From contig OZ038526.1 in assembly GCA_964036665.1 (NCBI GenBank), positions 12,028,001-12,092,000 on the forward strand: DNA of 64,000 nucleotides. The letters are read 5' to 3'. Numbering within the stretch: position 1 is the first letter of the stretch; every line of letters begins with the position of its first letter. Origin of the DNA: Gordius sp. MW1. Taxonomy: Eukaryota; Nematomorpha; Gordioida; Gordea; Gordiidae. The position numbers were made by a program, and so were the translations under genes. The notes under the pieces were generated by a model. That model did no database searches. It was not told the origin of the DNA and was given only the letters and a program-made list of their open reading frames with translations. Shown piece after piece: positions 1-64,000 of the stretch.

Positions 1-142
1 TTTACTTCTTCAATAGGCCTAAATTATATTTAGCAAGTTATGAACATCTAATTACTAAACAGCATTGAATATAATGATATATTACGAAATTTATTTTTTT
101 CAGTTTAAATACATTATGAGTTGTTAACCTAATTGTTTTCAG

Positions 143-1219
143 GGTGTTGGTGGGCTCTATGTTGGATCCATACCAAGTTGTGCTGACGTATGTGACATAA
201 GTTACAAAGGATCCGAGCCCGCGAAAAAAAACTTTAAATGTTACGACATAATATATCGCATGGCCACAAATGCCACAGGTCGAGCTGTGATAAATCCGGC
301 ACCCGCTCAGCCCCCGAGCGATCTGTACGACGCCTACACAATGTTCGGTGAAATGCCCATCCAGCAGATCTATTACTTCTCTGAAATTTACGATTCTAAG
401 CCCATCCAAACTATCTCACGACAATCCATGGACACTTTAGCTCGTGAATTAGATAAAGGAAATTCCATAGGAACATACGGGTTATCCTGTGACAGATTTG
501 TCGAGGCCATCGTTGTCAACTTAACCCGACCCATCGACCCCGATAACCCTGCCATACTAGATTCTGAAAAAGAACCGATTAATATTGACGCCGACGCTGA
601 GAGAAATCCAAGCCTTTTGAGGAGGCTAAACGGGACGCGTGGTTTTGTCATCGGGTCGCAAAAGCTTTGGATCGAAGCCATACTCTTGGCTCATGGAGTA
701 AATCACGTTACAACGCTTGAATACGCTACAATGGTCACAAGCGATGAAAGGGTTGCCGTAGTAAAGCCACCCGACTTGGCTAAACATTTGTTAGAAATAA
801 TGCCACCACCTCAGGGTATATGGAGCCGAACTAAAAACTATTTCATCTCCAACAACGTTAAACAACAAGCCGACCCTTCTCAGCACATAGACTGGGAACC
901 GTTTGATTTTGGTTTTACGTTTTCATCCTTAGAGCATGCGGGTTTGGGTCGGTACGGGGATCCCTTAGACCCGTTTGGAGATTTGGAGGCCATGGCGCAA
1001 GCTTGGTGTATGACCCGACCCGGTGGTCTCTTTTTCATGGGATTGCCCGTGGATTTAAACAGAAGTTATTTAGTGTGGAACGCTCATCGAATATATGGAC
1101 CCAATCGTGTGGCCCAAATGGCTGCAAATTGGGAAATCATAGCTGTTGTGAGAAATCGTGAAACTCCCACTGATTACCATTTAAACACCATATATGTTTT
1201 GAGGAAACCGTTATCTTAG
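143..1219 (+). CDS. DUF268-family protein, 3' terminal exon (5' partial)
   Basis: This is the last exon of a larger gene. A good 3' splice site (pyrimidine-rich, ending ttttcag) sits at 136-142, and the frame is open from 143 to the TAG at 1217-1219. The visible product is about 358 residues. An internal ATG lies at 260, but the frame continues upstream of it without a stop to the splice site, so that ATG is probably not the start. The C-terminal half has the features I associate with DUF268 (Pfam PF03269, known from Caenorhabditis): SSLEHAGLGRYGDPLDP, then RPGGLFFMGLPV, then WNAHRIYGPNR. The last two resemble the late strands of a class I methyltransferase fold, but no enzymatic activity is established for the family and I infer none. 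Upstream exons would lie left of the window. Codon use is unbiased and the reading frame is intact, so the gene looks functional. Confidence 0.85.
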   Translation, partial: GVGGLYVGSIPSCADVCDISYKGSEPAKKNFKCYDIIYRMATNATGRAVINPAPAQPPSDLYDAYTMFGEMPIQQIYYFSEIYDSKPIQTISRQSMDTLARELDKGNSIGTYGLSCDRFVEAIVVNLTRPIDPDNPAILDSEKEPINIDADAERNPSLLRRLNGTRGFVIGSQKLWIEAILLAHGVNHVTTLEYATMVTSDERVAVVKPPDLAKHLLEIMPPPQGIWSRTKNYFISNNVKQQADPSQHIDWEPFDFGFTFSSLEHAGLGRYGDPLDPFGDLEAMAQAWCMTRPGGLFFMGLPVDLNRSYLVWNAHRIYGPNRVAQMAANWEIIAVVRNRETPTDYHLNTIYVLRKPLS

Positions 1220-1416
1220 TAATAACAACTCATTCACTATTTCGCATCAGTATGTTATATCAGGAATTGTTAAATATATATAAATGCTTTAAATTCTATT
1301 GCATATCGGTTAAACCTATAGATGTAAACAACTTCATTCTTATTTTTAATTGTTAATCTTATTGGTCTTTTATGTTATCATAGCCGTGTAATCATTTTAT
1401 TAGAAATATAATGTCA

Positions 1417-1422
1417 AATAAA
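1417..1422 (+). terminator. Possible polyadenylation signal AATAAA
   Basis: A canonical AATAAA hexamer lies about 200 nt after the stop codon of the DUF268-type gene. In such AT-rich DNA this can occur by chance, so it is only a candidate. Confidence 0.3.
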
Positions 1423-1870
1423 ATTATAGGTCAACAATGTATGCAATACTAATGGTTATAGTATGATAAAATAGAATTAATTAACATATCTAATCTAAAA
1501 TCAATATTATTGTGTTGCACCTTAGTGCCCTATTTTTATTTTATAAATATCTCTTATAGATCGCTAGCCTAAATTATATATAGCTAAACCGTTACTTATC
1601 TAATCTATCTTTAGAAATTTTTTTTTAATTAATATCTTTGTTTGGATATAATAACAATTAATAAATATTTTCTTTCATGGAACAGACATATGAGCAACTA
1701 ATATGCCGAGATCTTAAACTAAAATTATTTCTCAATTTTTTGTTATAATAGACATAAGCATTCTCCAAACATATATATTAAGTTACCCCGACACAAGGTC
1801 TTTCATTAAAGGCAATTGCCTGCTGAACCACATTTGCTAAGAATCCCCTCACCCTCATTTTTTCTCCGCA
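1423..1870. other. AT-rich intergenic DNA
   Basis: No coding signal, RNA gene or clear repeat was recognised here. The stretch separates the DUF268-type gene from the first interspersed-repeat cluster. Confidence 0.5.
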
Positions 1871-1884
1871 GGCTTTGACAATTA

Positions 1885-2790
1885 TTAATTGCTATGCAAT
1901 TTATGGGCTCGTTTTTGGTTGTCCGTCGTCCGTTGTCCGTTGTCCTTTTCCACCAAGTTATTGGCGCCAGCTTTGTGACCTGGAGGTGTCGGGTTCAAGC
2001 CAGGGAGGGGAGGAATTTTTTTTTAATTTAATTAAATTAATATTTTGTTCATGTTAATACCATGGATAATATGACTTTTTGACCGTCCGCTGGCTACTGA
2101 CCGATGAAATATATTGATTTTCTAAACATAAAACACAACTTTTATTTGCTATGCAATTTATGGTATTATTTCATTATCTATATGAATAACATAAAAACTT
2201 CTACTATTTTAAAACCAGCATGGTGTGACGGGTTATAGCGCCGGCTTGTAAACAGATGCCTTTACTGATGTGGGTTCAAATCCCGGAGAGGGCAAAATTT
2301 TTATTTATTTTTTAAATTAAATTAAGATATTGTTCCTGTTAATAACATTGATAATATGACTTTTTGATCGTCCGCTGGCTACTGACCAATGAAAAAAATG
2401 ACCGTTGGCCAAATAAATCGAACTTTTTTTTCCGTTTTGAATTGGTTAACATTGATAATTACCCTATTCCCTCCCCTACAAGGGCCTATGCCTCTACTGA
2501 TATGGGTCCCTGTGCCCCTACTAAAGGCCTATGCCTCTACTAATGTGGGTTCAAATCCCGAAGAGGGCAAAATTTTTATTTTTTTTTAAATTATATTAAT
2601 ATTTTGTTCTTGTTAATACCATTGATAATATGACGTTTTGATCGTCCGCAGGCTACTGACCAATGGAAAAAATGACCATTGGCCAAATAAATCGAATTTT
2701 TTTTTTCGTTTTTAAATTGGTTAACATTGATAATTACCCTATGCCCTCCCCAACAAGGGCCTATAACTAATTAACTAATTATTTTGCATT
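1885..2790 (+). repeat. Repeat cluster A: CCAATGG-hairpin / B-box family
   Basis: The cluster opens with ttgctatgcaatttatgg, followed by a run of 'gtccgtcgtccgttgtcc'. It then repeats a block of about 300 bp. Each block has a target-like motif (gaccgtccgctggctactga), a CCAATGaaaaaaatgaCCATTGG inverted repeat, an AT-rich spacer, 'caagggcctatgcctctac' and a tRNA B-box-like gggttcaaatcccg followed by gagggcaaaat. At least three partial blocks are visible. The same family recurs in both orientations at 6.9-10.5, 12.2-13.1, 27.2-28.8, 29.2-30.3 and 45.6-47.8 kb. No protein is encoded. I infer a tRNA-related or MITE-like non-autonomous family that tends to form local arrays. Confidence 0.7.
2213..2300 (+). 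repeat. tRNA-derived SINE-like segment
   Basis: A tRNA-like stretch reads agcatggtgtgacgggttat, then agcgccggcttgtaaac, then the B-box-like gggttcaaatcccg. The better-preserved reverse-strand relative at 45838-45897 has an A-box-like ggtatagtggttatagc. There is no matching acceptor stem, and an AT-rich tail follows, so this is a SINE head and not a tRNA gene. Confidence 0.5.
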
Positions 2791-2955
2791 TAATACCCAC
2801 CTATAGGCATTCTCGCCCCTTCCCACCTTTCTCGCCCATAAATTGCATAGCAAATATGCTACGTTTATACGCTTCCCTTGCCCCCTTCCCTTCCCCTACT
2901 CCCATTCCCCTATTCCCCTTCCCACGAGGGCCGAAGGCCCGAGTTTATAATATGC
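2785..2955 (-). repeat. CUUCGG-hairpin repeat, copy 1
   Basis: On the minus strand this copy starts with ctcgggccttcggccctcg, a GGGC-CUUCGG-GCCC hairpin with a UUCG-type tetraloop. A GA-rich tract, cgtttatac, 'agcatatttgctatgc', 'aatttatgggcgagaaagg' and a taggtgggtatt segment follow. The same order of blocks is found at 8578-8770, 10036-10215, 30285-30450 and 45420-45625. Confidence 0.65.
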
Positions 2956-3385
2956 ATTATTATAATAACAATTAGTTGCCCTAAATTGGGACCAATTAAG
3001 GTATACCAGGTATAATGGAATAGCCGCCATGACTTATGCTTATTTGGGCGATATCGATAAACCAATTAGCTAATACACATATATAACTTTGGCTTTGATT
3101 CTTTTGTTGTCCTCCAATATTTTCTCATTCATAGTAATATTTTTAAGCAATTATTAAGGAGGTATAATTCAAATGCTAACAAACATTTTCTAAATATACA
3201 TTTATGGTAAAGGAACGAGATAAATTTCATATAACCCCCATTAAATATGGTGTTCCTTTTTAACGATACAACTTTAAGTTCAAGAGTAAGTCACAGGTAT
3301 CCATTGTGTCAATAATAAATTTTTTAAAAATATCATATCTTAAGTAATATCTTACTTATTTATGGAATCAAAACCTTTTTTCTTT
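2956..3385. other. AT-rich intergenic DNA
   Basis: No gene or recognisable repeat is visible in this stretch. Confidence 0.4.
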
Positions 3386-3404
3386 ACCTCCCCTGTTCGA
3401 AAAA

Positions 3405-3475
3405 AACGGCTCAGTGGATTAAACGTCTGACATAGCTTCAATAAAAAATACTAGGTTCGATTCCCGCACGTATCT
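3405..3475 (+). repeat. tRNA-like SINE head
   Basis: An A-box-like cggctcagtggattaaacg is followed about 35 nt later by a near-perfect B box (aggttcgattcccgc). The intervening region does not form a good anticodon arm and the acceptor stem does not pair. I call it a tRNA-derived SINE fragment and not a tRNA gene. The Foldback-like element at 3511 is inserted just downstream. Confidence 0.45.
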
Positions 3476-3500
3476 CGTGTTAATTAAACTGCGAGGTAGA

Positions 3501-3510
3501 TAGAGATGAG
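3501..3510. repeat. Left target-site duplication of Foldback-like element
   Basis: The 10-mer tagagatgag is repeated exactly at 5248-5257, immediately beyond the other end of the element. Uninterrupted relatives of the target (gagatagagatgaggggtgg, then ggcacctctt) occur at 48000-48095, which supports the insertion boundary. Confidence 0.7.
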
Positions 3511-3616
3511 TAGTGGTGGGAAAACGCTTAGCACTAGCGCGCTTAGCACCTCCCCGCTGATGGGAATAGCCTATTAAATACGCTATGTCTACTAGCACAT
3601 AGTCACTTTAAGTGCT

Positions 3617-3870
3617 ATAAGCTATAGGAGATGGGAGGTTTGAGGTGCTAGAGCTATGGGAGATGGGAGGTTTGAGGTGCTATGAGCTATAGGAGATGGG
3701 AGGTTTGAGGCGCTATGTGCTATAGGAGATGGGAGTTTGAGGTGCTATGTGCTATAGGAGATGGGAGTTTGAGGTGCTATGTGCTATAGGAGATGGGAGG
3801 TTTGAGGTGCTATGTGCTATAGGAGATGGGAGTTTGAGGTGCTATGTGCTATAGCCGATTGCACTTAAAT
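3617..3870 (+). repeat. Left-arm tandem array of Foldback-like element
   Basis: Seven units of 32-33 bp have the core gctataggagatgggaggtt followed by tgaggtgctatgt. Units differ by a 1-nt g/gg change and a few substitutions. There are no unique spacers between units. Confidence 0.85.
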
Positions 3871-3902
3871 GCGCTACTCCTATAGCACCGGCGCTAACAC
3901 TG

Positions 3903-4376
3903 GGAATAATTTTTTTAATTGTTTATTTTGTTTTTATTAAATATTAAAATACATCTGAATATAATTTTTTTGCCCTATCTTACCATCTAACTACGACTTA
4001 TCTTAATATAAATTTAATTAAATGTATGACTTTAATTTTATTTTGCATTGCTTCTACATTTATTTTATCAATAAGTCGCCCCCCCCCCCTCTGAATGACG
4101 GAAAAAAAATTTTCCAATGTAAAAACCCCTTACAAATTAATAATTTTTTTAATTGTTTATTTTGTTTTTATTAAATATTAAAATACATCTGAATATAATT
4201 TTTTTGCCCTATCTTACCATCTAACTACGACTTATTTTAATATAAATTTAATTAAATGTATGACTTTAATTTTATTTTGCATTGCTTCTACATTTATTTT
4301 ATCAATAAGTCGCCCCCCCCCCCTCTGAATGACGGAAAAAAAATTTTCCAATGTAAAAAAACCCTTACAAATGAAT
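3903..4376 (+). repeat. Direct duplication of about 235 bp in the Foldback-like core
   Basis: The segment beginning aataatttttttaattgttt at about 3904 is repeated almost exactly from about 4138. It includes the landmarks ccatctaactacgacttat, a C10 run and tctgaatgacggaaaaaaa. The C-run plus 'gaatgacgg' resembles the G-run TIR family described at 39343. Confidence 0.75.
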
Positions 4377-4579
4377 AATTTTTTTTTATTTAGCCCCTCC
4401 CTAATTCAACTTTTATTTTAACCGTTTGCCCCCCCCCCCCCCCCTTAATTTAAAACCTAGTTATGAGGGTAGGGCATAACTAGGTTTTGAATTAACCCCC
4501 CCCCCCCCCCCCCCCCCCCTCCCCGATTGAAAAAGAGTATTTTTTAAATATTAAACATTTTGTTTAAAATTAATAATTT

Positions 4580-4755
4580 AGATTTTTTTAAAAAAATACT
4601 TAGCATTTTAATAAAAAAAACTTAGCATATCAAAATAAAAACTTAGCAATTTAATAATAAAAACTTAGCATTCAAAAATAAAATACTTAGCTGATCCTTT
4701 AAAATACTTAGCATCAATTACTTAGCAATTTGTAATTATTTACTTAGCAGTTAAA
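4580..4755 (+). repeat. AT-rich 'acttagca' spaced repeats
   Basis: The octamer acttagca (or cttagca) recurs about eight times at irregular spacings of about 16-27 bp, separated by A/T-rich spacer. It lies inside the Foldback-like core. The function is unknown; it could be a protein-binding array or merely decayed satellite. Confidence 0.6.
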
Positions 4756-4904
4756 TAACACCTTTTTTAATTTTGTTTTTTCGAACAATATATTTTTAAT
4801 GGAAAATTGTTTATTAGATTACACACGAGTTCATATTATACTCTATTGTTTTCATTGAAATTATTCCCAGTGTTAGCGCCGGTGCTATAGGAGTAGCGCA
4901 TTTA

Positions 4905-5205
4905 AGTGCTATCGGCTATAGCACATAGCACCTCAAACTCCCATCTCCTATAGCACATAGCACCTCAAACCTCCCATCTTCTATAACACATAGCACCTCA
5001 AACTCCCATCTCCTATAGCACATAGCACCTCAAACTCCCATCTCCTATAGCACATAGCACCTCATACCTCCCATCTCCTATAGCACATAGCACCTCAAAC
5101 TCCCATCTCCTATAGCTTATAGCACCTCAAACCTCCCATCTCCTATAGCTTATAGCACCTCAAACCTCCCATCTCCTATAGCTTATAGCACTTAAAGTGA
5201 CTATG
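4905..5205 (-). repeat. Right-arm tandem array of Foldback-like element
   Basis: Eight units of 32-33 bp are the reverse complement of the left-arm unit (core acctcaaacctcccatctcc). Unit number differs from the left arm (eight against seven), as expected if tandem units expand and contract independently. Confidence 0.85.
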
Positions 5206-5257
5206 TGCTATAGCTTTAGCTCCTTAAAAACGCTATTTCCTCATCACTAGAGATGAG

Positions 5258-6880
5258 GTAGGCACCTCTTATGCATTAATTTAAAAAATCGATAAAAAAT
5301 TCCCCTCCTTTTCTATACTGTTGGTGCAAGACATTCGGTGCCATTCGGTGCGTGACACGAACAAATCAAAAGCGAGCCCATAAATTGCATAGCAATTAAA
5401 ATTGGCCTCCCCGGGTATCGAACCTACTTCCAAGCGGTTTCAGTGGTAAACACGACGAGAAGCGTGACAAGACATTCGGTGCAAGACATTCGGTGAGTGA
5501 CAAGACGTCGGAAAATAGAAAGTGAGCCCATAAATTGCATATTGAATTTAGAGGGGAGTGCCCTCCGCCCTTGGCTAAGCCCATTAGGCTAATCCTAGTA
5601 TAATTCAATTTGCTGACTTTTTACATTTTTTAATAAGACTCTTAAATAATTTGGATTTAAGGGCCCTCTAGAGTATTTAAGTGAATTTGGAAAATTTTAA
5701 ATCACGAAAAGAAACGAGTTTAGGTAATTTTAACTATCCTTGATTATGTGTAGAGAAAATTAAATTTAATAAAAACGGGGGAAAATATTTTCGTCTTCCT
5801 GGAATTAATAATTTTATAAACCAAAAAATTATTAAACGAATCACATAATGTTTTATATTTTATTAAGTGGGTGGATCAAGGAGGGGCGGCTGCCCCCTAT
5901 AAATCCAAAAACTCTTTGAAGTTTTAAATTATCAAAAGATGTTATTTTACCTGTCTCATAATCATTTTTGCCCCCCCCCCTCAAATTTCTATGCTGGCTA
6001 GGCCCATTTTATATATGATAGATTATTTGCATTGTTGCATTTTACAGTAACCTTGTATGACGTCATGAAGTAGGGATAATTTTGGGGGTCATACTAATGG
6101 TGGTCGTAATTTATAAACACCTGATCAAATAAAAAATAGTATACTAATTTACTGATTAAAGTTAAAGTATTATGCTTTCAAAATTTGAAGATTTTACATT
6201 ATAGAAAGTTAGGAGGAAAAAACAAATAAATACTGTGCCTGCGTGTGTCGTGGTGGCACTGACTAATTTTTATTTCTAAATTGTTGAAGTTTAGATCACA
6301 ATACAAGATAGCGGGGGGAATATCAATAATGCCAAGTCAGCGGTGGGCGGATAAGAGGGTAAGATAGGGGTAGGGTAATAAAATGTAGTTTAACCTTGGC
6401 ATATAAAATAGGGAGGGGGGGGGGGGGGGAGGGTATCTTTTGATTAGAATTATCGATTTTAAGAATTGACTTTTCCCATTGATTTCCCTCTCTGCTAGAA
6501 TTATTATATTAGAAAGGAAAAAACCAATAAATACTGTGCCTGTGATGACACGATTGGAAGTAAACTAATAATGTCATATCGGCAAAATAAATAATATTAA
6601 GCTTTAGAATGAATAAAAAAAGGTGTATTAATAAAGAGGACTGATATAATAAAGCTTAGTAAAGGCTAGCTAAAACCATTAAGATATTTAAAAATAACTG
6701 TTTTTATAAGATTAAATCTCTCAATCATTAAGTTTTAAACATCTTGTTTCCAAAGGGTTGCAAATACAAAATTTAAACCCGAACCAGGAGCGAATTTATC
6801 ACTTTTGCCCCACGCAGGAAAAATTATTCCAAAATATATATCTAAATAAGGGGGAAAGAGGGGGGGGGGGGGGGGTAAAT
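5258..6880. other. AT-rich intergenic DNA with short repeats and homopolymer runs
   Basis: No gene is seen. At 5320-5510 the phrase gacattcggtg recurs in a short irregular array, also found at 12785-12850 and 17380-17410. C and G runs of 9-16 nt occur near 5970, 6415 and 6860. A 'gctggctaggcccat' at about 5992 resembles the end of the G-run TIR family. Confidence 0.5.
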
Positions 6881-8577
6881 TTTATGTCAAAGTTCGATTA
6901 AGCCAATGGTGATTTTTTTCATTGGTCAGTAGCCAGCGGACGGTTAAAAATTCATATTATTAAGGGTATTAACAAGAACAATATATTAATTTAATTTAAA
7001 AAAAATAAAAATTTTGCCCTCTCCGAGAGGCATAGGCCCTTCTAGGGGAGGGCACAGGGTAATTATCAATATTAACCTAATATAACTATTCAAAAACATT
7101 TATACTTTGGCCAATGGTAATTTTTTTCATTAATCAGTAGCCAGCGGAAGGTCAAAAAGTCATATTATCAATGGTATTAACAAGAACAATATATTAATTT
7201 AATTTAAAAAAATTAAAATTTTGCCCTCTCCGGGATTCGGAACAGCAATTAAGAATTTGCCCTCGCCGGGATTCGAACCCACATCATTAGAGGCATAGGC
7301 TTTTGTAGGGGCACAGGGACCCATATCAGTAGAGGCATAGGCCCTTGTAGTGGAGGGCATAGGGTAATTATCAATGTTAACCTAATATACCAATTCAAAA
7401 ACGGGAAAAAATTAATTTATTTGGCCAATGGTCATTTTTTTATTGGTCTGGAGCCAGCGGACGGCCAAAAAGTCATATTATCAATTATATTATATTATAA
7501 AAAACAATATATTAATTTAAAAAAAAACGAAAAAAATTTCGAATCACAATTTGGCCAATGGTCATTTTTTCATTAATCTGTAGCCAGCGGACGGCCAAAA
7601 AGTCATATTATCAATGGTATTAACAAGAACAATATATTAATTTAATTTAAAAAAAATAAAAATTTTGCCCTCTCCGGGATTCGAACCCACATTAATAGAG
7701 GCATAGGCTTTTGTAGGGGGGGGGAAGCACAGGGACCCATATTAGTAGAGGCATAGGCCCTTTTAATGGAGGGCACAGGATAATTATCAATGTTAACCTA
7801 ATATTCCAATTCAAAAACGAAAATAGAATTTGATATAGAATTTAGCCAATGGTCATTTTTTTCAATGGTCAGTAGCCAGAACACGATAAAAAGTCATATT
7901 ATCAATGGTATTAACAAGAACAAAATATTAATTTAATTTAAAAAAAAAATAAAAAATTTTGTCCTCTCCGGGTGTCGAACCAGCAATCCAGAACGTTCGC
8001 CGGGGTTCGAACCCACATTAGTAGAGGCATAGGCTTTTGTAGGAGGGGGGGGGGGGCACAGGGACCCATATCAGTAGAGGCAAGGGCCGGCCAAAAAGTC
8101 ATATTATCAATGGTATTATCTATTATCAAAAACAATATATTAATTTAAAAAAATGAAAAAAAATTCACAATTTGGCCAATGGTCATTTTTTTCATTAATC
8201 AGTAGCCAGCGGACGGCCAAAAAGTCATATTATCAATGGTATTAACAAGAAAAATATATTAATTTAATTTAAAAAAAAATAAAACTTTGCCCTCTCCGGG
8301 TTCGAACTCAGATTAATAGAGGTATAGGCTTTTGTAGGGGGGGGGGGCACAGGGACCCATATTAGACAGGGCACAGGGTAATTATCCATGTTACTAATTT
8401 TATTGATTCGAGCTCCATAAAAATCGATAAAATGAATGAAGGAAGGACAACGGACGGACGGATGGACACCAAAAAGCGAGCTTATAAATTGCATAGCAAT
8501 TAATAACTTTGAATATAATATATTATTGAAGTTTCCCATCTATTTCCCCTTGATTTCTATTATCAATTACAATTATA

Positions 8578-8770
8578 TAAACTCGGGCCTTCGGCCATCG
8601 TGGGAAGGGGGAGGGGGGAAGGAAAGAATGGAAGGGAAGAGGGGAAGGGAAGGGCAAACTCTTCTATAATCTGTATAAAAGTAGCATATTTGCTATGCAA
8701 TTTATGGGCGAGAAAGGTCGGAAGGGGCGAGAATGCCTATAGGGGGGTATTAAATGCAAAATAATTAGTT
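8578..8770 (+). repeat. CUUCGG-hairpin repeat, copy 2
   Basis: Block order is as in copy 1: actcgggccttcggccatcg, a GA-rich tract, ctgtataaaagtagcatat, tttgctatgcaatttatggg, cgagaaaggtcggaagggg. One stem base differs from the other copies (ccat instead of ccct). Confidence 0.65.
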
Positions 8771-10035
8771 AATGATTTATACAAATATTTTGCACTCTCC
8801 GGGATTCGAACCCACATTAATAGAGGCATAGACTTTTGTAGGGGCACAGGAAACCATATAAGTAGAGATATAAGCCCTTATAGGAGGGGCATAGGGTAAT
8901 TATCGATGTTAACCAATTCAAAAGTGAAAATTAAAATTTCGATCACAATTGGCTAATGGTCATTTTTTTCATTGCTATGTAGCAATTATCAGAATTTAAA
9001 AATTACGTTTTTAATTTTATCATAAATTACCAATTAATGTAGTTTGAAAAAAATATATACCTACAAAAACACAGGTATTGTAAGGATATCTCAAAAAATT
9101 TACAAGTGCTAAATTAAAACCTTTTCAACCACATTTTGGCCAAAGGTCATTTTTTTGCATTGGTCAGCAGACAGCGGACAGTCTATAAATACATAAGAGT
9201 CAAAAAAAAAACGAAAAAAAAACTTCCACATTTTGGCCAATGGTCATTTTTTGATTGGTCAGCAGCCAGGACACGGTAAAAGTGGATATAAATTCATAAG
9301 AGTCAATAAGAACGAAAATAAATTTTCGATTCATATTTTGGCTAGTGGTCATTTTTTTCCATTGGTCAGCAGCCAACGGACGGACAAAAAGCCATATTAT
9401 CAATGGTATTAACAAGAACAATCATAATAGTCAAAAAAAAACGAAAAAAATAATCGCGATTCACATTTTGGCCAATGGTCATCATTCCATTGGTCAGCAG
9501 CCAGCGGAAGGCCAAAAAGTCTTATTATCAATGGTATTAACAAGAAAAATATATTAATTTAAACAAAAAAAATAAAAAAATAAATTTGGCCTCTCGAGGA
9601 TTCGAACCCACATCAGGAGAGGCATAGGCTTTTGTAGGGGGGGGGCACAGGGATCCATATCAGTAGAGGCATAGGCTCCGCTAGGGGAGGGCATAGGGTA
9701 ATTGTCATTGTTAGCCAAAAAAAAACGAAAAAAATAATTTCGATTCACATTTTGGCCAATGGTCATTTTTTTCCATCGGTAAGCAGCCAGCGGACGGCCA
9801 AAAAGTCATAATAGCAATGGTAGCAACAGGAACAATCATAATAGTCAAAAAAAACAAAAAAAAATTTTGATTCACATTTTGGCTAATTGTCATTTTTTCC
9901 ATTGGCCAGCACCCAACGGAGGGCCAAAAAGTCTTATTATCAATGGTATTAACAAGAACAAGCATAAGAGTCAAATAAAAACCGAGATTCGAACCCAAAA
10001 ACTAGTTAAATTAATAATAGCAATCCATATATATA

Positions 10036-10215
10036 AAACTCGGGCCTTCGGCCCTCCTGGGAAGGGGAAGGGGGGAATGGGAGTAGGGGAAGGGAAGGGG
10101 GGAAGGGAAGGGGGAACTCTTCTATACTCCGTATAAACGTAGCATATTTGCTATGCAATTTATGGGCGAGAAAGGTAGGAAGGGGCGAGAGGGGGGTATT
10201 AAATGTAAAATAATT
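10036..10215 (+). repeat. CUUCGG-hairpin repeat, copy 3
   Basis: The same block order starts at actcgggccttcggccctcc, with gggg/aagggg purine stretches and the conserved tatttgctatgcaatttatg segment. It is embedded in repeat cluster B. Confidence 0.65.
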
Positions 10216-10530
10216 AGTTATAGGCCCTTGTAGGGGAGAGCATAGGGCAATTATCAATGTTAACCAATTCAAAAACGAAAAAAAATTTCGATTTATTTGG
10301 CCAATGGTCATTTTTTCCATTGGTCAGTAGCCTGCGGACGATCAAAAAGTCATATTATCAATGTTATTAACAAGAACAAAATAATAATTTAAGAGGGCAT
10401 AGGGCAATTATCAATGTTAACCAATTCAAAAACGAAAAAAAAATTGGATTTATTTGGCCAATGGTCATTTTTTCCATTGGTCAGTAGCCTGCGGACGATC
10501 AACCTCCATCTTGAGGAGAGCAATTGGTGT

Positions 10531-12090
10531 ATTTTAACCATGTAATTTTGCCCTATAACAGTCAGTTTACTTTCATCACTAGTTTATAATTTAAAACGAA
10601 CGTAAATAAATTAATATTATACAAAATAGCAATTAAAATTGATGGAGCTATATTATTAAACAAACTTTAATCGCATTTCTTACATATTTATTTTTATGTA
10701 TTTTTTAAATGATATTTATTTTAAGATGTTGTTTTTGATATCTACCCAATTCAATATTATTTTTATTTACCATTTTAAGATTATTTAATTAGCGAAAATT
10801 ACGAATTTCTATATGATTACCTTACCACTATACAAAGTGCAAGTAAAGATGGCGAAAAAAGGGTACACATTTTGTGCGTTGCTAAGCAGTCTATGGTTAT
10901 ATCTAAGATCATATCACAGCTTATAAACATTATGTCGTGCTCAAATCCTAGATTGATTCTATTCATTGCGAGATTAATCGGTGCTTTTAGATAAATTATT
11001 CTAATTAAATCAAAGTCATGATATAGTTTTAAGCATATTTGAAAAAATTTAAGTACCATTTTGCACCAAAAATATTTTAATTTAAAGAGTAATAAACAAT
11101 AGTTAATACATTTTATTGCTAACTTAGAATAAATTAAGTTTTTGATAAATTAGCAAAAATACACAAATTTTTAGCTTCCTCGACGTAATATTTATATTTA
11201 CACTACAACCTAAAGGCGCGCAATTTTCATCAATAAATGGTGAAGCTTTAAGTAAAAAAATCAATAAACGCCCACATCACATACCCTCCCCCCCCACTCA
11301 CTTGAGCGCAAATATCAAAACAAACGCCATAACACAAATAATCATCCTTCCTACATATTCCTTCTTGCCTGGATTTTATTATAGTAAGCAAGCATTATTA
11401 TCTATTATTTTTTACCTACCCTGATTTATTATAACCCACGCGATTTTGTTTTATATACCCCCTCTTCCCTTCTCTCTCTCCCGCCCTTTTTACGATAGGG
11501 GACGGGGTTGTTGTATTTAATTTATCAATAATAATCGCACAACAAATTCAAGCGTAGAGTGTGTGCGTGTGTTTGTATAATAATATAATAACCCTTAGTA
11601 AGCACAATTTCTCATTCGCACGTTTTTTTTCTCCCTTATCAATATCATCCTCCATTTTCCCTCAATTTCAGAACGTATTTAAAAGAAAAATACGATATAA
11701 TTATTATTTAGAAAGCAATATAAATATTACGTTTTTATGTGTTTGTGGGGGGAAAGGAAACATGTGTGGGAGTAAGTTTAAGTTTTTGTAATGGATGGGG
11801 GAAAATATAAGCCACACAGGGTAAAAAGTGGTTTGATCAATAAAAAACTTATAAGTCACATAAACTTACTACTATATAACAAACTAATAAAAGGGTCATG
11901 GGCGTGGTGGCAGGGAAGGGTAATTATCAAAGGATTTAAAATATTTTAATTAGTTATTATTAACCACAACGAATAAGAAAGATAAAAGAGTTACGTTTAT
12001 CTGGCTTTTAGGCCCATACTCGGGCAAGGAAGGGCCGTGCAGGGCTCTAAACTAAATTATTAAATAAATGAGTATGACCTAAAACCTATA
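10531..12090. other. AT-rich intergenic DNA
   Basis: No gene-like frame with conserved features was found on either strand. Pyrimidine-rich stretches near 11450-11500 could resemble splice signals, but no exon follows. Confidence 0.5.
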
Positions 12091-12094
12091 TTTA

Positions 12095-13130
12095 TTTAAC
12101 TATTACTTTTTAGGTTTTCTATGAAATCACAATCTAATTAAATGAAATATATTAAACCAATAAAAAAATATATATGCATTTCTAAGGTTAAAAATATATT
12201 ACATAGTTGGCTGTCTGTTAGACCATCTATAATAAATTTTTAGGTTATATATAAAATTTGGCCAAAAATTTTTGATGCTCATTTTGGCCAAAGGTCATTT
12301 TTTTGCATTGGTCAGCAACCAGGACACGGTAAAAGTGGATATAAATTCATGAGAGTCAGAAAAACGAAAAAAAATTTTCGAATCACATTTTGGCCAATGG
12401 TCATTTTTTTCCATTGGTCAGAGCCAGGACACGGTAAAAGTGGATATAAATTCATAATAGTCAAAAAAAACGAAAAAAAAAATTTCGAAGCACATTTTGG
12501 CCAATGGTCATTTTATTCCATTGGTCAGCAGCCAGCGGACGGCCAAAAAGTCTTATTATCAATGGTAGTAACAGGAACAATCATAATAGTCAAAAAAAGG
12601 AAAAAAAAACTTGGATTCACATTTTGGCCAATGGTCATTTTTTTCATTGGTCAGCACCCAACGGATGACCAAAAAGTCTTATTATCAATGGTAGTAACAA
12701 GAACAATCATAAGAGTCAAAAATAACTCCGGGATTCGAACCCAAAAAATAGTTAAATTAACAAAAATTAAGAGTAAACAACGAGACAAGACATTCTGTGC
12801 AAGACAAGACATTCGGTGCAAGACATCAAGACATTCGGTGCAAGACAAGAAAAGACACCGAACAGCGTTACAAATAAAATGGAAAGCGAGCCCATAAATT
12901 GCATAGCATTTAATTAAATATGGGCACAGGGACCCATATCAGTAGAGTGGAGGGCATAGGGTAATTATCAATGTTAACCTATTCAAAAACGAAAAAAAAT
13001 TTCGATTTATTTGGCCAATGGTCATTTTTTTCAATGATCAGTAGCCTGCGGACGGTCAAAAAGTCATATTATCAATGGTATTAACAAGAACAAAATATTA
13101 ATTTAATTAAATATATACATTGGAGGGTAA
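12095..13130 (+). repeat. Repeat cluster C, duplicated with the 46.5-kb cluster
   Basis: The segment starts with tactttttaggttttctatg and gttggctgtctgttagacc, which are also found at about 46470-46620, followed in both places by hairpin units of the CCAATGG family. The right part (about 12900-13130) returns to the cluster-B type unit. The last bases before the Helitron include 'cgagcccataaattgcatagc'-type ends, a motif seen at many repeat borders here. Confidence 0.65.
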
Positions 13131-13554
13131 ACGGACGGACATCAACGGACAACCAAAAACGAGCCCATAAATTGCATAGCATGTGTGTAAGGGCTAAATT
13201 CTGAAACTACCGGCCCGATTCGCGCGAAACTTTACCCGTAGGTTGCCAGTGCGGCCAGGGGTAAAATAGCTTTTTCAGAATCTTAAAATTCCTTTCGTTT
13301 TAAAAAAGGGCTAAATTCTGAAACTACCGGCCCGATTCGCGCGAAGATTTAGCCATAGATTCCCCCAGAGGGCAGGGGTAAAATAGCTTTTTCAGATCCC
13401 TAAAATTCCTTTTAGTTTTCGAGATATTGGGTTTTATACGTTTTGACCTTTAATAAAATGTCAACCTCATCGTGTCCTTTGAAAATTTGAATAATACTGC
13501 TGTACGTGTATTACCTTATTCTTCATAAGACCTATCTTTGATTTACCCTTTATC

Positions 13555-14290
13555 CATCAACTTTCCCCTGCAGGTTTTATTTTACTATTTACATCATTTT
13601 TTTTATTTTAAATTTTTTTATTTTATTTATTTATATTTTTAGAGACATTCACAAGAAGCTAAATTAAATTTATTTATTTTTTTATTTATTTGTTTTTTTA
13701 ATTTTTTTTTCAGACTACCTTAGTGTTTTGAAGATAAACATCTCTACGGTAGCTTAGTTTAATAACTTACTTTAAATAATTTTGTAGTTACAATGGTTCT
13801 AAGACTAAAATCGTGTACCTATCTACTTCTACAATTCTGCTGTAGGTGTATTACCTTAACCCTTTATCCATCAACTTTCCTTTTACTACTTACATCATTT
13901 TTTAAATTTTAAATTTTTTTATATTATTTATTTATTTATATTTTTAGATACTGCTGTAGGTGTATTACCTTATTCTTCATTTTACCCTTTATCCATCAAC
14001 TTTCCCTTGCAGGTTTTATTTTACTATTTACATCATTTTTTAAATTTTAATTTTTTTTATATTATTTATTTATATTTTTAGAGACATTCACAAAAAGCTA
14101 TAATACTGCTGTACGTGTATTACCTTATTCTTCATAAGATATCTTTGATTTACTCTTTATCCATCAACTTTCCCTTGCAGGTTTTATTTTACTATTTACA
14201 TCATTTTTTACATTTTAAATTTTTTTATATTATTTATTTTTTTATATTTTTAGCTTAGTAATAACTTACTCTGTTTTTTATAATTTTTCA
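13555..14290 (+). repeat. T-rich repeated spacer inside Helitron
   Basis: A segment containing tttatccatcaactttccc, ttgcaggttttattttact and tttatatttttag recurs about four times (from about 13548, 13860, 13985 and 14155). Some copies also carry gctgtacgtgtattacctt. It precedes the helicase remnant and may be amplified intron-like or UTR sequence. Confidence 0.6.
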
Positions 14291-16255
14291 GACTACCTTG
14301 CCCATTACCGTTAAAACACGCTTATATCGGGCCTATCCGGACATCCATATGGCTGATGCTTTGGGACGTATGTATACAATCCATCCCAATCAGGCCGATT
14401 GTTTTTATTTGCGCATGCTGCTTCACAATGTCCGAGGCCCGACATCATTTCAGGCTCTGAAAACGATCTCAGGCACCGTGTGCGCCACGTATAGACAAGC
14501 CTGTCTTGAACATCAGCTGCTGGAAAATGATCAGCATTGGGATACGACTTTAGAGGAAGCGTCGCTCATTTGTCTCCCCTACCAACTCCGTAATTTATTT
14601 GCGCTCATTGTGACCACCTGCGCCCCGTCAAATCCATCAGACCTGTGGCACCGGCACAAGGAAAGCCTCAGCGAGGACGTTCTTTTGCGCATTCGGAGAG
14701 CAAATCCGGCATTAGATATTTCCTATTCCGATGACATCTTCAACCGTTTTCTTATATTATTGGAGGACCAATGTATGTCCTTAAGAAATAAAATGCTATG
14801 CCAATTTGGTTTACCTATACCCCTCCGCACCAGCCATGATGTACAACCGAAAGACGTATGGCTCGAACTGCAATACGATGTTAACCATCAGCGCAGCATT
14901 ATACAGGAACGCGAACTTATTTTGACCGTTGACCAGAAAACCGCGTACGACACCGTACTCCAGTACGCCTCAACCGGTAATGGCGGTCAGCTTTTCCTTG
15001 ATGCTCCCGGCGGCACCGGTAAATTTTCTCCTAAATCTTTTATTGGCAAAATTTCGCGCCAATAACGAGCTAGCCCTAGCAGTCGCATCATCGGGTATAA
15101 CGGCGACGTTACTCGATGGAGGCAGCACGGCGCATTCTAATTTCCAGCTCCCCCTAAATCTGCATCAGATTGAAAAACCTATCTGTAATATAGTCGGAAC
15201 TCGGGAATCGGGACAGTCCTAAAGACATGCTCAATCATAATTTGGGATGAATGTACGATGGCGCATAAAAAAGCGCTCGAAGCACTAGATCGTACTCTCA
15301 GAGATTTGCGAAAAATTGACTTCCTTATGGGGGGGGGGCCTTATTGTTGCTAGCCGGTGATTTTCGACAAACATTACCTGTTATCCCAAGATTAACACCG
15401 GCTGATGAGCTGGATGCCTGCCTGAGGCGTCACATCTTTGGAGCAAGTTTACGATCCTCACGCTTACTACGAACATGCGCGTGCATTTACTCCCGGATAC
15501 GTCCCCATTTGCACAACAACTCCTAGCTTTGGGGAATGGTTCCTTTCCTTTTACCCCGTCTCCAAATGAAACCACATTTCCAACAACCTTTTGTCACCTA
15601 TTACCATCGCCTAAGGCGGTTGAAACTATGGTTTTCCCCCACAGTGCAACGCCCTACACCAATCACACATGGCTCAGGGAACGCGCAATATTAGCGCCAA
15701 CAAATGCAGCCGTCACCCGTATGAATGATCGTATTCAAGTGCACATTCCAGGTGATCCTTTTACTTACAGCTCTATTGATACGGTTATAGAAACCGATCA
15801 AAGTGTAAATTATCCAATTGAATTTTTGAATTCGTTAACACCTTCGGGTCTCCCACCACATAAATTAACCTTGAAACCTGGTTGCCCTATAATACTCCTG
15901 CGTAACTTACATCCCCCGAGGTTGTGTAATGGCACCAGACTTGCCGTTAAACAACTGCGTCCAAACGTCATTGCGGCTACTATAATCAGCGGAACGTATA
16001 AAGGCGAGGACGTTATGATCCCACACATCCCCATGATACCCACCGATGTGCCCTTCGAATTCAAGCGCGTACAGTTTCCTGTACGCCTAGCATTCGCAAT
16101 GACAATCAATAAAGCCCAGGGTCAATCATTAACCGTTGTGGTTTAAATCTAGAAAATCCATGCTTTTCACATGGTCAACTATATGTAGCCTGCTCCCGTG
16201 TAGGCACACCTAGCAACCTATTTATTTTCGCGCCGGAGGGTAAACCAAAAATGTT
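14291..16255 (+). pseudogene. Helitron PIF1-like helicase, C-terminal part, frameshifted
   Basis: The first intact frame (from 14298) matches the region just before and including the helicase of Helitron Rep-Hel proteins: GRMYTIHPNQADCFYLRMLL, then NVRGPTSFQALKTI, then LLENDQHWDTTLEEASLI. Walker A (DAPGGTGK) is at 15000-15023. Directly after it the frame shifts. AVASSGITATLLDGG, WDEC (Walker B, about 15244-15255), LLAGDFRQTLPVI (15346-15384) and the C-terminal FAMTINKAQGQSL (about 16095-16133) follow in different frames, with further breaks near 15222, 15335, 15450 and 16140. A SF1B DNA helicase that unwinds DNA during rolling-circle transposition is implied for the ancestor. The copy is inactive. 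The 5' edge sits behind a tttttcag that could be a splice acceptor. Confidence 0.88.
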
Positions 16256-16439
16256 GAATATCCTATGGCCTTGCAATTATCCGGCGATGGAATTTGATGC
16301 CAAATTCCACTTAAACCAAGGAACCGCTCCTTCGTTTCAGACCCGTCAGCACCAGGTACCTTTCGTGTTATATTTTTTGCTACATCGAAATGCATATTCC
16401 CATAGTCCCGTATTGGAAACCACCATCAGTATTTATCTC

Positions 16440-17190
16440 TCCAATCCACTAAAATATTTTTACCCAGCTTGCACTCAAACGGACCTCCGGGAAAACCTGT
16501 CCCTAATCTAGGCCACGTTTTACCTCCTCGCCTTCCCATCCCTGATGACCCGAAATATGGATCCCACATCGTCCCCATACGTGTGATATTTGTATCTTTT
16601 TATATAATACGTTTTTATAATGTGCATTGTTATTACATAACTTATGCAAGGTCGTGTCTCTCCAATCAACCAAAATATTTTTACCCAGCTTCCATTGAAA
16701 GGGTCCTCCGGGAAAAACCGTCCCTAGCCTAGGCCACGTTTTACCTCCTCCCCTTCCCATCCCTGATGACCCGAAATATGGATCCCACATCGTCCCCATG
16801 TGACATTTGTATCTTTTTATATAATACGTTCTTATAATGTGCATTGTTATTACATAACTTATGCAAGGTCGTGTCTCTCCAATCAACTAAAATATTTTTA
16901 CCCAGCTTCCACTCAAACGGACCTCCGGGAAAAACCATCCCTAGCCTAGGCCACGTTTTACCTCCTCGCCTTCCCATCCCTGATTTTTACCCAGCTTCCA
17001 CTCAAACGGACCTCCGGGAAAAACCATCCCTAGCCTAGGCCACGTTTTACCTCCTCGCCTTCCCATCCCTGATGACCCTAAATATGGATCCCACATCGTC
17101 CCCATACGTGTGACATTTGTATCTTTTTATAATACGTTCTTATAATGTGCATTGTTATTACATAACTTATGCAAGGTCGTGTCACCAAAT
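16440..17190 (+). repeat. Tandem repeat of 217-221 bp in Helitron 3' region
   Basis: The phrase tacccagcttccactcaaac recurs at 16461, 16682, 16899 and 16988. Spacings are 221, 217 and 89 bp, the last unit being shortened. Each unit also holds cctccgggaaaaacc, ggccacgttttacctcctc, ggatcccacatcgtcccca and gtgcattgttattacataa. The array lies between the helicase remnant and the 3' hairpin. Confidence 0.85.
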
Positions 17191-17328
17191 AAATTACATG
17201 CTTCTATGGCCATGTGATTATAATGGCAGCTCATTAATTTTGTTGCCAGTTTTATTAGTTGAGTTTTTAAACTTTTTATCCCCACACACTTATAGTAAGT
17301 TAGTTAATTTGCCAGACATAATGTATAT

Positions 17329-17358
17329 GGCAAAACAACGTTTGCCGGGCTTAACTAG
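17329..17358 (+). other. Helitron 3' terminus: hairpin plus CTAG
   Basis: GGCAAA and TTTGCC pair around a 6-nt loop, and CTAG ends the element 9 nt later, before T. The two non-autonomous copies (minus strand ends at 38908 and 56862) have the same hairpin followed by GGGTCAGCTAG. Confidence 0.75.
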
Positions 17359-17359
17359 T

Positions 17360-18087
17360 TAATAATAAAAGTAAACAGCGTCATTCGGTGCAAGACACCG
17401 AAGAGCGTGACAAGACATCGGAAAATGAGCTAAAAAATTGCATAGCAATTAAAAATTCTTGTCCTCTCCCGGAATTGAATTCAAACCTCTAGGTCAGAAA
17501 CCTGGCGCCAATAACTTGGTGGACGGACGGACAACAAAAAACGAGCCCATAAATTGCATAGCAATTAATATGTTTAAAATGAAAAGTTTTACACATGTAA
17601 TTGTTTTTCAAAATTATATAGCTAATTTAGTTTTGTATAAAAAAGCTTGTTGGTATATGAAAAATGTTTATTAAATTAGAATTTATAATGGACTATTTCT
17701 AGTTTAAAATAAACAATAATAAGTTTAAATAAACTCAATAATCAAAAAAAATTTGAATCATAGAATTTTAAAATTGCGGATCGGATTTAGAGCTTATTTT
17801 TAATCAGATAAAACGTTTTTCAAACCCCCCCGGATCGGATTAAAATTCTATAATATATTTTTTTAAAGAACTGAACTATAAACTGAACTTGAACTAGTTC
17901 ATTTTGTAAAATTTAAACTAAGAACTTATGTAGGGAAACAAATTAAAATTACCTCGGAAGATATTTGGTTGTAAGACGCACAAGATGAAAATAGAAATAA
18001 TACACACAAAGAATTAACTTTCATTTGAATGTTATCGTTATCTATCGATATATAAACTCGCCATTTATAGATTCGTTATCATTGTTG
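17360..18087. other. AT-rich intergenic DNA
   Basis: Short repeat fragments appear at 17380-17410 (attcggtgcaagacaccg) and 17500-17560 (ggcgccaataacttggtgg, then cgagcccataaattgcatagc). No gene was found. Confidence 0.5.
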
Positions 18088-18394
18088 CCCTATGCGAAGC
18101 GGCATCCTTTGAGCCTCCATCCCTCCCTCTCTATCTAATTGGGTTTATAACACTATACTCTTGGTGCATGTGAGCGATTGATGGATGATGTGGGGGTGTG
18201 TAAAAGTAGTGGCGTAATACGAGCTATTCCTCTAGTAGAGAGGGAGGCAGGCGTAGTAGTAGGAATAGTTCGTATCTCTTGCACCCACCACACTCATCAA
18301 TCATTTACATGCACTAAGGGTATAGTGTTATATAAGCATATAAGCCAATTAGATAGAGAGGGAGGCTCAAAGGATGCCGCGATTTCGCATAGGG
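18088..18394. mobile_element. 307-bp MITE with long terminal inverted repeats
   Basis: The left end ccctatgcgaagcggcatcc and right end ggatgccgcgatttcgcat plus aggg are inverted copies. Inverted similarity continues inwards (gagcctccatccctccctc with gagagggaggctc; ctatctaattgg with ccaattagatag) almost to the centre, where tattcctctagtagaga and its neighbours form the turn. No coding capacity is seen. A target duplication could not be fixed. Confidence 0.7.
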
Positions 18395-19950
18395 ACTAAT
18401 TGCATTTTTGATATATTAGAAAAAGTAAAAACAATAGGGAAAAAATCATTTTTCAATGTTTTACCCTAAGTTGGTTCTTAGGATTCAATTTCAAGCGCTT
18501 TGTTTGTCTAAATATGCGATATACATGTCGTGGAATCAACAATTTTAGTTTAGTTACCATATGAACATGCATTAATAAGTGTAATTAAAGGATAAATATT
18601 TGTTTTATGAGCAAAAACACAAAAACAGAAAAAAATGACGTGACGCTCGTATTAAGACGCGGCTATGTTTTAACATGCATTCGCTTTTTTAATCTAGATT
18701 TAAAATCGCATATTAAGACGCACCCTTAGAGGTTTAACATTTTTTTAGCTATTCAATATCGCTCTAGTGGTCGAAAACGGTCATTTTCGCAACTTTGAAT
18801 CGAAATATCTAAAAAACTTGACGTATAGGATTACAACGAAAAACATTTGTGTTCACCACAAAAAACTCTATCAGAAATGTTAACCGTTTCCCGGTTGATT
18901 ACACAAGACCTTTATTAGTAGACCAGAGTCAGGACGCCTATATTGTTTTGGGGTAGGGCAGGGCGGACATTTAGAATGGTTAAGGCGGTAATTTATTAAT
19001 AAAATCCAACCTGGGCGGGTAGACAAATTTAGGAAAAGCTGAATAAGTAAAAAGGTACCCAAATATTTTAAATTAACAAAATATAGGTAATCAAACAAAA
19101 AATTTTAAAGTACTTAACTCAGAAAATTTGAGTGACAACCCAAATTAATTGGTTAAAGAAACTTATTTCATGAAAAAAATAACTAGTTTATTAGGAATAT
19201 AGCAAAGCATGACAGACTCTACATTGAGAAATACATGTTTTAATGGGAAAACCAAAACGATTATAGATATTTTACTAATTATTTGAAATTCTAAGGAATG
19301 AAATTACTATTATCAAAAGAGTCAACGTTCATTGAGGCAAAAACAAGCATTTCTAAGCCTTTTAAAATGGATAGCACTAAGCCAATAGTTCAATCAAATA
19401 TTAAAAAAACACATCATGTTTAACCAACTGAAATCTAGAACATTTTAGAATAAAACATTAATAATTTATTTTCAATCTTTAGTATAAAATTAAGAAAGTG
19501 AGAATAGGCCACATATGAAGTCACTAAATTTACATAAGGAATTTATAAATGTAAAATAAAGTAAACCAAAATGATTTACTAACTTATTACGATTTAAAAA
19601 TATAGTACAGCAAAGAGTAAAAATGATAAATCAAACATCTAACCGAAAGAAACAATAATTAGAAGGAAGGTACTAAATTACAATGGGAGCTCGAAGTTGT
19701 AATGTACAATTTCAACAGTAAAACTAATCGACGACATATATAATTGATTGAAAAATTAATGGGCAACACTCAGTATGACAGCTACACACGTTATGGGTTG
19801 TACGAAAAATCGGGTTTTAGAATGGGGATGCTACGCTTAATGATAAGGCGTATGGAGATTGCAATGAATAGTCGTAAAATAATTATTTATAAGGTAGATA
19901 AGCATGATTTGGAGATGTGAATAACCAACGGCGCACACATTTGAGTTATC
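18395..19950. other. AT-rich region downstream of the PP1 gene
   Basis: No exon, RNA gene or clear repeat was recognised. The part next to 19951 is the presumed 3' UTR of the minus-strand PP1 gene. Confidence 0.5.
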
Positions 19951-23858
<3,908 letters not shown>

Positions 23859-24449
23859 GATGTAAAATATAAGCTGATTACTCACAAGGAAAGCAGGAAT
23901 AGATGCAAATTAAAGAAAAGCGTATTTTAAACACTCATTTATATAAATTCGTATGCTATAAGAATAGATGTAAGCCTTTGGCAACTATTAAAGTATAGTA
24001 ACGTTCTTATGAATTCAAAAGTTATGAATAAAATGACTATTCAAATATCATGTGTCTTTTATGTCATTTTATAACACTATGACTTATTAAAAACTGTTAT
24101 GATTACTAATTGTAAAAAAGGTTTACACTAGCTAACAGAACCATCTTAATACTTTCATTCGAACTAGACATGTTAACAGTATAGGCATTCACCCGTATAT
24201 TATTCTATATTTTACCATTTAATTAAATTTATTAATTCTAGTAATAGTATTAAGATTCTATGTAATTTAAATAATTATTAATAATTAAGCTTCTTATAGT
24301 ATATTTTAAAATCAAGTTCTACAAATCACTTCATGTTAGCATTAATTAATGCGTCACAAAACTATTAATTATTTATCTAATAATATATTTTCATTTTTAT
24401 ATGCTGTACAAATAATGACATATTATGTGTGAACTATGAATTATTGATT
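23859..24449. promoter_or_regulatory. Upstream region of the PP1 gene
   Basis: This AT-rich stretch directly precedes the PP1 start codon on the minus strand and must contain its 5' UTR and probably core promoter. No specific promoter element could be supported. The next feature is an RTE remnant starting at about 24450. Confidence 0.3.
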
Positions 24450-25930
24450 GTGAAAAGAATGCGAATAACGTGCTGGAATTTGAAAACGTTGACGGGGAGA
24501 GCATCGAGGTCGCACAAATGCTAATAAGATGAAAGGTATACACCGTCTGCCTATAGGAGACGAGGTGGAACGAAACCAAAGCTCGGGAGTTAGGAGAAGG
24601 ATATAAACTATTCTAGAGTGGGTCACCAAATCGTTGAAACAAGGTCAATTTCCTTCTAAGCGAATCGTTCAAGGACAACTTACTGGAAGTCAAGCGTTGC
24701 TCACGCATGCTAATGTGTGTGAAGACTACCGATCAAGGAGGCCTCCTAAATGTGCGCGTATGCTCCACAAATTGGGTGTATGAAATCAGAGAAGTGGAAA
24801 AGTAAAACAAGTAATAGGACAGGAAGTTAAGCTAATTATTTGGGAGGATTTCAAGGCTCACGTAGGGAAACATCACCTTGGGTAAATCATGGAGGCTATG
24901 GGCATGGTCTGAATAACTAGGAAGGGGAAAAACCTCTCCAAGTATCCTATGCATATGACATGACGATCGTTAAAACTTATTTTCAAAAACGCGAAGATCA
25001 TATTGTGATCTATAGAAGTGGTAAGCATTTTAATTAAATTTTTTTTTTTTTACAAAACAATAACATCATTGACTATTTGCTTATACAACGAAAGGACTCA
25101 TGAAGTATCAAATATTGCAAAGAAATACCGGGAGAAGAAATCGTCAGGCAACATCGTCTCCTTGTTATAGATCTTGACAGAAGAGTATTTCCTCAAAGGA
25201 TAAAGGTGTATGAACCTCGAATTCGATACGAAAGGCTAAAGGATACGTCGACGAACGAAGAATACTATCAAAAAGCCTCCTCACTCTTGGGTGCAAGGAA
25301 GTTGCAAAGGGATGTAGACGACGATTGGAAGACGCTAACTAAGGGCACAAGAGAAACAGCGATTCGAGTTCTAGGACAGAGCAAAGGAGGCAAAGCTATG
25401 AATAGGGAACTATTGTGGTGGTATCAATCGGTTACGGATTTTCGAAAGAAAGAAAACTCATAGACGGTGGCATAAATCAAAAACGTCGGAGATAGGGACT
25501 CAAAGAGAGCCGCAAAAAAGACCGTTACAATGGCGAAGAATGTCGCGTACACCGAGATTGCAAACAAACTGGATTATAAATGGGGCTATAGGCTTATTTA
25601 CCATGGCAAAGATAAGGGAGAAGAAAAGTCGTGATGTCGTAGTTCATAAAATTGTCAAAAACGAGAAGGGTCATATTCAAGCCAAAGGAAATGACAAGGA
25701 TACCCATCCCAAAATTGAGCCAAATATAAGTATGGTCGAACACTTTCAGGAGGATGAAGTTAGGACACAAATGTAAAGATGCAAAAAGAAAAAGCAAATG
25801 GCCTAGATGGATTCTTATGGAAGTATTGCTCGGAGGTCGTGACGAAGGAGTCACCACCATGACTAACCTCCTTAACAAGATACATATTGGTAGAAGACTT
25901 AGTGTAATTTGGAATGGAAATAGACTATGA
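24450..25930 (+). pseudogene. RTE-type non-LTR retrotransposon, copy 1 (degenerate)
   Basis: The sequence follows the same order as the better copy at 54399-62988: the endonuclease start (gaatgcgaataacgtgctgg), the 'ggagacgaggtggaacg' segment, the middle region around agcaaaggaggcaaagcta, and the RT-proximal linker (gaggatgaagttaggacac). Many stops and frameshifts break it, and it ends before the RT catalytic core. The ancestor encoded an APE-like endonuclease plus reverse transcriptase for target-primed insertion. The hAT element at 25993 follows just beyond. Confidence 0.85.
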
Positions 25931-25984
25931 TTATACCTGAAGAAACTAAAAAGAATTTTTACCAGAATTTATCTTTTATGGGTA

Positions 25985-25992
25985 GATAGGTC
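25985..25992. repeat. Left 8-bp target duplication of hAT element
   Basis: GATAGGTC is repeated exactly at 27117-27124. Confidence 0.9.
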
Positions 25993-27116
25993 TAGTGATG
26001 TGGAAAAACCGAGAAAAATCTCGGTCTCTCGAGACGAGACGAGACGAGAATTTGAAAAATGGAGTCGAGATCGAGACGAGAATTTTGATGTCGAGACGAG
26101 ACGATACGAGATTTTCTCGGCGAGATCTCGACTTTTTATTGATCGTTAGATTTTAGTAAATTATTGTGTATTTTAATTTACATTTAAGGTATTAAGTGTA
26201 AATCAATATGTATGGAATATATTTAATATTAAAATAATTCCCAAGTGTAGTAAATATTATATATTTTTGCAAAAAAATAAAATTTGGCAATCATTTACCT
26301 AAGTATGGTTGATTTCTGTCATACATTTAAATACGTACTCTTTAATTTAAAGTTTAAAACCTTGTGTTCTTAATTCTATAATAATGCTGCTTTTATTGTT
26401 GTTTTACAACGTTTTAATTTCTGCAACTAGTTATCAATTCTGTAAATAATAATAACATCATTAAATGTCACTCGCATAAACATGCAATAAACACTATGGG
26501 CTATAACTGATGATGGTTATATTAATGGACTTAAACATTTGCCTTAAATATGTTAAGGTCTACTTTGAATCATTAGCAAAGGTTAATAAAGGGTCTAATT
26601 TTGCTCACTTATGCAACTATATCAACTATAAGCGAACTTATAATTTTCGAAGTCCATTTATAGTTGACAGACACAGTGAATTTGATACAAATATTATAAT
26701 TTGCTGGAACAATAAAATTTAATCTTTTATATTTCAAATTTATTTATAGTTTTTTTAGTCTGCACTTTTTATAGAAAATGTTATCTTTATGAGTTAATTC
26801 ATATCTTTATATTGTCAATGAGATGTCGTGTCCCGCTAAATCTTTAAAAAGTTTGTGTATTAAAGTTTTTCAAAATATAAAATTTGCCATTTGGATTTTT
26901 GAACACTTATTTATATTTTTAATAAAATAGGAGAAATTTTTATTCCGTATATATTTTTTTTTAAAAGTCGAGACGAGACGCGAATTCTCGTCGAGACGAG
27001 ACGAGACCGAGATTTTTCTAGACCGAGACGAGACGGGATCGAGATTTTCCTAATCGCTCCCGAGACGAGACGAGATTTTGTTTTCGAGACCGAGACGAGA
27101 CGAGATCGAAACACTA
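25993..27116. mobile_element. Non-autonomous hAT transposon with CGAGA-rich subterminal repeats
   Basis: Termini are TAGTGATGTGG at the left and CGAAACACTA at the right, so the inverted ends share TAGTG(A/T)T. The perfect 8-bp target duplication is diagnostic of hAT. About 150 bp at each end is packed with cgagacgagacgag / tcgagac repeats, in the same sense at both ends apart from inverted pieces such as tctcgtcgagacg. The AT-rich middle encodes no transposase. hAT transposases bind short subterminal repeats, which is the likely role of the CGAGA motifs (inference). A decayed left end of the same family is at 50816-50945. Confidence 0.9.
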
Positions 27117-27189
27117 GATAGGTCAGTTGGTTATCTTGACGCTTTTTTATTTGTGTTATGTAAAATCTAACCTTATTACATGTGCATTT

Positions 27190-28840
27190 TCTATTAATTG
27201 CTATGCAATTTTTGGGCTCGTTTTTTGTTGTCCGTCCGTCGTCCGTCGTCCACCAAATTATTAGCGCCAGCTTTGTGACCTGGAGGTCTAGAAATCAATC
27301 CCCGGAGAGGACGAATTTTTTTAATTTTTTTAAATTAAATTAATATTTTGTTCTTATTAATAACATCAATAATATGACTTTTTGACCGTCCGCTGGCTAC
27401 TGACCAATGAAAAAAATGACCATTGGCCAAATAAATCGAAATTTTATTTTATCGTCTTTGAATTGGGTATAATAGGTTAACATTGATAAATACCCTATGC
27501 CCTTTCCTACAAGGGCCTATGCCTCTACTGATATGGGTCCCTGTGCCCCTACAAAAGCCTATGCCTCTACTGATGTTGGTTCGAATCCCGGCGAACGTTC
27601 TGAATTGCTGGTTCGAATCCCGGACAGGTGAAAATTTTTATTTTTATTTAAATTAAATTAATATATTGTTCTTGTTAATACCATTGATAATATGAATTTT
27701 TGACCGTCCGCTGGCTACTGACCAATGAAAAAAATGACCATTGGCCAAATAAATCGAAATTTTATTTTTTCGTCTTTGAATTGGGTATATTAGGTTAACA
27801 TTGATAAATACCCTATGCCCTTTCCTACAAGGGCCTACGCCTCTACTAATATGGGTCCCTATGCCCCTACAAAAGCCTATGCCTTTACTAATGTGGGTCC
27901 CTGTGCCCCTACAAAAGCCTATGCCTTTACTAATGTGGGTTCGAATCCCGGAGAGGGCAAAATTTCTATTTTTTTTTAAAATTAAATTAATATATTGTTC
28001 TTGTTAATACCATTGATAATATGACTTTTTGACAGTGTTCTGGCTACTGACCAATGAAAAGATGACCATTGGCCAAAGTATAAATCTAAATGTTTTTTTT
28101 CGTTTTTGAATTGGTTAACATTGCTAAATACCCTGTGCCCTCCCCTACAAATGCCTATGCCCCTACTGATATGGGTCCCTGTGCCCCTACAAAAGCCTAT
28201 GCCTCTACTAATATGGGTTCAAATCCCGGAGAGGGCAAAATCTTTATTTTTTTTTAAATTAAATTAATATATTGTTCTTGTTAATACCATTGATTATATA
28301 ACTTTTTGACCGTCCGCTGGCTACTGACCAATGAAAAAAATCACCATTGGCCAAAGTGTGAATCAAAATTTTTTTTTCGTTTTTTTTTTCAAATTAATAT
28401 ATTGTTTTTGTTAATACCATTGATAATGTGACTTTTTGGCCGTCCGTTGGAGCGACCAATGGAAAAAATCACCATTGGCCAAAGTGTGAATTAAAATTTT
28501 TTTTTCGTTTTTTTTCAAATTAATATATTGTTTTTGTTAATACCATTGATAATGTGACTTTTTGGCCGTCCGTTGGCTAGGACCAATGGAAAAAATCACC
28601 ATTGGCCAAAGTGTGAATCAAATTTTTTTTTTTCGTTTTTTTGACTTGTATGTATTTATAGACCGTCTATTGTTACTGACCAATGGAAAAAAATGACCAT
28701 TGGCCAAATTGTTATTTGAAATTTTTTTTCGTTTTTTAATCGTCTCTTATGTATTTATATCCTTTTTGACCGTGTCCTGGCTACTAACCAATGAAAAAAT
28801 GACCATTCGCCAAATTGTTTTTAAGTATCTTTCTAATTAT
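27190..28840 (+). repeat. Repeat cluster D: CCAATGG / B-box family
   Basis: It starts with attaattgctatgcaatttt and the 'gtccgtccgtcgtccgtcg' block, then ttagcgccagctttgtgacc (tRNA-like) and ggaggtctag. At least five blocks with cgtccgctggctactgacc, ccaatgaaaaaaatgacc and gggttcgaatcccgg follow. The last four units (28380-28840) contain only the hairpin part with T-rich spacers. Confidence 0.7.
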
Positions 28841-29160
28841 CTTTTAAATTAATAATGATATTAAATCATAATTTAAATCATATGTGTATTTTTCCATAAG
28901 GCAAAAGTAAAAAAAATTTTGTTTAGAAAAAATAAAATTCGCATTTTGTCAAAAATGTAATCAAAAAAATTACATGTATATATAAACTTTTTATAACTGC
29001 TTTAAAGTCTTTGATGTAATTTAACGATAATATTTTAACCATTTTAATTGTAATCGAAAAACAGGAGGGCAATTATTATTATCACAAAGTCGATCATAGA
29101 AGCATATTTTTAATAATTGTCCATCCTTCAATTAATTATTTTATTATATTAAAGAACAAA
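28841..29160. other. AT-rich intergenic DNA
   Basis: Nothing recognisable was seen. Confidence 0.4.
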
Positions 29161-29169
29161 TTGTGAATC

Positions 29170-30284
29170 GAAATTTTTAATTGCTATGCAATTTATTTTT
29201 TTCGTTTTTGAATTGGTATATTAGGTTAACATTGATAATTACCCTATGCCCTCCCCAAGAAGGGCCTATGCCTCTACTGATATGGGCAAATCATATTTTT
29301 AGATGGTTACTAACTAAATGCATACAAAATTATGTCGTTTTGTATTTGCTATGTTTAAAAATATATGATTGTAATTAAATTTACTGCATTTCACTATACT
29401 CTTATCTTAACTCCTTCATATGTTATAAGTATTTTTATATGCCAAGGTTAAACTACAGTATTACTTTAGTATTATAAGCGCGGGGGGGGGGGGGTTTAGG
29501 GGGCGGGAGTGGAGGAGATGGGAGAGAGAGATGTGTTAGTATAATTTTTAATTTATTAATATAGGAGTGGGGGGGGTGGTATATGTAATGAACAGAAGTT
29601 ATTAATTGAGGGGGGAGGGTTGGAATTTTCTATCTGAATTTTAAATTTCCGTCGTGTTTACCACTGCGACTGTTATTATTAATATTAACTTAGAGGAACT
29701 AACCAAAAAGGTTAAGTTTAATAGCAATTAACAAAGCATTGTTAAAATTAACTTAAAATACTTAAATCTCAAGTTTGCCTCTAATTTAAAGCTTTTGCTC
29801 ACTTTCACTTATCAAGAATATCGTTTTATATTTATTTTTCTTATAATTTCCTCTTCTTTAGGGTATTTTCGTTTTTCTCATATTAACAACCTTTGACACC
29901 CATTAGTTAAAAAAACCAAAGTATGACCTTTTCCCCTAAAAAAAATTATTAATGAATAATTCAATTGGTTAACATCGATAATTACCCTATGCCCTCCCGT
30001 ACAAGGGCCTATGCCTCTACTGATATGGGTCCCTGTGCCCCTACAAAAGCCTATGCCTCTACTGATGTGGGTTTGAATCCCGGCGAGGGCAAAATTTTTA
30101 TTTTTTTTAAATTAAAGTAATATATTGTTTTTGTTAATACCCTTGAAAATACGACTTTTTAACCGTGTCCTGGCTAATGGGAAAAATGACCATTGGATAA
30201 ATTGTGAATCGAAATTTTAATTTTTTTTCTATTTGGAATTGGTTAACATTGATATTTACCCTATGCCCGTCAGTCCAATTATTT
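29170..30284 (+). repeat. Repeat cluster E: scattered CCAATGG / B-box units
   Basis: A partial unit lies at 29170-29290, followed by AT-rich DNA with G runs (29479, 29570). A fuller unit at about 29960-30270 includes gtgggtttgaatcccggcg, a decayed B box. Confidence 0.6.
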
Positions 30285-30450
30285 TGCATTTAATACCCCC
30301 CTATAGGCGTTCTCGCCCCTTCCCACCTTTCTCGCCCATAAATTGCATAGCAAATATGATACATTTATACGGAGTATAGATGAGTTTGTTTCCCCTTCCC
30401 TTCCCCCCTCCTCCTTCCCACGAGGGCCGAAGGCGCGAGTTTTATATTAT
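30285..30450 (-). repeat. CUUCGG-hairpin repeat, copy 4
   Basis: On the minus strand it opens with ctcgcgccttcggccctcg. The first stem position is mutated (gcgcc for gggcc). The rest of the block order matches the other four copies. Confidence 0.65.
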
Positions 30451-31285
30451 CTTTTTAATGATTTGAGTTGGCAAACACAGTGAAAACGTAAGGGATCTTC
30501 TATCCTTGAATTGGACAATGACTTGCCACTAGCCCCGGGCATTTTAAAATTGTTTGAAATTTCCTTAGTTTTAAACTTTAATTTGTCAAAGAAATATTAA
30601 TTTTTTCCCTCCGAAGAATATGAAAAAAAAATATTTTTTCTATGGTAAAAATAGAGCTTAAAAATACGTTCCAACAAAATTTGGAAAAACTAATTTTCAG
30701 ATTTTTAAAAACGATTTAATTTATGAGTTTTTAGCACTCGGTCACCCCTATCTTTAATGTAATCAATCGTGTTTTAACTGCTGATCCAAGTTGCTTGCAA
30801 AAAAACGTTATTACTTTTTTGTTTGCTCTCACTAATTTAAATTGTAACATCACATGATTACCTCTAAAAATTTGGTATTTCACATTTATGATGCGATTTT
30901 TTGTACCCTAATGATGCCCAAATAGACCGAAATTCGTGTAGTTGTTATAAAAAAATAGTCGATCTGATCTTCTTGCAAAAATGATATACAAATTTTGAAA
31001 TTAACGTTTTTACAAGATATATCTCATGGTCAGGTAAAATTAACATAATAAATTGGGAATAATTATAGCTCCCTTTAAATACATAATAAAAATATATGTT
31101 CACTATATTTTAAACTGCCACATATTGTGACAACTAAGATCGCAAATCATAATCTTCATAAAATTAATTTGTTAATTAAAAATTGGTAAAAATGAGACCC
31201 ATGTCCTCCCAAAATATAATTCCCATTGTTTAATATGTATTTCCCACCCATCAGTTGCCTAGATTACCCTGTTACCTACATTTGG
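30451..31285. other. AT-rich intergenic DNA
   Basis: No gene or repeat was recognised. Confidence 0.5.
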
Positions 31286-31289
31286 TGAA

Positions 31290-34200
31290 TCTTCTCATTC
31301 TTTATCATTTATTTGGTCCCACAGTCGTGGAGTTTGTTTTTATAATCTTGACCGGGTGAGTGCCATGTCTTGGCTAATATCTTTAGTTTTCATTACTTAA
31401 TCAACATGCCCTTTCCACGTGACACGGGGTCGTCCTTTTCCTCTCTTCCCCGGTACCTCCATGTCCAGTACTTTTCGATTTGGGTCATTCGTGTCCCTTC
31501 TTAGTATATGCCCATACCACCTTAGCCAATTTTCGTTAATCATGTCCGCCATATGTTGAATACCCATTTTTGTCATGAAAAAGTCATTCGCCCTATCGAG
31601 CTTAGTATACCCAAGCTCCACAGTATCATTCTCATCTCTGTGGCTTGTAATAGCTTTCCTTTCGTGGTGTTTAATGCTCGTGTTTCACTTCAATAGGGTA
31701 ACATCGTTCTTACGATGAATTTGTAAGCTTGTTCTTCGATCATATCGGCATTTTCTTGTCGCACATTACACCGGATATACTTCGCTATTTAAGCCATGCT
31801 CTTTTGAATCCGGGCATTGACTTCTGTTGGGCAACCTCCCTCTTAATATAGGATCGAGCCGAGGTATGTAAACCTGTCTACTTTTGGGTGCTTTAGATGG
31901 TCATCCAGAGATGGGCTGCCTGTAACATTCATTTCCATGTATAAGGGAGACCGGGGCTATCGTAGCTATAAAAAATTTAAGCACCCTAGACAAAAATGTT
32001 TAGTATTTTAAAATAATTTTTTCATAAAAATGCTTTTAGTCATAAATTCTATGTTAGAAATTTTTTTACACTAAAACAATCCTTGTTTTAAATTCCAAAG
32101 AGGTTTGAAAAAAACGCATTTTCTAGAAATCAAAAAAATGCCCGGGGTTATACACCCATAAGCGGTGTTATAATACCCTTAGTATTTTATTGTTACTTTA
32201 TTTGTGAAAACTCTCAACTCCTGTTAAAACAACTATAAATTAGCATAAATCTCACATATACTTATTGTATACATTGTTTTATATTATTAACAAATATTTT
32301 ACACATAAAAATATCATGATTGTAACAAGATCGACGGGCTTATATTGAGCAACCTTGCTTGTAAATCAATCTTCATGCTGATGTTAAATATATAGCTTTG
32401 CATGCAATGCAACAATTTTTATTTATTTTATTATTTTTATAGCAACTTCGGTTTTTTTGGATAATTTTTATAGGGGGAGAAGCAAAGTTTATTTGGCTAA
32501 TCCTTTAACTAAATTTTGTTTCTTTGCTTAGTAAACTGGATTTTTCTTTTCATTGGCCAAAGCAAAAATTAAATAAAAGGTGGGGGGGGGCAAAAAGTCC
32601 GCATATGATTTAATATGAGTGGGTGCAATGAGGGTTTTAAAAACTTAACCACAAATTTATAAAATATATAAGAACTTCTAAAAAAAAATTTTTTTTTGTG
32701 GGGGGGGCAGCTGCCCCCTGCCTAACCCATTTTTATCTTCATAATAATGCCCATGATTCGTTTTGCACTTATAAAATTGCTCTATTTTGAATATAAGAAT
32801 GAATAAGAGGGTAATTATAGCCCTGGTTTCAATAGCTCCATGGTTAAAATATTTCTTTGGGGATTTTTATGACAGAGTTATTTGCAACAAAACTGTTTAT
32901 TCCTAGCAATTTATTATGCAAAAATTCACACTCAATCACCTAAAACTTGTTCGGGTTCTAATAAACTGATAGTTAAAAAGTTATTAACGAAAAAGATAAA
33001 TTAAAAAAAGAGCTTTAAGCCCCAAAAAACCTTATTTTCTATCTAATTTTTTCCCTGAATTTTTTTTTTTAATTTTTATGCCTGAAATGCCCCTTTATAA
33101 AGTACATTTTGTATTTAAATTTGACTGGGTAAAAATTAATACCACGGAAATTAATCGAGAAGATATGTATAGCCCCAAGAGACGTATACCCCCGGTCTCC
33201 CCAACCGTTTTTCGATCGTTGACCTTTAAACCATATCCAGCTAAGCACTTTGACTTCGGCTTTTTCGAATACTTTCTCCTTTGTTTCTTCGCATAGTACT
33301 ATATCAATGGCGTATAGCATACACCATGGTGATGGCTTTTGAATGTCTCTCGTTATCGTGTCAATAATTATATTAATTAAAAGGGGACTTAAAGCAGATC
33401 CTTGGTGTAATCCAATTTTAGCCCGAAAAGGCTTAGAGTCTCCAACTGTCGTCCTAACGCAAGAATTTGAGGCTTCATAAATATTTTTCATGAGCATATG
33501 CGTCAGGGAATTTTGTTTTCTCAGGCACCACCATTATTATAACGCGAGGGACCGTGTCATCTCCAAGTCGATAAAGACCATATGCAAGTCTCTTCTCTTT
33601 TCACCATATATATCCATCATTTGTCTTAGTGCGAATGGATCGATTGTAGATTTGCCGGCCACAAAACCGAATTGGTAAGCCAATATTTCCACCTCGATTT
33701 TCAGCCTTGTTACTAAGATCCTTTCCATAAGCTTAAAGAAGTGGCAAGTTAGCTTGATACCTCTGTGATTGCCCCATTCCTGATGGTCTCCTTTGCCATT
33801 AATTAAGGGTATATCGTGCTTGCTCTCCATTGATTAGGATTTCGCTCTTCTAACAATATCTTGTTAAGGTTCGTCATGGTGGTTACTCCTTCACACATCC
33901 GAGCAATGCTTCCATGGGTATTCCATCTGGGTTATTAGCTTTTCCCTTTTGCATCTTCTTCATTTGTGTCCTACATCCTCCTGAAAGAGCTCGACCATAA
34001 TTATGGTTGGCTGAATATCGGGAAGAGAATCTTTGTCATTTGCAATATTCATAAGTTTCTTAAAATATCCTTTCCACCTTTCCATCACTTTCTCGGGTTG
34101 AATAAGGTTTGACCCTTCTCTTATTTGACTATTTTAAGAACTCCGACATCACGACTTTTCTTCCCCCTTTGACCAATTTTTACATAAGCCTATCGCCCCC

Positions 34201-34745
34201 TTTATGATCCAGTTTGTTTGCCGTCTCGGTATACACAACATTCTTCGCTATTGCAACGGCATTTTTTGCGGCTCTCTTTGCGTCCCTATACTCTTGATAA
34301 TCCTCCGACTTTTTTGATTGATGCCATCGTCTATATGGATTTTTATTTCTGTCAATGAATCCCTAACCGATTGATCCCACCAACATAGTTCTATATTAAT
34401 AGCTTTGTCTCTTTGGTCTGTCCTAGAATCCAATTCCCTGTTTCCTTTATGTCCTTAGTTATTGTCTCCCAATCGTCGTCCACCTCCCTTTGCAACTTCC
34501 TTGCACTCGTCGAGGCTTTCTAATGGTATTTTCCGTTCGCCGACGTACCCTTTAGCCTTTCGTATCGAATTCAATGTTTATAGCCTTTCTTCTTTCGGTA
34601 AATGTTTTTCTTTCAATATCCACAACAAGGGGACGATGTTGCTTGGCAGTTTCTTCTCCCTGTTGCAATCCTTATTAATCCATGAGCTTTCGCCGTAAGC
34701 AGATAGTCAATTGGACTAAACTGCTTCCCACTTCTATTAGTCACA
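31290..34745 (-). pseudogene. RTE-type non-LTR retrotransposon, copy 2, split by a TIR element
   Basis: Reading on the minus strand from 34745, the end of the endonuclease is followed by the middle region, the RT domain and the C-terminal zinc-free tail ending near 31290. RT pieces include VAGKSTIDPFALRQMMDIYG and TTVGDSKPFRAKIGLHQGSA, followed by LSPLLINIIIDT. The catalytic box reads YAIDIVL instead of the expected Y-A-D-D, so a catalytic aspartate is lost. Stops and frameshifts are frequent. A 1258-bp DNA element (31945-33202) interrupts it; the two RTE halves are continuous when compared with the copy ending at 62988. Confidence 0.85.
31945..33202. mobile_element. 1.26-kb TIR DNA element (GGGAGACCGGGG ends) inside RTE copy 2
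   Basis: The left end is gggagaccggggctatcg. The right end reads, reversed, ggggagaccgggggtatacg. The inverted ends therefore share GGGAGACCGGGG-nTAT. RTE sequence resumes exactly on both sides (atacatgga to the left, aaccgtttttcgatcg to the right on the plus strand), which fixes the borders to within a few bases. The interior is AT-rich with no transposase frame. The target duplication is too short to define (TT or TTA). The superfamily is unknown to me. Confidence 0.75.
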
Positions 34746-36060
34746 TTCGGGAGGATGAAGTTAGGACACAAATGAACAATGGCCCAGAAAGAATACCTAT
34801 GGAAACATTGCTCGGATGCCGAGAAGAATGAGTTACTTCCATGACAAACATATCTGACAAGATATTGGTAGAAGTGTGAATTCCTGATCAGAGGGAAGCA
34901 AGCTCGATTATACCCGTATTTAAAGGGAAAGGAGACCTTCAAGACTGTGGCAATTACAAAGGTATCTAGCTAACTTGCCACTCCTTGAGGCTTACGGAAA
35001 GGATCTTAGTAACAAGGCTGAAAAACGAGGTAGATCGGCTAACCTATTCGAATTGTGGCCGGCAAATTTACAATCGACCCAAGCTCTAAGACAAATGATG
35101 GATAAATATGATGAAAAGAGACCTACATATGGTCTTTATAGACTTGGAGAAAGCATATGACGCAGTCGCTTGCGATTTAATATGCTGGTGCCTGAGAAAA
35201 CAAAATATCCCTTACGCATAGTCTTATGAAAAATCAAATTATTGCGTGAGGATGACAGTTGGAGACTCTAAACCTTTTCGGGTTGAAAGTGGAAGCAGAT
35301 CAAGGATTTTAATATAATTATTAACACAATAACCAGAGACATTCAAAAGCCATCGCTATGGTATATGCTAAATGCCGATGACATAGTAGTATGCAAAGAG
35401 AAAGTATTCGAATAAACTGAAAAGTGGACAAAGCGCTAAGCTGGATTTACAGGCAGGTCATTGTTAGATGTCCATCTAAAGTACCCAAAAGTAGACAGGT
35501 TTACATCCTCGGCTCGATGCTATATGAAGAGGCAGGTTGCGTAACAGAAGTCAATGCCCGGATCCAAAAAGGATGGCTCAAATAGCGGAGTATATCCGGT
35601 GTAATGTGCGACAAGAAAATGCCGATATGATCGAAGAACAAGCTTACAATTCATCGTAAGACCGGTGTTACTTTATGGAAGTGAAACATGGGCATTAAAC
35701 ACCACGAAAGAAAAGATAGTACAAGCCACGGAGATGACGATGATACGGTGAAGTTTGGGCTATACTAAGCTCGATATGACGAATGACATGACAAAAATGG
35801 GTATTCAACTTATGGCCTGCATGATTAACGAAAATCGGCTAAGGTGGTATGGGCATATCCTAAGAAAGGAGAGAATGATGTAAATCGATAAGTACTGGAT
35901 ATGACGTACCGGGGAGGAAAGGAAGAAAACAACCTCGTGTCACGTGGAAAGAGTAAGTCGATAAAGTTATGAAAACAAAAGAGAATAGTCAAGACATGGC
36001 ACTTACCCGATCAAGATAAAAAAAAACCATTAAAATACCAAATAATTGATAAAGAAGAAA
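34745..36060 (+). pseudogene. RTE-type non-LTR retrotransposon, copy 3 (5'-truncated)
   Basis: It begins in the linker before RT (gaggatgaagttaggacac) and runs to the family's 3' end (accaaataattgataaagaag). The RT catalytic region encodes NADDIVVC, with both aspartates kept, but stops and deletions elsewhere make it non-functional. It abuts copy 2 head to head at about 34745. 5' truncation is typical of target-primed insertion. Confidence 0.82.
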
Positions 36061-36560
36061 ACTAAGTATGTTATTACGTCAAATATTTCTTGAATTTTAA
36101 ATAGAGCTATTTTTTAAGAACACCGAGCTAGAAGAACGATAAAATATTTCTGACCTTAGAGTTATGTTATATTCCATCAGGCAAAATCTAACAATGAAAA
36201 TTATTTAATACAACACGAACTACACGGATCACTGATATTAGTTTACCTTAAACGTGTTTAAACTGTATTCGTCGTCAGTATATTGTTTATTCTAAATTAA
36301 TGAAACAACAATAGGGCTATTAGTTATTTGTGAGATAAGATTTTGTTTCTATTATACCATTTTCTATAACTTTTCCAACTCTTCAGCGCTCGATGTTCAT
36401 ATGAGTATAAAATTGCACTCAAATGGAGGCTTAGGTTATTTAACCTTCAATGCTTTAATTATCTGTTATTAGTCTACTGGTCAAGGTCATTTTTTAAAAT
36501 TGTTCTACCGACCAATCCGAAGCACGGAGGGGCAACGACTAGGTATTAAGGCTTTAATTC
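36061..36560. other. AT-rich intergenic DNA
   Basis: No supported feature was found. Confidence 0.4.
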
Positions 36561-36564
36561 ACTT

Positions 36565-37257
36565 GAGTTGTTGAATTGGTCGCGTTAGCAATGCTCACAA
36601 TGTACTTTGCCCGAGCACGCACACTGATTTGTTTATAATGCGCGTTAGCACAATGCTTGCTGTTCGGAGCACTAGGCAGACCAGTAGCATATAAAATCAT
36701 TCGAGCGGCAAGTCGAAACAGCATAATCTGTTCAAGCAATGAGCAATTGCCTGAGAATAAAGAAGATTTATTAGAAGTAACTGCTACGAATTATTAACTT
36801 TAATAATTTGCTAATATTATATATCATAAATAAAGAATTTTGTCCCTTTCCCTTTATTTTGTCCCCCTTCTTCCACTATCTCCTTCCCCCAGAAGGGGGG
36901 GGGGCTAAATTTCCCTCTGGGAGGGAGGAGAGCGTAAAAAGGGGGGGGGGAAGGGTGGAAGAAGGGGCAGAAAAAAGGGAGGGGGGGCAAAGTTCTTAAT
37001 TTTTTTATGATATGTAATATGAGCAAATTTTTAAAGTTACTAATTCGTAGCAATTGCTTCTAATAGATCTGCTATTTGCTTGAGTTTCGGCTTAATGCTT
37101 GAACAGATTTAGCTATCTCAACTAGCCGCTTGAGCATTTTTATATACTAGTGTTCTGCCTAGTTCACTGAACAGCAAGCACAGATTGTGCTAACGCGCGT
37201 ATTAAACTAAGTTTGCTCGCGTCTGGAGTTTTAGCGGGTTAGCAATTTAACAACTCT
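36565..37257. mobile_element. About 0.69-kb palindromic element
   Basis: Inverted pairs run from the ends to the centre: gagttgttgaattgg with gcaatttaacaactc, gcgcgttagcacaatgcttg with caagcacagattgtgctaac plus gcgcg, aatctgttcaagcaatgag with gcttgaacagattt, ctacgaattattaacttta with its partner at about 37035-37050, and a G/C-run centre at about 36890-36970. Arms are diverged by roughly 15-20% by eye. There is no coding region, and the target duplication is not resolved. Confidence 0.65.
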
Positions 37258-38380
37258 TTATTTAAAATCATTAAACAATAGACATGCACGTCTAACAACT
37301 TTTTGATATTTAGCTAAAAAGAACAATGTAAAACATATAATATTTCTTATTCAACATTACTACAGCATAAAAATCACAACATTTTAAAAGGGTTGCATTA
37401 AAATATTTACATCAAAAGATCCCATCTCAAAATGTTTAATTATCCTGGTTGAAATATGGGAAACATTAAGTGCAAAAGAGCGCAAAAAATTTTACTGTTT
37501 AAAATTTTCCTGAGGTATCTCATTCGCACAGTGCTAAGTAGGATGTTTGACAACTTTGGATACTATCTTTATTCAGAGGCACGCACCAATTTAATGTGCT
37601 TTTATAATACAAAATTTCACCTATACTAAATATTAGTTTATGTGCTGCATCGTACTGATTATAAAGTAAAAAACGAAATATTTTCGTTTATGTAATCAAA
37701 TTAGTTCCGAAAACTTATTCATTTAACGTCTACAAGAATTAAAAACCTCACCTTAAAATAATGGATTACTTAATGACACTTTATTATATAATTCCACATA
37801 AAAATGCGTGAATTGAGTTTACCGTGGGCATTATTTGAAATAGTACAATGAATTTGTAAACATATTATAAGGTGATGCAACACATTAAATAAACTTTTTT
37901 TCTTAATCATAAAAACATTTACAATCAATTTGTGAATATTACCACTGCATTCTTATAATATATAAACATCCAGCGTGTTATGCTATAAAAATATGGACGT
38001 GTTAATTGAAAACGATTTACAATTTGCGTCAAATATTAAGGTAAGGACAATGAGAAACTGACTTTAGTGCGCCGAGTGTTGAGAGAATGCTTGTAGGTAA
38101 ACGGATGGATGAATATCGCATGCGCACGGATTTGCGCAAAACTAAGGTAACGGGTATCATCGGGCCATGTAGGTGCTAATTAATTGAAAGGCCACTTCGG
38201 TGAAAACGAGTCTGGGGATACAAATAAAAGATAGCGTTAAATCGGCATAGGCAACGATGCTGACTTTAATGAATATAAAGGAATGCACCCGGGATTGCAT
38301 TGTTACAGAGGTATGGGCAAATTAAAATACATTTATTTGATTGTGAGAACGAAAAAATTGGTAGAAACGGAGGTGTCTTT
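37258..38380. other. AT-rich intergenic DNA
   Basis: No exon or repeat could be supported. It lies downstream of the candidate terminal exon at 38381. Confidence 0.4.
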
Positions 38381-38722
38381 TCAATCAAAATCTAAATCCA
38401 TCATTTTGCTCGATGTGCCGGGTTTGGGCCTTTTGCTTTGATTTTGTGAGGGGGAGTCAGAATATCGCGGCGTCTGCGAAATTCCCGGTTTATTTTTCGA
38501 ACTTAAATCAGTATCTACTAATGCTCGGTTTTCGTTGGATAAATTTTTATTGGGGCCAAGGGTGGTTGACACATGATCAGGATGGGTGATGACGGGAGTT
38601 GACTTAGAATGTTCTTGTTCGTGCGGGGTCAAGTTGGACAGGTTAGTAAGGTTAGTGGTCCCGAGATTGTTTAAGTTACCCAATGATTCACTACTAGTCA
38701 AAGTCGTATTAGGTTCACTCGT
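38381..38722 (-). CDS. Candidate 3' terminal exon, unknown protein
   Basis: A possible splice acceptor (tcctttaag) lies just above 38722 on the minus strand, and an in-frame TAA sits immediately upstream of it. The open frame runs about 113 residues to a stop at 38381 and has no ATG near its beginning, so if real it is the last exon of a longer gene. The product is Ser/Thr/Asn/Pro-rich and probably disordered (LGNLNNLGTTNLTNLSNL, later KRPKPGTSSKMMDLDFD at the C-terminus). The acidic aromatic tail after a basic stretch looks like a protein-binding peptide. Base composition is less AT-rich than its surroundings, which favours coding. No family is recognised. Upstream exons would lie right of the Helitron at 38908. 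Confidence 0.4.
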   Translation of the reverse strand, partial: TSEPNTTLTSSESLGNLNNLGTTNLTNLSNLTPHEQEHSKSTPVITHPDHVSTTLGPNKNLSNENRALVDTDLSSKNKPGISQTPRYSDSPSQNQSKRPKPGTSSKMMDLDFD

Positions 38723-38907
38723 TTCTTAAAGGAAAGATTAAATATTGAATTAATGGAAGCAATAAACCTAACTATTATCCATAATTTTTATAAAAATTAA
38801 AGTTTTAAATTGTACAAGTTTGGATGAGATTTTATCGATTTTCCAGTTTAGATGAAAGTCGATTTAAGGTGAAATATAGTTTATAACTATATTTTCCATA
38901 TCAAATA

Positions 38908-40455
38908 CTAGCTGACCCGGCAAACGTTGTTTTGCCATATTAAAAATATTAAAAAAAAAATTAAAAAATTGAAATAAGAAAATTTAAAACTACCAAAAAA
39001 AAACTTAAAAACTCAACTAAACGAAAAATAACAAATAATTGATATTTTTAAGGGTGGTTAAAAACACAAAATTTTACCTCAATAATGTTCGAATTCAAAT
39101 TTTCATGAAGCAAATTTTTTTTAAGTCAAATTTACCTATAATCAAAAAAAAATATCGCGCCTGGCCTTTATGATAAAATATAAACAAAAGGCGGATACGG
39201 ATACGCATATAGGTTATTTAACGAAAAATAACAAATAATTGATATCTTTAAGGGTGGTTAAAAACACAAAATTTTACCTCAATAATGTTCGAATTTAAAT
39301 TTTCATGAAGCAAATTTTTTTAAGTCAAATTTACCTATAATCATGGGCGTAGCCAGGTTTTGGATTAGGGGGGGGGCAAAACGTTTAAAAGTTCAATTAG
39401 AGGGGGGCAAAACATAAATTTTTCAAAGTTTTTGCATTGAAAAAAATTTGGTTTCGCAATTTAGGGGGGGGGGGCAGCCGAGGATTTAAATAAAAAAACC
39501 CTTAAAAATTAAAAAAAAATTATGTTTTGCCCCACCCCCTAATTAGCCAGGCAGGCGGGGGCAGGGGGCGCGGCTGCCCCCCCCCCTATTTGAACTTAAT
39601 TCCAATTAATACAGATGCTTATTAGCGAATTTACACAAAAATAAAAGATCACTATGGAAATCGTCAAATCTAACACGATTTCCATACACGGATCAATGCC
39701 ATCCAATTATATTTTAACGCGTTTTCTTTTTAATATTTTATTTACCAATGTTTACCCATGTGATTATTAGAATAAACTACTATTTGTTTAAAAAAAAAAT
39801 TGTTTTGGTAAAATAAAATTTAAATTACGGTTGCATGAAAATTTTTGGATAGTCGAGACCTTTTTTTTTTGCTCTCATGAAAATTGTTGGGTAGTCAAGA
39901 CCTTTTTTTTTAATCTGCCCCCCCCCCTAATTCAAAACCTAGCTACGCCCATGGATATATCAACATTTATTGGCACTTTGTTAAAAGTATTTTCATTTTT
40001 CTCCTTGTTTAACGTGCAAAAAATGACAAAATTAGATTTTTTAATTTATTTAGCCACGCAGGAGGGGGGGGGGGACACGACCGTCCTATAATAATAATAA
40101 TAATTGAAGCAAAAAATGGCTTTGATAGTGCGTAAAAAGTTTTCATTTACCGCAACACATGCCTACTGCATTTATCACCAGACTACCTACACGATAGTAG
40201 ATAGATAAGATACGCAGCAGTACGTGATGAGGGCAGGGCGTTTGATTGACGTTCGATACCGCGTCAAAACGCATAAAACCCAATATCTCAAAAACTACTC
40301 GACCGATTTGGCTGGAACATATATTAAAACACGCTCCGGAGTGGCGGGAATAAACTGTGAAATTTTGAGCCAAATCGGTCTGGTAGTTCTCCAAAAAAGG
40401 TGGCGCCATACATATATATATACACACATACATAGTTTCATTTTTATATATAAGA
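38908..40455 (-). mobile_element. Non-autonomous Helitron, copy 1
   Basis: Read on the minus strand, it starts TCTTATATATAAAAATG after A and ends ggcaaaacaacgtttgcc (hairpin), GGGTCAGCTAG before T. Insertion between A and T, the 5' TC and the 3' hairpin plus CTAG are Helitron hallmarks. It has no helicase. Internally a block of about 120 bp (gaaaaataacaaataattg to aagtcaaatttacctataatc) is present twice, and a G-run TIR element sits at 39343-39952. It is almost identical to the copy at 56862-58437, so it moved recently. Confidence 0.85.
39343..39952. mobile_element. G-run TIR element nested in Helitron copy 1
   Basis: The left end is atgggcgtagccaggttttg and the right end is aaaacctagctacgcccat. 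The ends are inverted. Inside, G or C runs of 7-11 nt alternate with gcaaaacataaatttttc- and ggcagccgaggattt-type blocks. The same insertion is present in Helitron copy 2, so it preceded the Helitron's duplication. Relatives are at 51244-51431 and 21030-21187. Confidence 0.7.
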
Positions 40456-41240
40456 TAATAATACATTTTACTAAAAATAGATTATAATGTAATGTATAAT
40501 TTACACTAAAGAGAAATTTTATTAAAAGTAGATATTTTCCGTGTTTTTTAAAATTTTTTTGATTTGTGTCATCAATTGATATGGGTGGTTTAAATGACTG
40601 AAATAAAAATAAACCAAATAACCGTAAATATATTATCACTTATGTTGGCACCTTATCTTAGTAGCATGGCACCCGAAGTACACGAGTACCCACCTCCACT
40701 GATTTTGATAGACCTTATATAAACCATTTACCAGAGACCAGAAAAGCCCGGCCCGCTGCCCGCCCAGCCAACGGGCCGGGCAACTATATTTTCAGGCGAA
40801 CCCGGGCGGGCACCATAACAGGATTCGGGTTTAATGAGATTCTTTTTTACAATTATTTTGTCATTTTTCTATTTGATAGGATAATAGGTATTCGTAGTTC
40901 CTTTTCAAGAGCACCGCCCGCTATAGGCCTGAAAAGCTAGATTTCTCACCCGAACCCGACACATAAAGTCAGAAAACATTAGCGATGTTAAATTTAATGC
41001 TTTAACAAATTGATTATTTGATTACAAAAATTATCAAAAATAATGAACTTCAAATTAAAAAATTGATTAAATGGAATAATATAAAAATAATCATAGATTT
41101 AGATATTAATTCTATAATATTATATGATGGCATATTTTTAAATAAAGCAGGTTATTAAAAATATTTTTTAAAAATATTTATTGTTCAAGTTATATAAATT
41201 TTCTAATAAATCCCATTTTCATTAAGATAGGCGGCACCCG
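40456..41240. other. Intergenic DNA with a GC-rich patch
   Basis: At 40745-40791 a GC-rich imperfect palindrome (agcccggcccgctgcccgcc, ccaacgggccgggca) stands out, with cgaacccgggcgggcacc and cacccgaacccgacac nearby. This looks like the end of a GC-motif DNA transposon, but matching ends were not found. The rest is AT-rich. Confidence 0.45.
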
Positions 41241-41425
41241 GTCAAAGTAGCAGAAAAATAGCAGCCAAATTGGTCAGATATCGTCAGAATTCATCAAGAT
41301 TGGGGTTAGAGTCATGGGTTAGGAATACATCAGAAATTCTTTCCCCATTGGAGATTTAATTCTAATATCTTGATTATCTAAAAAAATATTTTTCTGCTAC
41401 TTTTTCATCATTCTGCTACTTTGAC
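41241..41425. mobile_element. 185-bp MITE-like element
   Basis: The left end gtcaaagtagcagaaaaata and right end cattctgctactttgac are inverted repeats, with a second inner pair (tagcagcc / tctgctact). There is no coding capacity. The target duplication was not resolved. Confidence 0.6.
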
Positions 41426-43960
41426 AGGTATTCGATATGGCGCTATGAGTGATCGCCCCCGACCCCTAACAATTTTTCGATCCAACCCTCATACGACTCG
41501 AAAGCATTTTAAATATTTCAGTCACCGGTACATGCCTTTACAAGCCGCATGGTATGCTAAAAAAGGATAAATAAAAAAATTTTCAAAGAAAATATGAATT
41601 AGGTCTTTCATATATTAAGTAAATTTATAACAAATAAGTGGACACTTGTCCATCATATAAGCAATTAACAATATGCTAAGGAGTCAATCACTTGTCAAAT
41701 GACAGGTACTTGTAAGTCAGATTATAATATAAAAAGTCCAGCCCAGAGACGACGTGGTAAAATAGGTGCTAAAAAAAGACTTAATAGATGTGAAAATGCA
41801 ATATATTAATTATATTAATTGACGTTAGCAATTATAAAAATTTAATGTTTCAGAAGATTGCATTTGTAAATAAATATTACTGTTGTAATTAATGTGCGCA
41901 TTTTAATTATCATATTAATTTATTCAATAGAATTTAAATGTACCCGGGTGACTAGCAACCTGCTAAAGCTATAAATTAATTATGATGAATTTTTATAACC
42001 ATTAAAAACACCTTAAATAAAAGGGATTTGAGATAAAAAACTTACATAATTAATAAATTGCATAGCAATTAAAAAATTTGTTGACGTTAACGGCCTTGAA
42101 AGTGTATGGGTGCCAACATTTGGGTTCAATGGCGCTCAAAATTGTAAAATACCTTAAATATTATGTTTTTCAAATGACTAATGTTGTTATATAGCGCATC
42201 ATTGAAGACCTGTGTTCTTAAAGAGATTAACCCGCGAGAGTATTATTCGTGGGGTATTTCGAAACCCCACGCAAATTATAAATTAAAATATGAAACGCAA
42301 TTTAAGTCTAATGAATTTGGTCCTTTACAGGCCTAGTACCATCACCATTAAAAGAGTGTAGCGTGAGATGCGCCTACCTAACGTACAGTCCCTTTTTTAT
42401 ATTGATTCTCTCCCCTATGATCCTAAATCTTAGATAAAGCATCGCCACATGTGCCGTATTTTCTGGCTACATTCGTGAAGTTTAGACTATTTCTACGCAT
42501 AGCACAGCACATAGCGTGTTGTTGACAAACAACTAGCCAACACCCCCTAAGGATATATTTTAATGCCACATCCGAGTATTTTGCCCCACACATTGAATGT
42601 CTCCAAAATAAAAGACTATCATTGTGGCTGTGGCTATTTTATGCACAGCTTTATCACTCTAGCAGACCCCTTGTCGTGCCCATTACGTCACTACAAATGA
42701 CAAAAATACTATTTAACAACCTTTTCACAACCGCGCTACGCTAAGTTAACTCTATATTTGTAAAATATTTGTATCGTTTAATCACAATTTTTAAAAAATA
42801 TTGATCTTGCCTATCTATTTTAAGAACTTGCTGTCTTAATAATAAAGCAAATTTCCCTTTTTAACGGTGACTGGTTAATAATTAGTTAGTTTTTACGAAT
42901 GCTAAATATATTTAAATTAATCCATTTATTATTAAATTTTTACAATTTTAATAAAAGAATTGCATTTATAGTGGTACAGCAACAATCAGAAGCAATATAA
43001 TAGACATTCAGAGGTAATTTTACTACAATGGTTCATTTATAAAGTAATTAGTGATCTCATTGTGTGTGCGACTCATGGCCCATGTCCGGAAAATTTAGGG
43101 TTGGGCATGAACATAAATTATTCTCAGGTGGGCCAGCCTGAGCTCAAGCCCGAGGTCCGAAAGCTAAAATTTTAATCATTTTTTGATTTCTAAAAAATCG
43201 CGTTGTATAAAACTCTCTTATATTATATCTTTAGCTTGTAAGTTTAAGCTATGGTGAAGAGGGAAGAGCAATACTTAGCTTAGATGGAGATGAATAGCTG
43301 AAGATAGATGTTTTAGCCAAATAAGACAAAACACAAACCAAACATATTGAAAAATCTTTAAAGGATTTTAAATTAGTATGGTCAGGGCGAGGTAAGGGCA
43401 TATGGAGAGGATTTATATGCTTTAAAGCATAATATAAGAGAATCTACAAAATTAATTAATAGGTTAACAGACGAATAAATAACGGTAAAAAGACTGATCA
43501 CCACCATCTAAGTGACAATTTAAAAACTCTATACACATTCAAATTTAATAGTTTCCTTTATAAGTTTTATGCTAAATACCTTTCAAGCAGTAGCAGCACA
43601 TCGCTCAACCTAATTAGCTAGCGCCAGGGGTTGCTATTACTAGTCGTGCCTAGCCCCCAAGCATTTTAATCAACCACTACTAACCGCGTAGAGTATTGAC
43701 CATTGTTATTACCTTTCATGCATAATGGCAATCACCCATGGCACTTGAGTGGTGTAGTGGTAATACACACGAGATTAGTCAGATGCCAAGAGGCAATTAA
43801 CACTCCGTTAATCAAGTTAAAAATGGTGACTAGGATAAAATAGCTATAACTTAGGTATTTTAGTGGTTAGTATATATTAATAATTAAAAAAGCCCCCATA
43901 ATTCTCCACACTAGACTTGACCAACCAAGTGTTAAAGTCAAAATGTACTCTTCAAAAAAA
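41426..43960. other. Intergenic DNA downstream of the RNF126-like gene
   Basis: Apart from isolated repeat words (aattgcatagcaatt at about 42057), nothing coding was recognised. A tRNA-like ggtgtagtggtaatacac at 43752 lacks a B box. The last few hundred bases before 43961 are probably the 3' UTR of the minus-strand gene. Confidence 0.45.
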
Positions 43961-46900
43961 TTAGCAGCCATGTTTTGCATCACTCAGATGGCCCCGATTT
44001 ATTAAACGTATACAGTATAAAAAAGTATAATCATTACTAAAACCGTGGGTGCTTGTGTGAGAGTCCGAGGGAGGCTGGTTGCGGTTGCTAAAGGTGCGCG
44101 GAATGGGTCTACGAATGTGGGACGAGGTTGCGGGAGGCGAGCTGTGGGGGTGAGATGGGGCGGGAGGAATCGGGTGAGAATGTTGAGGACGGTAGGGGGG
44201 CGGCGGAACCCTGTATGAAGAGGGCGGAGAGAGGGGAATCCTGGGGGAGGCTAGGTCTGTTTGAGGGGCTTGTCTGTACGAAGGGGACAGGGGCTGGGGC
44301 CCATGTGGATCGGAGACCGATTTGCGGCATATGGGGCAGGTACCGTGCTACATCGGGCGCAAATAATAAAAGGCAATGAAGTGCGCACATTTTTTTAACT
44401 TGTCGTAAGGAGATAACAAATTGGAAAACCTGCAAGCCAATTCAATTAGTTTTTGAACAAATCCGGTCAATACTCGTCAAATATTTCCACGACAAGTGTG
44501 AAAAGTTTTAAAAAATTAAGCCAATAAAGTCATACCATTGAACAAGACTAACGCTTAAAACAAGTGCCTTGAATGAGGGTTGACTGTCACAAAATTTGTC
44601 GCCCTGCTTCACCCGTTTTCATTTTACAGCTAAACTGTAAAACATTTAAATTTTTTACCAACTCGAGCCAAGGTATTATGCATTCTTTGTGGAACCAATG
44701 CTCACAGGGTAAAGCCTTGACTTTTTCCTTGATTTTGAAGTACTCCATGCATATTGAGCATTGTAATTCTTGATCTGATGGATATTTTTTGAGTATTAAA
44801 TGGTTATAATAAATGATGGGATGTACTAATTCATATCTATTTTATAAGGTATTATACCTATATCGGTGGATTGAACGATTTCAGTGGGTAAGTTATCAAT
44901 GATGTGACGTGGAGCTGGAGGTATACCCTGGCCTTCAATCTGATTAAACAATTGTTCCATGATATTTTCGAGTGCTCCAGGGCCCCATGCATAATCCCTA
45001 ACATTACCAAATAGTCCAAATGGTTGAGGCTGATGCGTTGAGCTTCCAGGGCCATTATCATAGCTATGGTACTCCATAAAGGTGCTAAGGTTTATTAAAA
45101 AGTAAATTTACTAAAATGTCATCTACGATTTAAAGGTATATTCACACATTTATTGCTAGTGGCGTAAAACGGTTTGTCAAAAAAACCATCAAATATATAA
45201 AAAATTGGTCTTAAACTTCTATTAAAACAATTCAGGATAAAAAATTATCAAAACCTTGCCTATAATTTTTTTGGCTAATTACTAAAATTTCAACAACTTT
45301 ATTGTCAAAACAATTAAATCATTAAACCATCAGATGTCCTTAACATAAAGAGATTAACCTTAGCCATTTTAAACATATTTAATGTCTTATCCCCAAAGAA
45401 TGAAATTAAAACAAATTTAACAACTCGGGCCTTCGGCCCTCGTGGGAAGGGGGAGAAGGGAAGGGGAGTAGGGGAAGGGAAGAGGGGAAGGGAAGAGGGG
45501 AAGGGGGAACTCTTCTATACTCCGTATAAACGTAGCATATTTGCTATGCAATTTATGGGCGAGAAAGGTGGGAAGGGGCGAGAATACCTATAGGGGGTAT
45601 TAGATGCAAAATAATTAGTTAATTAGTTATAGGCCCTTGTAGGGGAGGACATAGGGTAATTATCAATGTTAACCAATTCAAAAACGAAAAAAAATTTCGA
45701 TTTATTTGGCCAATGGTCATTTTTTTATTGGTCAGTAGCCAGCGGACGGTCAAAAATTCATATTATCATTGGTATTAACATGAACAAATATTAATTTAAT
45801 TTAAAAAAATTAAAAAAAAAATTTGTCCCCTCACTGACTTGAACCCCACACCTCCAGTTCACAAGCCGGCGCTATAACCACTATACCATGCTGGCTTTAA
45901 AATAGTAGAAGTTATTATGTTATTTATATAGATGATGAAATAATAAAGTTGTGTTTTATGTTTAGAAAATCAATATATTTCGTCGGTCAGTAGCCAGCGG
46001 ACGGTCAAAAAGTCATATTATCAATGGTATTAACAAAAACAAAATATTAATTTAATGTAAAAAAAAAATTAAAAAAAAGTTTTTTTTTAGTTTTAAAAAA
46101 GGGCTAAATTCTTAAACTACCAGCCCGATTGCTCGAAACTTTACCCGTAGGTGCCCAGGGCGGCCGGGGGTAAAATAACCTTTTCAGATTCCTAAAATAC
46201 CTTTTCACTTTAAAAATATCGGACATTTCCCTGCCACACGTGCGGTGTAATATCTATGACACGTAGAAAAATTTTACTAATTATATAAACTTACGCGCGC
46301 CATCTAATAAAGTACAATTCGTGTCTGAGTTTAATAGTAGATTCACTTTAATTAGAAATAACGGGCTATGCTTATACCTTTGAAGGAGGTTTCGAATTTT
46401 GTGTTAGTTTCTATCGATATATTTTATCGTAAATTAGAATCTAATACCTATATTATTTTTTTAAATATTACTTTTTAGGTTTTCTATGAAATCACAATCT
46501 AATTAAATGAAATATATTAACCCAATAAAAAAATATATATGCATTTATAAGGTTAAAAATATATATTACATAGTTGGCTGTCTGTTAGACCATCTATAAT
46601 AAATTTTTAGGTTATATATAAAATTTGGCCAATGGTCATTTTTTTCATTGGTAAGCAGCCAGGACACGGTAAAAGTGGATATAAATTCATAAGTCAAAAA
46701 AAACGAAAAAAAAAATTTCGAATCACATTTTGGCCAATGGTCATTTTTTCCATCGGTCAGGAGCCAGCGGACGGCCAAAAAGTCATAATAGCAATGGTAG
46801 TAACAGGAACAATCATAATAGTCAAAAAAAACGAAAAAATAAACTCGGATTCACATTTTGGCCAATGGTCATTTTTTTCCATTGGTCAGCAGCCAGCACA

Positions 46901-49900
46901 CGGTAAAAGTGGATATAAATTCACAAGAGTAAAAAAAACGAAAAAAAAATTTTCGAATCACATTTTGGCCAATGGTCATTTTTTTCCATTGGTCAGCAGC
47001 CAGGACACAATAAAAGTGGATATAAATTCATAATAGTCAAAAAAAACGAAATAAAAGTTTTCGAATCACATTTTGGCCAATGGTCATTTTATTCCATTGG
47101 TCAGCAGCCAGCGGACGGCCAAAAAGTCATAATAGCAATGGTAGGAACAGGAACAATCATAATAGTCAAAAAAAACGAAAAAAATAATTTCGATTCACAT
47201 TTTGGCCAATGGTCATTTTTTCCATCGGTCAGGAGCCAGCGGACGGCCAAAAAGTCATAATAGCAATGGTAGTAACAGGAACAATCATAATAGTCAAAAA
47301 AAACGAAAAAATAAACTCGGATGCACATTTTGGCCAATGGTCATTTTTTTCATTGGTCAGCAGCCAACGGACGGCCAAAAAGTCTTATTATCAATGATAG
47401 TAACAAGAACAATCATAAAAGTCAAAAAAAACTCCGGGATTCTAACCCAAAAACTAGTTAAATTGCATAGCAATTAAAAGTAAACAACTTTTATTTATGT
47501 TTATTATATAACATTGGTCAGCAGCCAGCGGACGGCCAAAAAGTCATAATAGCAATGGTAGAAACAGGAACAATTATAGTAGTCAAAAAAAACGAAAAAA
47601 ATGATTTCGATTCACATTTTGGCCAATGGTCATTTTTTTCATTGGTCAGCAGCCAGCGGACGGCCAAAAATTCTTATTATCAATGATAGTAACAAGAACA
47701 ATCATAAGAGTCAAAAAAAACTCCGGGATTCCAACCCCAAAACTAGTTAAATTGCATAGCAATTAAAAAGTAAACAACTTTTATTTATGTTTATTTATAA
47801 CTAGTTAAATTGCATAGCATTAAAAGTAAACAACTTTTATATTTATTATATAACCAAAACTAGTTAAATTGCATAGCAATTAAAAGTAAACAACTTTTAT
47901 TTATGTTAATTATATAACTAGTTAAATTGCATAGCACAACTTTTATCTATGTTTATTATATAATAGATAATTTAACAAATCTTATATATAACACACCGAG
48001 GGAGATAGAGATGAGGGGTGGGGCACCTCTTATGCATAGCAATTAAAAATAACACAGCGAGGGAGATAGAGATGAGGGGTGGGGCACCTCTTTCTCATCC
48101 ATTAATTTAAAAAAGCGATAACCTAATATACCCAATGCAAATAGATAGGGTAACGGACGACGGACGACGGACGACGGACGGACACCAAAAAACGATCCCA
48201 TAAATTGCATAGCAATTAAAAATATTAAGCCTAATGCTTTTTGTCTTTTTAATATAAATTATGCTTACCATTAAATTAAGGGTAATATAAAATAGTTATA
48301 TAGGACTAAAAGTCATGGGCAGCTACGTAAAATAATGATTATTTATAATATGACTTTTCATCTAAAGGCAAAACTTACATTAGGCCACCAGGATCCATTT
48401 GCAACACAGCATTGCCATTGCCAACCCAATTCATAATTTGTTCAAGTAATCTACATTAGAAAAATATAAAAAATTTCAAATAATATAGCTCAGCAAGTTG
48501 GGTTATAAGACATCATATAAAATTTAAAATCATATAAAAAGTAGTTAAAAACTGGTTTTATGGTATATTAGAATAATACAAAAACATTTTATTCCAAAAC
48601 ATTATTTTAATACAAATTTTTTTGGCCTTGAGCTTTGATCAATACTTTTTTAGTGAAAATTAAAGGTTAATTGAAAAAAGCCTTTATTAGATAAGGGTCC
48701 AAAAGTCAAATCAATTGTGAAGTTTTTGATAAAAAAATTTTGAAACAAGAAACACAAGTTGGACATAGAATATTACAAAGTTTGGCATAAAATGTCATAT
48801 TATTAACTATCCTTAAATGAATTTAAAGCACTTTAATATAAATACCTATTAAATTATACTAAATTATAATTAAATAACTAAAGTAGTAAGCCATAAAATA
48901 TAGTTAGCTTTTTTCAAGCTGTTTTTATTCAGGCAATAAGTTAGACTTAAAAGGCCCTTAATATAAAGTTTATCTTTTTAAATATCATAATCATTATTAA
49001 CAGACAATTTTTCATTTCTTTATAGCAAGCATTGTTTTTAATATTGTAACAAAAATTTATATATGGAAAATATTCATACGTTTCTAATCCTGTAACATGA
49101 TGAAATGGTGCTTGAGTATGATTTTCACTGAAAATCACAGAATTTAAAATTATTTATAATTACAAAGCAATTTTTAACATCTAATATATTTCTAAATGAG
49201 AGCAAATTATTTTTCATAAATTTAATGCAAATTGCAATACTTTATAATAAAAATTTAAGAATTAAATTTGTATTTCTCATAATTGAATATTTAAAACTCA
49301 TTCAAAAGAATGGTTATAGCACATAAAAAATGACATCTAAGCTTTTGACTATAAGTTAATAGAGATAGCTTAACTTGAAATGTTAACAGATTTCATTTGA
49401 CTATTTTAGATTAAGCCTTATATAATTGTAGAACAAAATTAGCCTTTTTTAAAATATCTTTAATTTTGTAAAGTAATAATTTAAATGCCACATTTATTAT
49501 AATTATTTTACATAGGTGGGATAACTATCTGGGGGAAAGAGCTTGTTTGAGCATTTGAAAAAGCACCCTGACTTTCATTAATTCTATTAGGGTTGTGTGC
49601 AGACTGTCGATAGTTTCCTGTAGGTGCAGGTGTAGGATGGGGATTTGTAGCTAATCCCCTTCTAAGAAAGTTTTGGAAGAAATTTGATGTAGGAGAATCT
49701 TCATTTTGAATACTTGAAGTAACTGGTGTCTGATTTTTTGCAGTAAATATATGTTAATGTCAATTAAATCAATAAAATAGAGATTTTTAACCTATAGAAA
49801 AAAAGGACTCTATATATTTTGGTACCTGATTAAGAGTTGCTTGATTAAATGGCTGGCCATTCTCACTATATTTTAAGCTTTTAAAAATAGTATAAAATAT

Positions 49901-50178
49901 TACCTGAGTAGAGGTGAAAATTCTTCAATAAAGCCTGTGTGGCAATGAGGGCATAAAAAATCCTAATTATATAATTATTGTTTCTTATAATTTTAATTTA
50001 AAATGTGTATTTGTTAAATTATTATTAAATAATCTATTATATATTATAACCAGGCAAATTATATGTCCCGTCCATAATATATTTTATAAATTTCATAATA
50101 ATTTACTGCGCTTGGTATCACTTCTCTAGCACATTGATGGCAAAAAAATTTCATAATTGGATTTATATCATCAACCAT
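43961..50178 (-). CDS. RNF126/RNF115-like RING-H2 E3 ubiquitin-protein ligase
   Basis: Eight coding exons (minus): 50178-50107, 49962-49904, 49865-49826, 49729-49512, 48450-48379, 45084-44858, 44774-44659 and 44347-43961. All are GT-AG with matching phases, giving 1191 nt or 396 residues. Exons 1-2 encode an N-terminal zinc finger (CHQC about 20 residues before CPHC), then IEEF, as in RNF126/BCA2. Exons 3-6 are disordered and end with DYAWGPGALENIMEQLFNQ, the conserved block before the RING. Exons 7-8 give a C3H2C3 RING: CSIC, CEHWFHKEC, and CPIC after the exon junction; the E2-contacting Trp is in PWLEL. A Pro/Ser-rich tail of about 120 residues follows. Family members ubiquitinate receptors and mislocalised membrane proteins, the zinc finger binding ubiquitin or BAG6. 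No in-frame ATG precedes 50178 before a stop. Intron 2 is 38 nt; intron 5 (3.3 kb) is full of repeats. Confidence 0.94.
45420..45625 (+). repeat. CUUCGG-hairpin repeat, copy 5 (RNF126-like intron 5)
   Basis: aactcgggccttcggccctc opens the copy. A GGGGAA-rich purine tract, cttctatactccgtataaac, gtagcatatttgctatgc and gaataccta-taggggg follow. It lies antisense to the host gene. Confidence 0.65.
45838..45897 (-). repeat. tRNA-His-like SINE segment
   Basis: On the minus strand: ggtatagtggttatagcgcc (A box region), cggcttgtgaactggaggtg (anticodon-arm-like, loop with GTG) and ggggttcaagtc (B-box-like). The order resembles tRNA-His(GUG), but the acceptor stem and the 3' half of the T arm are not preserved. 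It is a relative of 2213-2300. Confidence 0.5.
46085..46250 (+). repeat. Helitron 5'-region fragment
   Basis: aaagggctaaattcttaaac, taccagcccgattgctcg and aaactttacccgtaggt match the 5' region of the Helitron at 13193-13400. No 3' end belonging to it was found nearby, so it is a fragment in RNF126-like intron 5. Confidence 0.6.
46465..47450 (+). repeat. Repeat cluster F: CCAATGG hairpin array, duplicate of 12.1 kb
   Basis: The leading segment (tactttttaggttttctatg, gttggctgtctgttagacc) is shared with 12095-12260. It is followed by eight or so hairpin units with ttggccaatggtcattttt, ccattggtcagcagccag, either gacacggtaaaagtggata or cggacggccaaaaagtcat, and aaaaaacgaaaaa. Units with the two endings alternate. 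It lies within an intron of the RNF126-like gene. Confidence 0.7.
47450..47965 (+). repeat. Tandem 'aactagttaaattgcatagc' repeat
   Basis: The unit aactagttaaattgcatagc / aattaaaagtaaacaactttt / atttatgtttattatata occurs about five times, the last four in tandem with 55-70-bp spacing. The insert between the first and second copies is another CCAATGG hairpin unit. Confidence 0.7.
48000..48095 (+). repeat. Direct repeat containing the Foldback target sequence
   Basis: caccgagggagatagagatg plus aggggtggggcacctctt is present twice, about 53 bp apart. The same sequence, interrupted, flanks the Foldback-like element at 3490-3510 and 5248-5275. Confidence 0.65.
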
Positions 50179-50815
50179 GTATGTATGTAAAACTTTAAGC
50201 TCTAAACGCCAAAGAATCTTTCACGAGGTGTGATAATATAAATATCAGTAGGTCCTAAACTAAAAGAGATAAGAATAGATTAGCTAAATTAGTCTCTATT
50301 TTAAGTATTTTTCTGGATGGCATGTAAATCAGTTATTATTTGGTTCGCGTTACCACCCGAGCCCTCTCTTCATAATACCCGAACCGGAATCGTTTTAAAA
50401 CTTTATTACAATATTACATTAAAACAAGCCACATATATGGGGGTTGTAAGGTTTTCAATTTAATTTAGCCTTATGTAATGATTCTACGATATATGCTTAA
50501 CTTAATATTGTCTCCTCAGTGTGTTGATAAGAGAATATATTATGACTAATCAATTGTTTTAAGCCACACTAGAATTTATTCTTAGTCAACATAGCTAATT
50601 TATTATAAAAGTGGTAACAGACGCGCTCGATTAAACCCGCTGGTAAAAGAATTAGACACAATGTGTACCCCCATCATCAGTAGTCAATCGTGAGAAGTCC
50701 TCTTTGGCGTAAGGTCCATATTTGCTCATTTATCCTCCTTCATTTTATAAAACCTATCCAAAATTACTAAATGAGGAGCGTCTTGAATCTTTCTTTTCTA
50801 TAAATTTTTGTCACA
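50179..50815. promoter_or_regulatory. Upstream region of the RNF126-like gene
   Basis: This stretch precedes the start codon on the minus strand and should include its 5' UTR and promoter. No specific element is recognisable. Confidence 0.3.
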
Positions 50816-50945
50816 TTTAGTGATGCGAAAAATCCGAGAAAAATTTCAATCGTCTCGAAACATTGAAAAATTGGGTTGATATCGCGACTAGAATTTCATA
50901 CCTCATGACGAGATTGTATCGGCGAGATCTCAGCTTTTAAATTTC
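50816..50945 (+). mobile_element. Decayed left end of the hAT family
   Basis: ttagtgatgcgaaaaatcc, gagaaaaatttcaatcgtc and cggcgagatctcagctttt follow the same order as the left end of the complete element at 25993. The right end was not found. Confidence 0.6.
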
Positions 50946-51243
50946 CCAAATGATCATAATTATAAAATAATACATTTATTTGTGCATTTTTTATTATGTT
51001 ATTTCTTATTTAGATGTTAAATATAAATAAATATAATAGTAACATTTTGGATATTGAGTAATTTACCATAACCAAGTAGCCGCGTATAATTCAGATTTTA
51101 ATAATTTTGACTCGTTGAATGAAATATGAATGACCCCTAAGACATGTATCTAATATTTCAATATATATTGCATATATATATCCCTAGTATTAAAATATAA
51201 ACACACATAAATGAGTTTTGAGAAAGTAGTAAATATTCCTAGC

Positions 51244-51431
51244 ATGGGCGTAGAGTAGATAGGTTTTGGATTAGGGGTGGGGGGCGAAACGTTAAAAAGT
51301 TCAATCAGGGGGGAGGGCAAAATCTAAAATTTTTAATTTGTAAGGGTTTTTGCATTGGAACAAAATTTTTTTCGTCATTTAGGGGGGGGGGGGGGGCGGC
51401 CGTCTCCCCTGCCCCCCCTGGCTACGCCCAT
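51244..51431. mobile_element. G-run TIR element, short copy
   Basis: It runs from atgggcgtagagtagatagg to ctggctacgcccat. It has the family blocks ggttttggattagggg, gcaaaatctaaaatttttaa-type and a G14 run followed by cggccg. It is much shorter than the 610-bp copy in the Helitron. Confidence 0.65.
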
Positions 51432-51615
51432 GATTTCTAGAGCATCTTCAAATTTGGCAACAATTACATTATCCTCTCCTATAATGATATTTTGAATCGG
51501 TGGCTAACTAATCAAAATAATTATATAAATTTGGCTATACCGACTAAAGATTTTTTGAGTACCCCAACCAATTTTCTGCCTGCCGAACCATTGCCTTGAA
51601 ATGCATGATATTATA

Positions 51616-51792
51616 TTATGAGGCTACCGTCTTCCTTTTCAGCCTCAACTCATGGTACATCTCAGAAGTTCTCAAGTCATCATGAATTGTCAATCCGTTT
51701 ATCTGAATATTGTTGTATAAAAACGGTGAAATAGGATTGATAATGTTAGTAGAGGGAAATGGAACGCGATATTTTGGACATTTATGGTCCAT
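51616..51792 (-). CDS. Candidate small exon or gene, unknown protein
   Basis: On the minus strand an excellent splice-acceptor-like tract (ttttttccccctgaag) is followed directly by ATG and 58 codons to TAA. The peptide starts MDHKCPKYRVPFPS and ends RLKRKTVAS. It could be a terminal exon (the frame is also open upstream through the tract) or a chance frame. Codon composition is less AT-biased than the flanks. No family is recognised, and no partner exon was found. Confidence 0.3.
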   Translation of the reverse strand: MDHKCPKYRVPFPSTNIINPISPFLYNNIQINGLTIHDDLRTSEMYHELRLKRKTVAS

Positions 51793-53085
51793 CTTCAGGG
51801 GGAAAAAAGGAGAAGATGAAAAATGAAGTAAAGTGATTATTGTTATAGTTGGCCAATTAAGATTTGGAAGTAATCTAATTAAGCGTGAGAAACTAGTTTC
51901 CGTCTGCGGGAGATTCATAATTAAGCGTGAAAAACTAGTTATCGTATGTGATTAATGGTTTGTTTAAGGCACTAATTAGAAGCAGACGAATATGTAAAAG
52001 TATAGAAAGACAAAAAACACCATGATAATATTATTTATTAATTATTGATAAAGATATTATAGAACCGTGATATTATGAACGTTAATCTTTATTACTTACA
52101 TAAATTCCGAATATAACAATTAATACGAACGTTAAAAGACTATAAGGTAAAAAAGATGAGTGGCGAGATTACATTTACAATGGGAAAACAGATAAAAATG
52201 ATGTGGGTAAAACAAATGGAAGAGTGTCTGTATGTTTGTTGTCTTCTATCTTTTATACCACGATGGTGTCAACAACACAACAACATCAATACCAATAGTG
52301 CTTCCCCATCGATGTATAATGCGCATCATTAAATGGCTTGGCGTGATTGACGTGTAAATAAGTGAATTGATATGACTGACGTGTAGCGCGCACCAGTAAC
52401 TGAATAGATATACGTACGGCGATTACCACAAAAAGACATCCCTCATTGAGATGTTTTTAACTATTAAGGCAACCCTCATGCAAATTGAGAAGCGCATCGA
52501 CAGGGTGTATAAGGCTGGAATTTCACACGGCATTAAATTAATATTTTTTTTCTATCTCTACCTAGTAACCGTTCGAAAAACTAAACTTCCCTTAAATCAA
52601 ATACGTTCGCTGATCCTTAGACATCACCCGACCTAGCCTTATTGGTTGCACGGATATTTCCCTCTGCCATCGTCCCACATTGATCTTTATAATCAGAATA
52701 TCCTTATCCGATCGATATCATTTTTATTTGTTTACCAATTGTTCGTATTTATTTGTTTGCTAATAAAAGGCCATAATTTGCGGATATTATACTGGTAGCA
52801 CGAGTGAAAATAAAAATCTCTTTCAATCCCGAGCCACAGGATTCGAGGCGCTAAACGTTCAATTTGCGTACAAAAAGAAGAGAAAAAGGACCACGTAAGT
52901 TCCTTAAAGTTTTCATTTTAGTAATAATGGAAAAATCTTTACTTGTTATGATTATTTTAATATTAATTTTTAAAATTAGTTTATATAATTACTCCTTTAG
53001 ATAAACTTTAATTAAATTGTTGGTGTCAACGCTATAAATTAATTTTGTTTATTTTTTATCGATCATTTATCTTAATTTTATTATC
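51793..53085. other. Intergenic DNA, possibly LTR/leader of the Gypsy element
   Basis: No exon is seen. The region immediately left of the Gypsy-type coding remnant should hold its 5' LTR and primer-binding site. The LTR cannot be confirmed because the 3' LTR lies outside the window. Around 52845 gattcgaggcgctaaacg is a possible LTR/PBS border, weakly supported. Confidence 0.3.
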
Positions 53086-54398
53086 ATGTTTGTGCCAAAA
53101 GCTTCGTTTAATTTTATTAATTTTGTTATAAGCGAAAAGATGTTTTTCATGGTTTTAGTACTGATAATAATTGTAATATTTTTGGTAATGCAGCGCGTGG
53201 AACAAATTTATAGGGTTAGGACCTCGGTCCCGCGTTGTTTTTATTGCAATATTGGGGCACTTCAGGCGCAATTGTAGATTGTTTAATAATTTTCAAAATA
53301 ACACAGCTCATTATAGACAACGCTCGTGGGACCCATATAGGCGACGGGGTGGTAACGTTCACTTAGATAACGATATTCAGGGGAATAATAATAATTTTGG
53401 TGTCAGGGGCACGCAGGAAAGTTTTTTGAATCCTGGGCCGGGTAATTTTAATTGACGCTCGATTGGCGCTGACATGACAGCACTAATATTGTTTAGATTA
53501 ATTTTTTGATTCTCCACAAACCCCGGTAGTTAATTTAGATATTGAAGGTAAGTAAAATAAATTTTTTAGTAGATTCTGGGGCTTCAATTTCTATTATAAG
53601 TATATATAATTTTTTAAAATTATGGCCTTTTAAACACATTAATATAAGTTACGTTTTAGTAAAACAAATAGACGGATCGAATATTAAATTAGGGAGTACC
53701 AAAGTTCAAGTATGTGCAGGCGAGGAAGTTTTGGAATTAGAGTTATTTATTATCGATGAGAAACTAGATAATATTATGGGTTGGAATTGGATAAAATTAA
53801 TTGGTCCTCTAGTTAATTGGTGGGACATTTGTAAAAATTCCACGTATAATAGGGATAGAAATATGAAAATCAATTGTTTAATTAATAATGCTGATGACCA
53901 TGCAACACCCGGTTACAAGGTAGCATCTATAAACGAGCATAAATCCAAGGTTGTTATTAATAAGGCAATGGACTCAGTAAATGAGCCAGCCTGGGTTTTA
54001 GGGGCAAAGGTTTTCGATAATAAGCCTACGACCTCTGGTTGGGTTGATTGTGATGGTCAGTACGTCGGGAGACTGTTGCATTATAACATTGATAGAATTA
54101 AAGTGGAATATAATGAAATTTTTCGTGAAGAACTAGGTTGTTTGAACGATAATATTTTTTCGATAAAGGTTAACTCAAATGCAATTCCTCGATTTTGCCC
54201 TGCCCGTCGAATACCATTTATGTGGATTGATAAGGTCAATAACGTTATAGATGGTTGGTTAAAAGATAATATTATTGCGCCAATAGAGTATTCTGAGTGG
54301 GCAACTCCGTTAGTTCCCGTTACGAAAAATGACGGTAGTATACGTGTGTGGGCTGACTACAGAATCACTATTAATAAACATGTGATAGATGTTAAATA
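53086..54398 (+). pseudogene. Ty3/Gypsy-type retrotransposon gag-pol, 5' part (host of the nest)
   Basis: A zinc knuckle (CFYC...GH...C at about 53237-53277, broken by a frameshift) is followed by an aspartic protease start (FLVDSGASISII, about 53557-53595) and the beginning of reverse transcriptase (PARRIPFMWIDKVN, then EWATPLVPVTKNDGSIRVW). The frame runs into the target duplication of the RTE element at 54382-54398. RT resumes at 63006. In the ancestor, gag packages RNA and pol copies it. This copy is inactive because of frameshifts and the insertion. Confidence 0.85.
54382..54398. repeat. Left 17-bp target duplication of RTE copy 4
   Basis: gtgatagatgttaaata is repeated exactly at 62989-63005. 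Removing the RTE plus one copy restores continuity of the Gypsy RT reading. Confidence 0.9.
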
Positions 54399-54715
54399 AC
54401 ACTATCTACGACGGTCCCAAGTCCGTGTGCAAAAAGTGGATGGTTGACGTCAGGTCGGAAATCGGCTATATAAACCAACTCCAAAATTATGGTTTTAAAC
54501 CAGATTTTACAAGAAAAGGCTAGGGCGTCCTCCACAAACGACGCGCACTGCATACCCCGCCCGTGCAATGTGAAAAATACACTAGGGTTACTGCCCAACT
54601 TACAACAAAGGCGGTTAAGGAAACTAGTTGTGGAAAGAATGCGAATTACGTGCTGGAATGTGGGAACGTTGACGGGGAAGAGCATCGAGGTCGCAAAAAT
54701 GCTAAAAAGAAGAAA

Positions 54716-54720
54716 GGTAC
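54716..54720. repeat. 5-bp target duplication GGTAC of the inner LTR element (left)
   Basis: GGTAC occurs at 54716-54720 and again at 60428-60432, directly outside the two LTRs. Confidence 0.88.
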
Positions 54721-55073
54721 TGTCATATATGTCATATATATGAGTTTGGGGAAAGAGTCGTTGAAGACTGGCAATCAGAGGCATGGGGGTAATTACCAGA
54801 TGCTGGACGATAGTAAGCGGGGAACAAAGGAAATATAACAACTGGCGCAGTAACGTAAAAGACTCGAGGGATAATAACAACTGGCGCAAGACATAGAAAG
54901 GAAGAGATTCGTATCAGAGACAAAGGAGTTAATATCATCGAATATAATCATTAGTTAATTTCCCTACAAACGATATACTATCCTTGTATTATGTGAACAA
55001 CGCAATTTGAATTTGATTTGTATTGGAGTTTGAATAAAGTGAATAGTTCATAAATATTTTTGGAGATATAATA
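54721..55073 (+). repeat. 5' LTR of the inner retrotransposon
   Basis: 353 bp, starting tgtcatatatgtcatatata and ending tttttggagatataata. Comparison with 60077-60427 shows six or so substitutions plus a 2-nt length change. Confidence 0.9.
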
Positions 55074-55074
55074 T

Positions 55075-55087
55075 TGGCGCCCAACGT
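55075..55087 (+). other. Primer-binding site
   Basis: tggcgcccaacgt starts 2 nt after the 5' LTR, the position and TGGCGCC form expected for a tRNA-primed minus-strand start. The tRNA species was not determined. Confidence 0.65.
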
Positions 55088-55440
55088 AAGTTGAACCCCC
55101 CTAACCACTGTTGATATTTGGAATATTCTAAGACACAAATTTGGTCAAAAGTGGGAAAGAAGTATAATAACGCGGCAATTTGGGACAAGTGTGATTATTC
55201 GGTGACCTCAAAAGTGGGAAAGAAGTTTAATAACGCGGAAAAGGGACAAGCGTGATTATTCTGTGACCTTGAAATTGGAAAAGTTGTTACTCAGTCGAGG
55301 AAACGAGTTACGATTAGGTAAGTGTATGATAAAAATTGTGAGTGTTGTAATAATAATTATTGTATATATATATTGGGGTGAAATTAAAAGAAGATTGTGT
55401 AAAATATTATTAAGCATTATCATTAGATTTCTCATCAACA

Positions 55441-55728
55441 ATGTATATTAAGCGGGAATATGTGTTAGATTATTATGTATATTTAATTGTTTTTTGTGTA
55501 GGGTTTTTATGTAATGTATGCATATCTTGTATTATGGCTGGTTTTAAAAAATGTGCAACGTGTGAAGGGCGAAAGTTGGGTAATAGCAACAATTTAAAAT
55601 GTTACAAATGTGGGGAGTTAGGGCATGGAATGAGGTCATGTCCGAGAGTTAACCAAGAACTTATATGTTTTATTTGTCGAGGAGAAGGGCATAGGTCGAG
55701 AGAATGCCCTAGGCGCGTTGGGGCATGA
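55441..55728 (+). CDS. Gag nucleocapsid-like protein with two CCHC zinc knuckles
   Basis: A 95-residue frame. The first about 30 residues are hydrophobic (VYLIVFCVGFLCN), then come CYKCGELGHGMRSC and, 15 residues later, CFICRGEGHRSREC. Both match CX2CX4HX4C, the RNA-binding knuckle of retroelement nucleocapsid. No matrix or capsid domain is apparent upstream in the 360 nt after the PBS, so gag is reduced. The ATG at 55441 is the first in frame; a start at 55534, just before the Cys-rich part (MAGFKKC), is also plausible and would omit the hydrophobic stretch. Confidence 0.75.
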   Translation: MYIKREYVLDYYVYLIVFCVGFLCNVCISCIMAGFKKCATCEGRKLGNSNNLKCYKCGELGHGMRSCPRVNQELICFICRGEGHRSRECPRRVGA

Positions 55729-55929
55729 CTAAAGGAAGGGGGAACTATATTTTTGCATGCTGTTAATTGGTTTTTTATTTTGTATATAAAACTATATAAA
55801 TTAGTTCTTGTTAATATTATAAAAGTAGTAGTTCTTTATATTTCATGTATGTATTGCTTATTACGTGGGCTAGTGCAAACTTATTTTTATTTAATTGGAT
55901 TAGAATTAAACTTGTATTATTTTATATGG

Positions 55930-56485
55930 CGCATTAGCCTTAAATGTTCGAGAAAAACAGTAAGGGCGACGTGTTTATTTAAAATTGGGTACGGCTTAAT
56001 AGAAGGGAGGTGGAAATGGATCGATACATGGTCGAAGGAATTTAACTGGGGGGCTTTGGTGAGGAAGGGGGATGTTGAGAAATTAAGATTATGCGTGAAT
56101 TTTCGGTTAACTCTTGACCAGTGCGTAAGTGATGTTAAGTATTCCCGGCTCCGGTTCAAGGAAATTGTAGCACAGTTGGGTGGCTGTCGATGGTATTCGA
56201 AGATCGATTTGGGCCAGTGCTTATGTACAATTGCCTGTTTCCGGGAGGACCAGTGGTTATTTAACCATCGACACATACAAGGGGTTATTTGCTTATCTTC
56301 GGCTGCCATTTGGGCTCAGTGGGTCGGAGGCAATAAACAAGTGCAAAAAAGGGGAGCATGTGGAGATGAAGGTATTTATTGCTAAAGTCAAATGGACCCC
56401 AAGGATAGTGCGGAAAGTTGATAATTGCAAGATGTGGATAAGACATGTTTGGACAGGACTGAAGATTTTAATTAATATAGCTTAG
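55930..56485 (+). pseudogene. Broken reverse transcriptase fragment of the inner LTR element
   Basis: Motifs of Gypsy-type RT are seen in two overlapping frames: LRLCVNFRLTLDQCVSD, GCRWYSKIDLGQC, then, after a frameshift near 56220, TIDTYKGLFAYLRLPFGLSG. The frame then passes directly into unrelated residues and stops. The YxDD catalytic region is absent, so the enzyme cannot work. Confidence 0.8.
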
Positions 56486-56559
56486 TCTTTGTATACCATT
56501 CGACACTATTGTATTATATATATGTTACATGTTATTCTAAATTTATTATACTATAATCA

Positions 56560-56745
56560 ATAAAAAAAAAAAAAAAAAAAAAATTAAAAAAAAAAAAAAA
56601 AAATAAATAAAAAAAAAATAAAATAATAAAAAAAAAAAAAATAATAAAAAAAAAAAAAAAGAATAAAAAAAAAAAAAAAAAAATTAAAAAAAAAAAAAAA
56701 AAATAAAAAAAAATAAAAAAAAAAAAAAAATAATAATAAAAAAAA
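56560..56745 (+). repeat. A-rich tract
   Basis: About 185 nt of nearly pure A broken by single T's and one or two G's. A similar tract lies at 58636-58702, on the other side of the Helitron. Apparent frames here encode only Phe or Lys runs. Confidence 0.9.
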
Positions 56746-56861
56746 ATCGGGAAGAGAAAGTGGAGAAATTGTATTTCTCATGTTTGTTTTGGAAATTGAT
56801 TGTATATGTGGATAAAGTGTATTATGGATAAAGTGTATTAAGTTTTGTATTGTATTGTATA

Positions 56862-58437
56862 CTAGCTGACCCGGCAAACGTTGTTTTGCCATAATAAAAA
56901 TATTAAAAAAAAAAAAACTAAAAAATTTAAATAAGAAAATTTAAAACTACCAAAAAAAATTTAAAAACTCAACTAAACGAAAAATATCAAATAATTGATA
57001 TTTTTAAGGGTGGTTAAAAACACAAAATTTTACCTCAATAATGTTCGAATTCAAATTTTCATGAAGCAAATTTTTTTTAAGTCAAATTTACCTATAATCA
57101 AAAAAAACTATCGCGCCTGGCCTTTATGATAAAATATAAACAAAAGGCGGATACGGATACGCATATAGGTTATTTAACGAAAAATAACAAATAATTGATA
57201 TCTTTAAGGGTGGTTAAAAACACAAAATTTTACCTCAATAATGTTCGAATTTAAATTTTTATGAAGCAAATTTTTTTAAGTCAAATTTACCTATAATCAT
57301 GGGCGTAGCCAGGTTTTGGATTAGGGGGGGGGGGGGCAAAACGTTTAAAAGTTCAATTAGAGGGGGGCAAAACATAAATTTTTTAAATTTTTCAATGTTT
57401 TTGCATTGAAAAAAATTTGGTTTCGCAAATTAGGGGGGGGGGGGGGGGGCAGCCGAGGATTTCAATACAAAAACCCTTAAAAATTAAAAAAAAATTATGT
57501 TTTGCCCCACCCCCTAATTAGCCAGGCAGGCGGGGGCAGGGGGCGCGGCTGCCCCCCCCCCCCCTATTTGAACTTAACTCCATTAATACAGATGCTTATT
57601 AGCGAATTTACACAAAAATAAAAGATCACTGTGGAAATCGTCAAATCTAACACGATTTCCATATACGGATCAATGCCATCCAATTAGATTTTAACGCGTT
57701 TTCTTTTTAATATTTTATTTACCAATGTATTTTACCCATGTGATTTTTAGAATAAACTACTATTTGTTTTAAAAAAAAATTGTTTTGCTAAAATAAAATT
57801 TAAATTACGGTTGCATGAAAATTTTTGGAAAGTCGAGACCTTTTTTTTTTTTTGCTCTCAGGAAAATTGTTGGGTAGTCAAGACCTTTTTTTTTAATCTG
57901 CCCCCCCCCCCTAATTCAAAACCTAGCTACGCCCATGGATATATCAACATTTATTGGCACTTTGTTAAAAGTATTTTCATTTTTCTCCTTGTTTAACGTG
58001 CAAAAAATGACAAAATTAGATTTTTTAACTTATTTAGCCACGCAGGAGGGGGGGGGGGGGACACGACCGTCCTATAATAATAATAATAATTGAAGCAAAA
58101 AATGGCTTTGATAGTGCGTAAAAAGGCTTCATTTTCCGCAACACATGCCTACTGCATTTATCACCAGACTACCTACACGATAGTAGATAGATAAGATACG
58201 CAGCAGTACGTGATGAGGGCAGGGCGTTTGATTGACGTTCGATACCGCGTCAAAACGCATAAAACCAAATATCTTAAAAACTACTTGACCGATTTGGCTG
58301 GAACATATATTAAAACACGCTCCGGAGTGGCAGGAATAAACTGTGAAATTTTGAGCCAAATCGGTCTGGTAGTTCTCCAAAAAAGGTGGCGCCATACATA
58401 TATACACACATACATAGTTTCATTTTTATATATAAGA
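56862..58437 (-). mobile_element. Non-autonomous Helitron, copy 2
   Basis: Same termini as copy 1 (minus strand: TC start after A, hairpin and GGGTCAGCTAG before T), same internal duplication and same nested G-run element. It is inserted in the interior of the LTR element. Differences from copy 1 are mostly homopolymer length and scattered single-base changes. Confidence 0.86.
57299..57936. mobile_element. G-run TIR element nested in Helitron copy 2
   Basis: Ends atgggcgtagccaggttttg and aaaacctagctacgcccat lie at the same position within the Helitron as in copy 1. Confidence 0.7.
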
Positions 58438-58628
58438 TCTGTGAAATTGTATTGCGTTTGCGAAATTAAGTGTGTATGTGCTTTGGAATATAAAATGGTA
58501 TTGTATATCTCTGATTTTGGTGTATTTATCTATAGAATGTTTTTAACCGTTATATGTTGTAATTATATATATTTTATATTTTTATTATGTTTTAAATAAT
58601 TATATTCCACTTATGTTTAAACCCCCTT

Positions 58629-58635
<7 letters not shown>

Positions 58636-58662
<27 letters not shown>

Positions 58663-58702
58663 AAAAAAATTAAAAAAAAATAATAATAATAAAAAAAAAA
58701 AA
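58636..58702 (+). repeat. A-rich tract right of the Helitron
   Basis: A run of 26 A's followed by A-rich sequence with TAA/AAT repeats. It has the same composition as 56560-56745. Confidence 0.85.
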
Positions 58703-58919
58703 TTAAATAAGATATAGAAGGGGAGGTGAGGTATGGTTGCGATGTTATATATGTACGCTTATATTTGGGACGTGTTGTAAGTCCCCAGTTGTATGTATGT
58801 GTGGAGGTACTATTTCGATTTTATATTGGCATTCTCGTAATTAGTTACAAAAAGGGGTTAGTATCATTGTATCACCAGTTTTATATTGGATGTAGCTGTG
58901 TTGTCGATGCAAACCGTTA

Positions 58920-59660
58920 AAAATTTATAACGGTGGATGTGAGATAGCGTTGCTAGGTCGCGATTTGTTTCACGGAATATGTACTTATATTCTTATATTG
59001 TACTTTATTGTCTCATATTTTTATTGTATATTTTTATTCACATAATTTTTATTGTATATTCTTACTCTGTTTATATATTTATATCACATCGTTCGTGTAA
59101 ATTTAGCTGTGACCGTCAAAGATTTATAACGGTGGATGTGAGATAGCGTTGCTAGGTCGCGATTTGTTTCACGGAATATGTATTTATATTCTTATATTGT
59201 ACTTTATTGTCTCATATTTTTATTGTATATTTTTATTCACATAATTTTTATTGTATATTCTTACTCTGTTTATATATTTATATCACATCGTTCGTGTGGA
59301 TGTAGCGGTGTTGTCGATGCAAACCGTTAAAGATTTATAACGGTGGATGTGAGATAGCGTTGCTAGGTCGCGATTTGTTTCACGGAATATGTACTTATAT
59401 TCTTATATTGTACTTTATTGTCTCATATTTTTATTGTATATTTTTATTCACATAATTTTTATTGTATATTCTTACTCTGTTTATATATTTATATCACATC
59501 GTTCGTGTGGATGTAGCTGTGTTGTCGATGTAAACCGTTAAAGATTTATAACGGTGGATGTGAGATAGCGTTGCTAGGTCGCGATTTGTTTCACGGAATA
59601 TGTATTTATATTCTTATATTGTACTTTATTGTCTCATATTTTTAGTGAATGTGTATATAC
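58920..59660 (+). repeat. 211-bp tandem repeat in the 3' untranslated part of the LTR element
   Basis: tttataacggtggatgtgag recurs at 58924, 59123, 59334 and 59545 (spacings 199, 211, 211). Units contain gatagcgttgctaggtcgcg, gatttgtttcacggaatat and tttattgtatatttttattc. The fourth is cut short. The array lies between the last coding remnant and the polypurine tract. Confidence 0.88.
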
Positions 59661-60049
59661 CCTTATTGTTTATATATGTCTATCTCATCGTTCGTGTAAC
59701 GGTAGTGAGTTATTGAGGGAAGTCGTCTAAAGGTGTATGAAGTCAAATGTGAAATATCGCAGTTGTCGCGCTATTTTTATTAAGGAAATTGTGAGTATCG
59801 CTATTTTTATAACGGAAAGTATGAGTGTAAAATTATAATGATGTGATAATATTGTATCTTTTTATATCGCGCACCATTATTCAAATAGATGTATTTATGA
59901 GGGTGCCGTGAAAGGGAGGCATCAGGGTGAAGGGTAGGCGCGTATGTTATATGTATCGATACGGTGATGTGATGAGATTGTGAGGGAACACTAAAAAATA
60001 ACGGTACGAGAGATGTCAGCGAATAGAAGGGGCGATAAATGTCAGCAAG

Positions 60050-60076
60050 AAAAGAAAAAGGAATAAAAAAGGGAGG
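60050..60076 (+). other. Polypurine tract
   Basis: aaaaaggaat, aaaaaagggagg ends immediately before the 3' LTR, the expected site of plus-strand priming. Confidence 0.75.
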
Positions 60077-60427
60077 TGTCATATATGTCATATATATGAG
60101 TTTGGGGAAAGAGTCGTTGAAGACTGGCAATTAGAGGCATGGGGGTAATTACCAGATGCTGGACGATAGTAAGCGGGGAACAAAGGAAATATAACAACTG
60201 GCGCAGTAACGTAAAAGACTCGAGGGATTAACAACTGGCGCAAGACATAGAAATGAAGAGATTCGTATCAGAGACAAAGGAGTTAATATCATCAAATATA
60301 ATCATTAATTAATTTCCCTACAAACGATATACTATCCTTGTATTATGTGAACAACGCAATTTGAATTTGATTTGTATTGGAGTTTGAATAAAGTGAATAG
60401 TTCACAAATATATTTGGAGATATAATA
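60077..60427 (+). repeat. 3' LTR of the inner retrotransposon
   Basis: 351 bp, starting tgtcatatatgtcatatata and ending atttggagatataata. It is nearly identical to 54721-55073 and is followed by the second GGTAC. Confidence 0.9.
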
Positions 60428-63005
60428 GGTACACATTGCCTGCCTACAAGAGACTAGGTGGAACGGAACCAAAGCCCGGGAGTTAGGTGAAGGCTACAAA
60501 CTATTCTACAGTGGGTCATCAAATCTTAGAAACGGGGTCGGTATCGTTCTAAGCGAATCGTTCAAAGACAAGGCGGTCGAAGTCAAGCGTTGTTCCGACA
60601 GGCTAATGTGGGTGAAGATTGCAGATTAAGGGGGCCTCCTAACCGTTATGTGCGCGTATGCTCCCTAAATTGGGTGTTTGGAATCAGAGAAAGACATATT
60701 CTTCGATTCATTGGAAAAGGAAATACAAGGAATAAGACAGGAAAAAAGGCTAATTACTGGGGCAGATTTTAACGCCCACGTAGGGAAAGATCGCCTCGGG
60801 TATGAACGCAATCATGGAGGCTATGGGCATGGTCTGAAGAACAAAGAAGGGGAAAAACATCTCCAAGTATCCCAAGCATTTGACATGGCGATCATTAACA
60901 CTTATTTTCAAAAGCGCGTAGATCATATTGTGACCTATAGAAGTGGGAAACATTTTAGTATTGACTATTTGCTTTAACGGCGAAAGGACTTATGGAGTAT
61001 CAAGGATTGCAAAGTAATACCGGGAGAAGAAATCGCCTGGCAACATCGTCCCCTTGTTATGTATCTTGAGAAGAGTATTTCCCGAAAGAAGAAATACGTC
61101 GACGAACGAAGAGCCTCTTCACTCTTGGGTGCAATGAAGTTGACATAGGACGTAGACGACGATTGGGAGACGCTATCTAAAGACATTAAGGAAACAGCGA
61201 TTTGTGTTCTAGGAGAGTCCAAAGGAGGCAAAGCTATGAATAGGGAACTATGGTGGTGGGATCAATCGGTTAAAAATTTCATCGAAAGAAAGAAAAATCT
61301 ATATAGACGGTGGCATAAATCAAAAATGTCGGAGGATTATCAAGAGTATAGAGACGCAAAGAGGGCCGCAAAAAAGGCCGTAGCAAAAGCGAAGAATGCC
61401 GCGTACACGGAGATGGCAAACAAACTGGATCATAAAGGGGGCGATAGGCTTATGTATAAATTGGCCAAGATAAGGGAGAAGAAAAGTCGCGATGTCGGGG
61501 TTCTTAAAATAGTCAAAAACGAGAAGGATCAAACCTTATTCAAGCCGAAAGAAGTGATGGAAAGGTGGAAAGGATATTTTAAGAAACTTATGAATATTGC
61601 AAATGACAAGGATTCCCTTCCCAAAATTGAGCCAAATAAGTATGGTCGAACTCTTTCAGGAGGATAAAGTTAGGACACAAATGAATAAGATGCAAAAAGG
61701 AAAAGTAAATGGTCCAGATGGAATATTTATAGAAGCATGGCTCGGATGTCGTGAAGAAGGAGTCACCACCATGACGAACCTCCTTAACAAGATATTAGTA
61801 GAAGAGCGAGTTCCTAATCAATGGAGATCAAGCACGATTGTACCCTTATTTAAAGGCAAATCAGGACTGTGGCAATTACAGAGGTATCAAGCTAACTTGC
61901 CACTCTTGAAGCTTATGGAAAGGATCTTAGTAACATCTAACAAGGCTGAAAAACGAGGTAGATATATCGGCTAATCAATTCGGATTTGTGGCCGGCAAAT
62001 CTACAATCGACCCAATCTTCGCACTAAGACAAATGATGGATAAGTATGGTGAAAAGAGGAAAGACCTACATATGGTTTTTATCGACTTGGAGAAAGCTTA
62101 TGACACGGTCCTCCGCGATTTAATATGGTGGTGCCTGAGGAAACAAAATATCCCTGACGCATATATACGGCTTATGAAAAATATTTATGAAGCCTCAAAC
62201 TCTTGTGTTAGGACGACAGTTGGAGACTTTAAACTTTTTCGTGTTAATATTGGATTACATCTAGGCTCTGCTTTAAGTTCCTTTTTATTTAATATAAAAG
62301 CCGAAAAGTGGTCAAAATGGTTTAAAGGTCAACGATCGAAAAACGGTATACATGGAAAACAGGAACCCCATCGCTGGATGAACATCTAAAGTACCCAAAA
62401 GTAGACAGGTTTACATACCTCGGCTCGATGCTACATCAAGAGGGAGGTTGCGCAACGGAAGTCAATGCCGTGATCCAAAAAGGATGGCTTAAATGGCGAG
62501 TGTGCGACAAGAAAATGCCAATATGGTTGAAGAGCAAAGCTTACAAATCCATCGTAAGACCGGTGTTACTCTATGGAAGTAAAACATGGGCATTAAACAC
62601 CACAAAAGGAAAGCTATTACAAGCCACAGAGATGAGAATGATACGGTGGAGCTTGGGGTATACTAAGCTCAACCATATGACGAATGACCTTCTCATGACA
62701 AAAATGGGTATTTATTTAACCTATGGCGGACATGATTAACGAAAATCGGCTAAGGTGGTATGGGCATAAAAGAGACACGGATGACGTAAATAGAAAAGTA
62801 GGGACATGGAGGTACCGGGGAAGAGAGGAAGAGGACGACCCCGTGTCACGTGGAAAGAGCAAGTCGATAAAGTTATGGAAACTAAAAAGATTAGTCAAGA
62901 CATGGCACTCACCCGGTCAAGATGTCAAAAACTTATCAAAACAAACCCCACGAATGTGGGACCAAATAACTGATAAAGAAGAAGAAGAGTGATAGATGTT
63001 AAATA

Positions 63006-64000
63006 CCCCCTACCCATAATAGAAATGTTTTTTTAGCTAATTTAAAAGGTTCTAAAGTCTTTTCAAAAATAGATCTTAGGAATGCCTACCTTCAGTTACG
63101 TGTAGATGATAAGACCTCTAAGATTTTAACAATAAACACCGATAGAGGTTTGTTTGCTTTTAAACGATTACCTTTTGGTTAAGTGTGTCTGCGCCAATTT
63201 TTCAACGAGCGTGGCTTCTATTACTAATAATTTAGATGGCATATTTTTGTATTTAGACGACATATTAGTAACGGGTTCAACGCAAGCCGAGCATGACTTA
63301 CGATTTTTGGTGTAACCGAAATTACTTATTTAGGACATATAATTATCGATAAAATTTAATTCGATTAAAATTAAAACTATTAAAAATATTTAGAGGCCTA
63401 ATAATAGAAAAGAGTTATCCTCGTTTTTAGGGCTTATGAATTATTATAGCAGATTTATTGATAACTACACGAAGTATTCTGGTCACCTATATGAATTAAC
63501 TAAAGATAAGTTTTATTTAAATGGGAAGAAAAAGAAGACCGATGTTTTAATTATTTGAAAATTATTTTGTTAAAAGATTCCATCTTAAAAGTTTTGATCG
63601 GAGTAAAGAGCACATCTAAAATCTTGATGCATCCAACACGGGTATAGGGGGAGCTTTATGTCAGGTCGAGCATGGAATTGAACATCCTGTAATTTATTTT
63701 TCGCGCAAACTTAATAGAGCGGAACGTACACTGTAACTGAAAAAGAAGCGCTTGCTATAATATTTGGTTTAAAACGATGTAGAGAATATTTAAGAGGCAA
63801 GACCTTTACCGTTTTTACCGATCACAAGCCTTTAATTAATTTATACCAAAAGATTAATACTGAATACTTGATTTCCCCACGTTTGCAAAGGTGGTTATTA
63901 ATACTTGGTAATTTTTCTTTAACATTAAAATATCGTAAAGGTAAAATAATTGTTTAGCAGACGTTTTGTCGCGTATGAGTGGTAATAACGAGAAATCTGA
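63006..64000 (+). pseudogene. Ty3/Gypsy-type pol, 3' part: RT core and RNase H (continues past the window)
   Basis: This continues the coding remnant that stops at 54398. RT motifs are KVFSKIDLRNAYLQL (about 63053-63100), GLFAFKRLPFG and the catalytic YLDD at 63250-63261. RNase H begins near LDASNTGIGGALCQV (about 63621) and keeps TDHKPL (about 63818). Stops or frameshifts occur at about 63180, 63220, 63315, 63340, 63555 and 63736. Integrase and the 3' LTR would lie beyond 64000. Confidence 0.86.

What the first reader, a model, noticed from the sequence alone, without database searches (positions are those of the whole stretch)
53086..64000. Five-layer nest of mobile elements with readable insertion order
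A Gypsy-type pol is split by RTE copy 4 (17-bp duplication gtgatagatgttaaata). The RTE is split by an LTR element (GGTAC duplication). The LTR element holds a Helitron, and the Helitron holds a G-run TIR element. The two retroelement junctions have exact duplications and the host reading resumes after each, so the order is directly readable. All four major eukaryotic element types (LTR, LINE, Helitron, TIR) are in one stack.
Basis: partly seen in the sequence, partly recalled or inferred. Interest (0 to 1): 0.7.

Follow-up and report, generated by a model that had tools for sequence, protein, structure and literature searches.

The report
Nested transposons, innermost layer not youngest
Several mobile DNA elements sit one inside another here, which is common; the one instructive twist is that the innermost element arrived already inside its carrier, so the nest cannot be read simply from outside (oldest) to inside (youngest).

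Summary
The nest is real. Junctions close on uninterrupted copies in the same genome: outer Gypsy-type element in 6 of 7 fetched copies through one 17-mer, LINE in 5 of 5 through one GGTAC. Four near copies of the LTR element run straight across the Helitron site and three more diverged ones also lack the Helitron. The order Gypsy, LINE, LTR element, Helitron is supported. The last step is misread. The Helitron with the G-run TIR element inside is one amplified unit: a second copy lies at 38.9 kb, 27 of 27 full-length copies aligned carry it, and its right junction occurs exactly at 195 places, this one included. TIR-free relatives exist but are more diverged (K2P 0.17-0.23) than a second TIR-bearing unit (0.06). 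So the TIR element entered the Helitron before the Helitron entered this LTR element, and probably before the LTR element entered the LINE (LTR pair K2P 0.017). A further insertion, an inferred solo LTR, lies at 52001-52430, outside the finding. All element kinds are known and nesting is ordinary. The modest point of interest is a hAT-like/Helitron chimera that has itself spread.

The parts
51841..54398 (+). Outer Gypsy-type element, left part (5' region, protease, start of RT), interrupted by the LINE and by an inferred solo LTR
   Evidence: Homology to L002, L003 and others; RVP exactly at the Pfam cut-off (E 5e-4); best-scoring other genome copy 88% identical
63006..64000 (+). Outer Gypsy-type element, right part (RT remainder by eye, RNase H), continuing beyond the window
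   Evidence: RT_RNaseH E 9e-17; Integrase_H2C2 in L074 just beyond the window; contiguous with the left part in 6 of 7 fetched copies
52001..52430 (+). Inferred solo LTR of another LTR family in the 5' region of the outer element, flanked by AAAAG at 51996-52000 and 52431-52435
   Evidence: Absent at that place in L002 and L003; 18 of 40 other genome matches run exactly over query 1-430 and several lie as same-strand pairs 3-5 kb apart; flanks read; no internal region of the family was read
54382..54398 (+). Left copy of the 17-bp target-site duplication of the LINE
   Evidence: present once (0-2 changes) in 6 of 7 fetched uninterrupted copies
54399..54720 (+). RTE-like LINE, 5' part; full-length 5' end at 54399
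   Evidence: 30 of 39 other matches scored start exactly at 54399 (best 40 of 1469 candidates scored); 5 of 5 fetched copies continue across GGTAC
60433..62988 (+). RTE-like LINE, remainder (RT), interrupted by stops; 3' end at 62988
   Evidence: RVT_1 E 3e-12; 20 of 39 other matches scored end exactly at 62988, 16 more within 7 bases (best 40 of 2619 candidates scored)
62989..63005 (+). Right copy of the 17-bp target-site duplication
54716..54720 (+). GGTAC, left 5-bp duplication of the LTR element
54721..55073 (+). 5' LTR of the inner LTR element
   Evidence: family LTRs; K2P 0.017 to the 3' LTR
55074..56861 (+). Inner LTR element, internal left; holds a 64-aa two-zinc-knuckle ORF at 55534-55728 and fragments that look like RT by eye
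   Evidence: zf-CCHC E 5e-10; ORF compared with 8 other held copies; the RT-like piece had no Pfam hit
56862..58437 (-). Non-autonomous Helitron with embedded TIR element: 5'-TC at 58437-58436, CTAG-3' at 56865-56862, A/T target
   Evidence: Exact empty site 56861|58438 in L042, L046, L047, L048; A on one side in 28 of 28 and T on the other in 27 of 28 copies with both ends found
56873..56890 (-). 6-bp-stem hairpin 11 nt upstream of CTAG-3'
   Evidence: weak: z -1.5, 20 of 200 shuffles fold at least as well
57176..57299 (.). Internal duplication of 56976-57100 that ends at the TIR element; inferred to have replaced its left flank
   Evidence: 96% over 125; D6, D10
57298..57937 (.). hAT-like TIR element (CATGGGCG...CGCCCATG) carried as a passenger inside the Helitron
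58438..60076 (+). Inner LTR element, internal right, with four copies of a repeat spaced 199-211 bp at 58887-59732
60077..60427 (+). 3' LTR of the inner LTR element
60428..60432 (+). GGTAC, right 5-bp duplication of the LTR element
38905..40456 (-). Second copy of the same Helitron+TIR composite, outside the nest
   Evidence: 95.7% over 1586 aligned bases, TIR element at the matching place

Best explanation
A decayed Gypsy-type retroelement took an RTE-like LINE insertion (17-bp duplication), which took a short LTR-element insertion (5-bp duplication), which took a rolling-circle Helitron insertion between A and T (no duplication). Shown: these junctions and their empty states. The Helitron belonged to a subfamily that already carried a hAT-like TIR element, so the fifth layer was inherited, not added here. 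Shown: many copies of the loaded Helitron with one shared right junction, and TIR-free relatives. Inferred: a hAT-like element inserted beside GATATATC in an ancestral Helitron; its left edge was later remade, in the subfamily here by a template-switch copy of 125 bp; that subfamily then spread by rolling-circle copying, in part as head-to-tail tandems.
For: Empty sites: Gypsy 6 of 7 fetched copies, LINE 5 of 5, LTR element 4 exact plus 3 more diverged copies without the Helitron, of 7 spanning the site. Five-base duplications in 3 of 3 other two-LTR copies of the family. Divergence falls inward, though measured in different ways: outer element 12% from its best-scoring copy, LINE K2P 0.065 from three young copies, LTR pair 0.017, Helitron unit 1.2% from the majority of its kin. 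Composite: second window copy; 27 of 27 full-length copies with the TIR part; 195 exact right and 83 exact left junctions genome-wide, both counts including this one, with 0 in reversed-pattern controls. TIR-free units L076 and L078 with both Helitron ends and native sequence through the right junction. Free-standing TIR elements: 8-bp duplication 8/8 in L026, L035, L047, 7/8 in L056 and at window 51243, 4/8 in L010.
Against: No reads were available, so an assembly fault is excluded only by exact duplications and empty sites. The TIR element inside the Helitron has no intact 8-bp duplication (4 of 8 match), and two exact patterns for a simply empty TIR site found none. Its left edge is of at least three types in held units (32 like the nest, 2 and 1 of others, 1 without a left end, of 36), and L032 seems to hold two TIR starts, so the history of that edge is more complex than I can resolve. 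Host and TIR divergences correlate only weakly over 378 pairs (r 0.11), and the TIR part is somewhat less diverged (mean K2P 0.019 against 0.027); a star-like burst could give the first, the second is unexplained. The 27-of-27 sample is biased because the query held the TIR element. That the TIR entry predates the LTR insertion rests on few differences (6 of 351; 27 of 480) and equal rates. The hairpin is not significant.
Confidence: 0.87

Rival explanations
1. One reading: each layer inserted in turn, the TIR element last, into the Helitron already resident here.
For: Physical nesting; the TIR family also exists alone with 8-bp duplications.
Against: The same TIR element at the same place in a second window copy, in 27 of 27 aligned copies, and the same right junction at 195 places.
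Confidence: 0.02
2. The TIR sequence was picked up by Helitron copying (capture or template switching), not by hAT transposition into the Helitron.
For: No intact duplication around it in the Helitron; no simply empty site by exact pattern; variable left edges.
Against: Its outer ends are the same as in free-standing copies with 8-bp duplications, and the right edge is exactly at native sequence of TIR-free units.
Confidence: 0.12
3. The nest is an assembly artefact joining repeats.
For: All parts are repeats; no reads could be inspected.
Against: Exact duplications at both retroelement insertions and exact empty sites at three nested junctions are what insertion gives, not what a misjoin gives.
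Confidence: 0.02

Closest known systems
Canonical Helitrons (Helibat1/Helraiser, Nat Commun 2016, PMC4778049; passages seen)
   Same: TC start, CTAG end, insertion between A and T, short palindrome 11 nt from the 3' end, head-to-tail joints with TC joined directly to CTAG
   Different: No long coding frame; carries a hAT-like element; hairpin here is weak by energy
Non-autonomous insect Helitrons (Hel-2, BMC Genomics 2015, PMC4344730; passages seen)
   Same: Short, non-autonomous, TC/CTAG ends, A/T flanks
   Different: Sequence relationship not tested; passenger TIR element
hAT or Hornet elements inserted into Helitrons of Fusarium oxysporum (Mob DNA 2016, PMC5148889; passages seen)
   Same: hAT element inside a Helitron
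   Different: That paper found no evidence that its chimeric elements had transposed; here the shared right junction is at 195 places
Nested-element chronology (REANNOTATE, BMC Genomics 2008, PMC2672092; passages seen)
   Same: Nesting used to order insertions
   Different: Its rules (nesting level reflects temporal order; an LTR element's age is an upper bound for what lies within) fail for the innermost layer here if its entry into the Helitron is the event counted

Membership tests
Helitron (canonical) | 5'-TC and CTRR-3' termini | tested here: met
   Minus strand TC...CTAG; both ends found in 28 of 30 loci
Helitron (canonical) | Insertion between A and T without target duplication | tested here: met
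   A in 28 of 28, T in 27 of 28 (in L016 and L017 the A, and in L032 the non-T, belong to an abutting unit); exact empty site in 4 near copies of the LTR element
Helitron (canonical) | 3' hairpin near the end | tested here: inconclusive
   6-bp stem 11 nt from the end, z -1.5
Helitron (canonical) | RepHel protein in the element or a partner | not tested
   Longest frame in this unit is short; the autonomous partner was not sought
hAT superfamily | 8-bp target-site duplication | tested here: met
   Six free-standing relatives: 8/8 in 3, 7/8 in 2, 4/8 in 1; the copy inside the Helitron itself 4/8
hAT superfamily | hAT transposase or mobilisation by one | not tested
   Partner not sought
LINE, RTE clade | APE-type endonuclease and RT in the element | tested here: met
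   Exo_endo_phos in relative L071; RVT_1 in the nest copy
LINE, RTE clade | RT phylogeny within RTE | not tested
Gypsy (Ty3) LTR retrotransposon, outer element | Protease, RT/RNase H, integrase in that order | tested here: met
   RVP at cut-off and RT_RNaseH, Integrase_H2C2; the same order is found in Bel/Pao (recall), so this excludes Copia but not Bel/Pao
Gypsy (Ty3) LTR retrotransposon, outer element | Paired LTRs | tested here: not met
   No direct repeat between 49001-54398 and the next 4.5 kb, only a 93-bp inverted match; taken as a truncated copy
LTR retrotransposon, inner element | LTR pair with short fixed-length duplication | tested here: met
   LTR pair; 5-bp duplications here and in 3 of 3 others
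LTR retrotransposon, inner element | Full pol | tested here: not met
   Only zinc knuckles recognised by Pfam in the two pieces searched; three other two-LTR copies have LTR starts only 3.2-3.3 kb apart, so the short form is shared and taken as non-autonomous

The most novel reading that the evidence does not exclude
Picking up the G-run hAT-like element, and the template-switch duplication beside it, may have helped this Helitron subfamily to spread (for example by altering copying or termination), so that the chimera, rather than either parent, is the successful element; the nest then shows a true inversion in which the innermost layer predates the LTR layer two levels out.
Probability: 0.12. 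Interest if true: 0.4.

Novelty: new member of a known kind. Interest (0 to 1): 0.25.

Why it matters
Nested insertions are used as a relative clock. Here the clock runs correctly for four layers and fails for the fifth, because a rolling-circle element carried a passenger. Nest-based chronologies should test whether an inner element is shared by other copies of its carrier before counting it as a younger event. The locus also gives clean empty sites for three insertion mechanisms in one stack.

Tried and rejected
Rejected: TIR element as the last local insertion. Rejected: LTR element amplified with the Helitron inside (none of 7 spanning copies other than the nest has it). Dropped: GGTAC as significant by itself (21 occurrences in the window). 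Tried without result: Rfam over 52500-64000 at gathering thresholds (no match); an LTR pair to date the outer element (none); literature search for four end motifs (one irrelevant paper); a search for papers on transposing Helitron-MITE composites (none with 4 of 6 terms); exact patterns for a simply empty TIR site (0 matches). The pattern was badly designed, since it also matches TIR-bearing copies (375 places in all), but its first five loci proved to lack the TIR end at the junction. In one search two further units (L032, L027) came out empty because of a faulty cut and were not compared. L021 and L033 of the 30 loci were dropped because both ends were not found; 26 of 29 loci plus the second window copy passed the length filter. 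An early idea of mine, that one simple deletion explains the left edge of the TIR element, was given up.
Full report
What was checked. The window is part of contig C8 of an unnamed 212-Mb, 12-contig genome. I tested each junction of the claimed nest by aligning each flank separately to other copies of the same element in the same genome. Genome searches score only the best candidates (40), so copy counts are lower bounds; the pattern counts are whole.

Outer layer. A Gypsy-type element runs from about 51841 past the window end. A protease piece (exactly at the Pfam cut-off) lies left of the insert and an RNase H piece right of it; an integrase zinc-binding piece lies just beyond the window. 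The best-scoring other copy is 88% identical. In 6 of 7 fetched copies (L002-L007) the sequence is continuous across 54398/63006 and holds the 17-mer once, with 0-2 changes; L008 has a deletion there. No direct repeat that could be an LTR pair was found between 49001-54398 and the next 4.5 kb, only a 93-bp inverted match, so this copy cannot be dated by its own LTRs.

Second layer. The LINE's 5' end is full-length: 30 of 39 other matches scored start exactly at 54399. Its 3' end is at 62988: 20 of 39 other matches scored end there and 16 more within 7 bases. Five fetched copies (L069-L073) lie in different flanks and all run continuously through one GGTAC. Four of these five differ from each other by at most one of 760 bases; the fifth, L072, was compared without gaps and could not be judged. 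So the family was active recently, while the nest copy differs from three of them by K2P 0.065. A relative encodes an APE-type endonuclease and the nest copy an RT. The RTE clade name was not tested.

Third layer. The LTRs are 353 and 351 bp and differ at 6 of 351 aligned sites plus one 2-base gap, K2P 0.017. Three other two-LTR copies have perfect 5-bp duplications (CTACT, GACAT, CCTGT). Their LTR starts lie 3.2-3.3 kb apart, against 5.36 kb here. The only Pfam domain found in the two pieces searched is zinc knuckles.

Fourth layer. Four near copies of the LTR element (L042, L046, L047, L048) run from 56861 straight to 58438 with no base gained or lost; three more diverged ones (L057, L065, L066) also lack the Helitron, with 2 to about 40 bases unaligned at the site. 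The inserted unit reads TC...CTAG on the minus strand. In 28 of 30 fetched family loci both ends were found; 28 of 28 have A on one side and 27 of 28 T on the other, with the exception and two of the As due to directly abutting units. Head-to-tail joints occur in L016, L017 and L032, and abutting units are listed; the same TC-to-CTAG joint is described for Helitron circles (PMC4778049, passages). The hairpin sits 11 nt from the end but is not significant.

Fifth layer. The TIR element is not a local insertion. A 95.7% identical composite lies at 38905-40456. Of 27 full-length other copies aligned, 27 hold the TIR part over at least 606 bases; mean K2P to the nest copy is 0.018 for it and 0.022 and 0.036 for the two host parts. 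That sample is biased because the query contained the TIR element. Over 378 pairs the TIR and host divergences correlate only weakly (r 0.11) and the TIR part is the less diverged (0.019 against 0.027); a star-like burst would explain the first, and I have no explanation for the second. Genome-wide, the right Helitron/TIR junction occurs exactly at 195 places and the left one at 83, this locus included, with 0 in reversed-pattern controls. Five loci chosen only as the first in the list all lack a TIR end at the junction and read native sequence there; two of them have TIR-like words elsewhere within 500 bases. Two of the five (L076, L078) have both Helitron ends, 810 and 841 bp, with A/T flanks. 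Over the host part right of the junction, K2P to the nest copy is 0.17 (L076), 0.23 (L078) and 0.23 (L079), but 0.06 for a second kind of TIR-bearing unit in L020. So the simplest reading is one entry of the TIR element between those two splits. Of six free-standing TIR elements found in held sequence, three have 8/8, two 7/8 and one 4/8 duplications, which suggests hAT.

The left edge of the TIR element. In the subfamily of the nest the left flank is a second copy of 56976-57100, joined at short shared words (AACGAAAAAT at one end, ATCA at the other). Of 36 right junctions in held loci (nest duplicates left out), 32 have this left edge, two (L020, L032) have GCAGAATATATAT, one (L027) has CAATATCATAAT and one (L038) no left end in 900 bases. 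Both other words also occur in TIR-free units, where they lie 261-308 (L076, L078) and 39-63 bases (L075, L076, L078) from the junction; in L075 and L079 the first word, and in L079 the second, lie farther off, and L077 has neither. L032 seems to hold two TIR starts. I infer repeated deletion or recombination and one template switch, but the exact path is not resolved. It does explain why the simple empty-site patterns failed.

Order. Supported: Gypsy, LINE, LTR element, Helitron. Separate and earlier than the Helitron's arrival: TIR into Helitron. If rates are equal, the two TIR-bearing kinds split at about 0.029 per lineage (half of 0.058) and the LTR insertion is at about 0.009 per lineage, so the innermost element probably predates layer three; the small counts make this probable, not certain. 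It cannot be placed relative to the LINE insertion.

Literature. A nest-order tool states that nesting level reflects time (PMC2672092, passages). hAT-in-Helitron elements were seen in Fusarium without evidence that they transposed (PMC5148889, passages). The listings of my searches (12 of 50 papers, 10 of 304, none) showed no direct precedent for a spreading one; that is no proof of absence.

Verdict. A genuine, cleanly readable nest of known element kinds; ordinary in type; one step of the claimed order is wrong for an instructive reason.

Noticed in passing
52001-52430: Inferred solo LTR (430 bp, AAAAG on both sides) in the 5' region of the outer element; absent there in L002 and L003.
   Followed up: yes
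55534-55728: 64-aa ORF with two CCHC zinc knuckles in the short LTR family; open in L041, L063, L064 and L065 as well as the nest copy, broken in L040, L050 and L067, partial in L055.
   Followed up: partly
58887-59732: Four copies of a tandem repeat spaced 199-211 bp inside the LTR element; other family members seem to have fewer.
   Followed up: no
L069, L070, L071, L073: LINE copies in different flanks that differ by 0-1 of 760 bases, a sign of very recent activity.
   Followed up: no
L016, L017, L032; G000:C8:36297325-36300407: Head-to-tail tandem Helitron units with CTAG joined directly to TC (loci); abutting units at the C8 place.
   Followed up: partly
51243-51432: A 190-bp free-standing relative of the G-run TIR element with a 7/8 target duplication.
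   Followed up: yes
51706-51798 and L074:1502-1594: A 93-bp inverted match (92%) on either side of the whole outer element, origin unknown.
   Followed up: no
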